From positions 1 through 44,474 of the IMG/VR virus record IMGVR_UViG_3300020020_000076: DNA of 44,474 nt; one strand, given 5' to 3'. Origin of the DNA: a virus. The notes under the pieces are model-generated. The model worked only from the letters and a program-made list of their open reading frames with translations, had not been told where the DNA came from and ran no database searches. Shown here piece after piece: positions 1 through 44,474 of this stretch; position 1 is the first letter of the stretch; each line of letters starts with the position of its first letter. The position numbers were made by a program, and so were the translations under genes.

Positions 1-144
1 CGCCTCTTGAATGGGATCGTCGGGATCTGCCGGAGGAGGGGGGCAATCTGGAGGGGGAGGACAGTATGAGGAGGATTCATTTCCTGCAACATAGTTCTCT
101 CCTTTAGCCATCTGTTCTGGTTCGGGGACTGGTTCGGGAATGGG
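1..144. repeat. Terminal overlap, left copy
   Basis: These 144 bases match 44331-44474 with two differences: position 8 (T here, G at 44338) and position 129 (C here, A at 44459). The gene on the minus strand stays in frame when the two ends are joined and gains a good ribosome binding site. This indicates a circular or circularly permuted assembly rather than two separate copies. A tandem or terminal repeat is the alternative. Confidence 0.85.
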
Positions 145-177
145 TTCATTCGCCGAAGGCTCTTTGTGTTTGCTCAT
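1..177 (-). CDS. Hypothetical proline-rich protein, 5' part (continues at 43863-44474)
   Basis: This is the N-terminal part of a 214-residue protein split by the window ends. The start is the ATG at 177-175, preceded on the minus strand by CTAAGGAGTCAGC, a strong ribosome binding site. An internal ATG at 111 (equivalent to 44441) would give only 192 residues and has no comparable site. The first 22 residues are rich in Pro and Glu (PIPEPVPEPE), followed by a low-complexity CPPPPDCPPPP stretch. I do not recognise a family. It lies in the virion/packaging arm, downstream of the 105-residue gene. Confidence 0.75.
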   Translation of the reverse strand, partial: MSKHKEPSANEPIPEPVPEPEQMAKGENYVAGNESSSYCPPPPDCPPPPADPDDPIQEA

Positions 178-186
178 GCTGACTCC

Positions 187-504
187 TTAGACGTAGTTCG
201 GAAGGTCATCTAATTTCAAGAGTTCTTCTACAGAAAAGACGAATGGGCGAACGGAAACATAGCGCATCCCGAAATGAAGTGCTAGTTTGTCGCACTCTTT
301 GCGAGCAGAATCGAAGTCTTCGGCTTCGAGAACGATGTTTCTGATCGTGTGGCCCTTCTTAAAGAAGAACTGAAAGAGCTTTTTGCCTTTAATCTCCTGA
401 GCTAGTCGGGAGTTATAGCCTGCGGAATTAGGCAATTCAGGAGTGGAAGAGACAGGAGGGTTGATTGTAAGAGTCTCTGGGAGAGGAGTTATGGTTGTAG
501 ACAA
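187..504 (-). CDS. Hypothetical protein, 105 aa
   Basis: A 105-residue reading frame that uses a TTG start at 504-502. No in-frame ATG occurs before residue 80, and only a purine-rich AAAGAAAG lies upstream. The N-terminal 30 residues are Pro/Thr/Ser-rich and look disordered. The rest (KKLFQFFFKKGHTIRNIVLE and following) looks like a compact alpha/beta fold. It sits 12 nt after the putative small terminase gene and 9 nt before the proline-rich protein, so it is probably co-transcribed with both. I do not recognise the family. Confidence 0.6.
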   Translation of the reverse strand: MSTTITPLPETLTINPPVSSTPELPNSAGYNSRLAQEIKGKKLFQFFFKKGHTIRNIVLEAEDFDSARKECDKLALHFGMRYVSVRPFVFSVEELLKLDDLPNYV

Positions 505-516
505 GGTTTTCTTTCT

Positions 517-1050
517 TTATCGGGGATTTAGCATACTGGCAATACGACGATCTTCAACACCGTTGTTTAAAACAATGTTGATTTGAGGGAGAGAAATGGG
601 TTTCTCTTCGTGATTAAAGGAGATACCATTAACTGCTAAGATGATTCTCGCAGCTGCGAGGCGAGCGGAATCAGAGTTGGAGTTCTGCAAAACAGCGCAT
701 AACTGCATGGCTACGTTCTTGGTGGTAGCTCCGACCTGATTTAGTTCCGCCCGGAAAGCCTCATTTCTTGCATGAGGTGAGATCTTCTCCTGCACTAATC
801 CGAATTCGGAGAGGGCACCAGAGATATCAGCGTCAGTAATCGTAGGGGTCTGTTGCTGCATCTGGAAATCCGGTAGCATCGGCGTCTGGGTCATGAGGCT
901 GGGAAGCAACTCTGGGTCGGTCGGTCGGGCTGATTTTCGATTCTGAGTGGATCTCGCTAGATCTTTCTCGTCCATCTTGCCCAGAATTGAGTTGAATACT
1001 TCCTCGGGAGTTGGAGTTTTTGAAGATTTGGTTGGGATCAGGACGGGCAT
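517..1050 (-). CDS. Putative terminase small subunit-like protein, 177 aa
   Basis: A 177-residue protein with the ATG at 1050 and GAGGAG 10 nt upstream. The N-terminal half is hydrophilic and Gln/Pro-rich. The C-terminal half (NEAFRAELNQVGATTKNVAM, then DSARLAAARIILAVNGI) resembles the helical ARL-x-AA-x-xIL pattern of many phage small terminase subunits, ending in a basic tail. In such phages this subunit recognises DNA and loads the large terminase. Location at the head of the packaging/virion arm fits. Assignment is by pattern and context only. A 27-residue coding-looking segment in another frame lies directly upstream (see findings). Confidence 0.45.
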   Translation of the reverse strand: MPVLIPTKSSKTPTPEEVFNSILGKMDEKDLARSTQNRKSARPTDPELLPSLMTQTPMLPDFQMQQQTPTITDADISGALSEFGLVQEKISPHARNEAFRAELNQVGATTKNVAMQLCAVLQNSNSDSARLAAARIILAVNGISFNHEEKPISLPQINIVLNNGVEDRRIASMLNPR

Positions 1051-1159
1051 TGCGGGAAAGCTCCTCTTTTAGACGAGTTAGAGTACAACGTTCGAGGCGG
1101 GATTTGGCCTGGGCAGGTGTGAGTTCCATGTTATGAATCAGGAAAGTTGTATGCTACAA

Positions 1160-1175
1160 TGTAAACAAATCGGGC
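1160..1175 (-). promoter_or_regulatory. GCCCGATTTGTTTACA motif, copy A
   Basis: On the minus strand the bases read GCCCGATTTGTTTACA, identical over 16 bases to copy C (43826-43841). It lies between the 80-residue gene and the small terminase-like gene and points in their direction of transcription. It may be a promoter or activator element; the role is inferred from repetition and orientation. Confidence 0.5.
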
Positions 1176-1195
1176 CGCTCAAGAAGAAAGACCCA

Positions 1196-1438
1196 TCAGG
1201 TCGTGGGATCTTCGGTTGTTCCTGGTCGGAGTTTGTCCATCAGAGTAACTTCTGGTTTGAAGAGACGAGAACGAACTGCACAATCTTTCGCTTCGAGAAG
1301 TTTCCTCAGAAAAGTGGTGGTTTCTGGATTTTCGGGAAGAATCTTTACCAATTCTTGAGCCAAAAGACCAAAAGGCTTGGAGATCTCTTGCAAGTGAGTG
1401 GGGAGATGTTCGTATGCGAAAAACTGGAGTAAATACAT
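1196..1438 (-). CDS. Conserved phage hypothetical protein, 80 aa
   Basis: An 80-residue protein starting MYLLQFFAYEHLPTHLQEIS. The pattern HLP-x-HLQ-x-x-SKPF, then LPENPE-x-TTFLRKLLEAKDCAVR, resembles a small family often seen near packaging genes of tailed phages. I have no function for it. It is the first gene of the minus arm, just left of the divergent control region. The opposite-strand frame over the same bases (1133-1432) is a shadow. The ATG is at 1438-1436 without a clear ribosome binding site. Confidence 0.75.
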   Translation of the reverse strand: MYLLQFFAYEHLPTHLQEISKPFGLLAQELVKILPENPETTTFLRKLLEAKDCAVRSRLFKPEVTLMDKLRPGTTEDPTT

Positions 1439-1514
1439 GGTTTGTCTCAGATGAAATGGTCGGATGCCCTTCTACTCTAGCGGAAAGATGGGAGGAAAAG
1501 CAAGCGGAAAAAGC

Positions 1515-1544
1515 TTGACGAATCAGTGGGATACATGATATCCT
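1515..1544 (+). promoter_or_regulatory. Possible sigma-70 promoter
   Basis: TTGACG (1515-1520), an 18-base spacer and TATCCT (1539-1544) with an extended -10 TG (1536-1537). The AAGC before TTGACG also precedes the stronger promoter at 9108. The -10 overlaps the palindrome CCTCTAGAGG (1542-1551). It would drive the early plus genes with a leader of about 670 nt. The spacer is long and the -10 is imperfect. Confidence 0.35.
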
Positions 1545-1751
1545 CTAGAGGGGAAGTGGTGTGGGGAATTATTTTTTATTTTGTAATTTTAAAAAAGTTG
1601 TATTTTAGACTTTTGATCCGGGGAAATTTTTCTGGAAAATGGAGTTTTTTTCTAAATTTTTGTAGTAAAGGGGGGACACAGAATACAGAAAGTAGCCCAT
1701 TGTCGCCAAACCGGGGGAGGACCGGTGTCACTTCTACAGCAGCCAGCTAAC

Positions 1752-1773
1752 TGATAATGAGAATGCAGTATCA
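1752..1773. promoter_or_regulatory. TGATA-N12-TATCA operator-like palindrome
   Basis: TGATA (1752-1756), 12 bases, then TATCA (1769-1773). It is the first of three related palindromes within about 100 bp in the divergent control region. Confidence 0.6.
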
Positions 1774-1804
1774 ATAAGCAGGCTGAGCGCGGCAGGGGGC
1801 TTAA

Positions 1805-1820
1805 CGATAACGCATTATCA
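1805..1820. promoter_or_regulatory. CGATA-N6-TATCA palindrome (near copy)
   Basis: CGATA, ACGCAT, TATCA: one mismatch from the TGATA-N6-TATCA form. The core GATAA-CGCA-TTATC is a perfect inverted repeat. Confidence 0.5.
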
Positions 1821-1838
1821 TCATACATACATGCATAA

Positions 1839-1854
1839 TGATAGGCCATTATCA
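1839..1854. promoter_or_regulatory. TGATA-N6-TATCA operator-like palindrome
   Basis: TGATA-GGCCAT-TATCA. With flanks it reads ATGATA...TATCAT, a perfect inverted repeat. Half-site centres are 11 bp apart, one helical turn, as expected for a dimeric DNA-binding protein. Confidence 0.6.
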
Positions 1855-1982
1855 TGTAGTCGGACGGTCATACTCTACAACATAAAGTACTTTGCCATCG
1901 ATACCCTGCGAATCACATGCAAATGAGTTGCAATTATCATTGGTATGCTGCATGCGTATACTCATTTTAGTGGCCAAAGTGC

Positions 1983-1998
1983 GACGAATTTGTTTACA
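1983..1998 (+). promoter_or_regulatory. TTTGTTTACA motif, copy D
   Basis: GACGAATTTGTTTACA on the plus strand matches GCCCGATTTGTTTACA at 13 of 16 positions, including the last eleven (ATTTGTTTACA). It points toward the early operon starting at 2222. Confidence 0.4.
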
Positions 1999-2221
1999 CG
2001 TCCGAATACCTGCATAGCCCAAAACGAAATCGATGGATTCTAGGGCCGTTTCCGGGCATTTAAAGAGGCATAGACATTCTAGGTATGACGCATTAAAGTT
2101 GCTTAATCAAATAAATGTGCTTTTACTGCAACTTAACAGCGACCAAAATCGTCAAATATTACGTATCCACGTTAGATACGACACGACAAACTACACCAAA
2201 AGGGACACTACAGAAAACACT

Positions 2222-3526
2222 ATGGCATGGCATATCACTAGCTCCTCTACTCAAGAGTTTAAATGCGACTCATGTGGGGATATGATCCTCAAAGGCAAGG
2301 ATCGCAGATGGAACAATATCACTCACAAGAGCATGCACCGCATATGCTACGACTCACATATCCTCATGACTGGCACCGTTTCAGATGATGGCCCCGCTGT
2401 AAACGAACCATCTACTCATACAACCCACAATCCCGCCCCTACGGCTCCGGCTACGCCGTCGCGCCCATCCATCCCTCCTACTCCTAAAGATGCGTCTCAA
2501 CCCATCCCAAGCCCCACAAGCCCTACTCCTGTGCCATCCCCTGTCACGCCATGCCCCACGGACAAGCGATCCTCTTTAGGGACTGACATGATGACCCAAG
2601 CTGTCATACAAGTAGTCGACGTTCTAATGGAAGATCGCATTAAAGCCCTCGAATCAGAACTCTCCAAATCTCAAGTCACCACAATCGAACACGTCATCAC
2701 TGTTCCCGATATCGGCACATTCAAAGCCCCTGCAAACGCTCACCCACTCTTGCCAGAAATCATGTCTGATCTCTTCCAGGGACTCATACCGTGGTTTCAA
2801 GGCCCGGCGGGTTCAGGAAAGACTTCACTTGCACAGTCTCTCAAAGACGCCATGAAAGTCTCACGTTTCATCTACATGACGTTCTCTGAAGGATCGACCA
2901 AGAGCGAAGCAACTGGTTTCAGAGACATGTCTAGCCAATACTGCGAGTCTAAGCTATACGATGCCGTTAAAAATGGCGACTGCATTTGTCTAGTAGATGA
3001 GTACGACAATACCAATGGCAACTTGGCCACTGTTCTCAACACTGGTTACGCCAATCGCCTGTGGGATTTCCCGCATGAGCAAGTAGTTCAGCATGAGACA
3101 TGCTACATGGTGATCGCCACTAATACAGACTGCCGCGGAAACGATCAACTCTATCCAGAGCGCGCTGCAATGGGCGCTGCTACCATTGACCGTTTCGTAC
3201 ATTACCAAATTGGCTACGATGAAGTAAAAGAGCTACAGTGGGCACTCAATAATGCCCCTCAAGCCAAACATGACCTAGTTCGTGAATGGGTCAAAATCGT
3301 CCAGAAAATCCGCGCCTCTGTAGCTAGTCAAAACCTTCAATTGGCCGTTACTCCTCGTGCTAGCATCTTTGGAGCTAAGAAGATTGCAGCTGGTTTCTAT
3401 GACTCCAAAGATTGGCGAACTCTAGCATCGCGTGTGATCTTCAGAGGCATCGATCCAACTGTATCTATCCTGTTAGACTCATGCTTCCCTTCCGCTGCAT
3501 CTACTCAGAACCGGAGTGCACGCTAA
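2222..3526 (+). CDS. CobS/MoxR-like AAA+ ATPase with N-terminal zinc ribbon, 434 aa
   Basis: Residues about 10-45 carry CDSCGDM...H...C, a probable zinc ribbon. A Pro/Ser/Thr-rich linker of about 55 residues follows (PTAPATPSRPSIPPTPKD). The AAA+ core has Walker A GPAGSGKTS (about residue 195), a Walker B-like CICLVDEYD, a sensor-1-like VIATNTD and an RFVHYQI segment typical of CobS/MoxR-type ATPases. Such ATPases usually remodel a partner encoded next door, here the DUF7192-like gene overlapping by one base (TAATG). The ATG at 2222 opens the conserved part; an in-frame ATG at 2033 would add 63 atypical residues. Neither start has a clear ribosome binding site. The role in infection is unknown. 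Confidence 0.8.
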   Translation: MAWHITSSSTQEFKCDSCGDMILKGKDRRWNNITHKSMHRICYDSHILMTGTVSDDGPAVNEPSTHTTHNPAPTAPATPSRPSIPPTPKDASQPIPSPTSPTPVPSPVTPCPTDKRSSLGTDMMTQAVIQVVDVLMEDRIKALESELSKSQVTTIEHVITVPDIGTFKAPANAHPLLPEIMSDLFQGLIPWFQGPAGSGKTSLAQSLKDAMKVSRFIYMTFSEGSTKSEATGFRDMSSQYCESKLYDAVKNGDCICLVDEYDNTNGNLATVLNTGYANRLWDFPHEQVVQHETCYMVIATNTDCRGNDQLYPERAAMGAATIDRFVHYQIGYDEVKELQWALNNAPQAKHDLVREWVKIVQKIRASVASQNLQLAVTPRASIFGAKKIAAGFYDSKDWRTLASRVIFRGIDPTVSILLDSCFPSAASTQNRSAR

Positions 3527-4353
3527 TGTCATTCAGCAAACCTACCCGTCAAGATTGGAAGTGGTCCCAAATAGGGACTATTTCCAATCGCGGAGAAACG
3601 CCGTTCTTTCGCGTCCCAATGCATCTATTCCGTTCCCCCAAGACTTTTGCTTCCCAGTATGCGGCAAACAAGTTCGATTCACTGGACCGTGTCATAGCCA
3701 AATTGCCAATCAAGTCACCTCGCTACATCATGGATACCGTAGGATCGCTGGATGTAGGGACTGCTCTGTCAGGTGATCCAGAGTGCTTCATTAGACGTGA
3801 GTTGCGTAAATCCAAACGTCTGCGATTGGGAATTAATCCTTCAAACGAAGGCGTCCGTGCAGACGTGAATCACTACAAAGCTGCCGCATATGTTGCAGTC
3901 ATCAAATGCGCTCGTAGAATGGGTTTCACTGTAGAAGCTGAAATGGCCTATGGCGGCATGTCAGAGTACACTCTTGGAACTGGCACATTCTGGAGTGATA
4001 GCTCACCGTGGTCTATCAGGGTTGAGTTGGGCACTATGCTACCCTGCCACGTTCTAGCGGCATATGGGACCAATCACGCCATCACAGAAACATCAGAGTA
4101 CCAGTATGAACAAGACGCTATTCGTAGAGCCAATGACCCTAATGCCCGTCCCCTCATGCATTGCCACTATCAGACGCAAGATACTGTCATGCGTGCAATC
4201 ACTTCAAAAGAGTATGATATTTGTTTTGATCGCCTGTTAGCCCACGATACAGTCGAAACTATGGCCGCTTTCCTGCATACTCAATTAGCCAAGCTATCCA
4301 TGCGTCCCGAGCATATCCAGTCCATTCTGAACTGTGTTAAAATTATCCGCTAA
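3526..4353 (+). CDS. DUF7192-like partner of the AAA+ ATPase, 275 aa
   Basis: The ATG at 3526 shares its A with the stop of the ATPase gene (TAATG), indicating translational coupling. The pattern GSLDVGTALSGDPECF, then a basic segment (RRELRKSKRLRLGINPSN), a helical KAAAYVAVIKCARRMGF and later RVELGTMLP resembles DUF7192 proteins, which in phages often sit beside CobS-like ATPases. No catalytic function is established for the family. I infer that it forms a two-component ATPase/effector pair with its neighbour. Family assignment rests on recall of the pattern, not on a search. Confidence 0.6.
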   Translation: MSFSKPTRQDWKWSQIGTISNRGETPFFRVPMHLFRSPKTFASQYAANKFDSLDRVIAKLPIKSPRYIMDTVGSLDVGTALSGDPECFIRRELRKSKRLRLGINPSNEGVRADVNHYKAAAYVAVIKCARRMGFTVEAEMAYGGMSEYTLGTGTFWSDSSPWSIRVELGTMLPCHVLAAYGTNHAITETSEYQYEQDAIRRANDPNARPLMHCHYQTQDTVMRAITSKEYDICFDRLLAHDTVETMAAFLHTQLAKLSMRPEHIQSILNCVKIIR

Positions 4354-4361
4354 CCAATCAT

Positions 4362-4392
4362 GGGGATGCTACCAGACACGGCTAGCATCCCC
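4362..4392 (+). terminator. Intergenic hairpin, weak terminator or mRNA end
   Basis: GGGGATGCTA (4362-4371) and TAGCATCCCC (4383-4392) form a perfect 10-bp stem with an 11-nt loop, 8 nt after the DUF7192-like stop. No T-tract follows, so it may be an attenuator or an RNA-stabilising structure rather than a classic terminator. Confidence 0.5.
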
Positions 4393-4427
4393 TACAATCA
4401 ATCACCTCAATCAAAAGGATTCACACC

Positions 4428-4625
4428 ATGTCATACCTCACCACGATCACACTCAGCCCACAAGAGTATGCTGCTATTCTCATGTCCCTTAGGGAACTAG
4501 AAAATCGCTGCTTTGAAATGGAAGATTCTCTCATGGCCGAGAGTCTCTATCAAATTCGTACCACTCTCCAAAACTCGTCTGACGCTACTGGCGCTATTGC
4601 ATCCGATAACCCATCGCTAGACTAG
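4428..4625 (+). CDS. Hypothetical protein, 65 aa
   Basis: A small acidic, mostly helical protein (SPQEYAAILMSLRELENRCF). The ATG at 4428 is preceded by AAAGGA at a spacing of about 9 nt, the clearest ribosome binding site in this part of the genome. It lies between a hairpin (4362-4392) and the TGATA/TATCA palindrome at 4634. I do not recognise a family. Small early proteins of this kind often act on host functions, but nothing in the sequence proves that here. Confidence 0.65.
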   Translation: MSYLTTITLSPQEYAAILMSLRELENRCFEMEDSLMAESLYQIRTTLQNSSDATGAIASDNPSLD

Positions 4626-4633
4626 CTAGCTAA

Positions 4634-4655
4634 TGATACCAATAACTCATTATCA
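4634..4655. promoter_or_regulatory. TGATA-N12-TATCA operator-like palindrome
   Basis: TGATA (4634-4638) and TATCA (4651-4655) separated by 12 bases, directly upstream of the ATG at 4673. It shares ACTCATTATCATTAAG with the copy at 4994. Confidence 0.6.
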
Positions 4656-4672
4656 TTAAGGATACCATCATC

Positions 4673-4915
4673 ATGCGCGGTCTACCCTCTCTACTCAATT
4701 TCGACTTTGTCGCTGGCCTATACGTGTTCTGTGCTGACTATCACTCAGGGCAGAATTCCCGCTTGTATAGCATCCTCTCACGATTGGATATCTTACTCTC
4801 AGACAGAGCCTTCAGAGCTATTCAATCAGAAGATCCTAACGAATGCCCAGACGATTACTTCAACGCTAGGGCCGTCTACCAGGAACTCGCATCTAAGTTC
4901 TATCGCCTAACCTAG
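4673..4915 (+). CDS. Hypothetical protein, 80 aa
   Basis: An 80-residue protein starting MRGLPSLLNFDFVAGLYVF. The ATG at 4673 follows AAGGA at a spacing of 10 nt, inside a leader containing a TGATA/TATCA palindrome. The overlapping frame at 4707-4910 is a shadow. No recognised motif. A terminator (4940-4979) ends the unit. Confidence 0.6.
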   Translation: MRGLPSLLNFDFVAGLYVFCADYHSGQNSRLYSILSRLDILLSDRAFRAIQSEDPNECPDDYFNARAVYQELASKFYRLT

Positions 4916-4939
4916 CTAGCCTAGCCTTATACTCCAATC

Positions 4940-4979
4940 GCCCCGATAGTTCTAGTCCCTCTATCGGGGCATTTTCTTG
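4940..4979 (+). terminator. Intrinsic terminator
   Basis: GCCCCGATAG (4940-4949) pairs perfectly with CTATCGGGGC (4961-4970) over an 11-nt loop, followed by ATTTTCTTGT. It closes the early unit 2222-4915. Its loop (TAGTCCCT) resembles that of the terminator at 5938 (TTTGTCCCT). Confidence 0.8.
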
Positions 4980-5339
4980 TCTGCTAGTCTTATTGATACT
5001 GCGAACTCATTATCATTAAGCCAATAGGCGCTCCTATTAGCAACGTTTCTGGGCGATCAATCTCTCATACCATATCCGACTGCCTTCGACAGCTTTCAAC
5101 GCCATACAGGGCATTTTAGCTAGCCTATCCCCTCATTCCATCAATGCAGTCCGCCCGAGAATGGGTTATCGTTACGGAGAGAAATCTCTCATACAATACT
5201 TTTCGCCTTATCTTCGCTTTCGCTGTTTGTTCGCCCGGAACTCTGCGAAGCAGCCCTAGCCCTCCCTCCCATCCCATTTACTATTATTGGGAGATTTTTG
5301 GAGATCTAAAAATATTTCAAAAGTTTTTTGATTTTCCTC
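4980..5339. other. Non-coding leader region before the 162-aa gene
   Basis: No convincing gene. It holds the palindrome at 4994-5015, a TAGCTAGCC repeat near 5117 and a short inverted repeat GAGAG/CTCTC near 5180. The frame of the downstream gene is open from 5144, but there is no ribosome binding site there and a promoter lies inside it, so the extension is judged non-coding. Confidence 0.5.
4994..5015. promoter_or_regulatory. TGATA-N12-TATCA operator-like palindrome
   Basis: TGATA (4994-4998), 12 bases (CTGCGAACTCAT), TATCA (5011-5015), 15 bases after the terminator and upstream of the promoter at 5340. Confidence 0.6.
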
Positions 5340-5387
5340 TTGACTCTAGTTTGGAGTATGCTATTCTGGAGATGTCACCGAGTGACA
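5340..5387 (+). promoter_or_regulatory. Sigma-70 promoter with start-site hairpin
   Basis: TTGACT (5340-5345), a 16-base spacer and TATTCT (5362-5367) with extended -10 TGC. At the expected start, TGTCAC (5373-5378) and GTGACA (5382-5387) form a perfect 6-bp inverted repeat, either an operator or a 5' stabilising hairpin. It drives the gene at 5423. Confidence 0.65.
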
Positions 5388-5422
5388 CATTTTCAAACTT
5401 CAGAAAAGAGAACTTAACAATC

Positions 5423-5911
5423 ATGAATCCTTCTACTGCTGCTGCCTCCAATGGCATTGACAAGCGCGTCATCGAAAAAGAAATCGAGCATCCCGTTACT
5501 GGTGATTCGTTTGTACGGAAAGCCAATATCACTTGGCCCGAGATTCCCTCCGATGACATCGCTAAACTCTTGCAATACTTCGGTGGTAGCACCGAACGCA
5601 TCGCCAAGGCTCTGAATTTGGCTCTTGCAGCGAAGATGTCCTCGCTGTACAATAACCGTCTGAAGGGCGGCGAGGTCATGCGGGGAATCGCCCGAGTTCG
5701 CAAAGGCTTAGAGTTGGCTGGCTTAGATAAAGCCGCGATTGATTTGATGATTCAGGGCAATCCTGCCTTGAGTGCATCCGTCAACGTCGCAGACATCAAC
5801 GATGATTATTCTGCCGAAGACATTGCTAAACTTTTCGACGCTGCTCCTGAACCCGGCGAAGTTGATCCTTCGGCGGGAGTAATCTCCGTCACTCCTACGG
5901 TGGCTGTCTAA
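5423..5911 (+). CDS. Hypothetical protein, 162 aa, self-contained transcription unit
   Basis: The ATG at 5423 follows AGAAAAGAGAAC. The protein has a short Ala/Ser-rich N-terminus, a central predicted alpha/beta region (EHPVTGDSFVRKANITWPEI, then helices with KALNLALAAKMSSLYNNRL and VMRGIARVRKGLELAGL), and an acidic C-terminal tail (DDYSAEDIAKLFDAAPEPGE). I do not recognise a family. It has its own promoter (5340) and a strong terminator (5938), an arrangement that suggests high independent expression. DNA or RNA binding is possible from the basic helix but unproven. Confidence 0.7.
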   Translation: MNPSTAAASNGIDKRVIEKEIEHPVTGDSFVRKANITWPEIPSDDIAKLLQYFGGSTERIAKALNLALAAKMSSLYNNRLKGGEVMRGIARVRKGLELAGLDKAAIDLMIQGNPALSASVNVADINDDYSAEDIAKLFDAAPEPGEVDPSAGVISVTPTVAV

Positions 5912-5937
5912 CCAGATAACCTACCATACAACAAATT

Positions 5938-5979
5938 AGCCCCGTCGAGAGTTTGTCCCTCTCCGATGGGGCTTTTTTG
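5938..5979 (+). terminator. Intrinsic terminator
   Basis: AGCCCCGTCGAGAG pairs with CTCTCCGATGGGGCT with one G-U pair and one bulge, followed by TTTTTT. It is the strongest terminator seen in the window and closes the 162-residue gene. Confidence 0.9.
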
Positions 5980-5995
5980 TGTCTGTTGATATAAT

Positions 5996-6017
5996 TGATA
6001 ATGCAAAATCATTATCA
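5996..6017. promoter_or_regulatory. TGATA-N12-TATCA operator-like palindrome
   Basis: TGATAAT (5996-6002) and ATTATCA (6011-6017) form perfect 7-bp arms around 8 bases, 17 bp after the terminator. Confidence 0.65.
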
Positions 6018-6212
6018 TCTACAATTTTAAATCTAATCCCCTCCAGAGTATCGGTTTTTCTAATAGTGTTGTGGAATCAACGACTTAGGACCCATTAGAT
6101 TTCCTAATACTAAGTTAGCTGGCTTTTGTTTGCCACTTTGGAGTACTCGTAAGTGACGTTTTTTTGTTTAACCCAGATCTAAGGGCATGTTTTTGGGAGA
6201 GGTTTCGACCCC

Positions 6213-6236
6213 GCACGTCGTAAGGTACAGACATGG
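6213..6236. repeat. Inverted repeat, left arm
   Basis: Contains CACGTCG and CAGACATGG. Both recur in reverse complement at 6556-6578 in matching order, with about 5 mismatches over 23-24 bases and about 320 bp between arms. Confidence 0.55.
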
Positions 6237-6449
6237 TCTGTTTTGAGGTAACCCCTTTTCTTTTGAATAACTTACCTCTCGCCGAAGGCGAGAGGACTGT
6301 GCAAAATTTGGGGGGGGTATGGCTTGGGAGAGGGTAGAGTGGTATGAGTTTTCTTTTTCTTCTATTATAATATAATATATACTTATATTAGACAATACAC
6401 CCCCCCCCTACAATACAACATCCAATATTACCTGGGCAATATCCCAAAT

Positions 6450-6490
6450 CCCCCCTAAACCCTTAGAAATAGGTAGGGGGGTCCTTTTTG
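6450..6490 (+). terminator. Terminator-like hairpin
   Basis: CCCCCCTA (6450-6457) pairs with TAGGGGGG (6474-6481) over a 16-nt loop, followed by TCCTTTTTG. There is no gene directly upstream, so it could insulate the promoter at 6618 from readthrough. Confidence 0.55.
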
Positions 6491-6555
6491 CCATACACCT
6501 CTTCTTCGCCGTCATAGCTAACCCTATTACTTCCACAAGCTTACAGACTTTATGC

Positions 6556-6578
6556 CCATGTCTGAACCCCCCGACGTG
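6556..6578. repeat. Inverted repeat, right arm
   Basis: CCATGTCTG (6556-6564) and CGACGTG (6572-6578) are the reverse complements of segments of the left arm. The two arms bracket the G/C tracts and the AT-rich core. Confidence 0.55.
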
Positions 6579-6617
6579 TACCCTCAAAACCTTCCGGGAA
6601 AATAATCCCTTATTTTC

Positions 6618-6646
6618 TTGACCTTTTTCAAAAAGTCAGTTACCAT
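6618..6646 (+). promoter_or_regulatory. Sigma-70 promoter for the replication arm
   Basis: TTGACC (6618-6623), a 17-base spacer and TACCAT (6641-6646). An inverted repeat TGAC-C-TTTTT-C-AAAAA-GTCA (6619-6638) overlaps the -35 and spacer, a possible operator. The first gene starts at 6760. Confidence 0.65.
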
Positions 6647-6735
6647 AGTCCTATAGAGGCCCAAAACGTGTTTGGATACCTCGAATTCTGGGTATAAAAA
6701 ATGGCTCAAGTTGTAGATCTAATCTCCTCCACTAC

Positions 6736-6751
6736 TGATAAAAGGATATCA
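6736..6751. promoter_or_regulatory. TGATA-N6-TATCA operator-like palindrome
   Basis: TGATA-AAAGGA-TATCA. The spacer contains the AAAGGA that may serve as ribosome binding site for the gene at 6760, so occupancy could affect both transcription and translation. Confidence 0.6.
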
Positions 6752-6759
6752 TCAAATCA

Positions 6760-7347
6760 ATGGCACTAACATGGCAGAAACGCCGAGCTATCGAAAAGGC
6801 CAATGCAGAGTTAGCAGAAATAGAAGCTTCTAAAATTTCTAAATCTGTCATCAAAGAAACTTTTAAAGCAGTCTCAACAGATAAAGCATATCTTGCTAAA
6901 AGATCTGAAGAGAGAGCAAAAACTTTCAACCGTCCTTCCGGTAAAGATTTGCAAGCTGTAAGAGCCACTATTGCAGCAATCAGTCAAAATCGAGAGATTC
7001 TAGAGGCAGAAAAAGATGAGCAGCATAAAGCTGAAATAGAAGCCCATCGTCTGTATATGCTGGGCAAGAATATAGCTGAGAGATCTCTCATGCTAAAGAA
7101 ACGAGAAGAGAATAAACAAAAAGCACTTCTCAGAAAAGAAGCTGACAAAGAAAGACTCAAACGCTATCACCTGAAAAAGAAATACGACAAATTAGCAAAG
7201 ATCGAGCAACTTAAAGCTAATCTTATTTCTGGCGTAAGACCAACCAGCGAGCAAGAAGCTGTAGCAAAAGCTCAGGTAGCAATGGACGAATTCAACGCTG
7301 AGAGAGATGCTTACTACACAGAGCTTCTCAGAGCTGATAAAGACTAA
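6760..7347 (+). CDS. Lysine-rich coiled-coil protein, 195 aa
   Basis: First gene after the promoter at 6618. The ATG at 6760 has AAAGGA 13 nt upstream, a wide spacing. The product is highly charged and almost entirely helical (KRRAIEKANAELAEIEASKI, KKREENKQKALLRKEADKER), with heptad-like Leu/Ile/Ala spacing suggesting a long coiled coil over about residues 80-170. No catalytic motif. It could be a nucleoid-associated or scaffold-like early protein, but I do not recognise the family. Confidence 0.7.
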   Translation: MALTWQKRRAIEKANAELAEIEASKISKSVIKETFKAVSTDKAYLAKRSEERAKTFNRPSGKDLQAVRATIAAISQNREILEAEKDEQHKAEIEAHRLYMLGKNIAERSLMLKKREENKQKALLRKEADKERLKRYHLKKKYDKLAKIEQLKANLISGVRPTSEQEAVAKAQVAMDEFNAERDAYYTELLRADKD

Positions 7348-7389
7348 TACTAACGATAACAATAACGAGAAATCACTATCATCAACAAC

Positions 7390-8013
7390 ATGACACACAA
7401 AAATCATATCTTAACTGTCTGTGAGGGAACCAAGATAGATGCGGCTACCCTTGCAGCACTAACTAACACTGCATGGGCAGAGATCCGCAGAAAGATAGAA
7501 GAATACAAAGCTTCTAATTACCCCCCTGAGCAGATTCAAGAACTATTAATTAAAGTAGCAGCATATCATGATGCTGCATATCATGCAGTCACGCAAGAAC
7601 TAGTTGCGAGAGGCATCTCAATTCGCAGAGAACGCGCCGAAGAGAATGCCATCAAAGACCGCGCAGACAAAGAGTCTAAAGTAGAAGCTGCCAAAGCGAA
7701 AGCAATGGGTGGCGCATCTGGAAACTATCATGAGGGATACAAAGCTAGCCAACTATCAAATGGCCAGCGTAAACCCAAAAAGTCTGTAGACCCTGATCGT
7801 GCTCTCTTAACTCCTAAAGTTCCTCGAACTCCATCACCTGACGGTTATACAGTAAAAGAGAGAAAGGTATTAAAACTAGTCTGCTCTCTTATCTCCGCAG
7901 AACAACATCCTGTTAGCATGGGACCAATTTTCGAGAATCTCTGTAAAGCAGATTCTCTAGACTACAACGATCTCCTCAAAAAATACGATCTCTATGGCAG
8001 ACCGTCAGCATGA
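7390..8013 (+). CDS. Hypothetical protein, 207 aa
   Basis: An Ala/Lys/Glu-rich helical N-terminal 110 residues (AWAEIRRKIEEYKASNYPPE), a basic Gly/Ser/Pro linker (about 110-150, GQRKPKKSVDPD), and a C-terminal region (TVKERKVLKLVCSLISAEQH and following) that may be a small helical domain. The ATG at 7390 follows TATCATCAACAAC with no ribosome binding site. It overlaps the next gene by 4 bases (ATGA), indicating coupling. Family unknown. Confidence 0.7.
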   Translation: MTHKNHILTVCEGTKIDAATLAALTNTAWAEIRRKIEEYKASNYPPEQIQELLIKVAAYHDAAYHAVTQELVARGISIRRERAEENAIKDRADKESKVEAAKAKAMGGASGNYHEGYKASQLSNGQRKPKKSVDPDRALLTPKVPRTPSPDGYTVKERKVLKLVCSLISAEQHPVSMGPIFENLCKADSLDYNDLLKKYDLYGRPSA

Positions 8014-8348
8014 CTACTAATAACTCCAAACTGATAACACTTTATCAACAGATAGCAGATCTGACTGCTCCAAAGTGTGCAAATTCTTGCAGAGCGCCTC
8101 ATAGTTGCTGTAGTCCTGAATATTGCGAAATGGCTATAGAGTTAGCTTCCGAACAGGGAGTAACTTTATCTCCTACCAAGCATCCAACCCTACCTCTAAT
8201 GTCCTCTAACGGCTGCATCGCCGCACCTCACTTCAGACCACTCTGTAGTTTGCATCTTTGCTCCATTTCAAGTTTGGGATTTGATCCTGACCCAAATTTT
8301 AATAAACAATACTTCCAACTCCGCAAACAAATCGATAAACAATACTGA
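8010..8348 (+). CDS. Cysteine-cluster protein, 112 aa
   Basis: The protein carries C-x3-C-x5-CC-x5-C (KCANSCRAPHSCCSPEYC), then GC, PLC and HLC further on, about nine cysteines in total. CCSPEYCE followed by an APHFRPLCSLHLC segment matches a recurrent small phage family resembling YkgJ-type metal-cluster proteins. It probably binds zinc or an iron-sulphur cluster. The ATG overlaps the preceding stop (ATGA). The palindrome at 8032-8047 lies inside its first codons. Function unknown. Confidence 0.7.
   Translation: MTTNNSKLITLYQQIADLTAPKCANSCRAPHSCCSPEYCEMAIELASEQGVTLSPTKHPTLPLMSSNGCIAAPHFRPLCSLHLCSISSLGFDPDPNFNKQYFQLRKQIDKQY
8032..8047. promoter_or_regulatory. TGATA-N6-TATCA palindrome (intragenic)
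   Basis: TGATAA-CACT-TTATCA, perfect 6-bp arms, located at codons 8-13 of the cysteine-cluster gene. Confidence 0.45.
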
Positions 8349-8366
8349 GAAAGCAATATCAACATC

Positions 8367-9071
8367 ATGAAATTACCAAAAGATCAACGCATCGACTTAC
8401 GTCAGCACATCAAAGAGAATCCAGACCAGAAGTTATGGGAACCTTTTCATAGTATCACGGATGACGGCAGCTATCTAATAGCGGCATACTGCCAACCAGC
8501 AGGAGATTCTTTAAGAAGCATTTGGATCTTATACAAAGATCCTGCTCTATTGGAGTATCTCCCACCTCATCCGATTATCTTTCTACATCAAAGAGTCTCC
8601 AAGACAGACCCTTCTATTACCAAAGAATACTTGTATCAGAATTCTTTAAGCCACGACTATTGGAAACATGTTGCTGTTTTCTCCAAGTTACGCGAACTTT
8701 TAAAAATAGAAACTGACATTAGTCATACTCTCCCTTTCGAGAACACTTGCTCAGTATGCAAGTTTTTTGAAGTATTAGAAGATCTAGTAACCAAGCACTC
8801 CAACGTGATAGTCTTCTCGACCACAGTAGACGTTGCTTTGATACCTGAGAATGTCCTCTCATTACTGGATGCTATTCTAGAATCCAAAAAAGAAGATGCC
8901 GAAGGAACTAATGTAGAGACTTTCTGCTCTATCTCAGTTACTCTTCCGCCCTACTACAATGACGATAATGATTTATTGAAATCATTCTCTACCACCGAAG
9001 AACGTGAGAAATTTCTCAAGAAATACATCGGCGGAAAAACTAGTCTAATCCCAATGATCGCAGATTGTTGA
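8367..9071 (+). CDS. Hypothetical protein, 234 aa
   Basis: A 234-residue acidic protein starting MKLPKDQRIDLRQHIKENPD. It has a mixed alpha/beta appearance with a hydrophobic stretch (HSNVIVFSTTVDVALIPENV) and one CSVC pair around residue 130. The ATG at 8367 follows GAAAGCAATATCAACATC and lacks a good ribosome binding site. The stop codon TGA (9069-9071) forms part of the palindrome at 9069. I do not recognise the family. Confidence 0.7.
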   Translation: MKLPKDQRIDLRQHIKENPDQKLWEPFHSITDDGSYLIAAYCQPAGDSLRSIWILYKDPALLEYLPPHPIIFLHQRVSKTDPSITKEYLYQNSLSHDYWKHVAVFSKLRELLKIETDISHTLPFENTCSVCKFFEVLEDLVTKHSNVIVFSTTVDVALIPENVLSLLDAILESKKEDAEGTNVETFCSISVTLPPYYNDDNDLLKSFSTTEEREKFLKKYIGGKTSLIPMIADC

Positions 9072-9084
9072 TACTCAATTATCA
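9069..9084. promoter_or_regulatory. TGATA-N6-TATCA operator-like palindrome
   Basis: TTGATA-CTCAAT-TATCAA, upstream of the sigma-70 promoter at 9108 and overlapping the stop of the preceding gene. Confidence 0.6.
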
Positions 9085-9087
9085 ATA

Positions 9088-9136
9088 GGGAAAGTCGAAA
9101 ATAAAGCTTGACTTTCCCCTTTCCCCATGCTACAAT
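9088..9136 (+). promoter_or_regulatory. Strong sigma-70 promoter with inverted repeat over the -35
   Basis: TTGACT (9108-9113), a 17-base spacer and TACAAT (9131-9136) with extended -10 TGC: close to consensus. GGGAAAGTC (9088-9096) and GACTTTCCC (9110-9118) form a perfect 9-bp inverted repeat covering the -35, a probable operator or an overlapping terminator hairpin. It drives the helicase gene at 9162. Confidence 0.8.
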
Positions 9137-9161
9137 ACTAAGAGAGTTATTTTAACATACC

Positions 9162-10730
9162 ATGTCCCGAAAAGTCTTCACTTGCACATACTGCCATAAA
9201 ATCGGAGAAGTCTCACTTGAGTCTCAGACAGGAGACTACATTTCTAGGAGACTTTCTTGCGGTCACTCTTTCATCGAGAAGTTGTTAGTCTCTCCCTCTA
9301 CGCAAGAAGAAGAGAATACACAGAACCCTACGCAGAAGTCTAAGTTACAATCTACACTCTTTCCCTATCAGGTAGAGGGCCGTAACTTCATTGAGCGGTC
9401 TAACTTTAGATGCGTATTAGCTGACGACATGGGCCTTGGGAAATGCATACAAGCATTAGCAGCACTAGAACGCGCCAATCCTAGTAGATACCTGATTATC
9501 GTTAAGTCTTCTCTAGCAGTCAATTGGCTCATGGAGATCATTCGTTGGATGCCCTCCAATTTCCCCCGTCCTATTATCCATTCAGACAAGTCCCGCCCTC
9601 TTCCCGGTTTCCAGGGATACATCATCTCAATGGATTGTCTGCATAGCCTACCAGTAAGAGAGTTCATCAAATACTTCAATCCCGAGATTGTGATTATTGA
9701 CGAAGCGCATAATTTCAAGAACGGCGCAACTCAACGGACCCAGTCTTTGAATGCTGCGTTAGCAGACATAGACAAGATCGTCATGCTAACGGGAACTCCT
9801 CTCATGTCGCGGTTATCAGAATACTGGACTATCCTGAATATCGTCCGACCAGACCATTGGCCATCGCTAACGCGATTTCTACAAAATTACGTTGAGTGGT
9901 CACCAAGAGCTAAAAAGTATTTGGGCATTCTGTCATGGAAACGAGAAGACTTCAAGATCCGTACCTCCTCGTATGTATTGCGCCGAACCAAAGCAGAAGT
10001 AGCGTTAGATCTGCCTGAATTCTTCGACTGCTATGAATTCTGTTCAGACATGAATAAGTCTCTCAAAGCCAAATACAACGACACTTTGAGAGAGCTAGAA
10101 GAGAGAATTTCTCAAAAGAGAAACTCCGCTAACTATACAGATGTCATGGTTCTTCTTCAGAGACTCTGGAGTATCGTCGGCCTAGCTAAAGTCCCATTCG
10201 TTGCAGAACAAGCTATCGAATTTCTTGAAAACACCGACCCAGATAGAAAACTCTGCATAGGAGTTCACCACAAAGATGTGACCTTGTATCTTAAGACACT
10301 TCTCCAGACTGCTGGTTATAACCCTATCACCATCACTGGGGAAGATACTTCTTTTCAAAAGCAACAAAAAGAAAACGACTTTCGAGATGGCGTTTCAAGA
10401 GTCTGCATCATGAGTATTCTCGCTGGCGGCGAAGGTCGAAACATGCAATTCTGCGACACTGCTATGTTAGCTGAACAGTATTGGGTTCCCGCTAAGATCG
10501 AACAGTTCAAGGGACGTTTTCATCGCATCGGATCAACTTCCGAACACGTCTCGATGACAGCATACTATCTAAAAGACTCGATAGACGAATACTTCCAAGA
10601 GCTACTAGACTTAAAAAAGAGAATAGTGGGAACGGCTATGAATACCGATTGGCAGGTTAACTTAGATCCTGACGCTATCATGTCTCTTGCTTCCAAACTA
10701 GTCCAAACTCGTAGAAAGTTTGCGGCTTAA
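9162..10730 (+). CDS. SNF2-family DEAD/DEAH-box helicase, 522 aa
   Basis: The N-terminus has CTYC...C-x-H (residues about 8-35), a likely zinc finger. Helicase motifs follow: I (ADDMGLGKC, about residue 88), II (IIDEAHNFKNG), III (LTGTPLMSR), and in the second RecA-like lobe ILAGGEGRN and the arginine-bearing QFKGRFHRIGS. These define an SF2 SNF2-type translocase, used by phages in replication or recombination. Walker A reads GLGKC where Thr is usual after Lys. The length is that of a compact phage version. A strong promoter lies 26 nt upstream and the next gene overlaps by one base. Confidence 0.92.
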   Translation: MSRKVFTCTYCHKIGEVSLESQTGDYISRRLSCGHSFIEKLLVSPSTQEEENTQNPTQKSKLQSTLFPYQVEGRNFIERSNFRCVLADDMGLGKCIQALAALERANPSRYLIIVKSSLAVNWLMEIIRWMPSNFPRPIIHSDKSRPLPGFQGYIISMDCLHSLPVREFIKYFNPEIVIIDEAHNFKNGATQRTQSLNAALADIDKIVMLTGTPLMSRLSEYWTILNIVRPDHWPSLTRFLQNYVEWSPRAKKYLGILSWKREDFKIRTSSYVLRRTKAEVALDLPEFFDCYEFCSDMNKSLKAKYNDTLRELEERISQKRNSANYTDVMVLLQRLWSIVGLAKVPFVAEQAIEFLENTDPDRKLCIGVHHKDVTLYLKTLLQTAGYNPITITGEDTSFQKQQKENDFRDGVSRVCIMSILAGGEGRNMQFCDTAMLAEQYWVPAKIEQFKGRFHRIGSTSEHVSMTAYYLKDSIDEYFQELLDLKKRIVGTAMNTDWQVNLDPDAIMSLASKLVQTRRKFAA

Positions 10731-11095
10731 TGCTGCGCGGTAAAAATGGAGCACCAATCATGAGTCTCATACTACCCAAAGGAATGTCTGGCGTCTATGC
10801 AATGCAACATGGATTTAGTAGTGGGAACCCATTGTCAAATAGGCCCAACATAAAGGTCTATTGCCGCAGTAAAGGGGAGTACTGTGAGTTAGCTGCTGAA
10901 GTTTGGAGTATGGATGATCTACGAACAGAGCTTCTTTGCACTCATCCTCAAGGCCCGACCGGACCACTTGTAGTAATTAAACCCGCAGAAAAAGACCTCG
11001 ATATCTGTATGGGGAAGATGTGTCCCATACAGAAAGAACTAACCAAAGAAGCCTATCGAGAGCTTCTCGCTCATGAACCAGACTTCACTTGGTAA
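10730..11095 (+). CDS. Hypothetical protein, 121 aa
   Basis: The ATG at 10730 overlaps the helicase stop (TAATG), so it is probably coupled to it. There are several Cys residues (VYCRSKGEYC, LLCTHP, DICMGKMCP), possibly a metal site, and a compact alpha/beta pattern. I do not recognise the family. A second in-frame ATG at 10760 would shorten it by 10 residues. Confidence 0.65.
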   Translation: MLRGKNGAPIMSLILPKGMSGVYAMQHGFSSGNPLSNRPNIKVYCRSKGEYCELAAEVWSMDDLRTELLCTHPQGPTGPLVVIKPAEKDLDICMGKMCPIQKELTKEAYRELLAHEPDFTW

Positions 11096-11124
11096 TCTAT
11101 TAATAATAAGGAATCAATATCAAC

Positions 11125-11268
11125 ATGGGAATTTTCACTTGGATTTGCATAATCGTCATGGCCTTGTATGGCTTTGATTTTATCTCTAAAGCAGAGTTTC
11201 AATCTCTCTGCATGATCGGATTATTCGGCTGTATCGTCGTGATGTTCGGGGCTTTGGCAGAGAAATAG
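11125..11268 (+). CDS. Small membrane protein, 47 aa
   Basis: Too short for many gene finders. The ATG at 11125 follows AAGGAATCAATATCAAC. The product has two hydrophobic segments (IFTWICIIVMALYGF and LCMIGLFGCIVVMFGAL) separated by a short charged turn, so it should be an inner-membrane hairpin. It could be holin-like or a superinfection factor, but it lies among replication genes rather than beside a lysin. Confidence 0.6.
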   Translation: MGIFTWICIIVMALYGFDFISKAEFQSLCMIGLFGCIVVMFGALAEK

Positions 11269-11269
11269 C

Positions 11270-11419
11270 ATGATTAACAAACTACTGATACTAATTTCTC
11301 AATATCAAGAGTGGAAATGCTACTATTTTCATTCTCCAATGACCCGACCACAGATCTATTCAGATCATGCAGTCTACTTCTGCATCGAGTGTGGTAGACG
11401 AGTAGAAGTGAAACTCTAG
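11270..11419 (+). CDS. Small Cys-containing protein, 49 aa
   Basis: The ATG at 11270 lies 2 bases after the preceding stop. The product starts MINKLLILISQYQEWKCYYF and ends FCIECGRRVEVKL; the C-x2-C plus upstream Cys and His could form a small zinc site. The TGATA/TATCA palindrome at 11286 falls inside it. Family unknown. Confidence 0.55.
   Translation: MINKLLILISQYQEWKCYYFHSPMTRPQIYSDHAVYFCIECGRRVEVKL
11286..11307. promoter_or_regulatory. TGATA-N12-TATCA palindrome (intragenic)
   Basis: TGATA (11286-11290), 12 bases (CTAATTTCTCAA), TATCA (11303-11307), near the start of the 49-residue gene. Confidence 0.45.
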
Positions 11420-11420
11420 T

Positions 11421-11690
11421 ATGACATTCAAACAAATACAGTCAATTCTCGCTCCTTCAGACTACTTGGCAGCTACGTATCCCATCGAGGGAGATATCTG
11501 GATCAAGAGAGCTAGAACAGTTCCGTCCGTCGAGAAAATTATCCGTCGAGAGATTGTCTCCGCTAATCATGAGAACATTGTATACGATTGTGTCATCGTC
11601 TACAACGGAATCGAGAAATCTCGCCGACGTGAATCAACCAATAAAAGAACATTTCAACGATGGACATTAAACGCAACATGCCAGAAATGA
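11421..11690 (+). CDS. Hypothetical protein, 89 aa
   Basis: The ATG at 11421 directly follows the preceding stop. Basic protein with a predicted alpha/beta N-terminal half (DYLAATYPIEGDIWIKRART) and a Lys/Arg-rich C-terminus (SRRRESTNKRTFQRW), compatible with nucleic acid binding. It overlaps the next gene by about 30 bases. Family unknown. Confidence 0.6.
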   Translation: MTFKQIQSILAPSDYLAATYPIEGDIWIKRARTVPSVEKIIRREIVSANHENIVYDCVIVYNGIEKSRRRESTNKRTFQRWTLNATCQK

Positions 11691-11962
11691 TTGTCAAAGC
11701 TCAAGTTAATCGTCCGACAGACTATTTTTACATAGCCAATAAACCAAACTACAATTCTCAGGGAATTAGATACTATGGCGTTCTAGCAGAAGAGTTACCC
11801 TATCCTTGCAGAATCTACTTTCGTAATGATACTGATTCTTTAGTATCATCAAGTCCAACATTCTACTTTAATTCTGCAAGACTAGAGAAAGATCTTCTCT
11901 CAGCAGGTCATACCATCTACAAATATGTCAGCCCGACAGAATCGTTCGACAAAGAAGAATAA
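11660..11962 (+). CDS. Hypothetical protein, 100 aa
   Basis: The frame starts at the ATG at 11660 or at a second ATG at 11678 (94 residues); neither has a clear ribosome binding site. Tyr- and Asn-rich (YFYIANKPNYNSQGIRYYGV), beta-rich in appearance. The palindrome at 11827 lies inside. It overlaps the nuclease gene start by 38 bases. Family unknown. Confidence 0.6.
   Translation: MDIKRNMPEMIVKAQVNRPTDYFYIANKPNYNSQGIRYYGVLAEELPYPCRIYFRNDTDSLVSSSPTFYFNSARLEKDLLSAGHTIYKYVSPTESFDKEE
11827..11848. promoter_or_regulatory. TGATA-N12-TATCA palindrome (intragenic)
   Basis: TGATACT (11827-11833) and AGTATCA (11842-11848) form perfect 7-bp arms around 8 bases. It is the most promoter-distal copy and lies about 100 bp upstream of the nuclease start. 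Confidence 0.5.
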
Positions 11963-12851
11963 CTTGCTTACCAACAATAATCAACTAATCTACGCTTTCG
12001 ACAGTCAACAACTCTCTGCATGGCAGATGTGTCAACAGAAGTTCGACTTAAGCTATGTTAAGCATTTGGAGTATAGAACCCAGCCTCCAGGCATCCGCAA
12101 GGGGGCAGTCATGCACCGATGCTACGAGAGCTTCTACCTGACCGAGATTGCGGGAGGGACCTATCAGGAATGCGTCCAGACGGCCACCCAGGCCCTCCTC
12201 GACGCTGCGACCTCCACCGGGATGCCCCAGGAGGAACTGACCTTGTGCCTCATCAAGGCCACCTCCTACTTCGAGGCTCATCGAGAACCAATCTACAAGC
12301 CTATCAAAGTAGAAACGGGCTTCTCGCATCCAATCTATGAATCTCCTCAGATCAAAATCTTGTATGAGGGACGCATTGACTTACTCGTAAGACTCAACTA
12401 TAATAATCAACTCGCATGGGTAGATCACAAGAACTACTTGATCAAAGAAAAACCCTCTTTCAACACTAACCAATTCTACGGATATACTTGGATTATGTAC
12501 AAGCTTTTCTCTGGAGAGTACTCCGGTCAGGGAATGCAAGATTGCACATGGATGGCAGAGTCTAATAAGGGACCAGCAGCCCATGATATGTTTATGCAAT
12601 CTTTTACATATGACCAGGTAGTAGAATGGGAGAAACAAACTATCACTTCTCTCTTAGAAATGGCAGCATACATGAACTCACGTAATTGGAGATTTGCTCA
12701 GCCTCCTCAGAAGAACATCTTCTCATGCACTGCTGGAAAATATGGGGGATGCAAGTTCATGGGCGTTTGTCATGCTGGAAACCAAGAAAGCCAAGAATAT
12801 CAGCAGATTATAAAACTCAAGCCCAAGCAAGAGAAGTGGTCCGCATGGTAA
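11925..12851 (+). CDS. PD-(D/E)XK nuclease, Cas4/RecB type, 308 aa
   Basis: Core motifs are GRIDLLV (metal-binding Asp) and VDHKNY (the D-x-K of the PD-(D/E)XK fold), around residues 145-165. Four cysteines, one at WQMCQQKF (about residue 35) and three at SCTAGKYGGCKFMGVC near the C-terminus, match the iron-sulphur staple of Cas4/AddB-type nucleases. Phage members process DNA ends for recombination with a RecA-like partner, here the Sak4-like gene at 14283. The ATG at 11925 overlaps the previous gene; a TTG at 11967 is the alternative. Codons between about 12081 and 12280 are strikingly GC-rich (see separate entry). Confidence 0.85.
   Translation: MSARQNRSTKKNNLLTNNNQLIYAFDSQQLSAWQMCQQKFDLSYVKHLEYRTQPPGIRKGAVMHRCYESFYLTEIAGGTYQECVQTATQALLDAATSTGMPQEELTLCLIKATSYFEAHREPIYKPIKVETGFSHPIYESPQIKILYEGRIDLLVRLNYNNQLAWVDHKNYLIKEKPSFNTNQFYGYTWIMYKLFSGEYSGQGMQDCTWMAESNKGPAAHDMFMQSFTYDQVVEWEKQTITSLLEMAAYMNSRNWRFAQPPQKNIFSCTAGKYGGCKFMGVCHAGNQESQEYQQIIKLKPKQEKWSAW
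12081..12280 (+). other. GC-rich island inside the nuclease gene
   Basis: 126 of these 200 bases are G or C (63%), against about 39% in 12421-12540. Third codon positions are mostly G or C (CAG GCC CTC CTC GAC), unlike the A/T-ending codons on both sides, yet the frame stays open. This suggests intragenic replacement from a GC-richer relative, or a chimeric assembly. Confidence 0.75.
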
Positions 12852-12885
12852 TGGGTTCTCATTTTCATAAGAAAAGTAGCATACT

Positions 12886-13392
12886 ATGAATTCACAAAAC
12901 AAAGCTCTCACTATCTACTATACTGTCGGTCTTCCAGGCTCCGGTAAAACAACTTGGGCCTACGAGATGCAGCAACTTCTTGCAGAGAAGGGAAACGCCG
13001 AAGTAGTCCTGATCTCTTTAGATGACATCCGCAGAATGTACAACGTAAACTTCAACATCGACACCGAATTCTTAGCCCGACGTGCATGGATTGCTAGCAT
13101 ACAGGCTGCTCTAAGTCTAGGCTGGGATGTAATAGTTCACGATACTAATCTCAATCCCAAGTGGATCAAATCCATCACAGAGAAAGCTATTGAGTACTCT
13201 GCATCAGTAATAAGAGTAGATCATTTTCTTACTGTACCTTTAGAGACTTGTCTAGAGCGCAACTCGACAAGAATTCTTGCAGAAGCAGTTCCCTCTTCTG
13301 CGATCTTTCGCATGTATGAGAAGTGGATCTTATCTCAACGATATCTCGAATACAAAGACATTACTTCAGAAAAGGATCAAATACCTGCATGA
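12886..13392 (+). CDS. Polynucleotide 5'-kinase-like P-loop protein, 168 aa
   Basis: Walker A VGLPGSGKTTWA lies near the N-terminus, followed by ISLDDIRRM and, at about residue 85, VIVHDTNLNPKW. The P-loop, DDIR and D-T-N order is that of the kinase domain of T4 Pnk/AAA_33 proteins, which phosphorylate 5' ends of DNA or RNA during repair. Only the kinase half is present, with no 3'-phosphatase motif. The start has no clear ribosome binding site. It overlaps the next gene (ATGA). Confidence 0.8.
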   Translation: MNSQNKALTIYYTVGLPGSGKTTWAYEMQQLLAEKGNAEVVLISLDDIRRMYNVNFNIDTEFLARRAWIASIQAALSLGWDVIVHDTNLNPKWIKSITEKAIEYSASVIRVDHFLTVPLETCLERNSTRILAEAVPSSAIFRMYEKWILSQRYLEYKDITSEKDQIPA

Positions 13393-13637
13393 AACCTTTT
13401 AAATCTACTACTGAAATTGTTATATGGTTGATTGATTCTAACCAAATTTCAGAAACTTCACTTTATTCACCCTTCTCTATTCTTCTTTCTCCTACATCAA
13501 CAGCAGAAAGCATAAAATTAACCGCACATCCAGAAACTACTTTACGATTACTTCTTGCAGATCAGGAAGACTGGCTACATATCCGCAAAGTTCCTTCTGT
13601 CAAAATAGGTTTAAAGGATCGGCAATATGTTGCATGA
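13389..13637 (+). CDS. Hypothetical protein, 82 aa
   Basis: The ATG at 13389 overlaps the kinase stop (ATGA). The frame is open further upstream (from 13323) but that part lies inside the kinase gene. The product (MKPFKSTTEIVIWLIDSNQI) looks globular and Thr/Ser/Leu-rich. It overlaps the next 31-residue frame by 11 bases. Family unknown. Confidence 0.55.
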   Translation: MKPFKSTTEIVIWLIDSNQISETSLYSPFSILLSPTSTAESIKLTAHPETTLRLLLADQEDWLHIRKVPSVKIGLKDRQYVA

Positions 13638-13722
13638 TGCTCTTCTAATTACTCTAGGTTTTATCCTAGGATCAGTCTTCTTTCGCTATGCTGAACGATT
13701 TTTCACTGGAAAGGACAAATAA
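13627..13722 (+). CDS. Single-pass membrane microprotein, 31 aa
   Basis: ATG at 13627, stop at 13720-13722 sharing its last A with the next ATG (TAATG). It consists of one hydrophobic segment (DALLITLGFILGSVFFRYAE) and a basic tail (RFFTGKDK), so it is likely a one-helix membrane peptide. The tight start/stop coupling on both sides supports translation. Function unknown. Confidence 0.45.
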   Translation: MLHDALLITLGFILGSVFFRYAERFFTGKDK

Positions 13723-14048
13723 TGGCACTTAATTCAGAAAAAGAAAAGAAAGTAACCCATTACCATACACTCAGACGACACCCAAAACAGAGGAACATTT
13801 ATCTCTGCACTTCCCCTGTCTGTAGTTTCAAAGACCACAAGGATAACCTACTAGGCAAGATGATGAATTGTTATGTATGTGGTAAAGACTACGTTACAAC
13901 AAAAGACTCTCTACGCCTCGCCTATCCTCATTGTGCCCCCTGCACTAAGGGCTTTAAGGGCTTTGATAACTTAGTCCAAGAAGACAATGACGCTTTCTTG
14001 TCTGCCCTAATAGCAATTGAGAATGAGAACTCAGGAGACGGAATCTAA
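13722..14048 (+). CDS. Zinc-finger-like protein, 108 aa
   Basis: Cysteine pairs at LCTSPVC, NCYVCGKD and HCAPCTKG resemble two small zinc-binding knuckles (residues about 28-75). The N-terminus is basic (KKVTHYHTLRRHPKQR) and the C-terminus acidic. It overlaps the preceding stop (TAATG) and is probably nucleic-acid- or protein-binding. Family not recognised. Confidence 0.65.
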   Translation: MALNSEKEKKVTHYHTLRRHPKQRNIYLCTSPVCSFKDHKDNLLGKMMNCYVCGKDYVTTKDSLRLAYPHCAPCTKGFKGFDNLVQEDNDAFLSALIAIENENSGDGI

Positions 14049-14049
14049 C

Positions 14050-14292
14050 ATGCCCTTAGACACAAAAGATGAAGTAATCATCCAACTAGAACTACAACTT
14101 GAGATTTTGGCAATCGCAGCCGATAGACTCGTCAACTTTGCATGGTCTGGTGTTACTGTATCGTGGGATAACGGAAATACAAGATCCTCAGAAGCAGAGG
14201 CTTATCTACAATCGAATATCAATAAAGTACGAGAAGTCTTGAAAAATTTTGAATTACCAAACTCAAAGGATGACAAAATCAAATGCACTTAG
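14050..14292 (+). CDS. Hypothetical protein, 80 aa
   Basis: The ATG at 14050 stands one base after the previous stop, with AGGAG 12 nt upstream; an upstream in-frame ATG at 14017 lies within the previous gene. Mostly helical and acidic (DEVIIQLELQLEILAIAADR, then NINKVREVLKNF). It overlaps the Sak4-like start by 10 bases. Function unknown. Confidence 0.6.
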   Translation: MPLDTKDEVIIQLELQLEILAIAADRLVNFAWSGVTVSWDNGNTRSSEAEAYLQSNINKVREVLKNFELPNSKDDKIKCT

Positions 14293-15041
14293 ACGACATA
14301 ACACCACTTACAAGATTTTTCGGTCTTTTCGCCGGACCCTCTGGAGACGGCAAGACATGTGCAGCGGTTTCTTTCCCAGGACCCATTTACTGCTTTGATC
14401 TAGATGATCGCATCAAGGGCGCTCTCGCAGCAAAGAAATGGCTCGGTAAGATAGATCTAGAGTTTCACAGATACTTCGGCTATGCAGACATCGAGGTTAA
14501 GTTAAATGAGTTCGTGACGCAAATAAATGCCCGAACCTTCAAATACAAAACTGTTATATTTGATAGCATTACTGCTTCTTCTCGTAGCTATATCCAAGAA
14601 GCCGTCAAACTTGGAGTAAAGGGAGACACCTCAGACGACGGAAAGCCTCGCCGTCTCGGAACTGTCTACATGCCCGGATGGAACGCTTATAATTACGAAA
14701 GTATCGCCCACTACAACGTGATCATCGCATACTTGAAAGCGTTCCCCTGTAATGTTATTATTTCTGCGCATAAATCGGAACGATTTAACAAAAAAGGCGA
14801 GATCTCTGGAGTGGATATCCTCGCAAGACCCAAGATAGCAGCAGAACTTCCAGTCTACTTTGATGAAGTTTATGAGTTTCAACGAGATCACAACGATGTC
14901 AAAAACTCAACTAAGTATACCGTCAAATTTAGAGGAGATCTTGCAAAAACAGTCATGGAGAAAGCTCCCTTTGGTGAAGTAGATATCACCGAAAAGAATT
15001 TCTACGAACTCCTCAAGTCATACAATACCTCACTCACCTAA
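14283..15041 (+). CDS. RecA-like ATPase, Sak4 type single-strand annealing/recombination protein, 252 aa
   Basis: Walker A AGPSGDGKTC (about residue 17), Walker B TVIFDSITA (about residue 94) and a later NVIISAHKSE strand typical of the AAA_24/Sak4 branch of RecA folds. The length fits the family. Sak4 proteins bind single-stranded DNA and promote annealing with a partner ssDNA-binding protein, often encoded next to them; the gene at 15332 is the candidate. With the nuclease at 11925 and the helicase at 9162 it forms a recombination module. Confidence 0.8.
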   Translation: MHLDDITPLTRFFGLFAGPSGDGKTCAAVSFPGPIYCFDLDDRIKGALAAKKWLGKIDLEFHRYFGYADIEVKLNEFVTQINARTFKYKTVIFDSITASSRSYIQEAVKLGVKGDTSDDGKPRRLGTVYMPGWNAYNYESIAHYNVIIAYLKAFPCNVIISAHKSERFNKKGEISGVDILARPKIAAELPVYFDEVYEFQRDHNDVKNSTKYTVKFRGDLAKTVMEKAPFGEVDITEKNFYELLKSYNTSLT

Positions 15042-15042
15042 C

Positions 15043-15249
15043 ATGGCAGTCGCAGAATACATCAATTTCACTGACCATACCGGACAACGCTGTCGATATA
15101 TGTATCCCGATATCGGTAAATCCGGTAAACCAGCAAAATGGGTATGTGTCTTAGTTGAGGGCGAATGGCGTCCAATTCGTAAAGCAACCAACCAAGACAT
15201 TGCAAAAATTAATCAAGAAGTGGTAAAAGCTCATCACTGCTTGGACTAA
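15043..15249 (+). CDS. Hypothetical protein, 68 aa
   Basis: The ATG begins two bases after the Sak4-like stop. A small beta-rich protein (QRCRYMYPDIGKSGKPAKWV, then GEWRPIRKATNQDIAKINQE). No motif recognised. Its position between the recombinase and the candidate ssDNA-binding protein suggests an accessory role. Confidence 0.6.
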   Translation: MAVAEYINFTDHTGQRCRYMYPDIGKSGKPAKWVCVLVEGEWRPIRKATNQDIAKINQEVVKAHHCLD

Positions 15250-15331
15250 GATCTTACCAATCATCATCATTCTCATACTAACAGATCAGGCCAGACCCGA
15301 ACAGAAGAAAAGAAAGAGAGAAAATAACCAA

Positions 15332-15733
15332 ATGGCTATTCTCACAGTAAGCAAGAAAGCACTCGACGCAGGAAAAGCGTGGACTCCCGACTGGTACAAA
15401 GTTACTTTTGAACGCATGGAGGGGCCTGAATTGGCAGCATCAGGGAAGAGCAACAACTACAAGTGCTTCTTCACCAACAAAGATGGCTCTGAGTTAATGC
15501 AGTACTACAACGACTCAGAAGGCTTGATTGGCAACTTAGTCGAAGTCTATGCGGCAGCCGCAGATGTCCCTTATGCTGAGTGCGCCGATAAGCCCTTGGA
15601 TTTCGAGAAGATCAAGGGCGCTCAACTCTACATTCGCGTAGACAACGAAGTCTACAAGAAAGATCCCTCTGCCCCTGGCAGGATCATGAACAAGATCTCG
15701 GCCTATCAGCCTATCTCCCAGGCGCCGTTCTAA
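15332..15733 (+). CDS. Candidate single-stranded DNA-binding protein, 133 aa
   Basis: A beta-rich protein with KALDAGKAWTPDWYKVTFER, NNYKCFFTNKDG and a C-terminal KKDPSAPGRIMNKISAYQ. The size, beta-strand pattern and position beside a Sak4-type ATPase resemble phage SSB-like proteins (DUF669/DUF2815-type), but the classic acidic C-terminal tail is missing. The purine-rich leader (AAAGAGAGAAAATAACCAA) may be the ribosome binding region. Assignment is mostly from context. Confidence 0.5.
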   Translation: MAILTVSKKALDAGKAWTPDWYKVTFERMEGPELAASGKSNNYKCFFTNKDGSELMQYYNDSEGLIGNLVEVYAAAADVPYAECADKPLDFEKIKGAQLYIRVDNEVYKKDPSAPGRIMNKISAYQPISQAPF

Positions 15734-16000
15734 ACAATATCTTGTATGAGAGGAAGTTAGGGTCACTGATTCCTCTTGTATTGGATGGATCTCCCTTTAG
15801 CAAGGATTTCCTTTAGTTCGGGGATCTAATCAAAAAAACCCTGGATTCTTTTGTATTTTCTGTTCCACAAATCATGAAAATATATTAGTCTGGGCGGATC
15901 AGTAGAACCAAACAGAGGTTTTATTAATTGCCTTTGATGGACCTTCTGGCTTCTGGTCCGCCCGGATTGTTTACATTACATCATACAAGGTTATCATCTC
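15734..16000 (+). other. Non-coding stretch with large inverted repeat
   Basis: 267 bp without a gene. GGGCGGATCAG (15892-15902) pairs with CTGGTCCGCCC (15953-15963) through one G-U pair over a 50-nt loop; the right arm runs directly into the GCCCG..TTGTTTACA motif (copy B). A shorter GAGGAA/TTCCTC hairpin follows the SSB-like gene. This probably separates two transcription units. Confidence 0.5.
15960..15975 (+). promoter_or_regulatory. GCCCGATTTGTTTACA motif, copy B
   Basis: GCCCGGATTGTTTACA matches the A/C copies at 14 of 16 positions. TTTACA (15970-15975), a 16-base spacer and TATCAT (15992-15997) would also make a sigma-70-like promoter, though only a few bases before the ATG at 16001. 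Confidence 0.5.
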
Positions 16001-16156
16001 ATGCTTTTCTCGCCTAAGAAATTCTATTGCCCTAACTGTGGAAAAGAACAGTTTGAACCAAAACTTACTAACACTCACGTCCAATCTCTCATGTGTTCTG
16101 AAGAATGCCGCAGAGAGTGGGGACTCAAATACGCCCAAATGATACTGGGACATTAA
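16001..16156 (+). CDS. Small zinc-finger protein, 51 aa
   Basis: CPNCGKE near residue 10 and MCSEECRREWG near residue 33 form a C-x2-C...C-x3-C zinc site similar to small YacG-like or DUF2116-like fingers. The ATG at 16001 is the first start after the motif B region and has no ribosome binding site. It could be a regulator of the following polymerase operon; that is inference. Confidence 0.6.
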   Translation: MLFSPKKFYCPNCGKEQFEPKLTNTHVQSLMCSEECRREWGLKYAQMILGH

Positions 16157-16173
16157 TCTTTGAGGAAAATGTC

Positions 16174-16404
16174 GTGAGTTGGATCACTAAAGACAGACAA
16201 ACATACTACGGAATCGAAATGACCAAAGATCAAGCAGACGAACTTACCGAACGAATCAATCACTTAAACGAAGCAAACTTTAAGATGGAACAAGCCAAAG
16301 AAACATACGAAGATGCTAAAGAGCATCTCGAAGAATACCTAGCAGAATTACAGAAACCCTCTCGCAGAAAGAGCAGAGCAAAGAAAGAGGACACCAATGT
16401 CTGA
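16174..16404 (+). CDS. Coiled-coil protein, 76 aa
   Basis: I choose the GTG at 16174, which has GAGGA 8-9 nt upstream; the earlier ATG at 16105 lies inside the zinc-finger gene. After a short beta segment (TKDRQTYYGIEMTKDQADEL) comes a Glu/Lys-rich helix (about residues 25-65) and a basic tail (KPSRRKSRAKK). It overlaps the next gene by 8 bases. Function unknown. Confidence 0.6.
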   Translation: MSWITKDRQTYYGIEMTKDQADELTERINHLNEANFKMEQAKETYEDAKEHLEEYLAELQKPSRRKSRAKKEDTNV

Positions 16405-16594
16405 GATACAAAGACCTAAATCTAAAGATGTTCTTCAGCATTTCATCACTACCGTCAATGAAGAAGGCATCAATCTCAACAAATGGGAGCTTGATTTCAT
16501 GGAGAGCATTACAGATCAATTTGAACTATCCGGTCGTCTCTCCCCTAAGCAAGCTGAAATACTAGAGAGAATCTACTCAGAGAAGACGCCCTAG
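16397..16594 (+). CDS. Conserved small phage protein, 65 aa
   Basis: The ending LSPKQAEILERIYSEKTP, with an upstream LNKWELDFMESITDQFELSG, resembles a short helical family that recurs in replication regions of tailed phages. The ATG at 16397 overlaps the preceding gene. No function is known to me. Confidence 0.65.
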   Translation: MSEIQRPKSKDVLQHFITTVNEEGINLNKWELDFMESITDQFELSGRLSPKQAEILERIYSEKTP

Positions 16595-16595
16595 T

Positions 16596-16769
16596 ATGAA
16601 ACTAATTAGACGAGTTGAACATTACTTTGTAATCTCTCGTCCTCATCGACGCCACATGGTCTATCTACCAGTTGCCCGTGGTAGATTTCCCGGCGGAATG
16701 AGACATGAATCATGGCATACTTACTTACTCTTGCAAGAATACTTCGATGATTTGGGACTAGATGACTAA
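16596..16769 (+). CDS. Basic small protein, 57 aa
   Basis: The ATG is at 16596, one base after the preceding stop. It is rich in Arg and His (VISRPHRRHMVYLPVARGRF) and ends in an acidic tail (YFDDLGLDD). The stop overlaps the next ATG (TAATG). Possibly nucleic-acid binding; family unknown. Confidence 0.55.
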   Translation: MKLIRRVEHYFVISRPHRRHMVYLPVARGRFPGGMRHESWHTYLLLQEYFDDLGLDD

Positions 16770-16927
16770 TGCTTAACGTAAATCAACATTCTCTTCTAAA
16801 AGAGCAGCATGCTCTTGAGTTAAGAATAAAATCTCTTCAGGAGATGATTTCGGATTTGATTAAGAAGAATCGTGCTCTTGAGACTGAGAACGCATTACTA
16901 AGAGCGGGGATAGATCCAAGAAAATGA
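16769..16927 (+). CDS. Coiled-coil microprotein, 52 aa
   Basis: A single predicted amphipathic helix (LLKEQHALELRIKSLQEMIS, then NRALETENALLRAG) with leucine-zipper-like spacing. Start and stop are coupled to both neighbours (TAATG before, ATGA after), so it is probably translated together with the DNA polymerase and may be its accessory subunit or a dimeric regulator. Confidence 0.55.
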   Translation: MLNVNQHSLLKEQHALELRIKSLQEMISDLIKKNRALETENALLRAGIDPRK

Positions 16928-19401
16928 TTTCTTCTTTCGGTCCTACAAATGCCAAGATCTTCATCTTGGGTGATTATCCATCTCAGGGAGAGCTAGAGAA
17001 TAACTCTGCTCTCTATGGGCATACTTCTAATTCACTACACTCTCTTTTCTCCGAAGCAGGTATTCACTTAGATTCTTGTTTTAGGAGCATCTACTTAAGA
17101 GAGAATATCCACGAAGTCTTAATTAAGATCCGCAACAAGAACAAGGGCAAACGTACAACAGGCTATGCCCTTCTCTTAGACTCTAAGTACGATCAGCTTC
17201 GTAACTACGTCATCGAAGAGTTAAAGTTAATCAAACCAAAAGTGATCGTTCCGCTTGGAGAAGCGGCTTTGCGCTTCATAACAGGAGAAAAGAGTATACA
17301 TGACTTTCGTGGTTCAACCCTCCATCTCGCAGACTCCCTCAAGCTCTCAACAGATCTCCACTCCACATACGTTGTCCCACTTGTCCATCCAAGAGAATAC
17401 TTTGCAGATAACTCTCAACGATTTATCGCGGCTTTCGATATCGCAAAGATCGTCCGATTATCTCAGACACCTTTTTATGATCCGCTGCAAAAGTATAAAG
17501 TCTGGGTCTGCCGCTCCTCTGCTGAATTAGAATCTTTTTTTCATAGACATCGCGCAGCGCCTTTCTGGACGTTTGACATAGAAACCCATGCAGGATTTAT
17601 CACCTGCATCTCTTTTTGTGGAGACGGAGTAGAAGCCATCTCAGTCCCTCTTTTGGATAATAAGACTCCCTTATCAGAGAGAGCTTTAATGTATTTCAAA
17701 GTGGCTAACTTCTTGGCTTCAGATAAGCCCAAAGTAAATCAGAATATTAAGTTCGATGCTACTTTTCTTGAGGCATGGGGATATGAAGTTAATAATATCC
17801 TCGACGATACGATGATCCTAGCCCATTCTATCTATGGAGAGTTACGCAAGAGTCTAGGCTTTCTAACTTCCGTCCATACAGATATCCCCTACTACAAAGA
17901 CGAAGGGAAAGAGTTCGATCCGCGTAAACATACAAAAGATCAGCTTTTCTTGTATAACGCAAAAGATGCATTAGCCACTTGGCAAGTATATGTCTCCCAA
18001 GTGAAAGATGCAAAAACCACAGGAGTCTGGGATTTTCATGTGCGCGGCCCGCGGAAGTGGTTTTCAATCTACAAGAAAATGGATTCTCAAGGTTTCCTGC
18101 TAGATCATGATCGCCGATTAGAGTTACTCGACCGATATACAAACATCTCCGAGTATACGAGAGACTCTCTTGCCGACCTGACTAACAATCCAAAATTTAA
18201 TCCCAACTCATCCAAACAGTGCTGTGATTTAATTTACGGTGAACTCAAGTGTCCTGTCCAATGGCGTAAAGATGCCGCAGGAGATAACGTCAAAACTACA
18301 GATGAAGATGCTCTAGAAGAACTTATCTTAAACTTCGGCGCCGCTCCTACTGTCGCAGAAATACTACAGTTAATGATCAAGTCTCGTAAATTGCATAGAA
18401 TTATAAACTTTCTAAATAACTTGTATGACATAGATGATCGTGTCCGTCAATCTACCAAACAGACCGGAACGGAGAACGGCAGAACTTCTGCGTCAAAGAG
18501 CATCTTTAGGCGAAACATTTTTCATCAAGGCGGTTTTCATCCAGGCGGTAGTCAAGGCGGTTATAGTTTCGATCAAGCTAATACAGGTTACTCTTTCCAG
18601 ACTATCCCAAAGCATGGTTTCAGGCTACCTTCAGGAGAGATCTTAGGAGACGATCTAATGTCTATATACGTCCCTTCTCCTGGTTACTGTTTCGTTGGGG
18701 GAGACTTATCCCAAGCAGAAGCCCGAGTAGTAGCAGTCTTAGCAGAAGACTGGGACTTATTACAGGGCTTTGACACCAGAGACATTCACAAAGAAACAGC
18801 CTCTTGGATCTACGAGTGCTCAGTAGACGACATCAAAAAGCCCAGTTTCGAGAGAGACTTAGGTAAGATGACCCGTCATGCTGGAAACCTCGACATGCAG
18901 TATCGTACTCTTGCACTCAGAGCCCACATCCCCCAGCCTTTCGCTTTAAAAGTCATGCAACGTTTCCATAACAATGCCCCCAAAGTGAGAGGAATCTTTC
19001 ATAAGACCATCGCAGACGAGGTTTCCCGTTCCAGGTTATTAGTCTCCCCCCAAGGTCGTCAACGTTTCTTTTTCGGGAAGATCAACGAAGATCTCTTTAG
19101 AGAAGCATATTCGTTCATTCCGCAAGCCACTATCTCCGATCAGATGAAAAACATCATGTTGTATATTCACGAAAGAATGGATGCCCGATTCATCTATGAA
19201 GCTCATGACGGAGTTATGGCAGAACAGAAAATAGAAGAAGCAGAGCGTTTTTTAGATCTATTTAAAGAAGCCTCAGAAAGAACAATTGACTTTCGAGCAG
19301 GAACCATCCGCAGAGACATCAATCTTCTAGTTCCCGCAGAACTGGATTACTCGTTAACAAATGCCGGTGAAATGAAGCCCTACAAGGGGATTCTATCATG
19401 A
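16924..19401 (+). CDS. polA: DNA polymerase A with UDG-like N-terminus and 3'-5' exonuclease, 825 aa
   Basis: Residues 1-175 resemble a uracil-DNA-glycosylase-like domain (ILGDYPSQGELENNSALYG, later PLVHPREYF). The 3'-5' exonuclease follows with DIE (about 218-220), NQNIKFDATF and YNAKDALATW, all three metal-binding motifs intact. The polymerase domain has motif A GGDLSQAEARV (about 592), the fingers K/R-rich segment GKMTRHAGN (about 648) and motif C AHDG (about 762), where Gly replaces the usual Glu. This is the replicative polymerase of the phage. The ATG overlaps the preceding stop (ATGA). Confidence 0.93.
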   Translation: MISSFGPTNAKIFILGDYPSQGELENNSALYGHTSNSLHSLFSEAGIHLDSCFRSIYLRENIHEVLIKIRNKNKGKRTTGYALLLDSKYDQLRNYVIEELKLIKPKVIVPLGEAALRFITGEKSIHDFRGSTLHLADSLKLSTDLHSTYVVPLVHPREYFADNSQRFIAAFDIAKIVRLSQTPFYDPLQKYKVWVCRSSAELESFFHRHRAAPFWTFDIETHAGFITCISFCGDGVEAISVPLLDNKTPLSERALMYFKVANFLASDKPKVNQNIKFDATFLEAWGYEVNNILDDTMILAHSIYGELRKSLGFLTSVHTDIPYYKDEGKEFDPRKHTKDQLFLYNAKDALATWQVYVSQVKDAKTTGVWDFHVRGPRKWFSIYKKMDSQGFLLDHDRRLELLDRYTNISEYTRDSLADLTNNPKFNPNSSKQCCDLIYGELKCPVQWRKDAAGDNVKTTDEDALEELILNFGAAPTVAEILQLMIKSRKLHRIINFLNNLYDIDDRVRQSTKQTGTENGRTSASKSIFRRNIFHQGGFHPGGSQGGYSFDQANTGYSFQTIPKHGFRLPSGEILGDDLMSIYVPSPGYCFVGGDLSQAEARVVAVLAEDWDLLQGFDTRDIHKETASWIYECSVDDIKKPSFERDLGKMTRHAGNLDMQYRTLALRAHIPQPFALKVMQRFHNNAPKVRGIFHKTIADEVSRSRLLVSPQGRQRFFFGKINEDLFREAYSFIPQATISDQMKNIMLYIHERMDARFIYEAHDGVMAEQKIEEAERFLDLFKEASERTIDFRAGTIRRDINLLVPAELDYSLTNAGEMKPYKGILS

Positions 19402-19613
19402 CGGGCTATTGGTTATTTGTTAGAAATGATACAACACTTTTCTCAGGAGAGGGCTTTTCCGTAGGTTTCTTCGGAGAAATGATGTCAGTTGATGAGATGC
19501 TTTCAATGGACGAATTCAGAGATGATATCAAACCAGAGGAGAACATCTACTGCTTTCATTCTGGTGGGTATCCTGTTGCCGTCTACAAGTGGATTCCGTA
19601 TTACAGAAGTTAA
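19398..19613 (+). CDS. Hypothetical protein, 71 aa
   Basis: The ATG overlaps the polymerase stop (ATGA). Beta-rich and acidic (YWLFVRNDTTLFSGEGFSVG), with Met/Glu/Asp-rich centre and aromatic C-terminus (VYKWIPYYRS). Translationally coupled to the polymerase. Family unknown. Confidence 0.6.
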   Translation: MTGYWLFVRNDTTLFSGEGFSVGFFGEMMSVDEMLSMDEFRDDIKPEENIYCFHSGGYPVAVYKWIPYYRS

Positions 19614-19633
19614 TTTAGTTTAGGGACAAAAAC

Positions 19634-19891
19634 ATGCCAGAGTTCTATGACACTCCAACCTACTCAACTAGGTTTAAAATTAATGGCGACTTTATGCGCG
19701 CAGCGCTAGCAGAGTTTGTCAATGAAGAGGGCCTAACTGGTCTACAGGCGGCAATGAGAATGGGTATTTCTAAGACATTCTTCAATGCCCTCTTGAACGG
19801 AAGGAGGCTTAACGTCGGTGCGGATCGACTAGCGAAGATCGCCGCATGTACAGGACGACGCATAGAAGACTTTATCATCCGCATCAATTAG
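19634..19891 (+). CDS. Small helix-turn-helix DNA-binding protein, 85 aa
   Basis: The segment GLQAAMRMGISKTFFNALLN is a good helix-turn-helix of the Cro/XRE type (residues about 36-56), followed by a third/fourth helix (VGADRLAKIAACTGRRIEDF). The preceding leader has AGGGACAAAAAC. It is the only clear sequence-specific DNA-binding protein in the window and so the best candidate to bind one of the repeated operator-like motifs, though no direct evidence links them. Confidence 0.75.
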   Translation: MPEFYDTPTYSTRFKINGDFMRAALAEFVNEEGLTGLQAAMRMGISKTFFNALLNGRRLNVGADRLAKIAACTGRRIEDFIIRIN

Positions 19892-19904
19892 CCAGGAGTA
19901 TGCC

Positions 19905-21143
19905 ATGTCCTATAACTTTATCGATGGTTTCTTGGAATATACCCAAGACGCAGAGTCTCCAACTTCTTTCTTCACCTGGGCCGCGATTTCATCGCTTTCT
20001 TGTATAATGAAAGACAACATCTACTGGGATACCGGATTCGACAAGGTTTACCCAAATATTTATGTCTTACTAGTCGCCAAGTCTGGCATCTGTCGAAAAG
20101 GCACTCCCCTCAAAGTAATGACCGGAGTAGTCAACAAAGTAGGCACTGCTAGGGTCATCTCTGGTAGAATCACCATCCAGTCTATTGTGAGAGAACTCGG
20201 CTCTACACAAACTACTGCTTCAGGAGTAATGCTTTCAGGAGCTAGTGGGCTTCTATTAGCAGAAGAGTTGTCTTCATTCTTCCATGCGGAACCAGAAACT
20301 ATCAAGATCTTAACTGATCTCTATGACTCACATGACAACTGGACTAACTCTACTATTACTGGGGGAAAGCAAGAACTCAAAGATGTCAGCTTGTCTATGT
20401 TAGCAGCATCTAACGAAGTCTTACTAAGAGAAGTCTTCACTTCCGCTGCTCTTTATGGTGGTCTACTAGCCCGAACTTTCGTCATCATGGAGTCCCGCAG
20501 AAGACATAAGAACTCCAGAATGCAAATTAATATCAATCATTTGAAAGGCTGCCAGACCTTACTCCACGAACATCTACATCGCTTATCATCAGTAAAAGGT
20601 CATGTTATATTCTCCCCTCGAGCGCAAGAAGTCTACGAAGAGTGGTATCAATCTATCAACGATGATTCCTACTCTTCCAAGTCTGGTGTAGAAGCTCGAA
20701 TCCACACAGGAGTAATCAAGCTCTCTATGTGCTTGGCAGCAGCAGAAGAAGCTTTCTTTCATGACCGAACCGTCCAGAAACATCACGTTGAGTTAGCGAT
20801 AGACATGGCTGTCAAACTACTACCGAACTATGACATGCTAACTATGGGATCAGGCAAATCCATCATCTCAGATCCAATGACCACTATCATTGGTTGTCTA
20901 TGGAAAGCAAAGAACTTCGAGATGACCCGGAAGTCTCTCTTGAGATATAATTTTGGGGATCTCGACGTAGATACTTTAGATAAATGTGTTATAACAATGG
21001 AGCAATCAGGAGCCTTATGCTCTCTTGCTGTCGCCGGAGAAACGGGATATCGTCTGACGGAAAAGTTTGTATTAGAACTTTCCAAACGACGAGAAACCCC
21101 TAACAACAACGGACACATCCACAACAACGGAATAGTACACTAA
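19905..21143 (+). CDS. DUF3987-type helicase/primase-like ATPase, 412 aa
   Basis: The Walker A variant SGICRKGTPLK (about residue 55), a Walker B-like GLLLAEELSSFF (about residue 110) and the LSMLAASNEVLL strand are the arrangement seen in DUF3987 proteins encoded beside PolA-type polymerases in many phages, taken to be replicative helicases or helicase-primases. An N-terminal primase domain is not visible. The ATG at 19905 follows CCAGGAGTATGCC. Starts 13 bases after the HTH gene. Confidence 0.75.
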   Translation: MSYNFIDGFLEYTQDAESPTSFFTWAAISSLSCIMKDNIYWDTGFDKVYPNIYVLLVAKSGICRKGTPLKVMTGVVNKVGTARVISGRITIQSIVRELGSTQTTASGVMLSGASGLLLAEELSSFFHAEPETIKILTDLYDSHDNWTNSTITGGKQELKDVSLSMLAASNEVLLREVFTSAALYGGLLARTFVIMESRRRHKNSRMQININHLKGCQTLLHEHLHRLSSVKGHVIFSPRAQEVYEEWYQSINDDSYSSKSGVEARIHTGVIKLSMCLAAAEEAFFHDRTVQKHHVELAIDMAVKLLPNYDMLTMGSGKSIISDPMTTIIGCLWKAKNFEMTRKSLLRYNFGDLDVDTLDKCVITMEQSGALCSLAVAGETGYRLTEKFVLELSKRRETPNNNGHIHNNGIVH

Positions 21144-21144
21144 T

Positions 21145-21825
21145 ATGGAACAACAAGAATTACCATTTCAACCCAGGACGGACAACATGCCCCGAGGAGA
21201 CTTCAAAGACCAAACCATCGAGGAATTACGTGCAAAGCTCCATGCTTCTCAAAGAGAAGTTGAACGCGCAAAAATGTGGATAGAAGCAGGAGAAACCAGA
21301 TGCAACGAACTGGCAGCAGAAATCTCTAACATGGATGTAAAATTGAACGTACAAAGAGAAACTATCCAACAACTCAAGAAAGAAAGGGATTTCTACCAAG
21401 GAGCCAAAATGGAGAGAGAAAAGAAATACACACAAGAAGAGATCCAAGAGATAGCAGAATCAGGACTAGCGGATGAACTAGAACGACTAAACGAAAGGGA
21501 AGCCATCCAGGCAGAGGGCGCCGCTAGGTCAGAAATCTTGCATACAGGGTTGTCTCAAATACCACTTTCCGCCCTCCGCAAGATCGGCAGTATCTTTGTA
21601 GAAGGTCAACTTAAATACGGCAGAGACAACTGGAAAAAAGGCGCATTCAACAAACCCTACCAGCAAGAGAGGGCAGAACATGCATTAGTTCACTTTTTGG
21701 AGTATTTGCACCAAGAATCTAACGATGGATCTACTCCCATTCAACAACTAGCTAAAGTAGCGTGGTTCTGCGTCACCCAGATAGATACTCTTGAGAGAGA
21801 ATCTACTGAGGAGTTGATGCAGTAG
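21145..21825 (+). CDS. dATP/dGTP diphosphohydrolase-like (DUF5664) protein with coiled-coil N-terminus, 226 aa
   Basis: Residues about 15-120 form a charged coiled coil (SQREVERAKMWIEAGETR). The C-terminal part has LKYGRDNWKKG, then ERAEHALVHFLEYLHQE, AKVAWFCVTQ: the pattern of DUF5664 proteins, related to all-alpha nucleotide pyrophosphohydrolases. It may adjust nucleotide pools during replication. It is the last plus gene and overlaps the 3' end of the convergent minus gene by 23 bases. Confidence 0.65.
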   Translation: MEQQELPFQPRTDNMPRGDFKDQTIEELRAKLHASQREVERAKMWIEAGETRCNELAAEISNMDVKLNVQRETIQQLKKERDFYQGAKMEREKKYTQEEIQEIAESGLADELERLNEREAIQAEGAARSEILHTGLSQIPLSALRKIGSIFVEGQLKYGRDNWKKGAFNKPYQQERAEHALVHFLEYLHQESNDGSTPIQQLAKVAWFCVTQIDTLERESTEELMQ

Positions 21826-24073
21826 GTTCTTCAGGATGTAATTTCTTGTCTGGACCTACTACAGCAGGAACTTTCTCACCACTAGGAAGAGTAACCATCA
21901 TTCTCATTCCTTGAGCAGCACCTAGCAGAGTTTGAGTTAACCTAGACGCAGCCGGAGTTCCTGGTTGCGTCTGGGATAATGCAACAAGAGTCCTACTAAC
22001 TTTAGGATCTAGTATCATTCCATTTGTGAACATCTCTGCCATTGGCACTACACCCAAAGCCCCAACACTTGTAACCATCGGATATGGCCCAAAGTTAGCG
22101 CCTAGAGCTTGACTGCCTAGAACCAAGGCCGCATTCATTCCGCGCAGTACCAGGGAATTTCCTGTAGGTTTATCAGATGTATTTGCAAGAGACATTTTTT
22201 TAAGCAAATACTTGATTTGATTTCTCTGATCTTCATTCGTCAGACCCATCAATACATCTTTATTGTTGTCTAAATAGTTCTGAATTCCGTGAGGCTGCCA
22301 GATTCCTTCTGGATTTGTAGAATTTTGAAAAGCGTCTCGTAAGAAAGCCGTCGCTGCTTTTCGTTTATCTCCTCCAGCCCTCAAGTATTGTTGTACATCC
22401 CACCCTGTTTTAATTCCTCGTTCTAAAATTTTCTCAGGATTTGCTGCTGGATTTCGTGCGGCAGCCTCGATGGAATCTTCCAGACCCATTCTGCTTGTAG
22501 TAGCGCGAGCACCCTTCTGATAGATCTTCTCAACAGATCCCGCATCTTTCCAATCCTGCATACTCCGACGGGCATCTGCATATAAACTCGCCCCAAACTT
22601 GTTGAGAGCCTCATCTCCGTATGCGGCATTCTTCAGTGGCTTAACTATCGAATAAGGTAGTACCGCTCGTCCCGTTCCTACCTCTTTTGGTCCAGAAAGC
22701 AATTGTTCCGCTACATCCCTTAATCTATGCAGATTTTGTAATTGTAGAGGATTTCCTTGCATACCAAGAGCTTGCTGTTCAGCAATCAGAGCATTTATTC
22801 TGTCAAGCGTTCCTTGACTTACCTGAGTTGTATTACTCAAGTAAACAGGGGCTTCGATAGTTCTTCTTGTAACTGTTGGAGGAAAACTCTGTGCTCCTGC
22901 GGTGCTATTTCCAAAAGGTGCAACATTTACATTCGTTGGTGGTACTGCCGTAGGTGGGGTAGCAGCAGTTCCAGACTGAGCATAATAAGGCAAGTTAGGA
23001 TTCCGCGGAGCAGCAGGAGTTCCTGGTATTGGAGGATTCTGAACTTGAACCGTTCCGCCAGCCCCTCCAGGTCGAAGATTTCCTTGAACTGTTGTAGGAG
23101 TGACTACCTCAACATCAGTAGTTGTCTGACGTGCAAGGTCATCAAACTTGCGCCAGATAGCGTTCTCATCTCCCCGCACCAAATTCATATGAGAAGTGAT
23201 GTCTCTTCGATCAGGGGCTAACGCTTGATTCCCTGTGGTGATTGAAGTAGGTGTTCCGCTATTTGTTTTAGTTAATAGTTCGTCGATATTGCTTCGTAGT
23301 GCAGCAGCTTGTGTTAATTTTCTCGCTTCTAACTCGTCAGCACCCCCTAAGAAGTTCTCTGCCCATTTCATTATCCCGCCACGCATTTGCCCAGCCGTGG
23401 GCTGCATGGGATCGGTGTATCCACGAGCTTCTTGTTCTGCTAAGATCTCTAATACTTCTTTTTTCGGCTTTGGTAAGATCTTCGCAACTGCATCTTTGAT
23501 GGGCTGGATCTCTCTGGAAATTACAGAATTAATCACCGGCGAGGACATTCCCGGTACTGCCCGAACTGCTTTATCTCCTGCTCGATCCGCTAGACCTTCA
23601 CCTAAGTAATCCCAGACGTTCTTGTATTCTTGACCAAGACCCTTTCGTTGAGGAAGCCCTAAAAACGGAGATTGCAAACTTTCTAACATTTGATCGTATG
23701 CAGCAGACCCAGCCGCAGAACCAGCCACTTTTCCTGTAGTTGCACCTGTCCATGCTGTTGCAGGACCACCTACACGCGCTCCAGTGTAACCACCAACTGC
23801 GCCACCTGCTACTGCTCCAAGTTGCTGAACAATTCCTCGTAGAGTAGGAGAGAAATAATCTCGCCCAATTTCATTTAGACGTTCCATTGGTCCGGTCGGG
23901 GAGATAGTCGGTGCTTGGTTACGACTTCCTGTAGGATCTAGTAGTACTGTAGAAGGCGTAGTCAATCCATACTTCCGTGCCCCTACTTCATCTGTAATAG
24001 CTACAGGTTCATCATCGATGAAGACATGGTATTGTCCGCCACTTTTGGTTATTTTAACTTTTGGTTCGGCCAT
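21803..24073 (-). CDS. Internal virion (ejection) protein, 756 aa
   Basis: Last gene of the virion arm. It has a small N-terminal beta segment (VKITKSGGQYHVFIDDEPVA), a Gly/Ala-rich hydrophobic stretch (about residues 80-130, GAVAGGAVGGYTGARVGG), Pro-rich low complexity (about 330-400) and another Gly/Ala/Leu stretch near 650. Such composition, together with the two preceding genes, fits the ejection proteins that line the podovirus core and cross the cell envelope. No lytic transglycosylase motif is visible. The 3' end overlaps the convergent plus gene. Confidence 0.65.
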   Translation of the reverse strand: MAEPKVKITKSGGQYHVFIDDEPVAITDEVGARKYGLTTPSTVLLDPTGSRNQAPTISPTGPMERLNEIGRDYFSPTLRGIVQQLGAVAGGAVGGYTGARVGGPATAWTGATTGKVAGSAAGSAAYDQMLESLQSPFLGLPQRKGLGQEYKNVWDYLGEGLADRAGDKAVRAVPGMSSPVINSVISREIQPIKDAVAKILPKPKKEVLEILAEQEARGYTDPMQPTAGQMRGGIMKWAENFLGGADELEARKLTQAAALRSNIDELLTKTNSGTPTSITTGNQALAPDRRDITSHMNLVRGDENAIWRKFDDLARQTTTDVEVVTPTTVQGNLRPGGAGGTVQVQNPPIPGTPAAPRNPNLPYYAQSGTAATPPTAVPPTNVNVAPFGNSTAGAQSFPPTVTRRTIEAPVYLSNTTQVSQGTLDRINALIAEQQALGMQGNPLQLQNLHRLRDVAEQLLSGPKEVGTGRAVLPYSIVKPLKNAAYGDEALNKFGASLYADARRSMQDWKDAGSVEKIYQKGARATTSRMGLEDSIEAAARNPAANPEKILERGIKTGWDVQQYLRAGGDKRKAATAFLRDAFQNSTNPEGIWQPHGIQNYLDNNKDVLMGLTNEDQRNQIKYLLKKMSLANTSDKPTGNSLVLRGMNAALVLGSQALGANFGPYPMVTSVGALGVVPMAEMFTNGMILDPKVSRTLVALSQTQPGTPAASRLTQTLLGAAQGMRMMVTLPSGEKVPAVVGPDKKLHPEEPTASTPQ

Positions 24074-24082
24074 CTTATGCCT

Positions 24083-25474
24083 CTATTCTTCATCGGGAAT
24101 TAGTACGTTAAAACCTTGTTTCAGACCACTACGCTGTAGTTTTCTGCCTTCACTTTTGAAGTGAAAATCCGGTATGATCGAATCAACTTTCTCATCGATG
24201 AATCCTTTTAGAGACTTAACTCGCTGCTTATTGGTAGTCGCATCTCCCAAGAATCCTGGTATGAGATTTTCCAGTCTTGTCTGCTCGTCGTTGGTAATTG
24301 CACCTTTGTAGCCGATACCCTTTGCAACAGGTTCCAAGATCGCCAACATCTGTTTTCGGGCTTCATTAACTCGATACTGATCGACCGGATTAGTTCTACT
24401 GCTATTTGCTACTAGCTTTTCTAGCTCTTTAGCTTTTTCGTAGAAGTTCCGTATGACCTGCATGTTAGACAGATCAGACACTTGCTTGTTAGTCAAGATC
24501 ACTACATCTTTATCCCGCGCCATTTGTCGAATTGCCGCTTCTGTGGCCTTATCTTCCGCTTTGAGGGTTTCGTGAGTGATGACGCCCTTCTTCAAATCAG
24601 GAATCAGAGTCTCAAAACTCTTGGCTCCCCCTACGACAGCATCTAGTTTCTTGCGGGCAATGTTATTCCGCTCAAACGCTATGCTATTCCGTTCCCGCGC
24701 TATTTCGTTCCGCTCGCCAGCTTGAGTTTTCTCGAACTCTAATTTGGCGTTCTGCCATGCTTCTTGTCGATCAAGCCTAGCATTCTGATACCCTTCTTGC
24801 CAGACTTCATGACTTCTGGTTTCTGCGGCTTTATTTTCAGCTTTAATATCTTCTAACTTGATGTCATGTTTCCGCTTCGACAACTCACCGGGAATTTTCG
24901 CTCTCTCTTGCCCTGCTGTAATTGCTTCTGCTTCTGCACCTTTTCCTGCAATTGCAACTTCTCTCATTCTATCAGTAGTCGGAAGCATTGAAATATCTTC
25001 GCCCATGAACCGAGCATCAGGCTTCATTGCTACAGCGCCACCCTGATCTTGAGGAAGTGCAGCAGTCAGTGGAACCTCCATTAGAGGAGGAGTTTCAATA
25101 GGTTCTCCTCCCGGAGTTAATCCACCTTCTTGTGCTCCCACTGTTAAAGATCCAGCAGGAACCTGTATTCCTGTAGGAGCTACCATCCCAGGCTGCCGAT
25201 AAGTTTGCTCCTGCAAGCCACCTTCCTTCATGATCTCTCGCGCAGCTTTTACTTTTTCTAGTGTATTTCTTCCCTGTGCCAGCAGATTAGCTCCTTTTTG
25301 AGCTTCTTCAATCTGCTTGTAGTGATCTGCCTGAGCTTTCAGTTGATCTCTTAAAAGCTGCGCTCGTTCTTTTGCCCTTTCGCCCTCTTGTGCCTGCTGT
25401 TCCTGAGCCAGTTTTAACTTGGCTCCCTGCATGTAGGCTTCTAGAATAGGTATTGCAGCATTGTATACAGGCAT
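24083..25474 (-). CDS. Internal virion protein, coiled coil, 463 aa
   Basis: Starts MPVYNAAIPILEAYMQGAKL and is dominated by Gln/Glu/Lys/Arg-rich helix, with long coiled coils at about residues 10-75 and 200-270 (a repeating ERN-x-IA pattern, NEIARERNSIAFERNNIARK). It is probably the second ejection protein. It starts at the stop of the 208-residue gene (1-base overlap) and ends 9 bases before the 756-residue gene, so the three form a coupled set. Confidence 0.65.
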   Translation of the reverse strand: MPVYNAAIPILEAYMQGAKLKLAQEQQAQEGERAKERAQLLRDQLKAQADHYKQIEEAQKGANLLAQGRNTLEKVKAAREIMKEGGLQEQTYRQPGMVAPTGIQVPAGSLTVGAQEGGLTPGGEPIETPPLMEVPLTAALPQDQGGAVAMKPDARFMGEDISMLPTTDRMREVAIAGKGAEAEAITAGQERAKIPGELSKRKHDIKLEDIKAENKAAETRSHEVWQEGYQNARLDRQEAWQNAKLEFEKTQAGERNEIARERNSIAFERNNIARKKLDAVVGGAKSFETLIPDLKKGVITHETLKAEDKATEAAIRQMARDKDVVILTNKQVSDLSNMQVIRNFYEKAKELEKLVANSSRTNPVDQYRVNEARKQMLAILEPVAKGIGYKGAITNDEQTRLENLIPGFLGDATTNKQRVKSLKGFIDEKVDSIIPDFHFKSEGRKLQRSGLKQGFNVLIPDEE

Positions 25475-26100
25475 TATCCCACTCCTGGAACTTTCTTATT
25501 GAATGCTCCCATCCCAGCAAGACCAGCAAGCATACTCCCAGCACTACCTAACGCAGAAGCCCAAGGGGAATTAGCAGGGGTTCCTACAGTCTTAGAGTAG
25601 CCGGTTTCAGTCTGATTAGTCTGCGTCCCTACAGGCAAAGATTTAAAGAAGTCAGTCAGTTGATTAACTCGTCCCTGCCGCAGTTGCTCCATCTGAAGAG
25701 GCGCAGCATTCAAGAAGTTAGCATTCTGTTGTAGTCTGAAATTCTGGCCCATCCCCCTAGCTACCGCCGAAGACGGACTATTTCCAAATCCGCTGCGTTG
25801 CATGAGAGAATCCATGATCTTACTTCGAGCATTGTCTGCGGAATTGATGTTATCTAATCCACCCGCGACATATGATCTCGCAAAATCAGGAGTATTATCG
25901 ACTTGAGTCAGCAGATTCTGTAGAATCTGATCTCGAGCGATACCAGTCTTTTCATCATACAAGGGGTTACTAGTACCAGACGCAGTCCTGGTAGAGTTCA
26001 TTGTAGATTCAGGAGTTTTTGGTGCTCCCAAAAATCCTGCGGCTCCCCCTAAAAGTGGTAAGCCAAATTTCAATAATAGAGGAATAGCAGCAGCAGCCAT
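25474..26100 (-). CDS. Internal virion protein, 208 aa
   Basis: The Ala/Leu-rich N-terminus (AAAAIPLLLKFGLPLLGGAA) and Gly/Ala C-terminus (SALGSAGSMLAGLAGMGAFN) flank a Gln/Asn-rich helical middle. This resembles the short first ejection protein in podovirus internal-protein clusters. The ATG at 26100 follows AGGATAGATAATC on the minus strand. Confidence 0.6.
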   Translation of the reverse strand: MAAAAIPLLLKFGLPLLGGAAGFLGAPKTPESTMNSTRTASGTSNPLYDEKTGIARDQILQNLLTQVDNTPDFARSYVAGGLDNINSADNARSKIMDSLMQRSGFGNSPSSAVARGMGQNFRLQQNANFLNAAPLQMEQLRQGRVNQLTDFFKSLPVGTQTNQTETGYSKTVGTPANSPWASALGSAGSMLAGLAGMGAFNKKVPGVG

Positions 26101-26106
26101 GATTAT

Positions 26107-26283
26107 CTATCCTACTTTCGCAATTGTCAAAGTTGAATTTCCAGCTTCTGAGAGAGAAGCTCCTGTACCGTTTTTAACTATCTCGATCTTACAAATAACG
26201 TTAGTGCCTACCGTAGCCGTAGTATCTTTCTCGACTTTAATGATTCCAGAATTTATCCTATCTTCATAGCGAAAATTGCTGAA
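26107..26283 (-). other. Orphan coding-like frame without a normal start
   Basis: Reading minus from 26283 to the TAG at 26109-26107 gives 58 open codons whose last 45 look protein-like (VEKDTTATVGTNVICKIEIV and NGTGASLSEAGN). There is no ATG, GTG or TTG at a sensible place. It lies one frame back (-1) from the 135-residue gene that ends at 26253. Either the two are joined by a -1 frameshift, or one base is wrong, or it uses a rare start. Confidence 0.35.
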
Positions 26284-26660
26284 TCAAATTGAAATAGGAA
26301 AGATGTATCAGTTCCTAATTTATAACCTTGAAGTTTAAATGTAAACGGAACAGTAATAACATCCACAATCCAACTTTGCCCTGTGGTGAGTATAACTCCG
26401 GCACTACCACCAGCTTTGGAAAGTAATATCTGTCCAGTTAAAGTTGCAAATGCTCCTGATTGATTATGCTGTGCTCTAATACCAATTTCAGAATCATTTA
26501 TTTTTAGACTGACAATTACATCTGTATGAATGTAATAAGTTCCTAGAACAGTGAAAGAGAAAAACATTCCATTAATGTCAGCAAATGCGCCAGTTAATCC
26601 AGAATTATCAGTTTTCCTTGCAATATATGTTTGACCGCTTGAAGTAGTTGCGCTGACCAT
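26253..26660 (-). CDS. AT-rich tail-associated protein, 135 aa
   Basis: The ATG immediately follows the TGA of the preceding gene. The beta-rich sequence (YYIHTDVIVSLKINDSEIGI, GQSWIVDVITVPFTF) resembles a jelly-roll, TNF- or C1q-like distal fibre domain. Base composition is low (25-30% GC in sampled 60-base lines), unlike the head genes. Probably part of a receptor-binding or fibre-tip module with the 175-residue gene. The reading frame after its stop looks coding in the -1 frame. Confidence 0.55.
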   Translation of the reverse strand: MVSATTSSGQTYIARKTDNSGLTGAFADINGMFFSFTVLGTYYIHTDVIVSLKINDSEIGIRAQHNQSGAFATLTGQILLSKAGGSAGVILTTGQSWIVDVITVPFTFKLQGYKLGTDTSFLFQFDSAIFAMKIG

Positions 26661-27188
26661 TCAACCATTTCCTAGTGTATCTGTTGCAGTTAATACTTGT
26701 CCTGCTACTGATGCTGTACCACCTGGTAATACTGAAAAATTTGATGTAGCTATTTGTGATACTCGTGAAGCCGTTTTTCCTAACGTGCCATTAAACTCAA
26801 CGAACCAATTTGGATATGCAGCATTAGCTAAAAAAGTCAAAAGAAATGTTTCAACACCATCATCGTATGCAAACGACAATTTATTATTCGGCCCAGTTTT
26901 GATTGTCCATTTGGTCGGTTCAAATCCTATTGATTCGGTTGATAATTCTTTAGCTATTAGCTTCTCTAGAAATTGATGAATTAGTCTATGCAAAACTAAT
27001 GTCCCATCAGCATTCAGGGTAGAGTCAATCGCCTCTTGAATATTAGTGACATTCGTAATCTGCGGCGCTTTAGCACTGCTAGAATCTATCGACAAAGCCC
27101 CGCCACTCTTCTTTTCGAGCTTATTCAGTCGATCCTCAAGCTGACCGTATGCAATTTCAGCATCTCGTAATGTAGGGAAACTTCGCAT
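26661..27188 (-). CDS. Putative tail fibre/adaptor protein, 175 aa
   Basis: Starts MRSFPTLRDAEIAYGQLEDR with a short coiled coil (RLNKLEKKSGG), then a linker and a beta-rich C-terminal half ending in an Ala/Gly/Thr-rich segment. The N-terminal part has ordinary composition and the C-terminal part is more AT-rich, as in mosaic fibres. AGGAG lies 11-12 nt upstream with a small CGCC-GAA-GGCG hairpin between it and the ATG. It follows the 1368-residue tail gene by 14 bases. Confidence 0.55.
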   Translation of the reverse strand: MRSFPTLRDAEIAYGQLEDRLNKLEKKSGGALSIDSSSAKAPQITNVTNIQEAIDSTLNADGTLVLHRLIHQFLEKLIAKELSTESIGFEPTKWTIKTGPNNKLSFAYDDGVETFLLTFLANAAYPNWFVEFNGTLGKTASRVSQIATSNFSVLPGGTASVAGQVLTATDTLGNG

Positions 27189-27202
27189 CGCCTTCGGCGC
27201 TC

Positions 27203-30200
27203 CTAGGTATAAACCTGGCTATTCAGGGTCAGTATCTTGTTTTCTGTAGCACCTTGCACAGAATGTTGAACTTTAACAGACCATCGATGAAAGACATCAT
27301 GCGACTTTAACTCTACTCTAAAGACTTTCCCAACCACAAAGTGGGGAAGTCTAACAGAATACTGAGTGTCTTTTCCTGGGAAAGTCTGAACAGTTACTTC
27401 ATACTTGATATCTGTCTCCTCCACGAAGATCGTCACAGTCATAGCAGAGCCTTCGGTCAGAGCGCGGATATACAGCCAATATAGTTTAGTGGCGCGGCCC
27501 AGATCAAATGGACCAACTTGATCCCATTTTCTGCCTAGCGGCAGAGTTTCTACGTTAAGCGGTGGCACCATTTCATAAAACTCAAAATCTTGACTACCCG
27601 CCAAAGACCCGCCAAAGTCTATGCCAAAGACATCTTCTTGGAAGTAATGCAAGACAGTTCTCTTGCAATCAGTGTTAAACGTCGTAGGCGGATACTCAAC
27701 GCAATCAACTGTAGGCTTGAATATTACGTCTGATCCGCGAGTGTCTATCACAAAGGGGATCATTCTGATTCTCTTTTTATTCGCATTGCCAAAGTTAGTA
27801 GAGGTGATCTGTCTGAACTGAGCAGCCGCAGGTAACTTCTCTGAGATCGTCTCATCCAAATTAGGGCCATAATACTCGAACGGAACTAACCCAACACTCT
27901 GCAAAATTCCACCTATATCAATTCCAGTCACTCCAGTTGCAAATGTGTAGATTTTAGTTTGCTTTCTATTAGTATTCCACGTCTCCGTCGGATAGCTCAC
28001 TCCATCAACTTTTGGCGTAAAAATAACATCCGCTCCTCGTGTATCTATCACCAATGCAAATTGAATGAATCTCTTCCTTGAGGCGGTTCCCAGATTAGTA
28101 TACGGGAGGTGATAATGCCTCGCAATAGGAGGAAGTTTTTCGCTAATACATTGTTCTAGATTTACACCATAATCCTCGAATGGGGTACTTTCTAAACTAA
28201 CCAAAGTTCCACCTAGATCGACACCTACTGTTTCACCAAAAAACGTATAGATAACGGTGTCTTTTCGTGTAGTATTCCAGACCTCCGAAGGAAAAGCTAC
28301 TCCATCGATCAAAGGTGTGAAAGTAACATTCTTTCCTCTTGTATCGATAACATGAGCATACTGGATGAATCTTTTGCGAGAAGTTGTCCCTAAATTATTA
28401 TAATTAACATACTTAAATAAGATTGCATCCGGGAGTACCTCAATTTCCCGCGGAGCGACCATCTCATAGAATTCAAATACCCGATCATCCAATGCTTGTA
28501 ATTCAAATCCTATATCTCGCGCAGTGACATCCATTGATGTCGAAAGTAAGTAATTAAACGTCGTCTTGACGTTGCTTGTGAAGTTAACTGCTCCTACTAC
28601 TATTCCATCCAATACAGGATTCACTGAGACAGGACTATTCAAAGTATCCATCACGAAAGGCAATTCAAACAGTCTCTTTCGACCCTGGACACCAAAGTTA
28701 TTATTCGGCACTCTCAAAAAGCTATGCTGAATGGGTCGAGGATCTACCTCAAAAGTGACGTTATACAACCTAAAGTTCGCAACTCCTAGGTTAGTCGTCA
28801 AGTAAAGGGCAAGTCTCTTCGGAGGAGTCTTTCCGCCGTTACTTAGAGCAGCTAGATTGTATGACCTAATAGTCTTGCCATTGAATGAATAAACTGGCAG
28901 CGTTAGATCCATCGGACTACCCGCATCATAGTATGCTCTGACCATTCCTGCTATCAGATCTGATCCTGTGTCTGCCTCGATCTGCAAAGAAAACGTATCT
29001 TTTCGCTGGCTGGGCATCCCCAGATTATCAGCAACTGTCCTAAACTTAAAGATCTGCGTTTCAGAGTTGTCGTTGAGTTTATTTACTCGAGACATCTCTC
29101 TAAGATTACGATCCCCGTCTTGATCCGTTCCGAATAAGATCGTCCCATCTTCTTCTAAGTGCATCGAGTAGGTATTCCACTGTGGATGCATTACGTTATT
29201 TTGCTGCATCCAATACTGCTGAGTGAAGTCCCAAATGTGTAGAATTCGACCTACGTTCTGCAACTCTGTTGAGATATAAAGTCTATCTCTGTGGAAAATA
29301 CACGCAGTGTAGACCGCATTATCGAAGCCTCTACGAACAGGATTGACCAGACCTTCTTGACGGGTGATATCTGTCGAATACAACAATTCCAATCTATCGG
29401 CCGGATCTAGCAGTGTGGAATTCGTTCCCTGCATGACGCGCCAGCCGTCAGAAGCTTGGTATATCACCGATCCACTTCGTATCGCACAAGCATCACATAC
29501 AGGAGGCTTGTCAATTCCCAAAGGTCGCTTAGTAAAATTCAGTAAGAATACCCCGCCTCCGGCATCAAATTCAGTCCCATCACCTGTGATAGCATAGATC
29601 TCTTTCGTAGTTCCGACCAATACCAACGAGTCGCTAGCTTTCTTTGCCCACAAGATAATCTCCCCTGTCGTCGAGGCTATCTTATACACGAATCTGGCAT
29701 CATATCCACCTGGATTATCTGTATACGAGGGATACATCGAATCCGGCGTAAAGTAAAGCGTCCGATCAAAGAAATCATCTACTATTGCGATAATGTTCTC
29801 AGGAAGATTCTCCAGATACCAATCTAGCTTTTCGTTCTCTAATCTTAAATCTAGCTCAGTCACCTGCAAGTCAAAAGTCGCACCTGCTGCTGCTCCTACC
29901 GTGAGCCTAGCGGCTCGATAATACCCGTCTAACCCACCGCCGCCTAAGTAAATCCAAACTTCATCTCCCAAATTAGTCGGCAGTATGTTAGTCGTAACTC
30001 TGATGCTAGTCCCAAAAACTTCTACTTCGTCTGATTCTTCTGACGCAGGAGACTTATCAAAGAACGTTCCCGCATTGTGGACATTTACCTGGACTGTCCT
30101 GTATTTTCCCAACAAATTACTCTTAATCCCACCCTGAAACTGTAGTTGATTAACTAACATTTCGACGCCTTCAGCGCCTACAACGATTAGTTTGTACCCA

Positions 30201-31309
30201 CGAACATTATGCCAGCCCTTAGTTCCATCTGTGCCAACTCGAAAGAATTGACTTCTCTTCGCCTGAAGATCATTCCAGATATTGATACCAGTCCTGAAAT
30301 CCCCAATTATCTCATCATGCGGAGGAAAGGCATTGAGCATCGATTCGATCTGTTCAGTAGTTAGCTCATTGGGTAACGAATCAGGATTTCCAGGACTACC
30401 AGTGATTACATTTGGATCATTCGGAGTCCACTCATACCAGAAATAATCCTTTACATCCGGTGCTACCACTGGAGCAAAAGGCGGTGGAGGAGGAGCGGCA
30501 GTAGGAGTATCTAATAAAATCTCTATGCGTATTTTTACAAGTTTTGAAGTATCGGAGATACGGACGGTCATCTTAAAGAGATCATCTTCAGAGTGTGTTT
30601 TAGTAATCGTATCAAACGCAGTCAAATCTTCTACAAAGGTAGTTCCCCCTGCTGCACCTGCCTGAACTACGCCCCGACCAGAAGCAGCAGCAGCGATCAG
30701 GACATAGTCAGAAGACTTAACATATCCAGTGCCCTCAAGAGGCAACGTATCCCAATTGTTGAAAGTCCCCCCTAGCAAGTTCCCAAATAGTATGACTTTT
30801 GCTGGAGAAGCTATCGCCTGCGCTTTCGCTGGGCGGGGTAGACCAAGCGGAAATTGAACTTTACCGTTATCTTTGAGATGCTGATTTCCTGAATGGATCA
30901 AAGTCCATCCCTTTGCGAAACCAAAATACGAACGAGCAGATCCTCCTGTCAAGATCTGCATTTCAAAAGCATCGATCTGCTTGAAACTAGGACCATAGTT
31001 CCGCACGATAGAGCCAGGATTAGCGCCTCCAAGGGGATCATATATGCTAAGATATCTGACTTTAGCTCTTTGATCCCAGCCCCCTGCGGGAGCATATAGT
31101 TGAGCTAAGTCAAATACTTTAGAATAGATGTTAGTGATCCCTCCGACCATAGGACCATTGCTAACAATTTTCGTTCCATCTGTAAGAGTTAAGACTCCCT
31201 CTTCTTCCATCGTTAAGTTCTCAAACACGGGAAGACCTTCTATTCGTCCCTGGAACATATCATCGCCAGGTGTCCATCCGAGGGGCCAACTTTTACGAGA
31301 GATTTCCAC
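27203..31309 (-). CDS. Large tail protein with four C-terminal repeats, 1368 aa
   Basis: Start is GTG at 31309 with AGGAG 7 nt upstream. It opens SRKSWPLGWTPGDDMFQGRI, a pattern seen in large tail proteins of podovirus-like phages. The middle contains propeller-like segments (RIGSGSVIYQASDGWRVMQG-type). Four repeats of about 101 residues start near residues 862, 965, 1066 and 1166, each with NFG/NLG-x-x-x-(R/K)KR and VIDTRG, and look like beta sandwiches. Likely the tail nozzle/hub protein carrying stacked Ig-like or carbohydrate-binding modules. Confidence 0.65.
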   Translation of the reverse strand: MEISRKSWPLGWTPGDDMFQGRIEGLPVFENLTMEEEGVLTLTDGTKIVSNGPMVGGITNIYSKVFDLAQLYAPAGGWDQRAKVRYLSIYDPLGGANPGSIVRNYGPSFKQIDAFEMQILTGGSARSYFGFAKGWTLIHSGNQHLKDNGKVQFPLGLPRPAKAQAIASPAKVILFGNLLGGTFNNWDTLPLEGTGYVKSSDYVLIAAAASGRGVVQAGAAGGTTFVEDLTAFDTITKTHSEDDLFKMTVRISDTSKLVKIRIEILLDTPTAAPPPPPFAPVVAPDVKDYFWYEWTPNDPNVITGSPGNPDSLPNELTTEQIESMLNAFPPHDEIIGDFRTGINIWNDLQAKRSQFFRVGTDGTKGWHNVRGYKLIVVGAEGVEMLVNQLQFQGGIKSNLLGKYRTVQVNVHNAGTFFDKSPASEESDEVEVFGTSIRVTTNILPTNLGDEVWIYLGGGGLDGYYRAARLTVGAAAGATFDLQVTELDLRLENEKLDWYLENLPENIIAIVDDFFDRTLYFTPDSMYPSYTDNPGGYDARFVYKIASTTGEIILWAKKASDSLVLVGTTKEIYAITGDGTEFDAGGGVFLLNFTKRPLGIDKPPVCDACAIRSGSVIYQASDGWRVMQGTNSTLLDPADRLELLYSTDITRQEGLVNPVRRGFDNAVYTACIFHRDRLYISTELQNVGRILHIWDFTQQYWMQQNNVMHPQWNTYSMHLEEDGTILFGTDQDGDRNLREMSRVNKLNDNSETQIFKFRTVADNLGMPSQRKDTFSLQIEADTGSDLIAGMVRAYYDAGSPMDLTLPVYSFNGKTIRSYNLAALSNGGKTPPKRLALYLTTNLGVANFRLYNVTFEVDPRPIQHSFLRVPNNNFGVQGRKRLFELPFVMDTLNSPVSVNPVLDGIVVGAVNFTSNVKTTFNYLLSTSMDVTARDIGFELQALDDRVFEFYEMVAPREIEVLPDAILFKYVNYNNLGTTSRKRFIQYAHVIDTRGKNVTFTPLIDGVAFPSEVWNTTRKDTVIYTFFGETVGVDLGGTLVSLESTPFEDYGVNLEQCISEKLPPIARHYHLPYTNLGTASRKRFIQFALVIDTRGADVIFTPKVDGVSYPTETWNTNRKQTKIYTFATGVTGIDIGGILQSVGLVPFEYYGPNLDETISEKLPAAAQFRQITSTNFGNANKKRIRMIPFVIDTRGSDVIFKPTVDCVEYPPTTFNTDCKRTVLHYFQEDVFGIDFGGSLAGSQDFEFYEMVPPLNVETLPLGRKWDQVGPFDLGRATKLYWLYIRALTEGSAMTVTIFVEETDIKYEVTVQTFPGKDTQYSVRLPHFVVGKVFRVELKSHDVFHRWSVKVQHSVQGATENKILTLNSQVYT

Positions 31310-31349
31310 TGCTTTCTCCTAGTCTATTTTACCTACTTTATCAAAAAGC

Positions 31350-33428
31350 TTAATTGCTAACAACCCATTTAGTCATATTCCAATCCCAAAGAAAACGATA
31401 CATTCGACCTGCTAATGCTGTACCAGTCGATGAAATATTTCCACCTTGTATCCAATTACCTGCACCATCAAATACGATATTTAATTCATTAAGTTGTACT
31501 TGACTATTTCCAGCCGTTGCTGTTTGTGCAATAGTTGCTATTGCCGCCGTACCAGATACGTGAAAATACGTTCCCGTTGGAATAATCGTACCCGCTGATG
31601 CAACCACCGCTGCTGCCCATGGTATTCCATTCGTTACACCAGAATTGTTTTTATAAATAGATGCGAGTGTTAATGCTGGGTAACTAATGCTCCAATTGGA
31701 AACAATATTATCTGTTATTACGTGTCCCATATCTACATCAGAGAAGAAAAACATTCCAGCTGCACTAAATTTATCATTTAAAACATTACCAGTAGCTATA
31801 ACACGAACAGTTCCTATTGCATGAATAATAGGATTATTCCAAAGCACTGATGGCGCATCTGGAATTACAATACGATTTTCATGAATTGCTACAGTTCCAG
31901 TGTCAGTTCCAGTTGTATGAATATAAATAACTTTATGATCACCACTGGTATAAATTCTATTTCCACGTAATGTAACGTGTCCAGTACCTTGATCTGAACT
32001 AACATCACGAAACGAAAAATCTACATCAATAATTGGCACATTAGCAGCAGTCAAGTTTGCATCAGTAAAACCAATCCAGCAATCACTTATGTCTAATTCA
32101 CCAGAACTAGCATAAACTAATGGAGCACGTGCATGCATTCCATCTGCATCAGTACCAGCAGCACCACCAATTTGCGATGTTCTTACTTGAACTCGTCCAC
32201 CTAATTTAGCATCCATTATAATGCTTCCGCTATCTAAATCAGAATTAGTCATCGTAACCCACGGCGCACCTAATAATGCTCCAGTACCTGACCAACCATC
32301 TGTGAATTTAACTGAAGGAATGCCACCATAACCTATAATTTGTGTGTCATCAGCCTTGCCGATATACATACTAAATACAGCTGGATTATATAGAAATGGT
32401 TCATTTTGAAGTGCCGTTAAACCAAAAACCCAAGAGTGAAAATTGTAAATATGCGATGCATCGACGTGCTGATCCAATTCTAATCCATGATGAAAACAAC
32501 TAGAATTTACATTGTTTATTTTAACGCCATTATAGCCAAGAATTTTAATACCATCCCAGCCGGCAATAATTGTTATCTGTTCAAAACTGGGGCGACTTGT
32601 TTTAGCTCCATAAAATGCGGCTGGCCATTTTGTATAATTCGCCAAATTGTTGCTATCTGGCTGCGTGAATCTGATAGTGAAATCGCTATAGCCACCACTT
32701 GTGAGATATGCAGTATTGTATACAGCAAGATCATCTGGTATTACAAAAACGCCAAGGTGTGAAAGCGAAAAGGAAGTTGATACAATAAACGTAGTTGCGT
32801 CCATTCCTGCGCCACGAACAAATATTGGAATTGCTCGTTTATTAACAGGACCGTATAATGTATGCGCTCCTGGTGGTGCAAAAATGGTTCCGCCTGTAGA
32901 TGGGAGAGAATTAATAGCTTCTTGAAGTCCGACAGTTGCAGAGGCTATTGTGTAATTGCCTATTAAATGTGGAAGCGTTGGTGTAATTGAAATAGTAGAA
33001 GCTGCATCATTAACGGCAGTAATTAGACAAGTTTCATTACCTGAAACGGCATCAATAATTCTGATGTAATGGTTATTTGGCGAAAAGGCATTACGAACGC
33101 CATTTGGGAGATAACTTAAATCTATTGTAATTGGCGTTCCTGCTATAAGAGCCTGAGTCGGTGTAGCAGAAAATTGGAAGTCATCAGAACGCAAGAAATG
33201 TGGAGACGTGAATTCGTATTTAGGTGTGGCATTATTGTAAGCGCGCCGAAAGAATTGACCTTCTGATGCCGCAGAAACGCCAGTAAAATTACCGGTTCCA
33301 TCATCAACAGGAATGCCATTTACAGGTGGATTAAAGACATGGTCCGCATTCCAATGTGATGCTTGAATTAGACTTACATCTGGGGAATCTGGTACGTTGG
33401 AATGGAAATTATGCTTGATTGTCGACAT
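31350..33428 (-). CDS. Tailspike with pectate-lyase-like beta-helix, 692 aa
   Basis: The N-terminus (HNFHSNVPDSPDVSLIQASH, then WNADHV) is a common virion-anchor motif. Near residue 168 LQEAINSLPSTGGTIFAPPG is the entry motif of right-handed beta-helix depolymerases; repeated short strands follow (GWDGIKILGYNGVKINNVNS, HVTLRGNRIYTSG, VAIHENRIVI). The C-terminus looks like a small beta domain. It should bind and perhaps cut surface polysaccharide. Sampled stretches are about 30% GC, far below the head genes, suggesting transfer. The start overlaps the previous small gene by 20 bases. Confidence 0.8.
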   Translation of the reverse strand: MSTIKHNFHSNVPDSPDVSLIQASHWNADHVFNPPVNGIPVDDGTGNFTGVSAASEGQFFRRAYNNATPKYEFTSPHFLRSDDFQFSATPTQALIAGTPITIDLSYLPNGVRNAFSPNNHYIRIIDAVSGNETCLITAVNDAASTISITPTLPHLIGNYTIASATVGLQEAINSLPSTGGTIFAPPGAHTLYGPVNKRAIPIFVRGAGMDATTFIVSTSFSLSHLGVFVIPDDLAVYNTAYLTSGGYSDFTIRFTQPDSNNLANYTKWPAAFYGAKTSRPSFEQITIIAGWDGIKILGYNGVKINNVNSSCFHHGLELDQHVDASHIYNFHSWVFGLTALQNEPFLYNPAVFSMYIGKADDTQIIGYGGIPSVKFTDGWSGTGALLGAPWVTMTNSDLDSGSIIMDAKLGGRVQVRTSQIGGAAGTDADGMHARAPLVYASSGELDISDCWIGFTDANLTAANVPIIDVDFSFRDVSSDQGTGHVTLRGNRIYTSGDHKVIYIHTTGTDTGTVAIHENRIVIPDAPSVLWNNPIIHAIGTVRVIATGNVLNDKFSAAGMFFFSDVDMGHVITDNIVSNWSISYPALTLASIYKNNSGVTNGIPWAAAVVASAGTIIPTGTYFHVSGTAAIATIAQTATAGNSQVQLNELNIVFDGAGNWIQGGNISSTGTALAGRMYRFLWDWNMTKWVVSN

Positions 33429-33555
33429 TTTCAGGCCCTTCTTCTACAGCAAAATCAAATACTTCAGGAGTAATAGGCGTTCCATTGGGAATTCGTCCGC
33501 CCGTCAGACTATCATTCAGAAATCGTCTTAATGTGTTTTCATCTTCACTAGTCAT
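33409..33555 (-). CDS. Small acidic protein, 48 aa
   Basis: ATG at 33555 inside the last codons of the 260-residue gene (8-base overlap); the stop lies within the tailspike start. Sequence begins MTSEDENTLRRFLNDSLTGG and is acidic overall. Tight overlaps on both sides support translation. Possibly a tailspike assembly or expression partner; unproven. Confidence 0.55.
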   Translation of the reverse strand: MTSEDENTLRRFLNDSLTGGRIPNGTPITPEVFDFAVEEGPENVDNQA

Positions 33556-34330
33556 AGAAAGGAATCCCATACTGAAGTGGATATCGCGCCCTAGGCGCCC
33601 ACGAGGCGTGGTTTTCCGACGGAGTCGAATAGCAATACATCTGGCCTCGTTGGATCGCTTTCATGATCTCTTTCAACGTTTTCGTATTCTCCTCATACAT
33701 CGAAGAGTAATACTTTGCCAAATCTGGCCTCTGACCTGGACCCTCTTTCATAAAGGCTCGACTCAAAGAGTAATTCTTGATCATCTCTCTTTTGAAATAT
33801 CCAGGCAAAACATGTCCTTGAGCCTCGTCAGGCAATCTATAAAACTCCATGATTACACAATTAGGGATATTCGCATCCCACAGTCCCGTGAACTGAGAAG
33901 CTACGTTCTCTGAAGGCGTCCCGTAGAACTGAAGAGTTCGATAATCTGTCCCGGAAAAGCAATAGAACTCAGGTTCCGACTGAGTCATCTCTTCCGCTCG
34001 AGGAGTATAACTCAGTACTCCAGTATTGAATGCACCTTTATAGAACGCTGTAGGTTCAAAAGCCCCGCCAATCACTGTCGTAAAACTAGGCTCAGGAGAA
34101 GCGTTTCCAGGAAATAGCCATCTCGCTTCCATGTTTGAAAGCGGCCTGACTAACTTGCCCTTCCACCGAATAAAGCGAACTCCCAAAAAACTAGTTGGAA
34201 CTTTGTAGAGTGCAAAATTCGCTTGAATATCGAACGCAAATCGATCCACCACGCATAGACAATTTTTCGCTATGTCGGCCAGGGCTTCGAGTTCTAGACG
34301 GGCTAAATACGATGAAGACCAGATGGGCAT
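33548..34330 (-). CDS. Head-tail connector/tail protein, 260 aa
   Basis: Starts MPIWSSSYLARLELEALADI. A mixed alpha/beta protein with several aromatic segments (EFYCFSGTDYRTLQFYGTPS) and a helical part (KYYSSMYEENTKTLKEIMKA). Position after the 218-residue connector-like gene and before the tailspike suggests a tail-completion or adaptor protein. I do not recognise the family with confidence. Confidence 0.55.
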   Translation of the reverse strand: MPIWSSSYLARLELEALADIAKNCLCVVDRFAFDIQANFALYKVPTSFLGVRFIRWKGKLVRPLSNMEARWLFPGNASPEPSFTTVIGGAFEPTAFYKGAFNTGVLSYTPRAEEMTQSEPEFYCFSGTDYRTLQFYGTPSENVASQFTGLWDANIPNCVIMEFYRLPDEAQGHVLPGYFKREMIKNYSLSRAFMKEGPGQRPDLAKYYSSMYEENTKTLKEIMKAIQRGQMYCYSTPSENHASWAPRARYPLQYGIPFYD

Positions 34331-34341
34331 CTTAAATTAAC

Positions 34342-34998
34342 CTATGGCAAAGTCGCGTAAGTTCGTAGATCAATAGAAAGCATCGACATAGCAAAGTTCG
34401 GAAAAGCGCGGCCATTCGTCAAAGTCTTGTCTTTCTGCATTCCGCCTATTGCCAAATTATACGAGGCTGCTGCTTTGGAAATTTCTTCTGCCTGTTCTAG
34501 AAGTTCTTGCTTGGCCAAGTTTAAAATCACTTCTTCCGCATGCACGGGAACATACAGCAATTGACTTGGCCCAGTATAAGTAAAGCCAGATAGCTTAATT
34601 TTTAGAATCAATTCTACGTTGCCTACAGCAGGAAAAGGAAAAAATCCAACTCTTTTAAAATCTACGACTGTTATGAACTGAGTTTGACCTTTCCAGAGTT
34701 CGTAATCTTCACGGATTTGCATTAGTTGAACAGGCGTGTAGAACGCAAGAAATTGCTTGGTACTCCGGTTATATGCTTCGCTTACTGCAAAGAAGTTATG
34801 GGTCGTAGAATACAGATCGTAGTATGGGACGTTAGGCTGCAAGGTCAAATGATGAGTGGTTTCGAGAGTTCCGTTCAAAGTGGTGTACTTATTCAGGGCG
34901 TTAATCGCAGCAGTATGGAAGTCCGTCTCTTGAAAGAAAACAAGACCCATGTCATCTAGGTCATATTTTATTCGATCAGAAAGCTCTTGAAAAATCAT
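34342..34998 (-). CDS. Head-tail adaptor-like protein, 218 aa
   Basis: MIFQELSDRIKYDLDDMGLV and the following helical segments, then beta strands around residues 50-150 and a C-terminal helix (AEEVILNLAKQELLEQAEEI), resemble gp11-type adaptors that sit under the portal. GGGAAG lies upstream of the ATG at 34998. Position two genes after the capsid accessory genes agrees. Assignment by shape and context. Confidence 0.55.
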   Translation of the reverse strand: MIFQELSDRIKYDLDDMGLVFFQETDFHTAAINALNKYTTLNGTLETTHHLTLQPNVPYYDLYSTTHNFFAVSEAYNRSTKQFLAFYTPVQLMQIREDYELWKGQTQFITVVDFKRVGFFPFPAVGNVELILKIKLSGFTYTGPSQLLYVPVHAEEVILNLAKQELLEQAEEISKAAASYNLAIGGMQKDKTLTNGRAFPNFAMSMLSIDLRTYATLP

Positions 34999-35043
34999 CG
35001 CGGAGACTTCCCTTTAAGACCAAATAGGGAAAAAGCTCGGAGA

Positions 35044-35253
35044 CTATTCATCTGCGAGCTTTTCATCTGCTTTTCTGGATTCAAATTCTTCATTATCCCT
35101 CCACCATCTCCACAACTTGAAATGCCAGAAAAGCCATTTCCAATCGGGATTCACTTCTTGAAACTTGCCCCCACCGCAACTACAGAAACCTCGACTGGCA
35201 ATCTCAATTTCTGTAGTATAGCGGCGGCAAGCAGTGCAAATAAACTGAAGCAT
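35044..35253 (-). CDS. Zinc-ribbon protein, 69 aa
   Basis: CTAC near residue 6 and CSCGGGKF near residue 24 form a zinc ribbon; the rest is rich in Trp (DWKWLFWHFKLWRWW) and ends in a charged helix. Similar small zinc-ribbon proteins occur between capsid and tail genes of phages, function unknown. Confidence 0.65.
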   Translation of the reverse strand: MLQFICTACRRYTTEIEIASRGFCSCGGGKFQEVNPDWKWLFWHFKLWRWWRDNEEFESRKADEKLADE

Positions 35254-35296
35254 CTTTATTTCTAATGCATGCAGGTCAGGCTTAGGAGGTACGAAC

Positions 35297-35761
35297 CTAC
35301 ATGCACCTCAAGAATGCTTTAGCAACATTTGCAACACCGTTAACTGTCCCCGATGCAGCGATAGTCACAATGGGAGGCAATGCAATCGGGCCAGTAGTGG
35401 CGATAGCGATAATCACTGACAGAAGGCCACCGTTTACCATGTTGTTAGCAGCAGGATTAACACCAAGTACACTCAATGCGGGAGTAGCAGCATTAGCTGC
35501 TACATAATCGCATAGTCCGTAGCACTGCGCTAATCCCCAGCCGCCTGGCGGCGTCTGAGCACTATTAATGCCTGCAAAGCCAGCGGTGGCAGCATTAGCT
35601 CCTGCGGTCAAAGAGTTGACTGCGGCGATTCCATCATTAGTTCCATTGAACTGATAGACAACGGGAACGCCCCTCAACATCGGAGTCAGTTCGTTGTTTT
35701 TGAATGCAACGAAGACTTTCTCAACGGGGCGTAAATTTCCATACAACAATGTGGTCTGCAT
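35297..35761 (-). CDS. Putative capsid decoration/accessory protein, 154 aa
   Basis: After a 50-residue N-terminal part (TTLLYGNLRPVEKVFVAFKN), the protein is very rich in Ala, Gly, Asn and Val (GANAATAGFAGINSAQTPPG, VVTIAASGTVNGVANVA-type), a composition typical of surface or decoration proteins. AAGGA lies 10 nt upstream. It follows the capsid gene and the 46-residue membrane protein. Function inferred from position. Confidence 0.5.
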   Translation of the reverse strand: MQTTLLYGNLRPVEKVFVAFKNNELTPMLRGVPVVYQFNGTNDGIAAVNSLTAGANAATAGFAGINSAQTPPGGWGLAQCYGLCDYVAANAATPALSVLGVNPAANNMVNGGLLSVIIAIATTGPIALPPIVTIAASGTVNGVANVAKAFLRCM

Positions 35762-35789
35762 TTAAAAGTATCCTTTTCTGAAATCTGAA

Positions 35790-35930
35790 TTACTTCGGGA
35801 CTAAGAGAGTAAGAACCCAGAAGGCGAGGCCAAGGCCAATCAAGTTCAGTCTTGGTACTGGAGCGTTGCATGCAGCTAGGAGGAAACATACAAGAGCGCC
35901 CAGTAAGAGTAAAAAGTGAATTGTGACCAT
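35790..35930 (-). CDS. Two-helix membrane protein with lipobox-like LAAC, 46 aa
   Basis: ATG at 35930 with AAAGGAAGAGGCC directly upstream. It has two hydrophobic segments (IHFLLLLGALVCFLLAAC and LIGLGLAFWVLTLLV). LLAAC matches a lipoprotein signal, but the same small protein shape is widespread beside phage capsid genes without known lipidation. Could be a holin, an exclusion protein or a virion-linked membrane factor. Confidence 0.6.
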   Translation of the reverse strand: MVTIHFLLLLGALVCFLLAACNAPVPRLNLIGLGLAFWVLTLLVPK

Positions 35931-35962
35931 GGCCTCTTCCTTTCAGGATCGGGGGAATCGAA

Positions 35963-37084
35963 CTACACTAAGGTTAGCGTCCGGGGGATGTTGCCGACTA
36001 CAACATTCTTGCGACGATTGTTCGTTGTAGAGGTGCCCATCCAGAAAATGTGTGAAATCTTTGCATTCTGGTTGGCAGGGACAACGAAGGGACCAGGTTT
36101 AAAGTTGGTTTCCACGTCATATCTGATACCCAAGGTCTTGGTATTCAGGAAATACAAGGTTCCCAGACCAGTGGCCGGACTGGTGTCTAGCGTACCGGCA
36201 TGGACATTGGGAACTCGTTCATCCCAGATGATCCGAACGCCGTTGAAGAGCAAATTCGGGAAAGGATAGTCGTTGTCGGTATCCATTTCACGATTGTACG
36301 CTTGGTAGTATGCGGCCCGAATCAGCTCGAAAGTTCTCTGATCGCAGATTCCCAAATTGGGTTTGCCCATCACTCCGCGACAAGCATAGTTGAACGCAGA
36401 GTCCAAAGCCAGCAAGAACACTCCCGGTGTCATTGCAGCGCCACCCATGTTGAGCGACCAATTGCGCCACCAGGACCATGCACTCTGCTGGATGTTCCCA
36501 ACTACAAGGTTAGCAGTTGGTTGAACTACGTTATTAGCTGCGCCAGTGGCGTCATAATAAACAAGAGCAGGCAGAGGAGTGATACCCAACGAGGCGTTGT
36601 TGGGTGATACATAGGGACTGGTGAGAGAAAGTCCACCTCCCGCAAGAGAACCCTGCAAGAACATCGAAATAAAAAGTTCTTTGATGCCATCTTCAGCCTG
36701 ATAGATCTTGGTCTGAAGCATATCTTTGATCTTGCTTCGACCAGAATTCTGACGTTCTTCAAGATTAGAAATCGAGATCGGCGCAGAAACTTCTCGCGGA
36801 TCGAAAAAAGCCGCAGTCACACCATCAACGGGATCGACGCTAAGAGCATCATATCCCTGATAGGTATCTGCGGCTGTATTGCCAATTCGCAAGTTCTCTT
36901 GTATTGAGACGCCACCGTCGTAGGACTTATACATCCCAGACTTCTTGATCTCTTCAAATACAGCGAAAGACTTGTTGATGTTATCGGTCATCTCAGACCG
37001 ATAATTGATTAGAGTCTGAGTCAGAAGTGCATCATAATTGATGGTATTCTGACTCGGACTCCCTGGTGCTCCGTAAACGCCCAT
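35963..37084 (-). CDS. Major capsid protein, 373 aa
   Basis: The protein shows the HK97-type order: an extended N-terminal region, DGGVSIQENLRIGNT, a region with SVDPVDGVTAAFFDPREVSA, a long spine-like helix region (RSKIKDMLQTKIYQAEDGIK), and C-terminal beta strands. It follows the scaffold gene directly. AGAAGG is the ribosome binding site, and it lies in the 3' arm of a hairpin (37086-37112). Length and position are those of a podovirus major capsid protein. Confidence 0.88.
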   Translation of the reverse strand: MGVYGAPGSPSQNTINYDALLTQTLINYRSEMTDNINKSFAVFEEIKKSGMYKSYDGGVSIQENLRIGNTAADTYQGYDALSVDPVDGVTAAFFDPREVSAPISISNLEERQNSGRSKIKDMLQTKIYQAEDGIKELFISMFLQGSLAGGGLSLTSPYVSPNNASLGITPLPALVYYDATGAANNVVQPTANLVVGNIQQSAWSWWRNWSLNMGGAAMTPGVFLLALDSAFNYACRGVMGKPNLGICDQRTFELIRAAYYQAYNREMDTDNDYPFPNLLFNGVRIIWDERVPNVHAGTLDTSPATGLGTLYFLNTKTLGIRYDVETNFKPGPFVVPANQNAKISHIFWMGTSTTNNRRKNVVVGNIPRTLTLV

Positions 37085-37085
37085 A

Positions 37086-37112
37086 CCGAAACCTTCTTTC
37101 AGAAGCTTTCGG
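37086..37112 (-). promoter_or_regulatory. Hairpin covering the capsid ribosome binding site
   Basis: On the minus strand CCGAAA-G-CTTCT pairs with AGAAG-G-TTTCGG around a GAA triloop: 11 base pairs with a single G-G mismatch. The 3' arm contains AGAAGG and ends one base before the ATG at 37084. It may block translation, stabilise mRNA or be an RNase III site. Confidence 0.7.
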
Positions 37113-37130
37113 AGACAACGTTAGATGAAA

Positions 37131-37976
37131 CTATACACCGAGTTCATCTAATGCTGCGTCCAACGCTTCGTCTAAGGATTTATTCGAGGGTGCCGGAGTC
37201 TTGGAAGGCGCTTTTGTCGCCTTTCCACCTGAGCCACCAGTTTGCAATTTTAATCTGTCCTGTTTTTCAGTAGGAGGAGAGGTCTTAGCAGTAGAGGCTT
37301 TTGTCCTCTCCTCGGCAGGAACTACCACATCGTAGAGATCCTTCAAGTAATCTCGAACAGAAACGTCTGGCCCTTTATACAACTTCTGCATCTTAGCCAG
37401 AATCGCATCTTCATGCGTCTTGAAGCCGTTCAAGTTAGTATACGCCCAGTCGAGTTCCGCTTGCAAGCTATTTACATGGGCTTTCTCTCTGGCTGCAAGT
37501 AGCTCATTCTCAATGGGTTTAACTCGCGCATTCACTTTAGCTTCAATGATTTCCTCTAAAGTGTCCCCAAGCGCCGCCGGTAGGAGAGCATATTCATCTG
37601 CAAGCTTTTCCTTTAATGCTTCAGTTATGCTCTTTTCAAAGACCTGCTTCTCTTTCGGAGAAGCTTCTTTTAGATCAAAACCTGATTCAGTCGCAAGAAA
37701 CTGTATCATCTTGCGGCGCTCAATGGGATCTTTGAGAGCTTTGATGAGTTCTAGTCCTGCGAGAACCTCCTGCTCGTCTCGATGTGCGGCAGAACTTGGA
37801 CTTCCTGTATCTCCAGTTCCTTCAGACTGAGGGGCTTCGTCTCCTTCTTCGGAAGACTCTCCTGCGGGAGCTTCGGGAGTTTCTTCTTCCTTGGTAGGTG
37901 GCGCGGGCGGATTATTCTCATCTTTTGCTTCTTCTGCGTCGAGAGCTTTGTCCAACGCTTCATCAATTCCGGGCAT
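37131..37976 (-). CDS. Capsid scaffolding protein, 281 aa
   Basis: Highly acidic, low-complexity N-terminus (PPTKEEETPEAPAGESSEEG), a central helical region (KEKQVFEKSITEALKEKLAD) and a Lys/Ser/Pro-rich C-terminus ending SNKSLDEALDAALDELGV, the usual design of phage scaffolds. Position between portal and capsid confirms it. LDEALD-type segments occur at both ends (IDEALDKALDAEEA at the start), an interesting internal symmetry. Confidence 0.85.
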   Translation of the reverse strand: MPGIDEALDKALDAEEAKDENNPPAPPTKEEETPEAPAGESSEEGDEAPQSEGTGDTGSPSSAAHRDEQEVLAGLELIKALKDPIERRKMIQFLATESGFDLKEASPKEKQVFEKSITEALKEKLADEYALLPAALGDTLEEIIEAKVNARVKPIENELLAAREKAHVNSLQAELDWAYTNLNGFKTHEDAILAKMQKLYKGPDVSVRDYLKDLYDVVVPAEERTKASTAKTSPPTEKQDRLKLQTGGSGGKATKAPSKTPAPSNKSLDEALDAALDELGV

Positions 37977-37977
37977 G

Positions 37978-38121
37978 TTATTTGTGATCCTTTCGATTCA
38001 GGTTAATCATTTTGGTAAGTGCGCTAACTATCTTACTTTTGGTAGGCACTGTTTTCGTGGGCTGAGGAGCCGGTTTAATTGGAGGACGTATTGGTTTCTT
38101 GACAGGAGGCGCTTTTGGCAT
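37978..38121 (-). CDS. Pro/Lys-rich small protein, 47 aa
   Basis: ATG at 38121, stop at 37978, just ahead of the scaffold ATG. The N-terminal half is Pro/Lys-rich (KAPPVKKPIRPPIKPAPQP) and the C-terminal half basic (SKIVSALTKMINLNRKDHK). It overlaps the 49-residue gene by 47 bases in another frame. Likely DNA-binding or head-associated; unproven. Confidence 0.55.
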   Translation of the reverse strand: MPKAPPVKKPIRPPIKPAPQPTKTVPTKSKIVSALTKMINLNRKDHK

Positions 38122-38224
38122 AGTATTCTCTCATACAACTATTTACGAATTCTTGCGGGCTGACTTCAAACGGACCGTATTCTGCCCATGCGGACCAGTA
38201 CTGAGCGAGAAGTTTCTCTCTCAT
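38075..38224 (-). CDS. Small protein after portal, 49 aa
   Basis: ATG at 38224 overlaps the portal stop (ATGA). Sequence begins MREKLLAQYWSAWAEYGPFE and contains two Cys. The ATGA coupling supports translation with the portal. Many phages carry a similar short gene here that I cannot assign. Confidence 0.55.
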   Translation of the reverse strand: MREKLLAQYWSAWAEYGPFEVSPQEFVNSCMREYYAKSASCQETNTSSN

Positions 38225-40248
38225 GCAGAACCCATCATATTTTGAGGCATTCCTGCTTGATTTACAGAGTTCTGTGCTGCTTCCATCTCTTCAGGTTTCA
38301 TTCCCTCTGTAGTTCGCTGGGCCAACTCTCCACCCCCTCCGGCGGCAGGAGCCATTGATTGCTGCGGAGATTGACCCCCAGCGGATTGCTGCATCTGCTG
38401 TGCCATTGCCATCTGCTGGGCCAATGCAAGCTGCTGGAATTCTTCGACGACTTTGGTATTTCGGAAGCCAACTTTGTCTGCAATTTCTTGCACAAGGACA
38501 GTTGATAGTCCAAATTGAGGATATTGATTAATAATGGCGAGGAATTCCAAAAAGGCATTCCTACGTTGTTCGTCCGCAAGAGGTGAAATTGTCTCCAATT
38601 GGATATTTGTGTTGAAATCGCTATCGCCAAAGTCCCCTCCTGTGATTAGTTGATATATCTCTGAGCCAGAAGCTTCGTCTGGAGCGGAAGACTGACGAAT
38701 CCAGAAAGGCTCAGACAACTCTTGCTGACAGAGACTAACTTGCCGAGCTATGCGACATAGAAAATTAGCTACAGTGTTCGCCTGCCGGGATTCCCTGATA
38801 GTAGTTCTTTGGTCGATAATTCGCGTCTGCGTCGCAGTCTGACGATCTGCGCTCTGGCCCCGCTGGTCTGAGGTGACTCCTGAAGCGATGTCAAAATCTT
38901 GTCTAGCGATCTGAAGTAACTGAATACTTTCTGAGTTGATTTGTGAAACTGGTACTTCTCTAATGACACGATCTATGTCTCCTTGTATGCCGGCAAAGAC
39001 GCCATCCTGACCATTCATCAACTTTTCTATTTCATCGGGGGAATTGAACTTGCTAGTGTCAACAATATACTTGCGAAGCATTTTTCGGGCATATGCACGC
39101 AATCGTTCGACTTGTTCGTTATAAGTATTTTGTTGAGAGATCCACTGAGAAGCAGGCGGCAACCCGTACCAGTACTTAAGGGACATTGAAAAGCGCATAT
39201 CTTCGATTGGAAGCCTAGGTTTTCCTCTGTCGCTACCAGGGAATTTTGAAGAAGCAATGACTTGCTCTGTGTTGACATTAATTAGATACCTGACTTTCTT
39301 GCGATTATCAAACATGTGTAGAAGAACTTGCCAGTCTCCGGCCTTAAGTCTGCTCAATGTCTCTGGGTCGTTGGAAGCCATCTCTCGCAGATCCTGGAAG
39401 TCACTAGAAACATCCGTGAAGCAGAGAGAATTGTGGTCTTTCAAGAAACGGTAGTAGTCTGCGTTCGAGGCCAAATCTTCATATCTGACATACTCATAAT
39501 ATGCACACCAGTCGCATCGAGAAAGCTTCCCTTGAGCACCATTATTAATTCTAAAAGATGTCGCTGGTATGTATTTAACGTAGATAAGTTCTTCTTCTTT
39601 AGCTGGTGGTTGCGTTGAAAGGACATTTTCCGGCCCCTCGAGATCTGAAACTTGATCCGTGGGGACGTTATCTGATGCGAGGCTAGGCTTTGCAACGCCA
39701 GGATTGAAAATCCAGTTGTCTGTGATACCAATTTCAACGACACCGAAGCGAAAGTGCGCGTCAAGAATCGTGGCTTCGATTGTTTCCATGAAACCGTTGT
39801 CCACGTCTCCGATGAATGTATTAAGAGCATCTTGTCGCGCATGAACTGCTCCTATGATCTGTGGATTTGAGTATGCTATGGCTTCTCGTCCCGGCTTAGG
39901 AGATAGCATGAAGCGAGGATTGCTAAAAGTAAGAGAAGGTAATCTAGTCTCGATAGTAGAATAAAAGAGATTAAGTGTGTAGGGGGCATAGAGAGCTTTA
40001 TTAGAGGGAAAAAGATTGACTCCTTGATATTGTAGACCCTCGTACATGTCATACGCTTGACGGCAATGGAAGCGAGTCTCCCATCTTTTGTAGAGAGTGT
40101 CAGTCGTGCGGACCGTCTCTAACCAACGAATCCCCATATCAGAAGCTAATTCTAATGCGTCTTTTTCCGCCTGAGAAGTCTCTTCTCCGTATCCCGCCGA
40201 AGGGGGAGCAGGAAATCCGTTAGTAACTAGTGGGGTCGAATTGGTCAT
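38221..40248 (-). CDS. Portal protein, 675 aa
   Basis: The chosen ATG at 40248 has AAGGA 6 nt upstream; an in-frame upstream frame to 40323 lies within the terminase gene. Features are typical of portals: RWETRFHCRQAYDMYEGLQY, an extended clip/wing region (EELIYVKYIPATSFRINNGA), a long helix (QWISQQNTYNEQVERLRAYA), and a Gln-rich C-terminal barrel (AQQMAMAQQMQQSAGG). It forms the dodecameric DNA channel at the capsid vertex. The first 28 bases overlap the terminase 3' end. Confidence 0.85.
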   Translation of the reverse strand: MTNSTPLVTNGFPAPPSAGYGEETSQAEKDALELASDMGIRWLETVRTTDTLYKRWETRFHCRQAYDMYEGLQYQGVNLFPSNKALYAPYTLNLFYSTIETRLPSLTFSNPRFMLSPKPGREAIAYSNPQIIGAVHARQDALNTFIGDVDNGFMETIEATILDAHFRFGVVEIGITDNWIFNPGVAKPSLASDNVPTDQVSDLEGPENVLSTQPPAKEEELIYVKYIPATSFRINNGAQGKLSRCDWCAYYEYVRYEDLASNADYYRFLKDHNSLCFTDVSSDFQDLREMASNDPETLSRLKAGDWQVLLHMFDNRKKVRYLINVNTEQVIASSKFPGSDRGKPRLPIEDMRFSMSLKYWYGLPPASQWISQQNTYNEQVERLRAYARKMLRKYIVDTSKFNSPDEIEKLMNGQDGVFAGIQGDIDRVIREVPVSQINSESIQLLQIARQDFDIASGVTSDQRGQSADRQTATQTRIIDQRTTIRESRQANTVANFLCRIARQVSLCQQELSEPFWIRQSSAPDEASGSEIYQLITGGDFGDSDFNTNIQLETISPLADEQRRNAFLEFLAIINQYPQFGLSTVLVQEIADKVGFRNTKVVEEFQQLALAQQMAMAQQMQQSAGGQSPQQSMAPAAGGGGELAQRTTEGMKPEEMEAAQNSVNQAGMPQNMMGSA

Positions 40249-41734
40249 AATATCCTTCTCTTTGCATTTGCTTGTATAACGCTTTGTAGGCGCCCATACT
40301 TCCGGGCGGGAAACTACGGGCATTCTGTATGACGGGATTCAGATGCATAGCAATCTTGTATCTCAGAACGTCATACGCATGATCAACGACTCCAGGATCT
40401 CTTTCATCTGAATAAAGAGCTTTTCCGTTGACATTTCCGATAAGTTTTCTTCGCTGGGCGCCAGTTTGAGCAATAATTTGTTCGCATCCTTGAGGGTTTT
40501 CGTCATCTCGGGCGATAAAATATAAACCTGGTGCTGGAGAAGCTCCAGTAAGAGGGTGCTTAAAACGGCTACTTGGAATAAGTAGTTCGTTAATTCGATT
40601 TCTCGTTCCGTATTCGTTGTTGTCTGCGGGCTGCCAGGAAATTGTGTTTCCGCCATATGAATTGTCCTCGTATTCTGATGCTACTGTCCAAAATGCTCCA
40701 TCTTTTGTAGGAGCTTTCTTCCACATTGAAGGATCTGCTACTGAAGCTAAATAAGTCTCGCCTTTAGAAAGAGCTACTATCGCCTCTCGATGAAAAGAAA
40801 TGACCTTGTCGGGCTGATAGTACTCACGATATACAATTATTTGCTTGTCTTGCGTGTAGGCTGACCAACCACAGCAAGTAGGAGCGCTATCTCCATGATC
40901 CAAAGCTCTTGATAAGACGCTACGCTTAAGCAACTCTTGCGTCCACTTGGCATTAACATGCAGAATAGAATCACCACGAACAAAGTGTATAGCCCCTTCA
41001 CTGGTGCCCCACTTTCCTCTAATAAAGCGATCTACCCATTCTGGATCTTTTTTGAGCATTTGCTCATATGTCTTAGGATCATACGAGTTTGGATCTGTCG
41101 GCGCTTCGATGTATCCGTGAGATGCATGATTGTGAACTTGCCATTCTATTGAGTCTGGATGATACATTCTCCAGATCCAATGTAACGTAGAATCAGGATT
41201 GCAACCCAGAATCATGTATGAAGGGGGTTGAGGAACTCCATCGACGTTAGTTCGGAAGTCTTCTCGGTTCATTCCGAAAGGCAGATTCTCTGGAACTATC
41301 GCTTTGTCCCATCGACCAACTCTCGCATCAAGCGTAAGATACGGGCTTTCTTCGATTTCTTCAGCTTGGTCGATAAAGACAGAATTAAATTCCATTCCGC
41401 GTATTTTGTCTTCATCAAAGGCGTCCAAGTGGAACCAAACGATTTCTGAGCCATTACTTAAAACTGTTAGACCTCCCAATTCAGAGTGACGGACTACCAT
41501 TTCAGGGGGGCAGACTTTGAAGAAAGTCTTCATTGTCGATTTTCTCAGTGCAGCGGAAGTGCCTCTGGCAATCATGCTCCGATAACCCGGAAACATGATG
41601 CTCAACAAGACGATAATCTGACAACCTGTGTAGGTCTTACAGTTTCCATAGCCCCCGGAAAAACACTTATTGCGCTTATTCAGAAAGAAGAACTCTTTGG
41701 CGTATTCTGTGCGGAAATTAAGTGAGAATTCCAT
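40220..41734 (-). CDS. terL: Terminase large subunit, 504 aa
   Basis: Walker A GGYGNCKT (about residue 27), Walker B VFIDQAEEI (about residue 120) with the catalytic Glu, and nuclease-domain acidic residues in ALDHGDSAP (about residue 280) and VVDHAYDVLRY (near the C-terminus). These define the ATPase/nuclease motor of headful-type packaging. The ATG at 41734 is preferred; a GTG at 41746 would add 4 residues. No strong ribosome binding site precedes it, but a terminator stands 114 bp upstream. Confidence 0.93.
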   Translation of the reverse strand: MEFSLNFRTEYAKEFFFLNKRNKCFSGGYGNCKTYTGCQIIVLLSIMFPGYRSMIARGTSAALRKSTMKTFFKVCPPEMVVRHSELGGLTVLSNGSEIVWFHLDAFDEDKIRGMEFNSVFIDQAEEIEESPYLTLDARVGRWDKAIVPENLPFGMNREDFRTNVDGVPQPPSYMILGCNPDSTLHWIWRMYHPDSIEWQVHNHASHGYIEAPTDPNSYDPKTYEQMLKKDPEWVDRFIRGKWGTSEGAIHFVRGDSILHVNAKWTQELLKRSVLSRALDHGDSAPTCCGWSAYTQDKQIIVYREYYQPDKVISFHREAIVALSKGETYLASVADPSMWKKAPTKDGAFWTVASEYEDNSYGGNTISWQPADNNEYGTRNRINELLIPSSRFKHPLTGASPAPGLYFIARDDENPQGCEQIIAQTGAQRRKLIGNVNGKALYSDERDPGVVDHAYDVLRYKIAMHLNPVIQNARSFPPGSMGAYKALYKQMQREGYYDQFDPTSY

Positions 41735-41936
41735 TATTTCATACACCCATCACTTTGCCACACTTCACACAATAGCTTGGAACCGGCCAAGAAAACCAGA
41801 TATGTGAACAAAAGAATTGTTTGAAGAATCTTTTCATTTTTTTCAAAAAATCCCCTGCTACAACAGGCCAATATCTGCGTAGCAGGGGTGGTTTGGAAGG
41901 ACCTAACATGGCAGACAAGAGAAAGGTTGTATGGCA
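41735..41936 (-). other. Intergenic region before terminase
   Basis: About 200 bp with the terminator at 41848-41884 and no convincing promoter of sigma-70 type. A minus frame (41734-41976) crosses the terminator and is rejected. Confidence 0.5.
41848..41884 (-). terminator. Intrinsic terminator (minus strand)
   Basis: CCCCTGCTAC and GTAGCAGGGG form a perfect 10-bp stem over a loop of about 17 nt, followed on the minus strand by ATTTTTTG. It lies after the metallopeptidase-like gene and ahead of the terminase. Confidence 0.85.
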
Positions 41937-43373
41937 TTATTCTGGTTTGAAATATTTGTCGAACATTTCGCCCCACTCAGCTTGACGAAGAACATCAGAT
42001 TCTTTGCGAATTTTCTCTAACTCAGCTTGGCGTTCAAGCTCAATAGTTTTCTTCATCCAGTTTTGTCGTGGGCCAGACTTAGCAGAATCTTGTAGAAGAC
42101 GGATTAGGCTCTGCAATTTTACTTGATTTTCGGTTGGGGCTTCTAATCCAATACGAGTTTTCAAAGCATCGTTCACTTTATCTAGACCGCTACCTTTAAA
42201 TTCGACAACTTTACCAAGTTGACCAGGATTTACAGCATGCTTCGGGAAGTAAGAATCGAAGTCTTCGGCAGGATATTGATACTTGTCGAGTTTATTGAGA
42301 GTAGATTTTTTATTATCTTTCAAGATAGAGGCGTAAATTTTGCCTAAATTATTAGGATTGATTTTCTGAATTTCTTTGATGGCCCGATTGAATGCAGAAG
42401 AGACTAACTCTTTTTCGTGACTTAGTGTCTCTGGAGTGCCCATGAAAGAATGCATATTTGCATCAGGTAATAGATCTAGAAATTTCTCGGCAGATGATTT
42501 ACCAGTTTTTGTAGCTTGAAAAGCATCTTTTTCCATAGGCTGTTCAAAGTACAAGTTAGGGTTTCCCTTCAGTTGAGCAGCTTGACTAGTAACATAGGTC
42601 CCTTTTCCACCTAATTCATCGGGAGTGTAGAAAGCTTCAATGGGATAACGAGCTATCTCTGGTCGATTCTCTGCATCTAATAACTGACGTAGATGCGTAT
42701 ATTCATGCATTGCAGTTCCAGCACGCCCTGTGAAGTTAGCTGGAGTAGGTAATTTATTGGGGTCTTTAACTGTTGGATTATAGATATATATTCTTTTTGA
42801 TTTAGGACTGAATCCTCCAGTAGAACCGCTCATATCGGGAGATGTGATATTGACTTTTCCTTTTGTGAAAGCTTGCTGTGTCTGAAGGGGATATCGTTCT
42901 GCTGCAAAAATAACTGATGCAGCAGCTTCCGGATGATCCCGCCAGACAGCAGGAGGAAGATATTTCGCAGAACCTTTAAGATTTGAGAGAAATTTCATCA
43001 AGTTAGCCCTAGTCGGGATCATTGAAGTGTTAACTTCACCAATTCCGGGGAGATTTGCTTGAGAAAGTTTAGTCAGACCTACATCTAATGCTGTGTCTAC
43101 CGGGTTACGAAGAGTATTAACTATTGTCTCTAGTTCTGGACTGATGCCAAGGCCATAAGACGACTTAGAGAGTCTTTCTCTCTCAGCCTGCTTGTCCATG
43201 AACCACTTTAAGTTAGTGTCTTGCGGAAGTTCAAGCTTCTCTTGCGGATCGTAGCCATAAACATTCCCAAGAGGAGAAGATTGATCAATGGAAGGCGGCA
43301 AAACTCCAAAGACTTTCTCCTGGAGGAGTTTCTTAGCAGACGGCGAGATTGAAGTAGAGAAGAGATCTGGCAT
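41937..43373 (-). CDS. HEXXH metallopeptidase-like protein, 478 aa
   Basis: HEYTHLRQLLDAEN (about residue 225 from the ATG) is a zincin-type HEXXH motif. The preceding strand IYIYNPT and loop with FTGRAGTA fit the usual order. The rest has an N-terminal region resembling virion polyvalent proteins and a long charged C-terminus. The ATG at 43373 has AAGAG 7 nt upstream; a TTG at 43484 would add 37 low-complexity residues. Possible roles are prohead or virion protease, or an ejected peptidase; none is proven. It is closed by the terminator at 41848. Confidence 0.65.
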   Translation of the reverse strand: MPDLFSTSISPSAKKLLQEKVFGVLPPSIDQSSPLGNVYGYDPQEKLELPQDTNLKWFMDKQAERERLSKSSYGLGISPELETIVNTLRNPVDTALDVGLTKLSQANLPGIGEVNTSMIPTRANLMKFLSNLKGSAKYLPPAVWRDHPEAAASVIFAAERYPLQTQQAFTKGKVNITSPDMSGSTGGFSPKSKRIYIYNPTVKDPNKLPTPANFTGRAGTAMHEYTHLRQLLDAENRPEIARYPIEAFYTPDELGGKGTYVTSQAAQLKGNPNLYFEQPMEKDAFQATKTGKSSAEKFLDLLPDANMHSFMGTPETLSHEKELVSSAFNRAIKEIQKINPNNLGKIYASILKDNKKSTLNKLDKYQYPAEDFDSYFPKHAVNPGQLGKVVEFKGSGLDKVNDALKTRIGLEAPTENQVKLQSLIRLLQDSAKSGPRQNWMKKTIELERQAELEKIRKESDVLRQAEWGEMFDKYFKPE

Positions 43374-43771
43374 TTTGGACTCTTGAAACTCAGGAAGAGA
43401 AGGGGAAGTAGGTAGACCCTTCTGTGTGGTGGTGCATCGCGCTGGTTGTAGATTGTCCTCTGGCTGACTAGTGCTGGGTGTCAATCCTCGGCGGCCTACT
43501 TCAAACTGAATCTGACCTCTAATTCTGTTGCTGTAGTTATCATCATGTTACCAAAACAACCCATGCAGTCTATAGTGGGACACTCTCATGTTGCCGGTCA
43601 AGGCAGTTGCAGTAATAACACCGACTATCCTATATGCGCCTACTCGTCGGTCATGACAATCTGTTAGGATCTCATGTGCGCTGGGATCTGTATGCTTCTA
43701 CTCCGTTTGGGTTACCCAAGGGAGTCAGAGATCTTAACATCTCTGATTTGAACTAGAGGTCAGAACTTGGT

Positions 43772-43846
43772 GTGCCGCCCGAAAGGAACGAAACCTTGTA
43801 GATCCGGTAGTGTCTCATACAAGATTGTAAACAAATCGGGCGGCAC
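43772..43846 (-). repeat. 11-bp inverted repeat with 53-bp loop
   Basis: GTGCCGCCCGA (43772-43782) and TCGGGCGGCAC (43836-43846) are perfect reverse complements. The motif TTGTTTACA starts on the minus strand next to the right arm. The same CCGCCC-TTGTTTACA association occurs at copy B near 15960. Confidence 0.6.
43826..43841 (-). promoter_or_regulatory. GCCCGATTTGTTTACA motif, copy C
   Basis: 16-base exact match to copy A (1160-1175), oriented toward the metallopeptidase-like gene. It lies at the base of the 11-bp inverted repeat. Confidence 0.5.
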
Positions 43847-43862
43847 AAAGAGCAAGAACCAA

Positions 43863-44474
43863 TTAGGCCGAAGCCTCTTCACGCGCGGCAGCTTCTTCTG
43901 CTTCTTTTTTGTGTTGTGCTGAAGCCTGGGCAGCGGAGATCTCTTCATACATGATCTTCACAGCGCCTTCAAGATTGCCCTTCTGAGTGAGGTCGATGCT
44001 CAAGGCGACGTTCACACGAGCGACTGTCTCGTATGAGAAGATCCAGTAGTAGTGAAGGAAGATGGGCCAGTCCGCGGGGAAAGCATTACCAAGCATCTCA
44101 GTGACAGGGATTCCGTAGCTAACTTGAGGTCCGTCTTGGGTAGGAATTGCGACAAGGTAAGTTTCAGGCATCGAGACGGAAAACTGTTCGAAGTATTCCT
44201 GCTGAAAGATGTCTAGAGCCTCTTGACCGATGGCGATACTACAACATTGATCAGGATTGACGCCCTCGTATGTTGCAGCGTACTTCTCTAATGCTGCGAG
44301 TTCGTCAGTGCTGTAAAACCGGTTTGGGGGCGCCTCTGGAATGGGATCGTCGGGATCTGCCGGAGGAGGGGGGCAATCTGGAGGGGGAGGACAGTATGAG
44401 GAGGATTCATTTCCTGCAACATAGTTCTCTCCTTTAGCCATCTGTTCTGGTTCGGGGAATGGTTCGGGAATGGG
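43863..44474 (-). CDS. Hypothetical proline-rich protein, 3' part (starts at 177)
   Basis: This is the main body of the 214-residue protein that begins at base 177. After the Pro/Cys-rich N-terminus comes an ordinary globular region of about 150 residues and an Ala/Glu/Lys-rich, probably helical C-terminus ending EEAAAREEASA. There is no signal peptide, membrane segment or catalytic motif that I can name. It is followed by a structured non-coding stretch (43485-43862) and then the metallopeptidase-like gene. Its place next to the packaging genes suggests a virion or packaging accessory, but that is inference only. Confidence 0.7.
   Translation of the reverse strand, partial: PIPEPFPEPEQMAKGENYVAGNESSSYCPPPPDCPPPPADPDDPIPEAPPNRFYSTDELAALEKYAATYEGVNPDQCCSIAIGQEALDIFQQEYFEQFSVSMPETYLVAIPTQDGPQVSYGIPVTEMLGNAFPADWPIFLHYYWIFSYETVARVNVALSIDLTQKGNLEGAVKIMYEEISAAQASAQHKKEAEEAAAREEASA
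44331..44474. repeat. Terminal overlap, right copy
   Basis: This is the second copy of the first 144 bases. The two mismatches change Pro/Gln and Val/Phe in the encoded proline-rich protein. They may be population variants or read errors. Confidence 0.85.

Follow-up and report, generated by a model that had tools for sequence, protein, structure and literature searches.

Sub-gene fragments are shuffled between diverged phage proteins, some core replication proteins included (PMC10684548). The annealing proteins of phages (SSAPs) pair DNA that is short (40 to 50 bp) and divergent (PMC8093625), and purified Sak4 from phage HK620 anneals strands together with its SSB, without strand exchange (PMC5928155). 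Here, we describe a GC-rich block within a nuclease gene of one virus record (44,474 bases), all of which was analyzed and which we call the window. The block is probably an unusually clear case of the known sub-gene mosaicism of phages and not a new mechanism.

As in the published shuffling of phage protein fragments (PMC10684548), the event would be the exchange of a sub-gene segment between diverged phage proteins. The published cases involve a high-identity fragment shared between sequenced genomes, whereas the exchange proposed here is deduced from composition, with no donor in hand, and its unit, unlike theirs, would be a helical sub-module inside one nuclease domain. A Sak4-like (AAA_24) gene lies near this nuclease, likening the locus to systems of SSAP-mediated recombination (PMC8093625, PMC5928155); annealing was seen by experiment in those systems, whereas a role of the Sak4-like protein in the patch is one that we infer.

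The nuclease gene and its surroundings

The gene that carries the block (Table 1) encodes a RecB/AddB/Cas4-fold PD-(D/E)XK nuclease with presumed Fe-S cysteines. The 308-aa protein matches the exonuclease family phrog_1218 in PHROG (E = 1e-20). It has no match of its own in Pfam, and 30 of the 32 aligned family members match PF12705 (PDDEXK_1) and 4 match Cas_Cas4. The AlphaFold2 model (pLDDT 86, pTM 0.83) aligns, with Z scores of 11 to 18, to chains of AdnA (9np6), AddB (3u44), an Argonaute-associated Cas4 (9iac), and a CRISPR Cas4 (8d3l), with which the protein shares the predicted fold, the PD-(D/E)XK motifs, and the 1+3 arrangement of cysteines. It differs from them in being a stand-alone phage protein with 10 to 16% identity to them and no helicase domain in its gene.

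The catalytic residues (the motif I histidine, the aspartate, and the (D/E)xK motif) are present, and conservation was assessed across 32 to 33 aligned homologues, in which each is invariant or found in over 90%. One N-terminal and three C-terminal cysteines (C36; C268, C276, and C282) form a layout that we take to be that of AddB/Cas4/Dna2-type Fe-S nucleases, and the cluster itself is presumed here. A previous inspection of the letters, which we call the sequence-only reading, had named the gene a Cas4/RecB-like nuclease.

The nuclease lies among the replication and recombination genes of a divergent tailed phage. Its neighbors encode an SNF2-type helicase, a polynucleotide-kinase-like protein, a Sak4-like ATPase, a DNA polymerase, and a primase-like protein, and the order of nuclease, ATPase, polymerase, and primase-like genes recurs in Desulfofustis phage LS06-2018-MD01, Manatee Spring phage MW202489, and Microcystis phage Mel-JY34. 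The polynucleotide-kinase-like gene (12886 to 13392; phrog_505, E = 3e-24; AAA_33) lies directly downstream of the nuclease, and the Sak4-like annealase gene lies 1.4 kb downstream. The polymerase, an 825-aa DNA polymerase A (16924 to 19401), unites an N-terminal uracil-DNA-glycosylase-superfamily domain and a 3'-5' exonuclease domain in one protein, and full-length homologues of it occur in related phages. Searches with the major capsid protein and the DNA polymerase found no close sister genome.

Table 1. Features of the nuclease gene and of the nearby annealing protein gene, in window coordinates
Feature	Position	Strand	Basis
RecB/AddB/Cas4-fold PD-(D/E)XK nuclease gene, 308 aa	11925..12851	+	phrog_1218, AlphaFold2, structure matches, synteny
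Codon of C36, first cysteine of presumed Fe-S cluster	12030..12032	+	Invariant in two homologue alignments
GC-rich block (residues 52-118), presumably replaced by horizontal transfer	12079..12277	+	63.8% GC, GC3 0.85, maximum-likelihood segment
Three predicted helices, residues 55-75, 80-97, and 102-118, coinciding with the block	12087..12278	+	Predicted structure, mean pLDDT about 92-98
Motif I (G60...H64), within the GC-rich block	12102..12116	+	G60 invariant, H64 nearly invariant in 32-33 aligned homologues
Nuclease core, motifs II/III: D152, D167-H-K169	12378..12431	+	D152 and K169 invariant; D167 and H168 nearly invariant
C268, C276, and C282, C-terminal cysteines of presumed Fe-S cluster	12726..12770	+	All three invariant
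Sak4-like (AAA_24) single-strand annealing protein, candidate recombination agent	14283..15041	+	PF13479, E 1e-11; phrog_124 Sak4-like, E 7e-15

A compositional block that coincides with a predicted helical module

A scan of the whole record returned the 199-bp block as its maximal scoring segment, and the block is also the maximum-likelihood segment. For comparison, GC is 42% across the remainder of the gene and 44% across the record as a whole. The 200-bp stretch with the highest GC (12078 to 12277; 63.5%) covers nearly the same bases. The record was also simulated 200 times with a third-order Markov model; the richest 200 bp peaked at 61.5%, and no simulation reached the block. Codon choice sets the block apart as well, with a GC3 that compares with 0.47 outside it in the same gene. 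Its GC3 scan statistic is 17.9, whereas synonymous resamplings that used the phage's own codon usage peaked at 11.0 (0 of 400 reached it), and as a synonymous GC3 excursion it ranks third in strength among 777 homologue-supported genes from related loci and the window, behind two Asn/Tyr repeat tracts. Because neither simulations nor resamplings ever reach the block, the contrast in composition is real, and the GC-rich block is confirmed as a compositional feature.

GC at the three codon positions is 0.56/0.49/0.85 within the block, 0.39/0.29/0.51 before it, and 0.44/0.35/0.46 after it, which is the profile of ordinary coding sequence from a GC-rich genome and not a uniform rise in GC. A two-segment likelihood scan located the left edge sharply (2-lnL support, 12068 to 12087) and the right edge less so (12234 to 12302). 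The edges carry no clear flanking repeat, only short imperfect ones. The sequence-only reading had described an island of about 200 bp with GC-ending codons, an unbroken frame, and abrupt edges, in surroundings of roughly 39% GC. The island, the codons, and the frame all hold up; abruptness holds for the left edge, the right one being softer, and the figure for the surroundings was too low.

The block ends fall in predicted loops around the helices of residues 55 to 118, which the model places between a short strand (residues 48 to 50) and the first long strand, at residue 124, so that, in the prediction, the block makes up an entire three-helix module. It measures 66 aa, and the equivalent segment in aligned homologues is roughly 59 to 93 residues long; this family-typical length indicates that the block took the place of a homologous piece and was not inserted. 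Because the block holds the motif I histidine, it is part of the catalytic domain. It does lie between the first Fe-S cysteine and the nuclease core, where the sequence-only reading had placed it, but is not merely a spacer there, since it includes G60 and H64 of motif I. The codon style of the core segment with motifs II and III is the phage's own.

Origin of the block

A set of 106 distinct homologues, drawn from related loci and from phage records, was used to ask how the same segment behaves elsewhere in the family. The difference in GC3 between the block segment and the rest of the gene is 0.00 ± 0.06 among these homologues (n = 106; maximum, 0.17) and 0.38 in the window; for total GC, the corresponding values are 0.016 ± 0.026 (maximum, 0.084) and about 0.21. 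The amino acid content follows, as evidenced by FYMINK residues, for which the block minus the rest of the protein gives -0.16 (16 points) in the window and -0.02 ± 0.06 in homologues. Homologues with the same GC-rich block at the same place and uniform divergence would have told against the exchange that the sequence-only reading proposed, and the block as a GC feature is absent from all 106. Because the core of the window nuclease is at most 31% identical to that of any homologue, these distant relatives show that the block is not a family trait and do not thereby date its origin.

Codon likelihoods, expressed in nats per codon relative to random synonymous choice, point to a GC-rich source. 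Under the phage's own usage, the block scores -0.09 and its flanks score +0.10. Under the usage of three GC-rich related loci, the signs are reversed: +0.29 and -0.25 for L003 (62% GC), +0.18 and -0.12 for L034 (57% GC), and +0.16 and -0.09 for L038 (56% GC). The fit of the block's codons rises with the GC content of the locus that supplies the usage (Spearman 0.95). The composition of the block is what long residence in a genome of about 55 to 62% GC would give, and the nuclease family has GC-rich members, in L034, L061, L038, and L003, that represent possible types of donor.

A donor was sought in phage records, IMG/VR, and GTDB genomes, and none was found; the pattern scans need an exact shared stretch of 8 residues, and donors below about 70% identity could, by our estimate, escape them. 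A blastn search returned only distant matches, to Vibrio and to other phages (best E, 0.2; 22% query coverage). One match, in a Sphingomonadaceae MAG (L007; 45% over 40 aa), lies in a uridylyltransferase-like gene, a name read from its translation, and was rejected as a chance match; four pattern matches (L188 to L191) were also set aside, as none is a relative of the nuclease. At the protein level, the similarity of the block to its relatives does not follow their GC content (Spearman 0.11, P = 0.26); if anything, the block resembles its relatives slightly less than one would expect for the family. In a tree of the flanks, the nuclease of the window stands by itself on a long branch, and thus the tree cannot place the block.

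Taken at its face, this evidence makes recent replacement of an internal segment of the nuclease gene, from a GC-rich relative, the best reading, and one that we consider probable. The sequence-only reading had raised such an exchange, and we find it supported in part. It is favored by the absence of the feature from homologues, by codons that fit GC-rich phages, and by the existence of GC-rich family members; the missing donor, the absence of conspecific genomes in which the earlier state would be visible, and the lack of a link between block similarity and GC weigh on the other side. What the data show directly is the composition, the break in codon style, the homology and length of the segment, its absence as a GC feature from relatives, and the conserved residues; that a transfer took place, from which donor, through which recombinase, and when is what we infer from them.

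An assembly or library chimera, the alternative named by the sequence-only reading, in which a block from another phage of the same sample was joined in silico, would borrow some of the same evidence, as GC-rich relatives of the nuclease do exist, and the sequence is an IMG/VR virus record without a second copy. However, misassemblies typically have one junction, whereas this one would have to join the sequence twice within 199 bp, both times in frame and at homologous positions, and restore the family length and all conserved residues. We regard it as unlikely.

Alternatively, the sequence could be native and under local selection, in which case its GC-rich codons would be imposed by RNA structure or by an antisense gene that overlaps it. 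The RNA folds somewhat more stably than shuffled versions do (z = -2.2), and an antisense open reading frame of 93 aa (12048 to 12329, minus strand) spans the block. However, the block has no Rfam match, the antisense frame has no PHROG match, and coding DNA that is rich in GC is expected to leave long frames open on its antisense strand. Moreover, the rise in GC extends to every codon position, as is normal for GC-rich genes, and 0 of the 106 homologues have the feature. The antisense or structured-RNA explanation is thus weakly supported, and local selection appears decidedly improbable. A chance fluctuation is very improbable indeed: phage genes vary, and GC3 windows reach 0.68 elsewhere in the record, but neither the 400 resamplings nor the 200 simulations attain the block, and only the two repeat tracts among the 777 genes exceed it.

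Under recent replacement, a phage of moderate GC content would have swapped about 200 bp of its nuclease gene for the homologous segment of a donor phage of roughly 55 to 62% GC. The exchange probably took place during co-infection of a cell, when a short patch recombined with a related nuclease gene, and the phage's own Sak4-like annealing protein plausibly helped. The exchanged piece would be a self-contained three-helix module that carries motif I, and the prediction is accordingly that the chimeric enzyme still folds, with all conserved catalytic and cysteine residues kept. The swap may have been retained because the module is self-contained, and it would be recent enough that codon usage has yet to drift toward that of the new genome.

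Implications and other GC excursions

If real, the block is a sub-gene mosaic so fresh that drift has not yet altered its codon usage. It would mean that a core recombination enzyme can take on a module of 66 residues from a diverged phage with no harm evident at its conserved residues, and that codon-level compositional scans can detect such exchanges without a sequenced donor. A broader proposal, that phage recombination nucleases trade whole structural sub-modules such as the motif I three-helix unit across very different GC contents, with the machinery editing its own gene at fold boundaries, seems to us quite unlikely.

Other excursions were considered as comparable cases and rejected. 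The second most GC-rich segment of the record (2432 to 2568) is a Pro/Ser/Thr-rich linker in a 497-aa AAA_5 ATPase (2033 to 3526); its GC3 is an ordinary 0.56, and its GC therefore comes from proline codons. The stronger GC3 excursions in related loci L048 (2457 to 3014) and L082 (5765 to 6316) are Asn/Tyr repeats; the protein there contains a long repeat whose codons nearly all end in C or G (GC3, 0.9 to 1.0), in an AT-rich genome. An excursion in L003 (7014 to 8039) was judged to be a wrong-frame open reading frame over the nuclease gene, and one in L065 (5331) was judged to be a non-homologous 5' extension of an open reading frame. Finally, two open reading frames of the window with raised GC3, at 43863 to 44441 (GC3 0.52; peak, 0.68) and 15332 to 15733 (GC3 0.63), have no PHROG matches and are possibly acquired genes.
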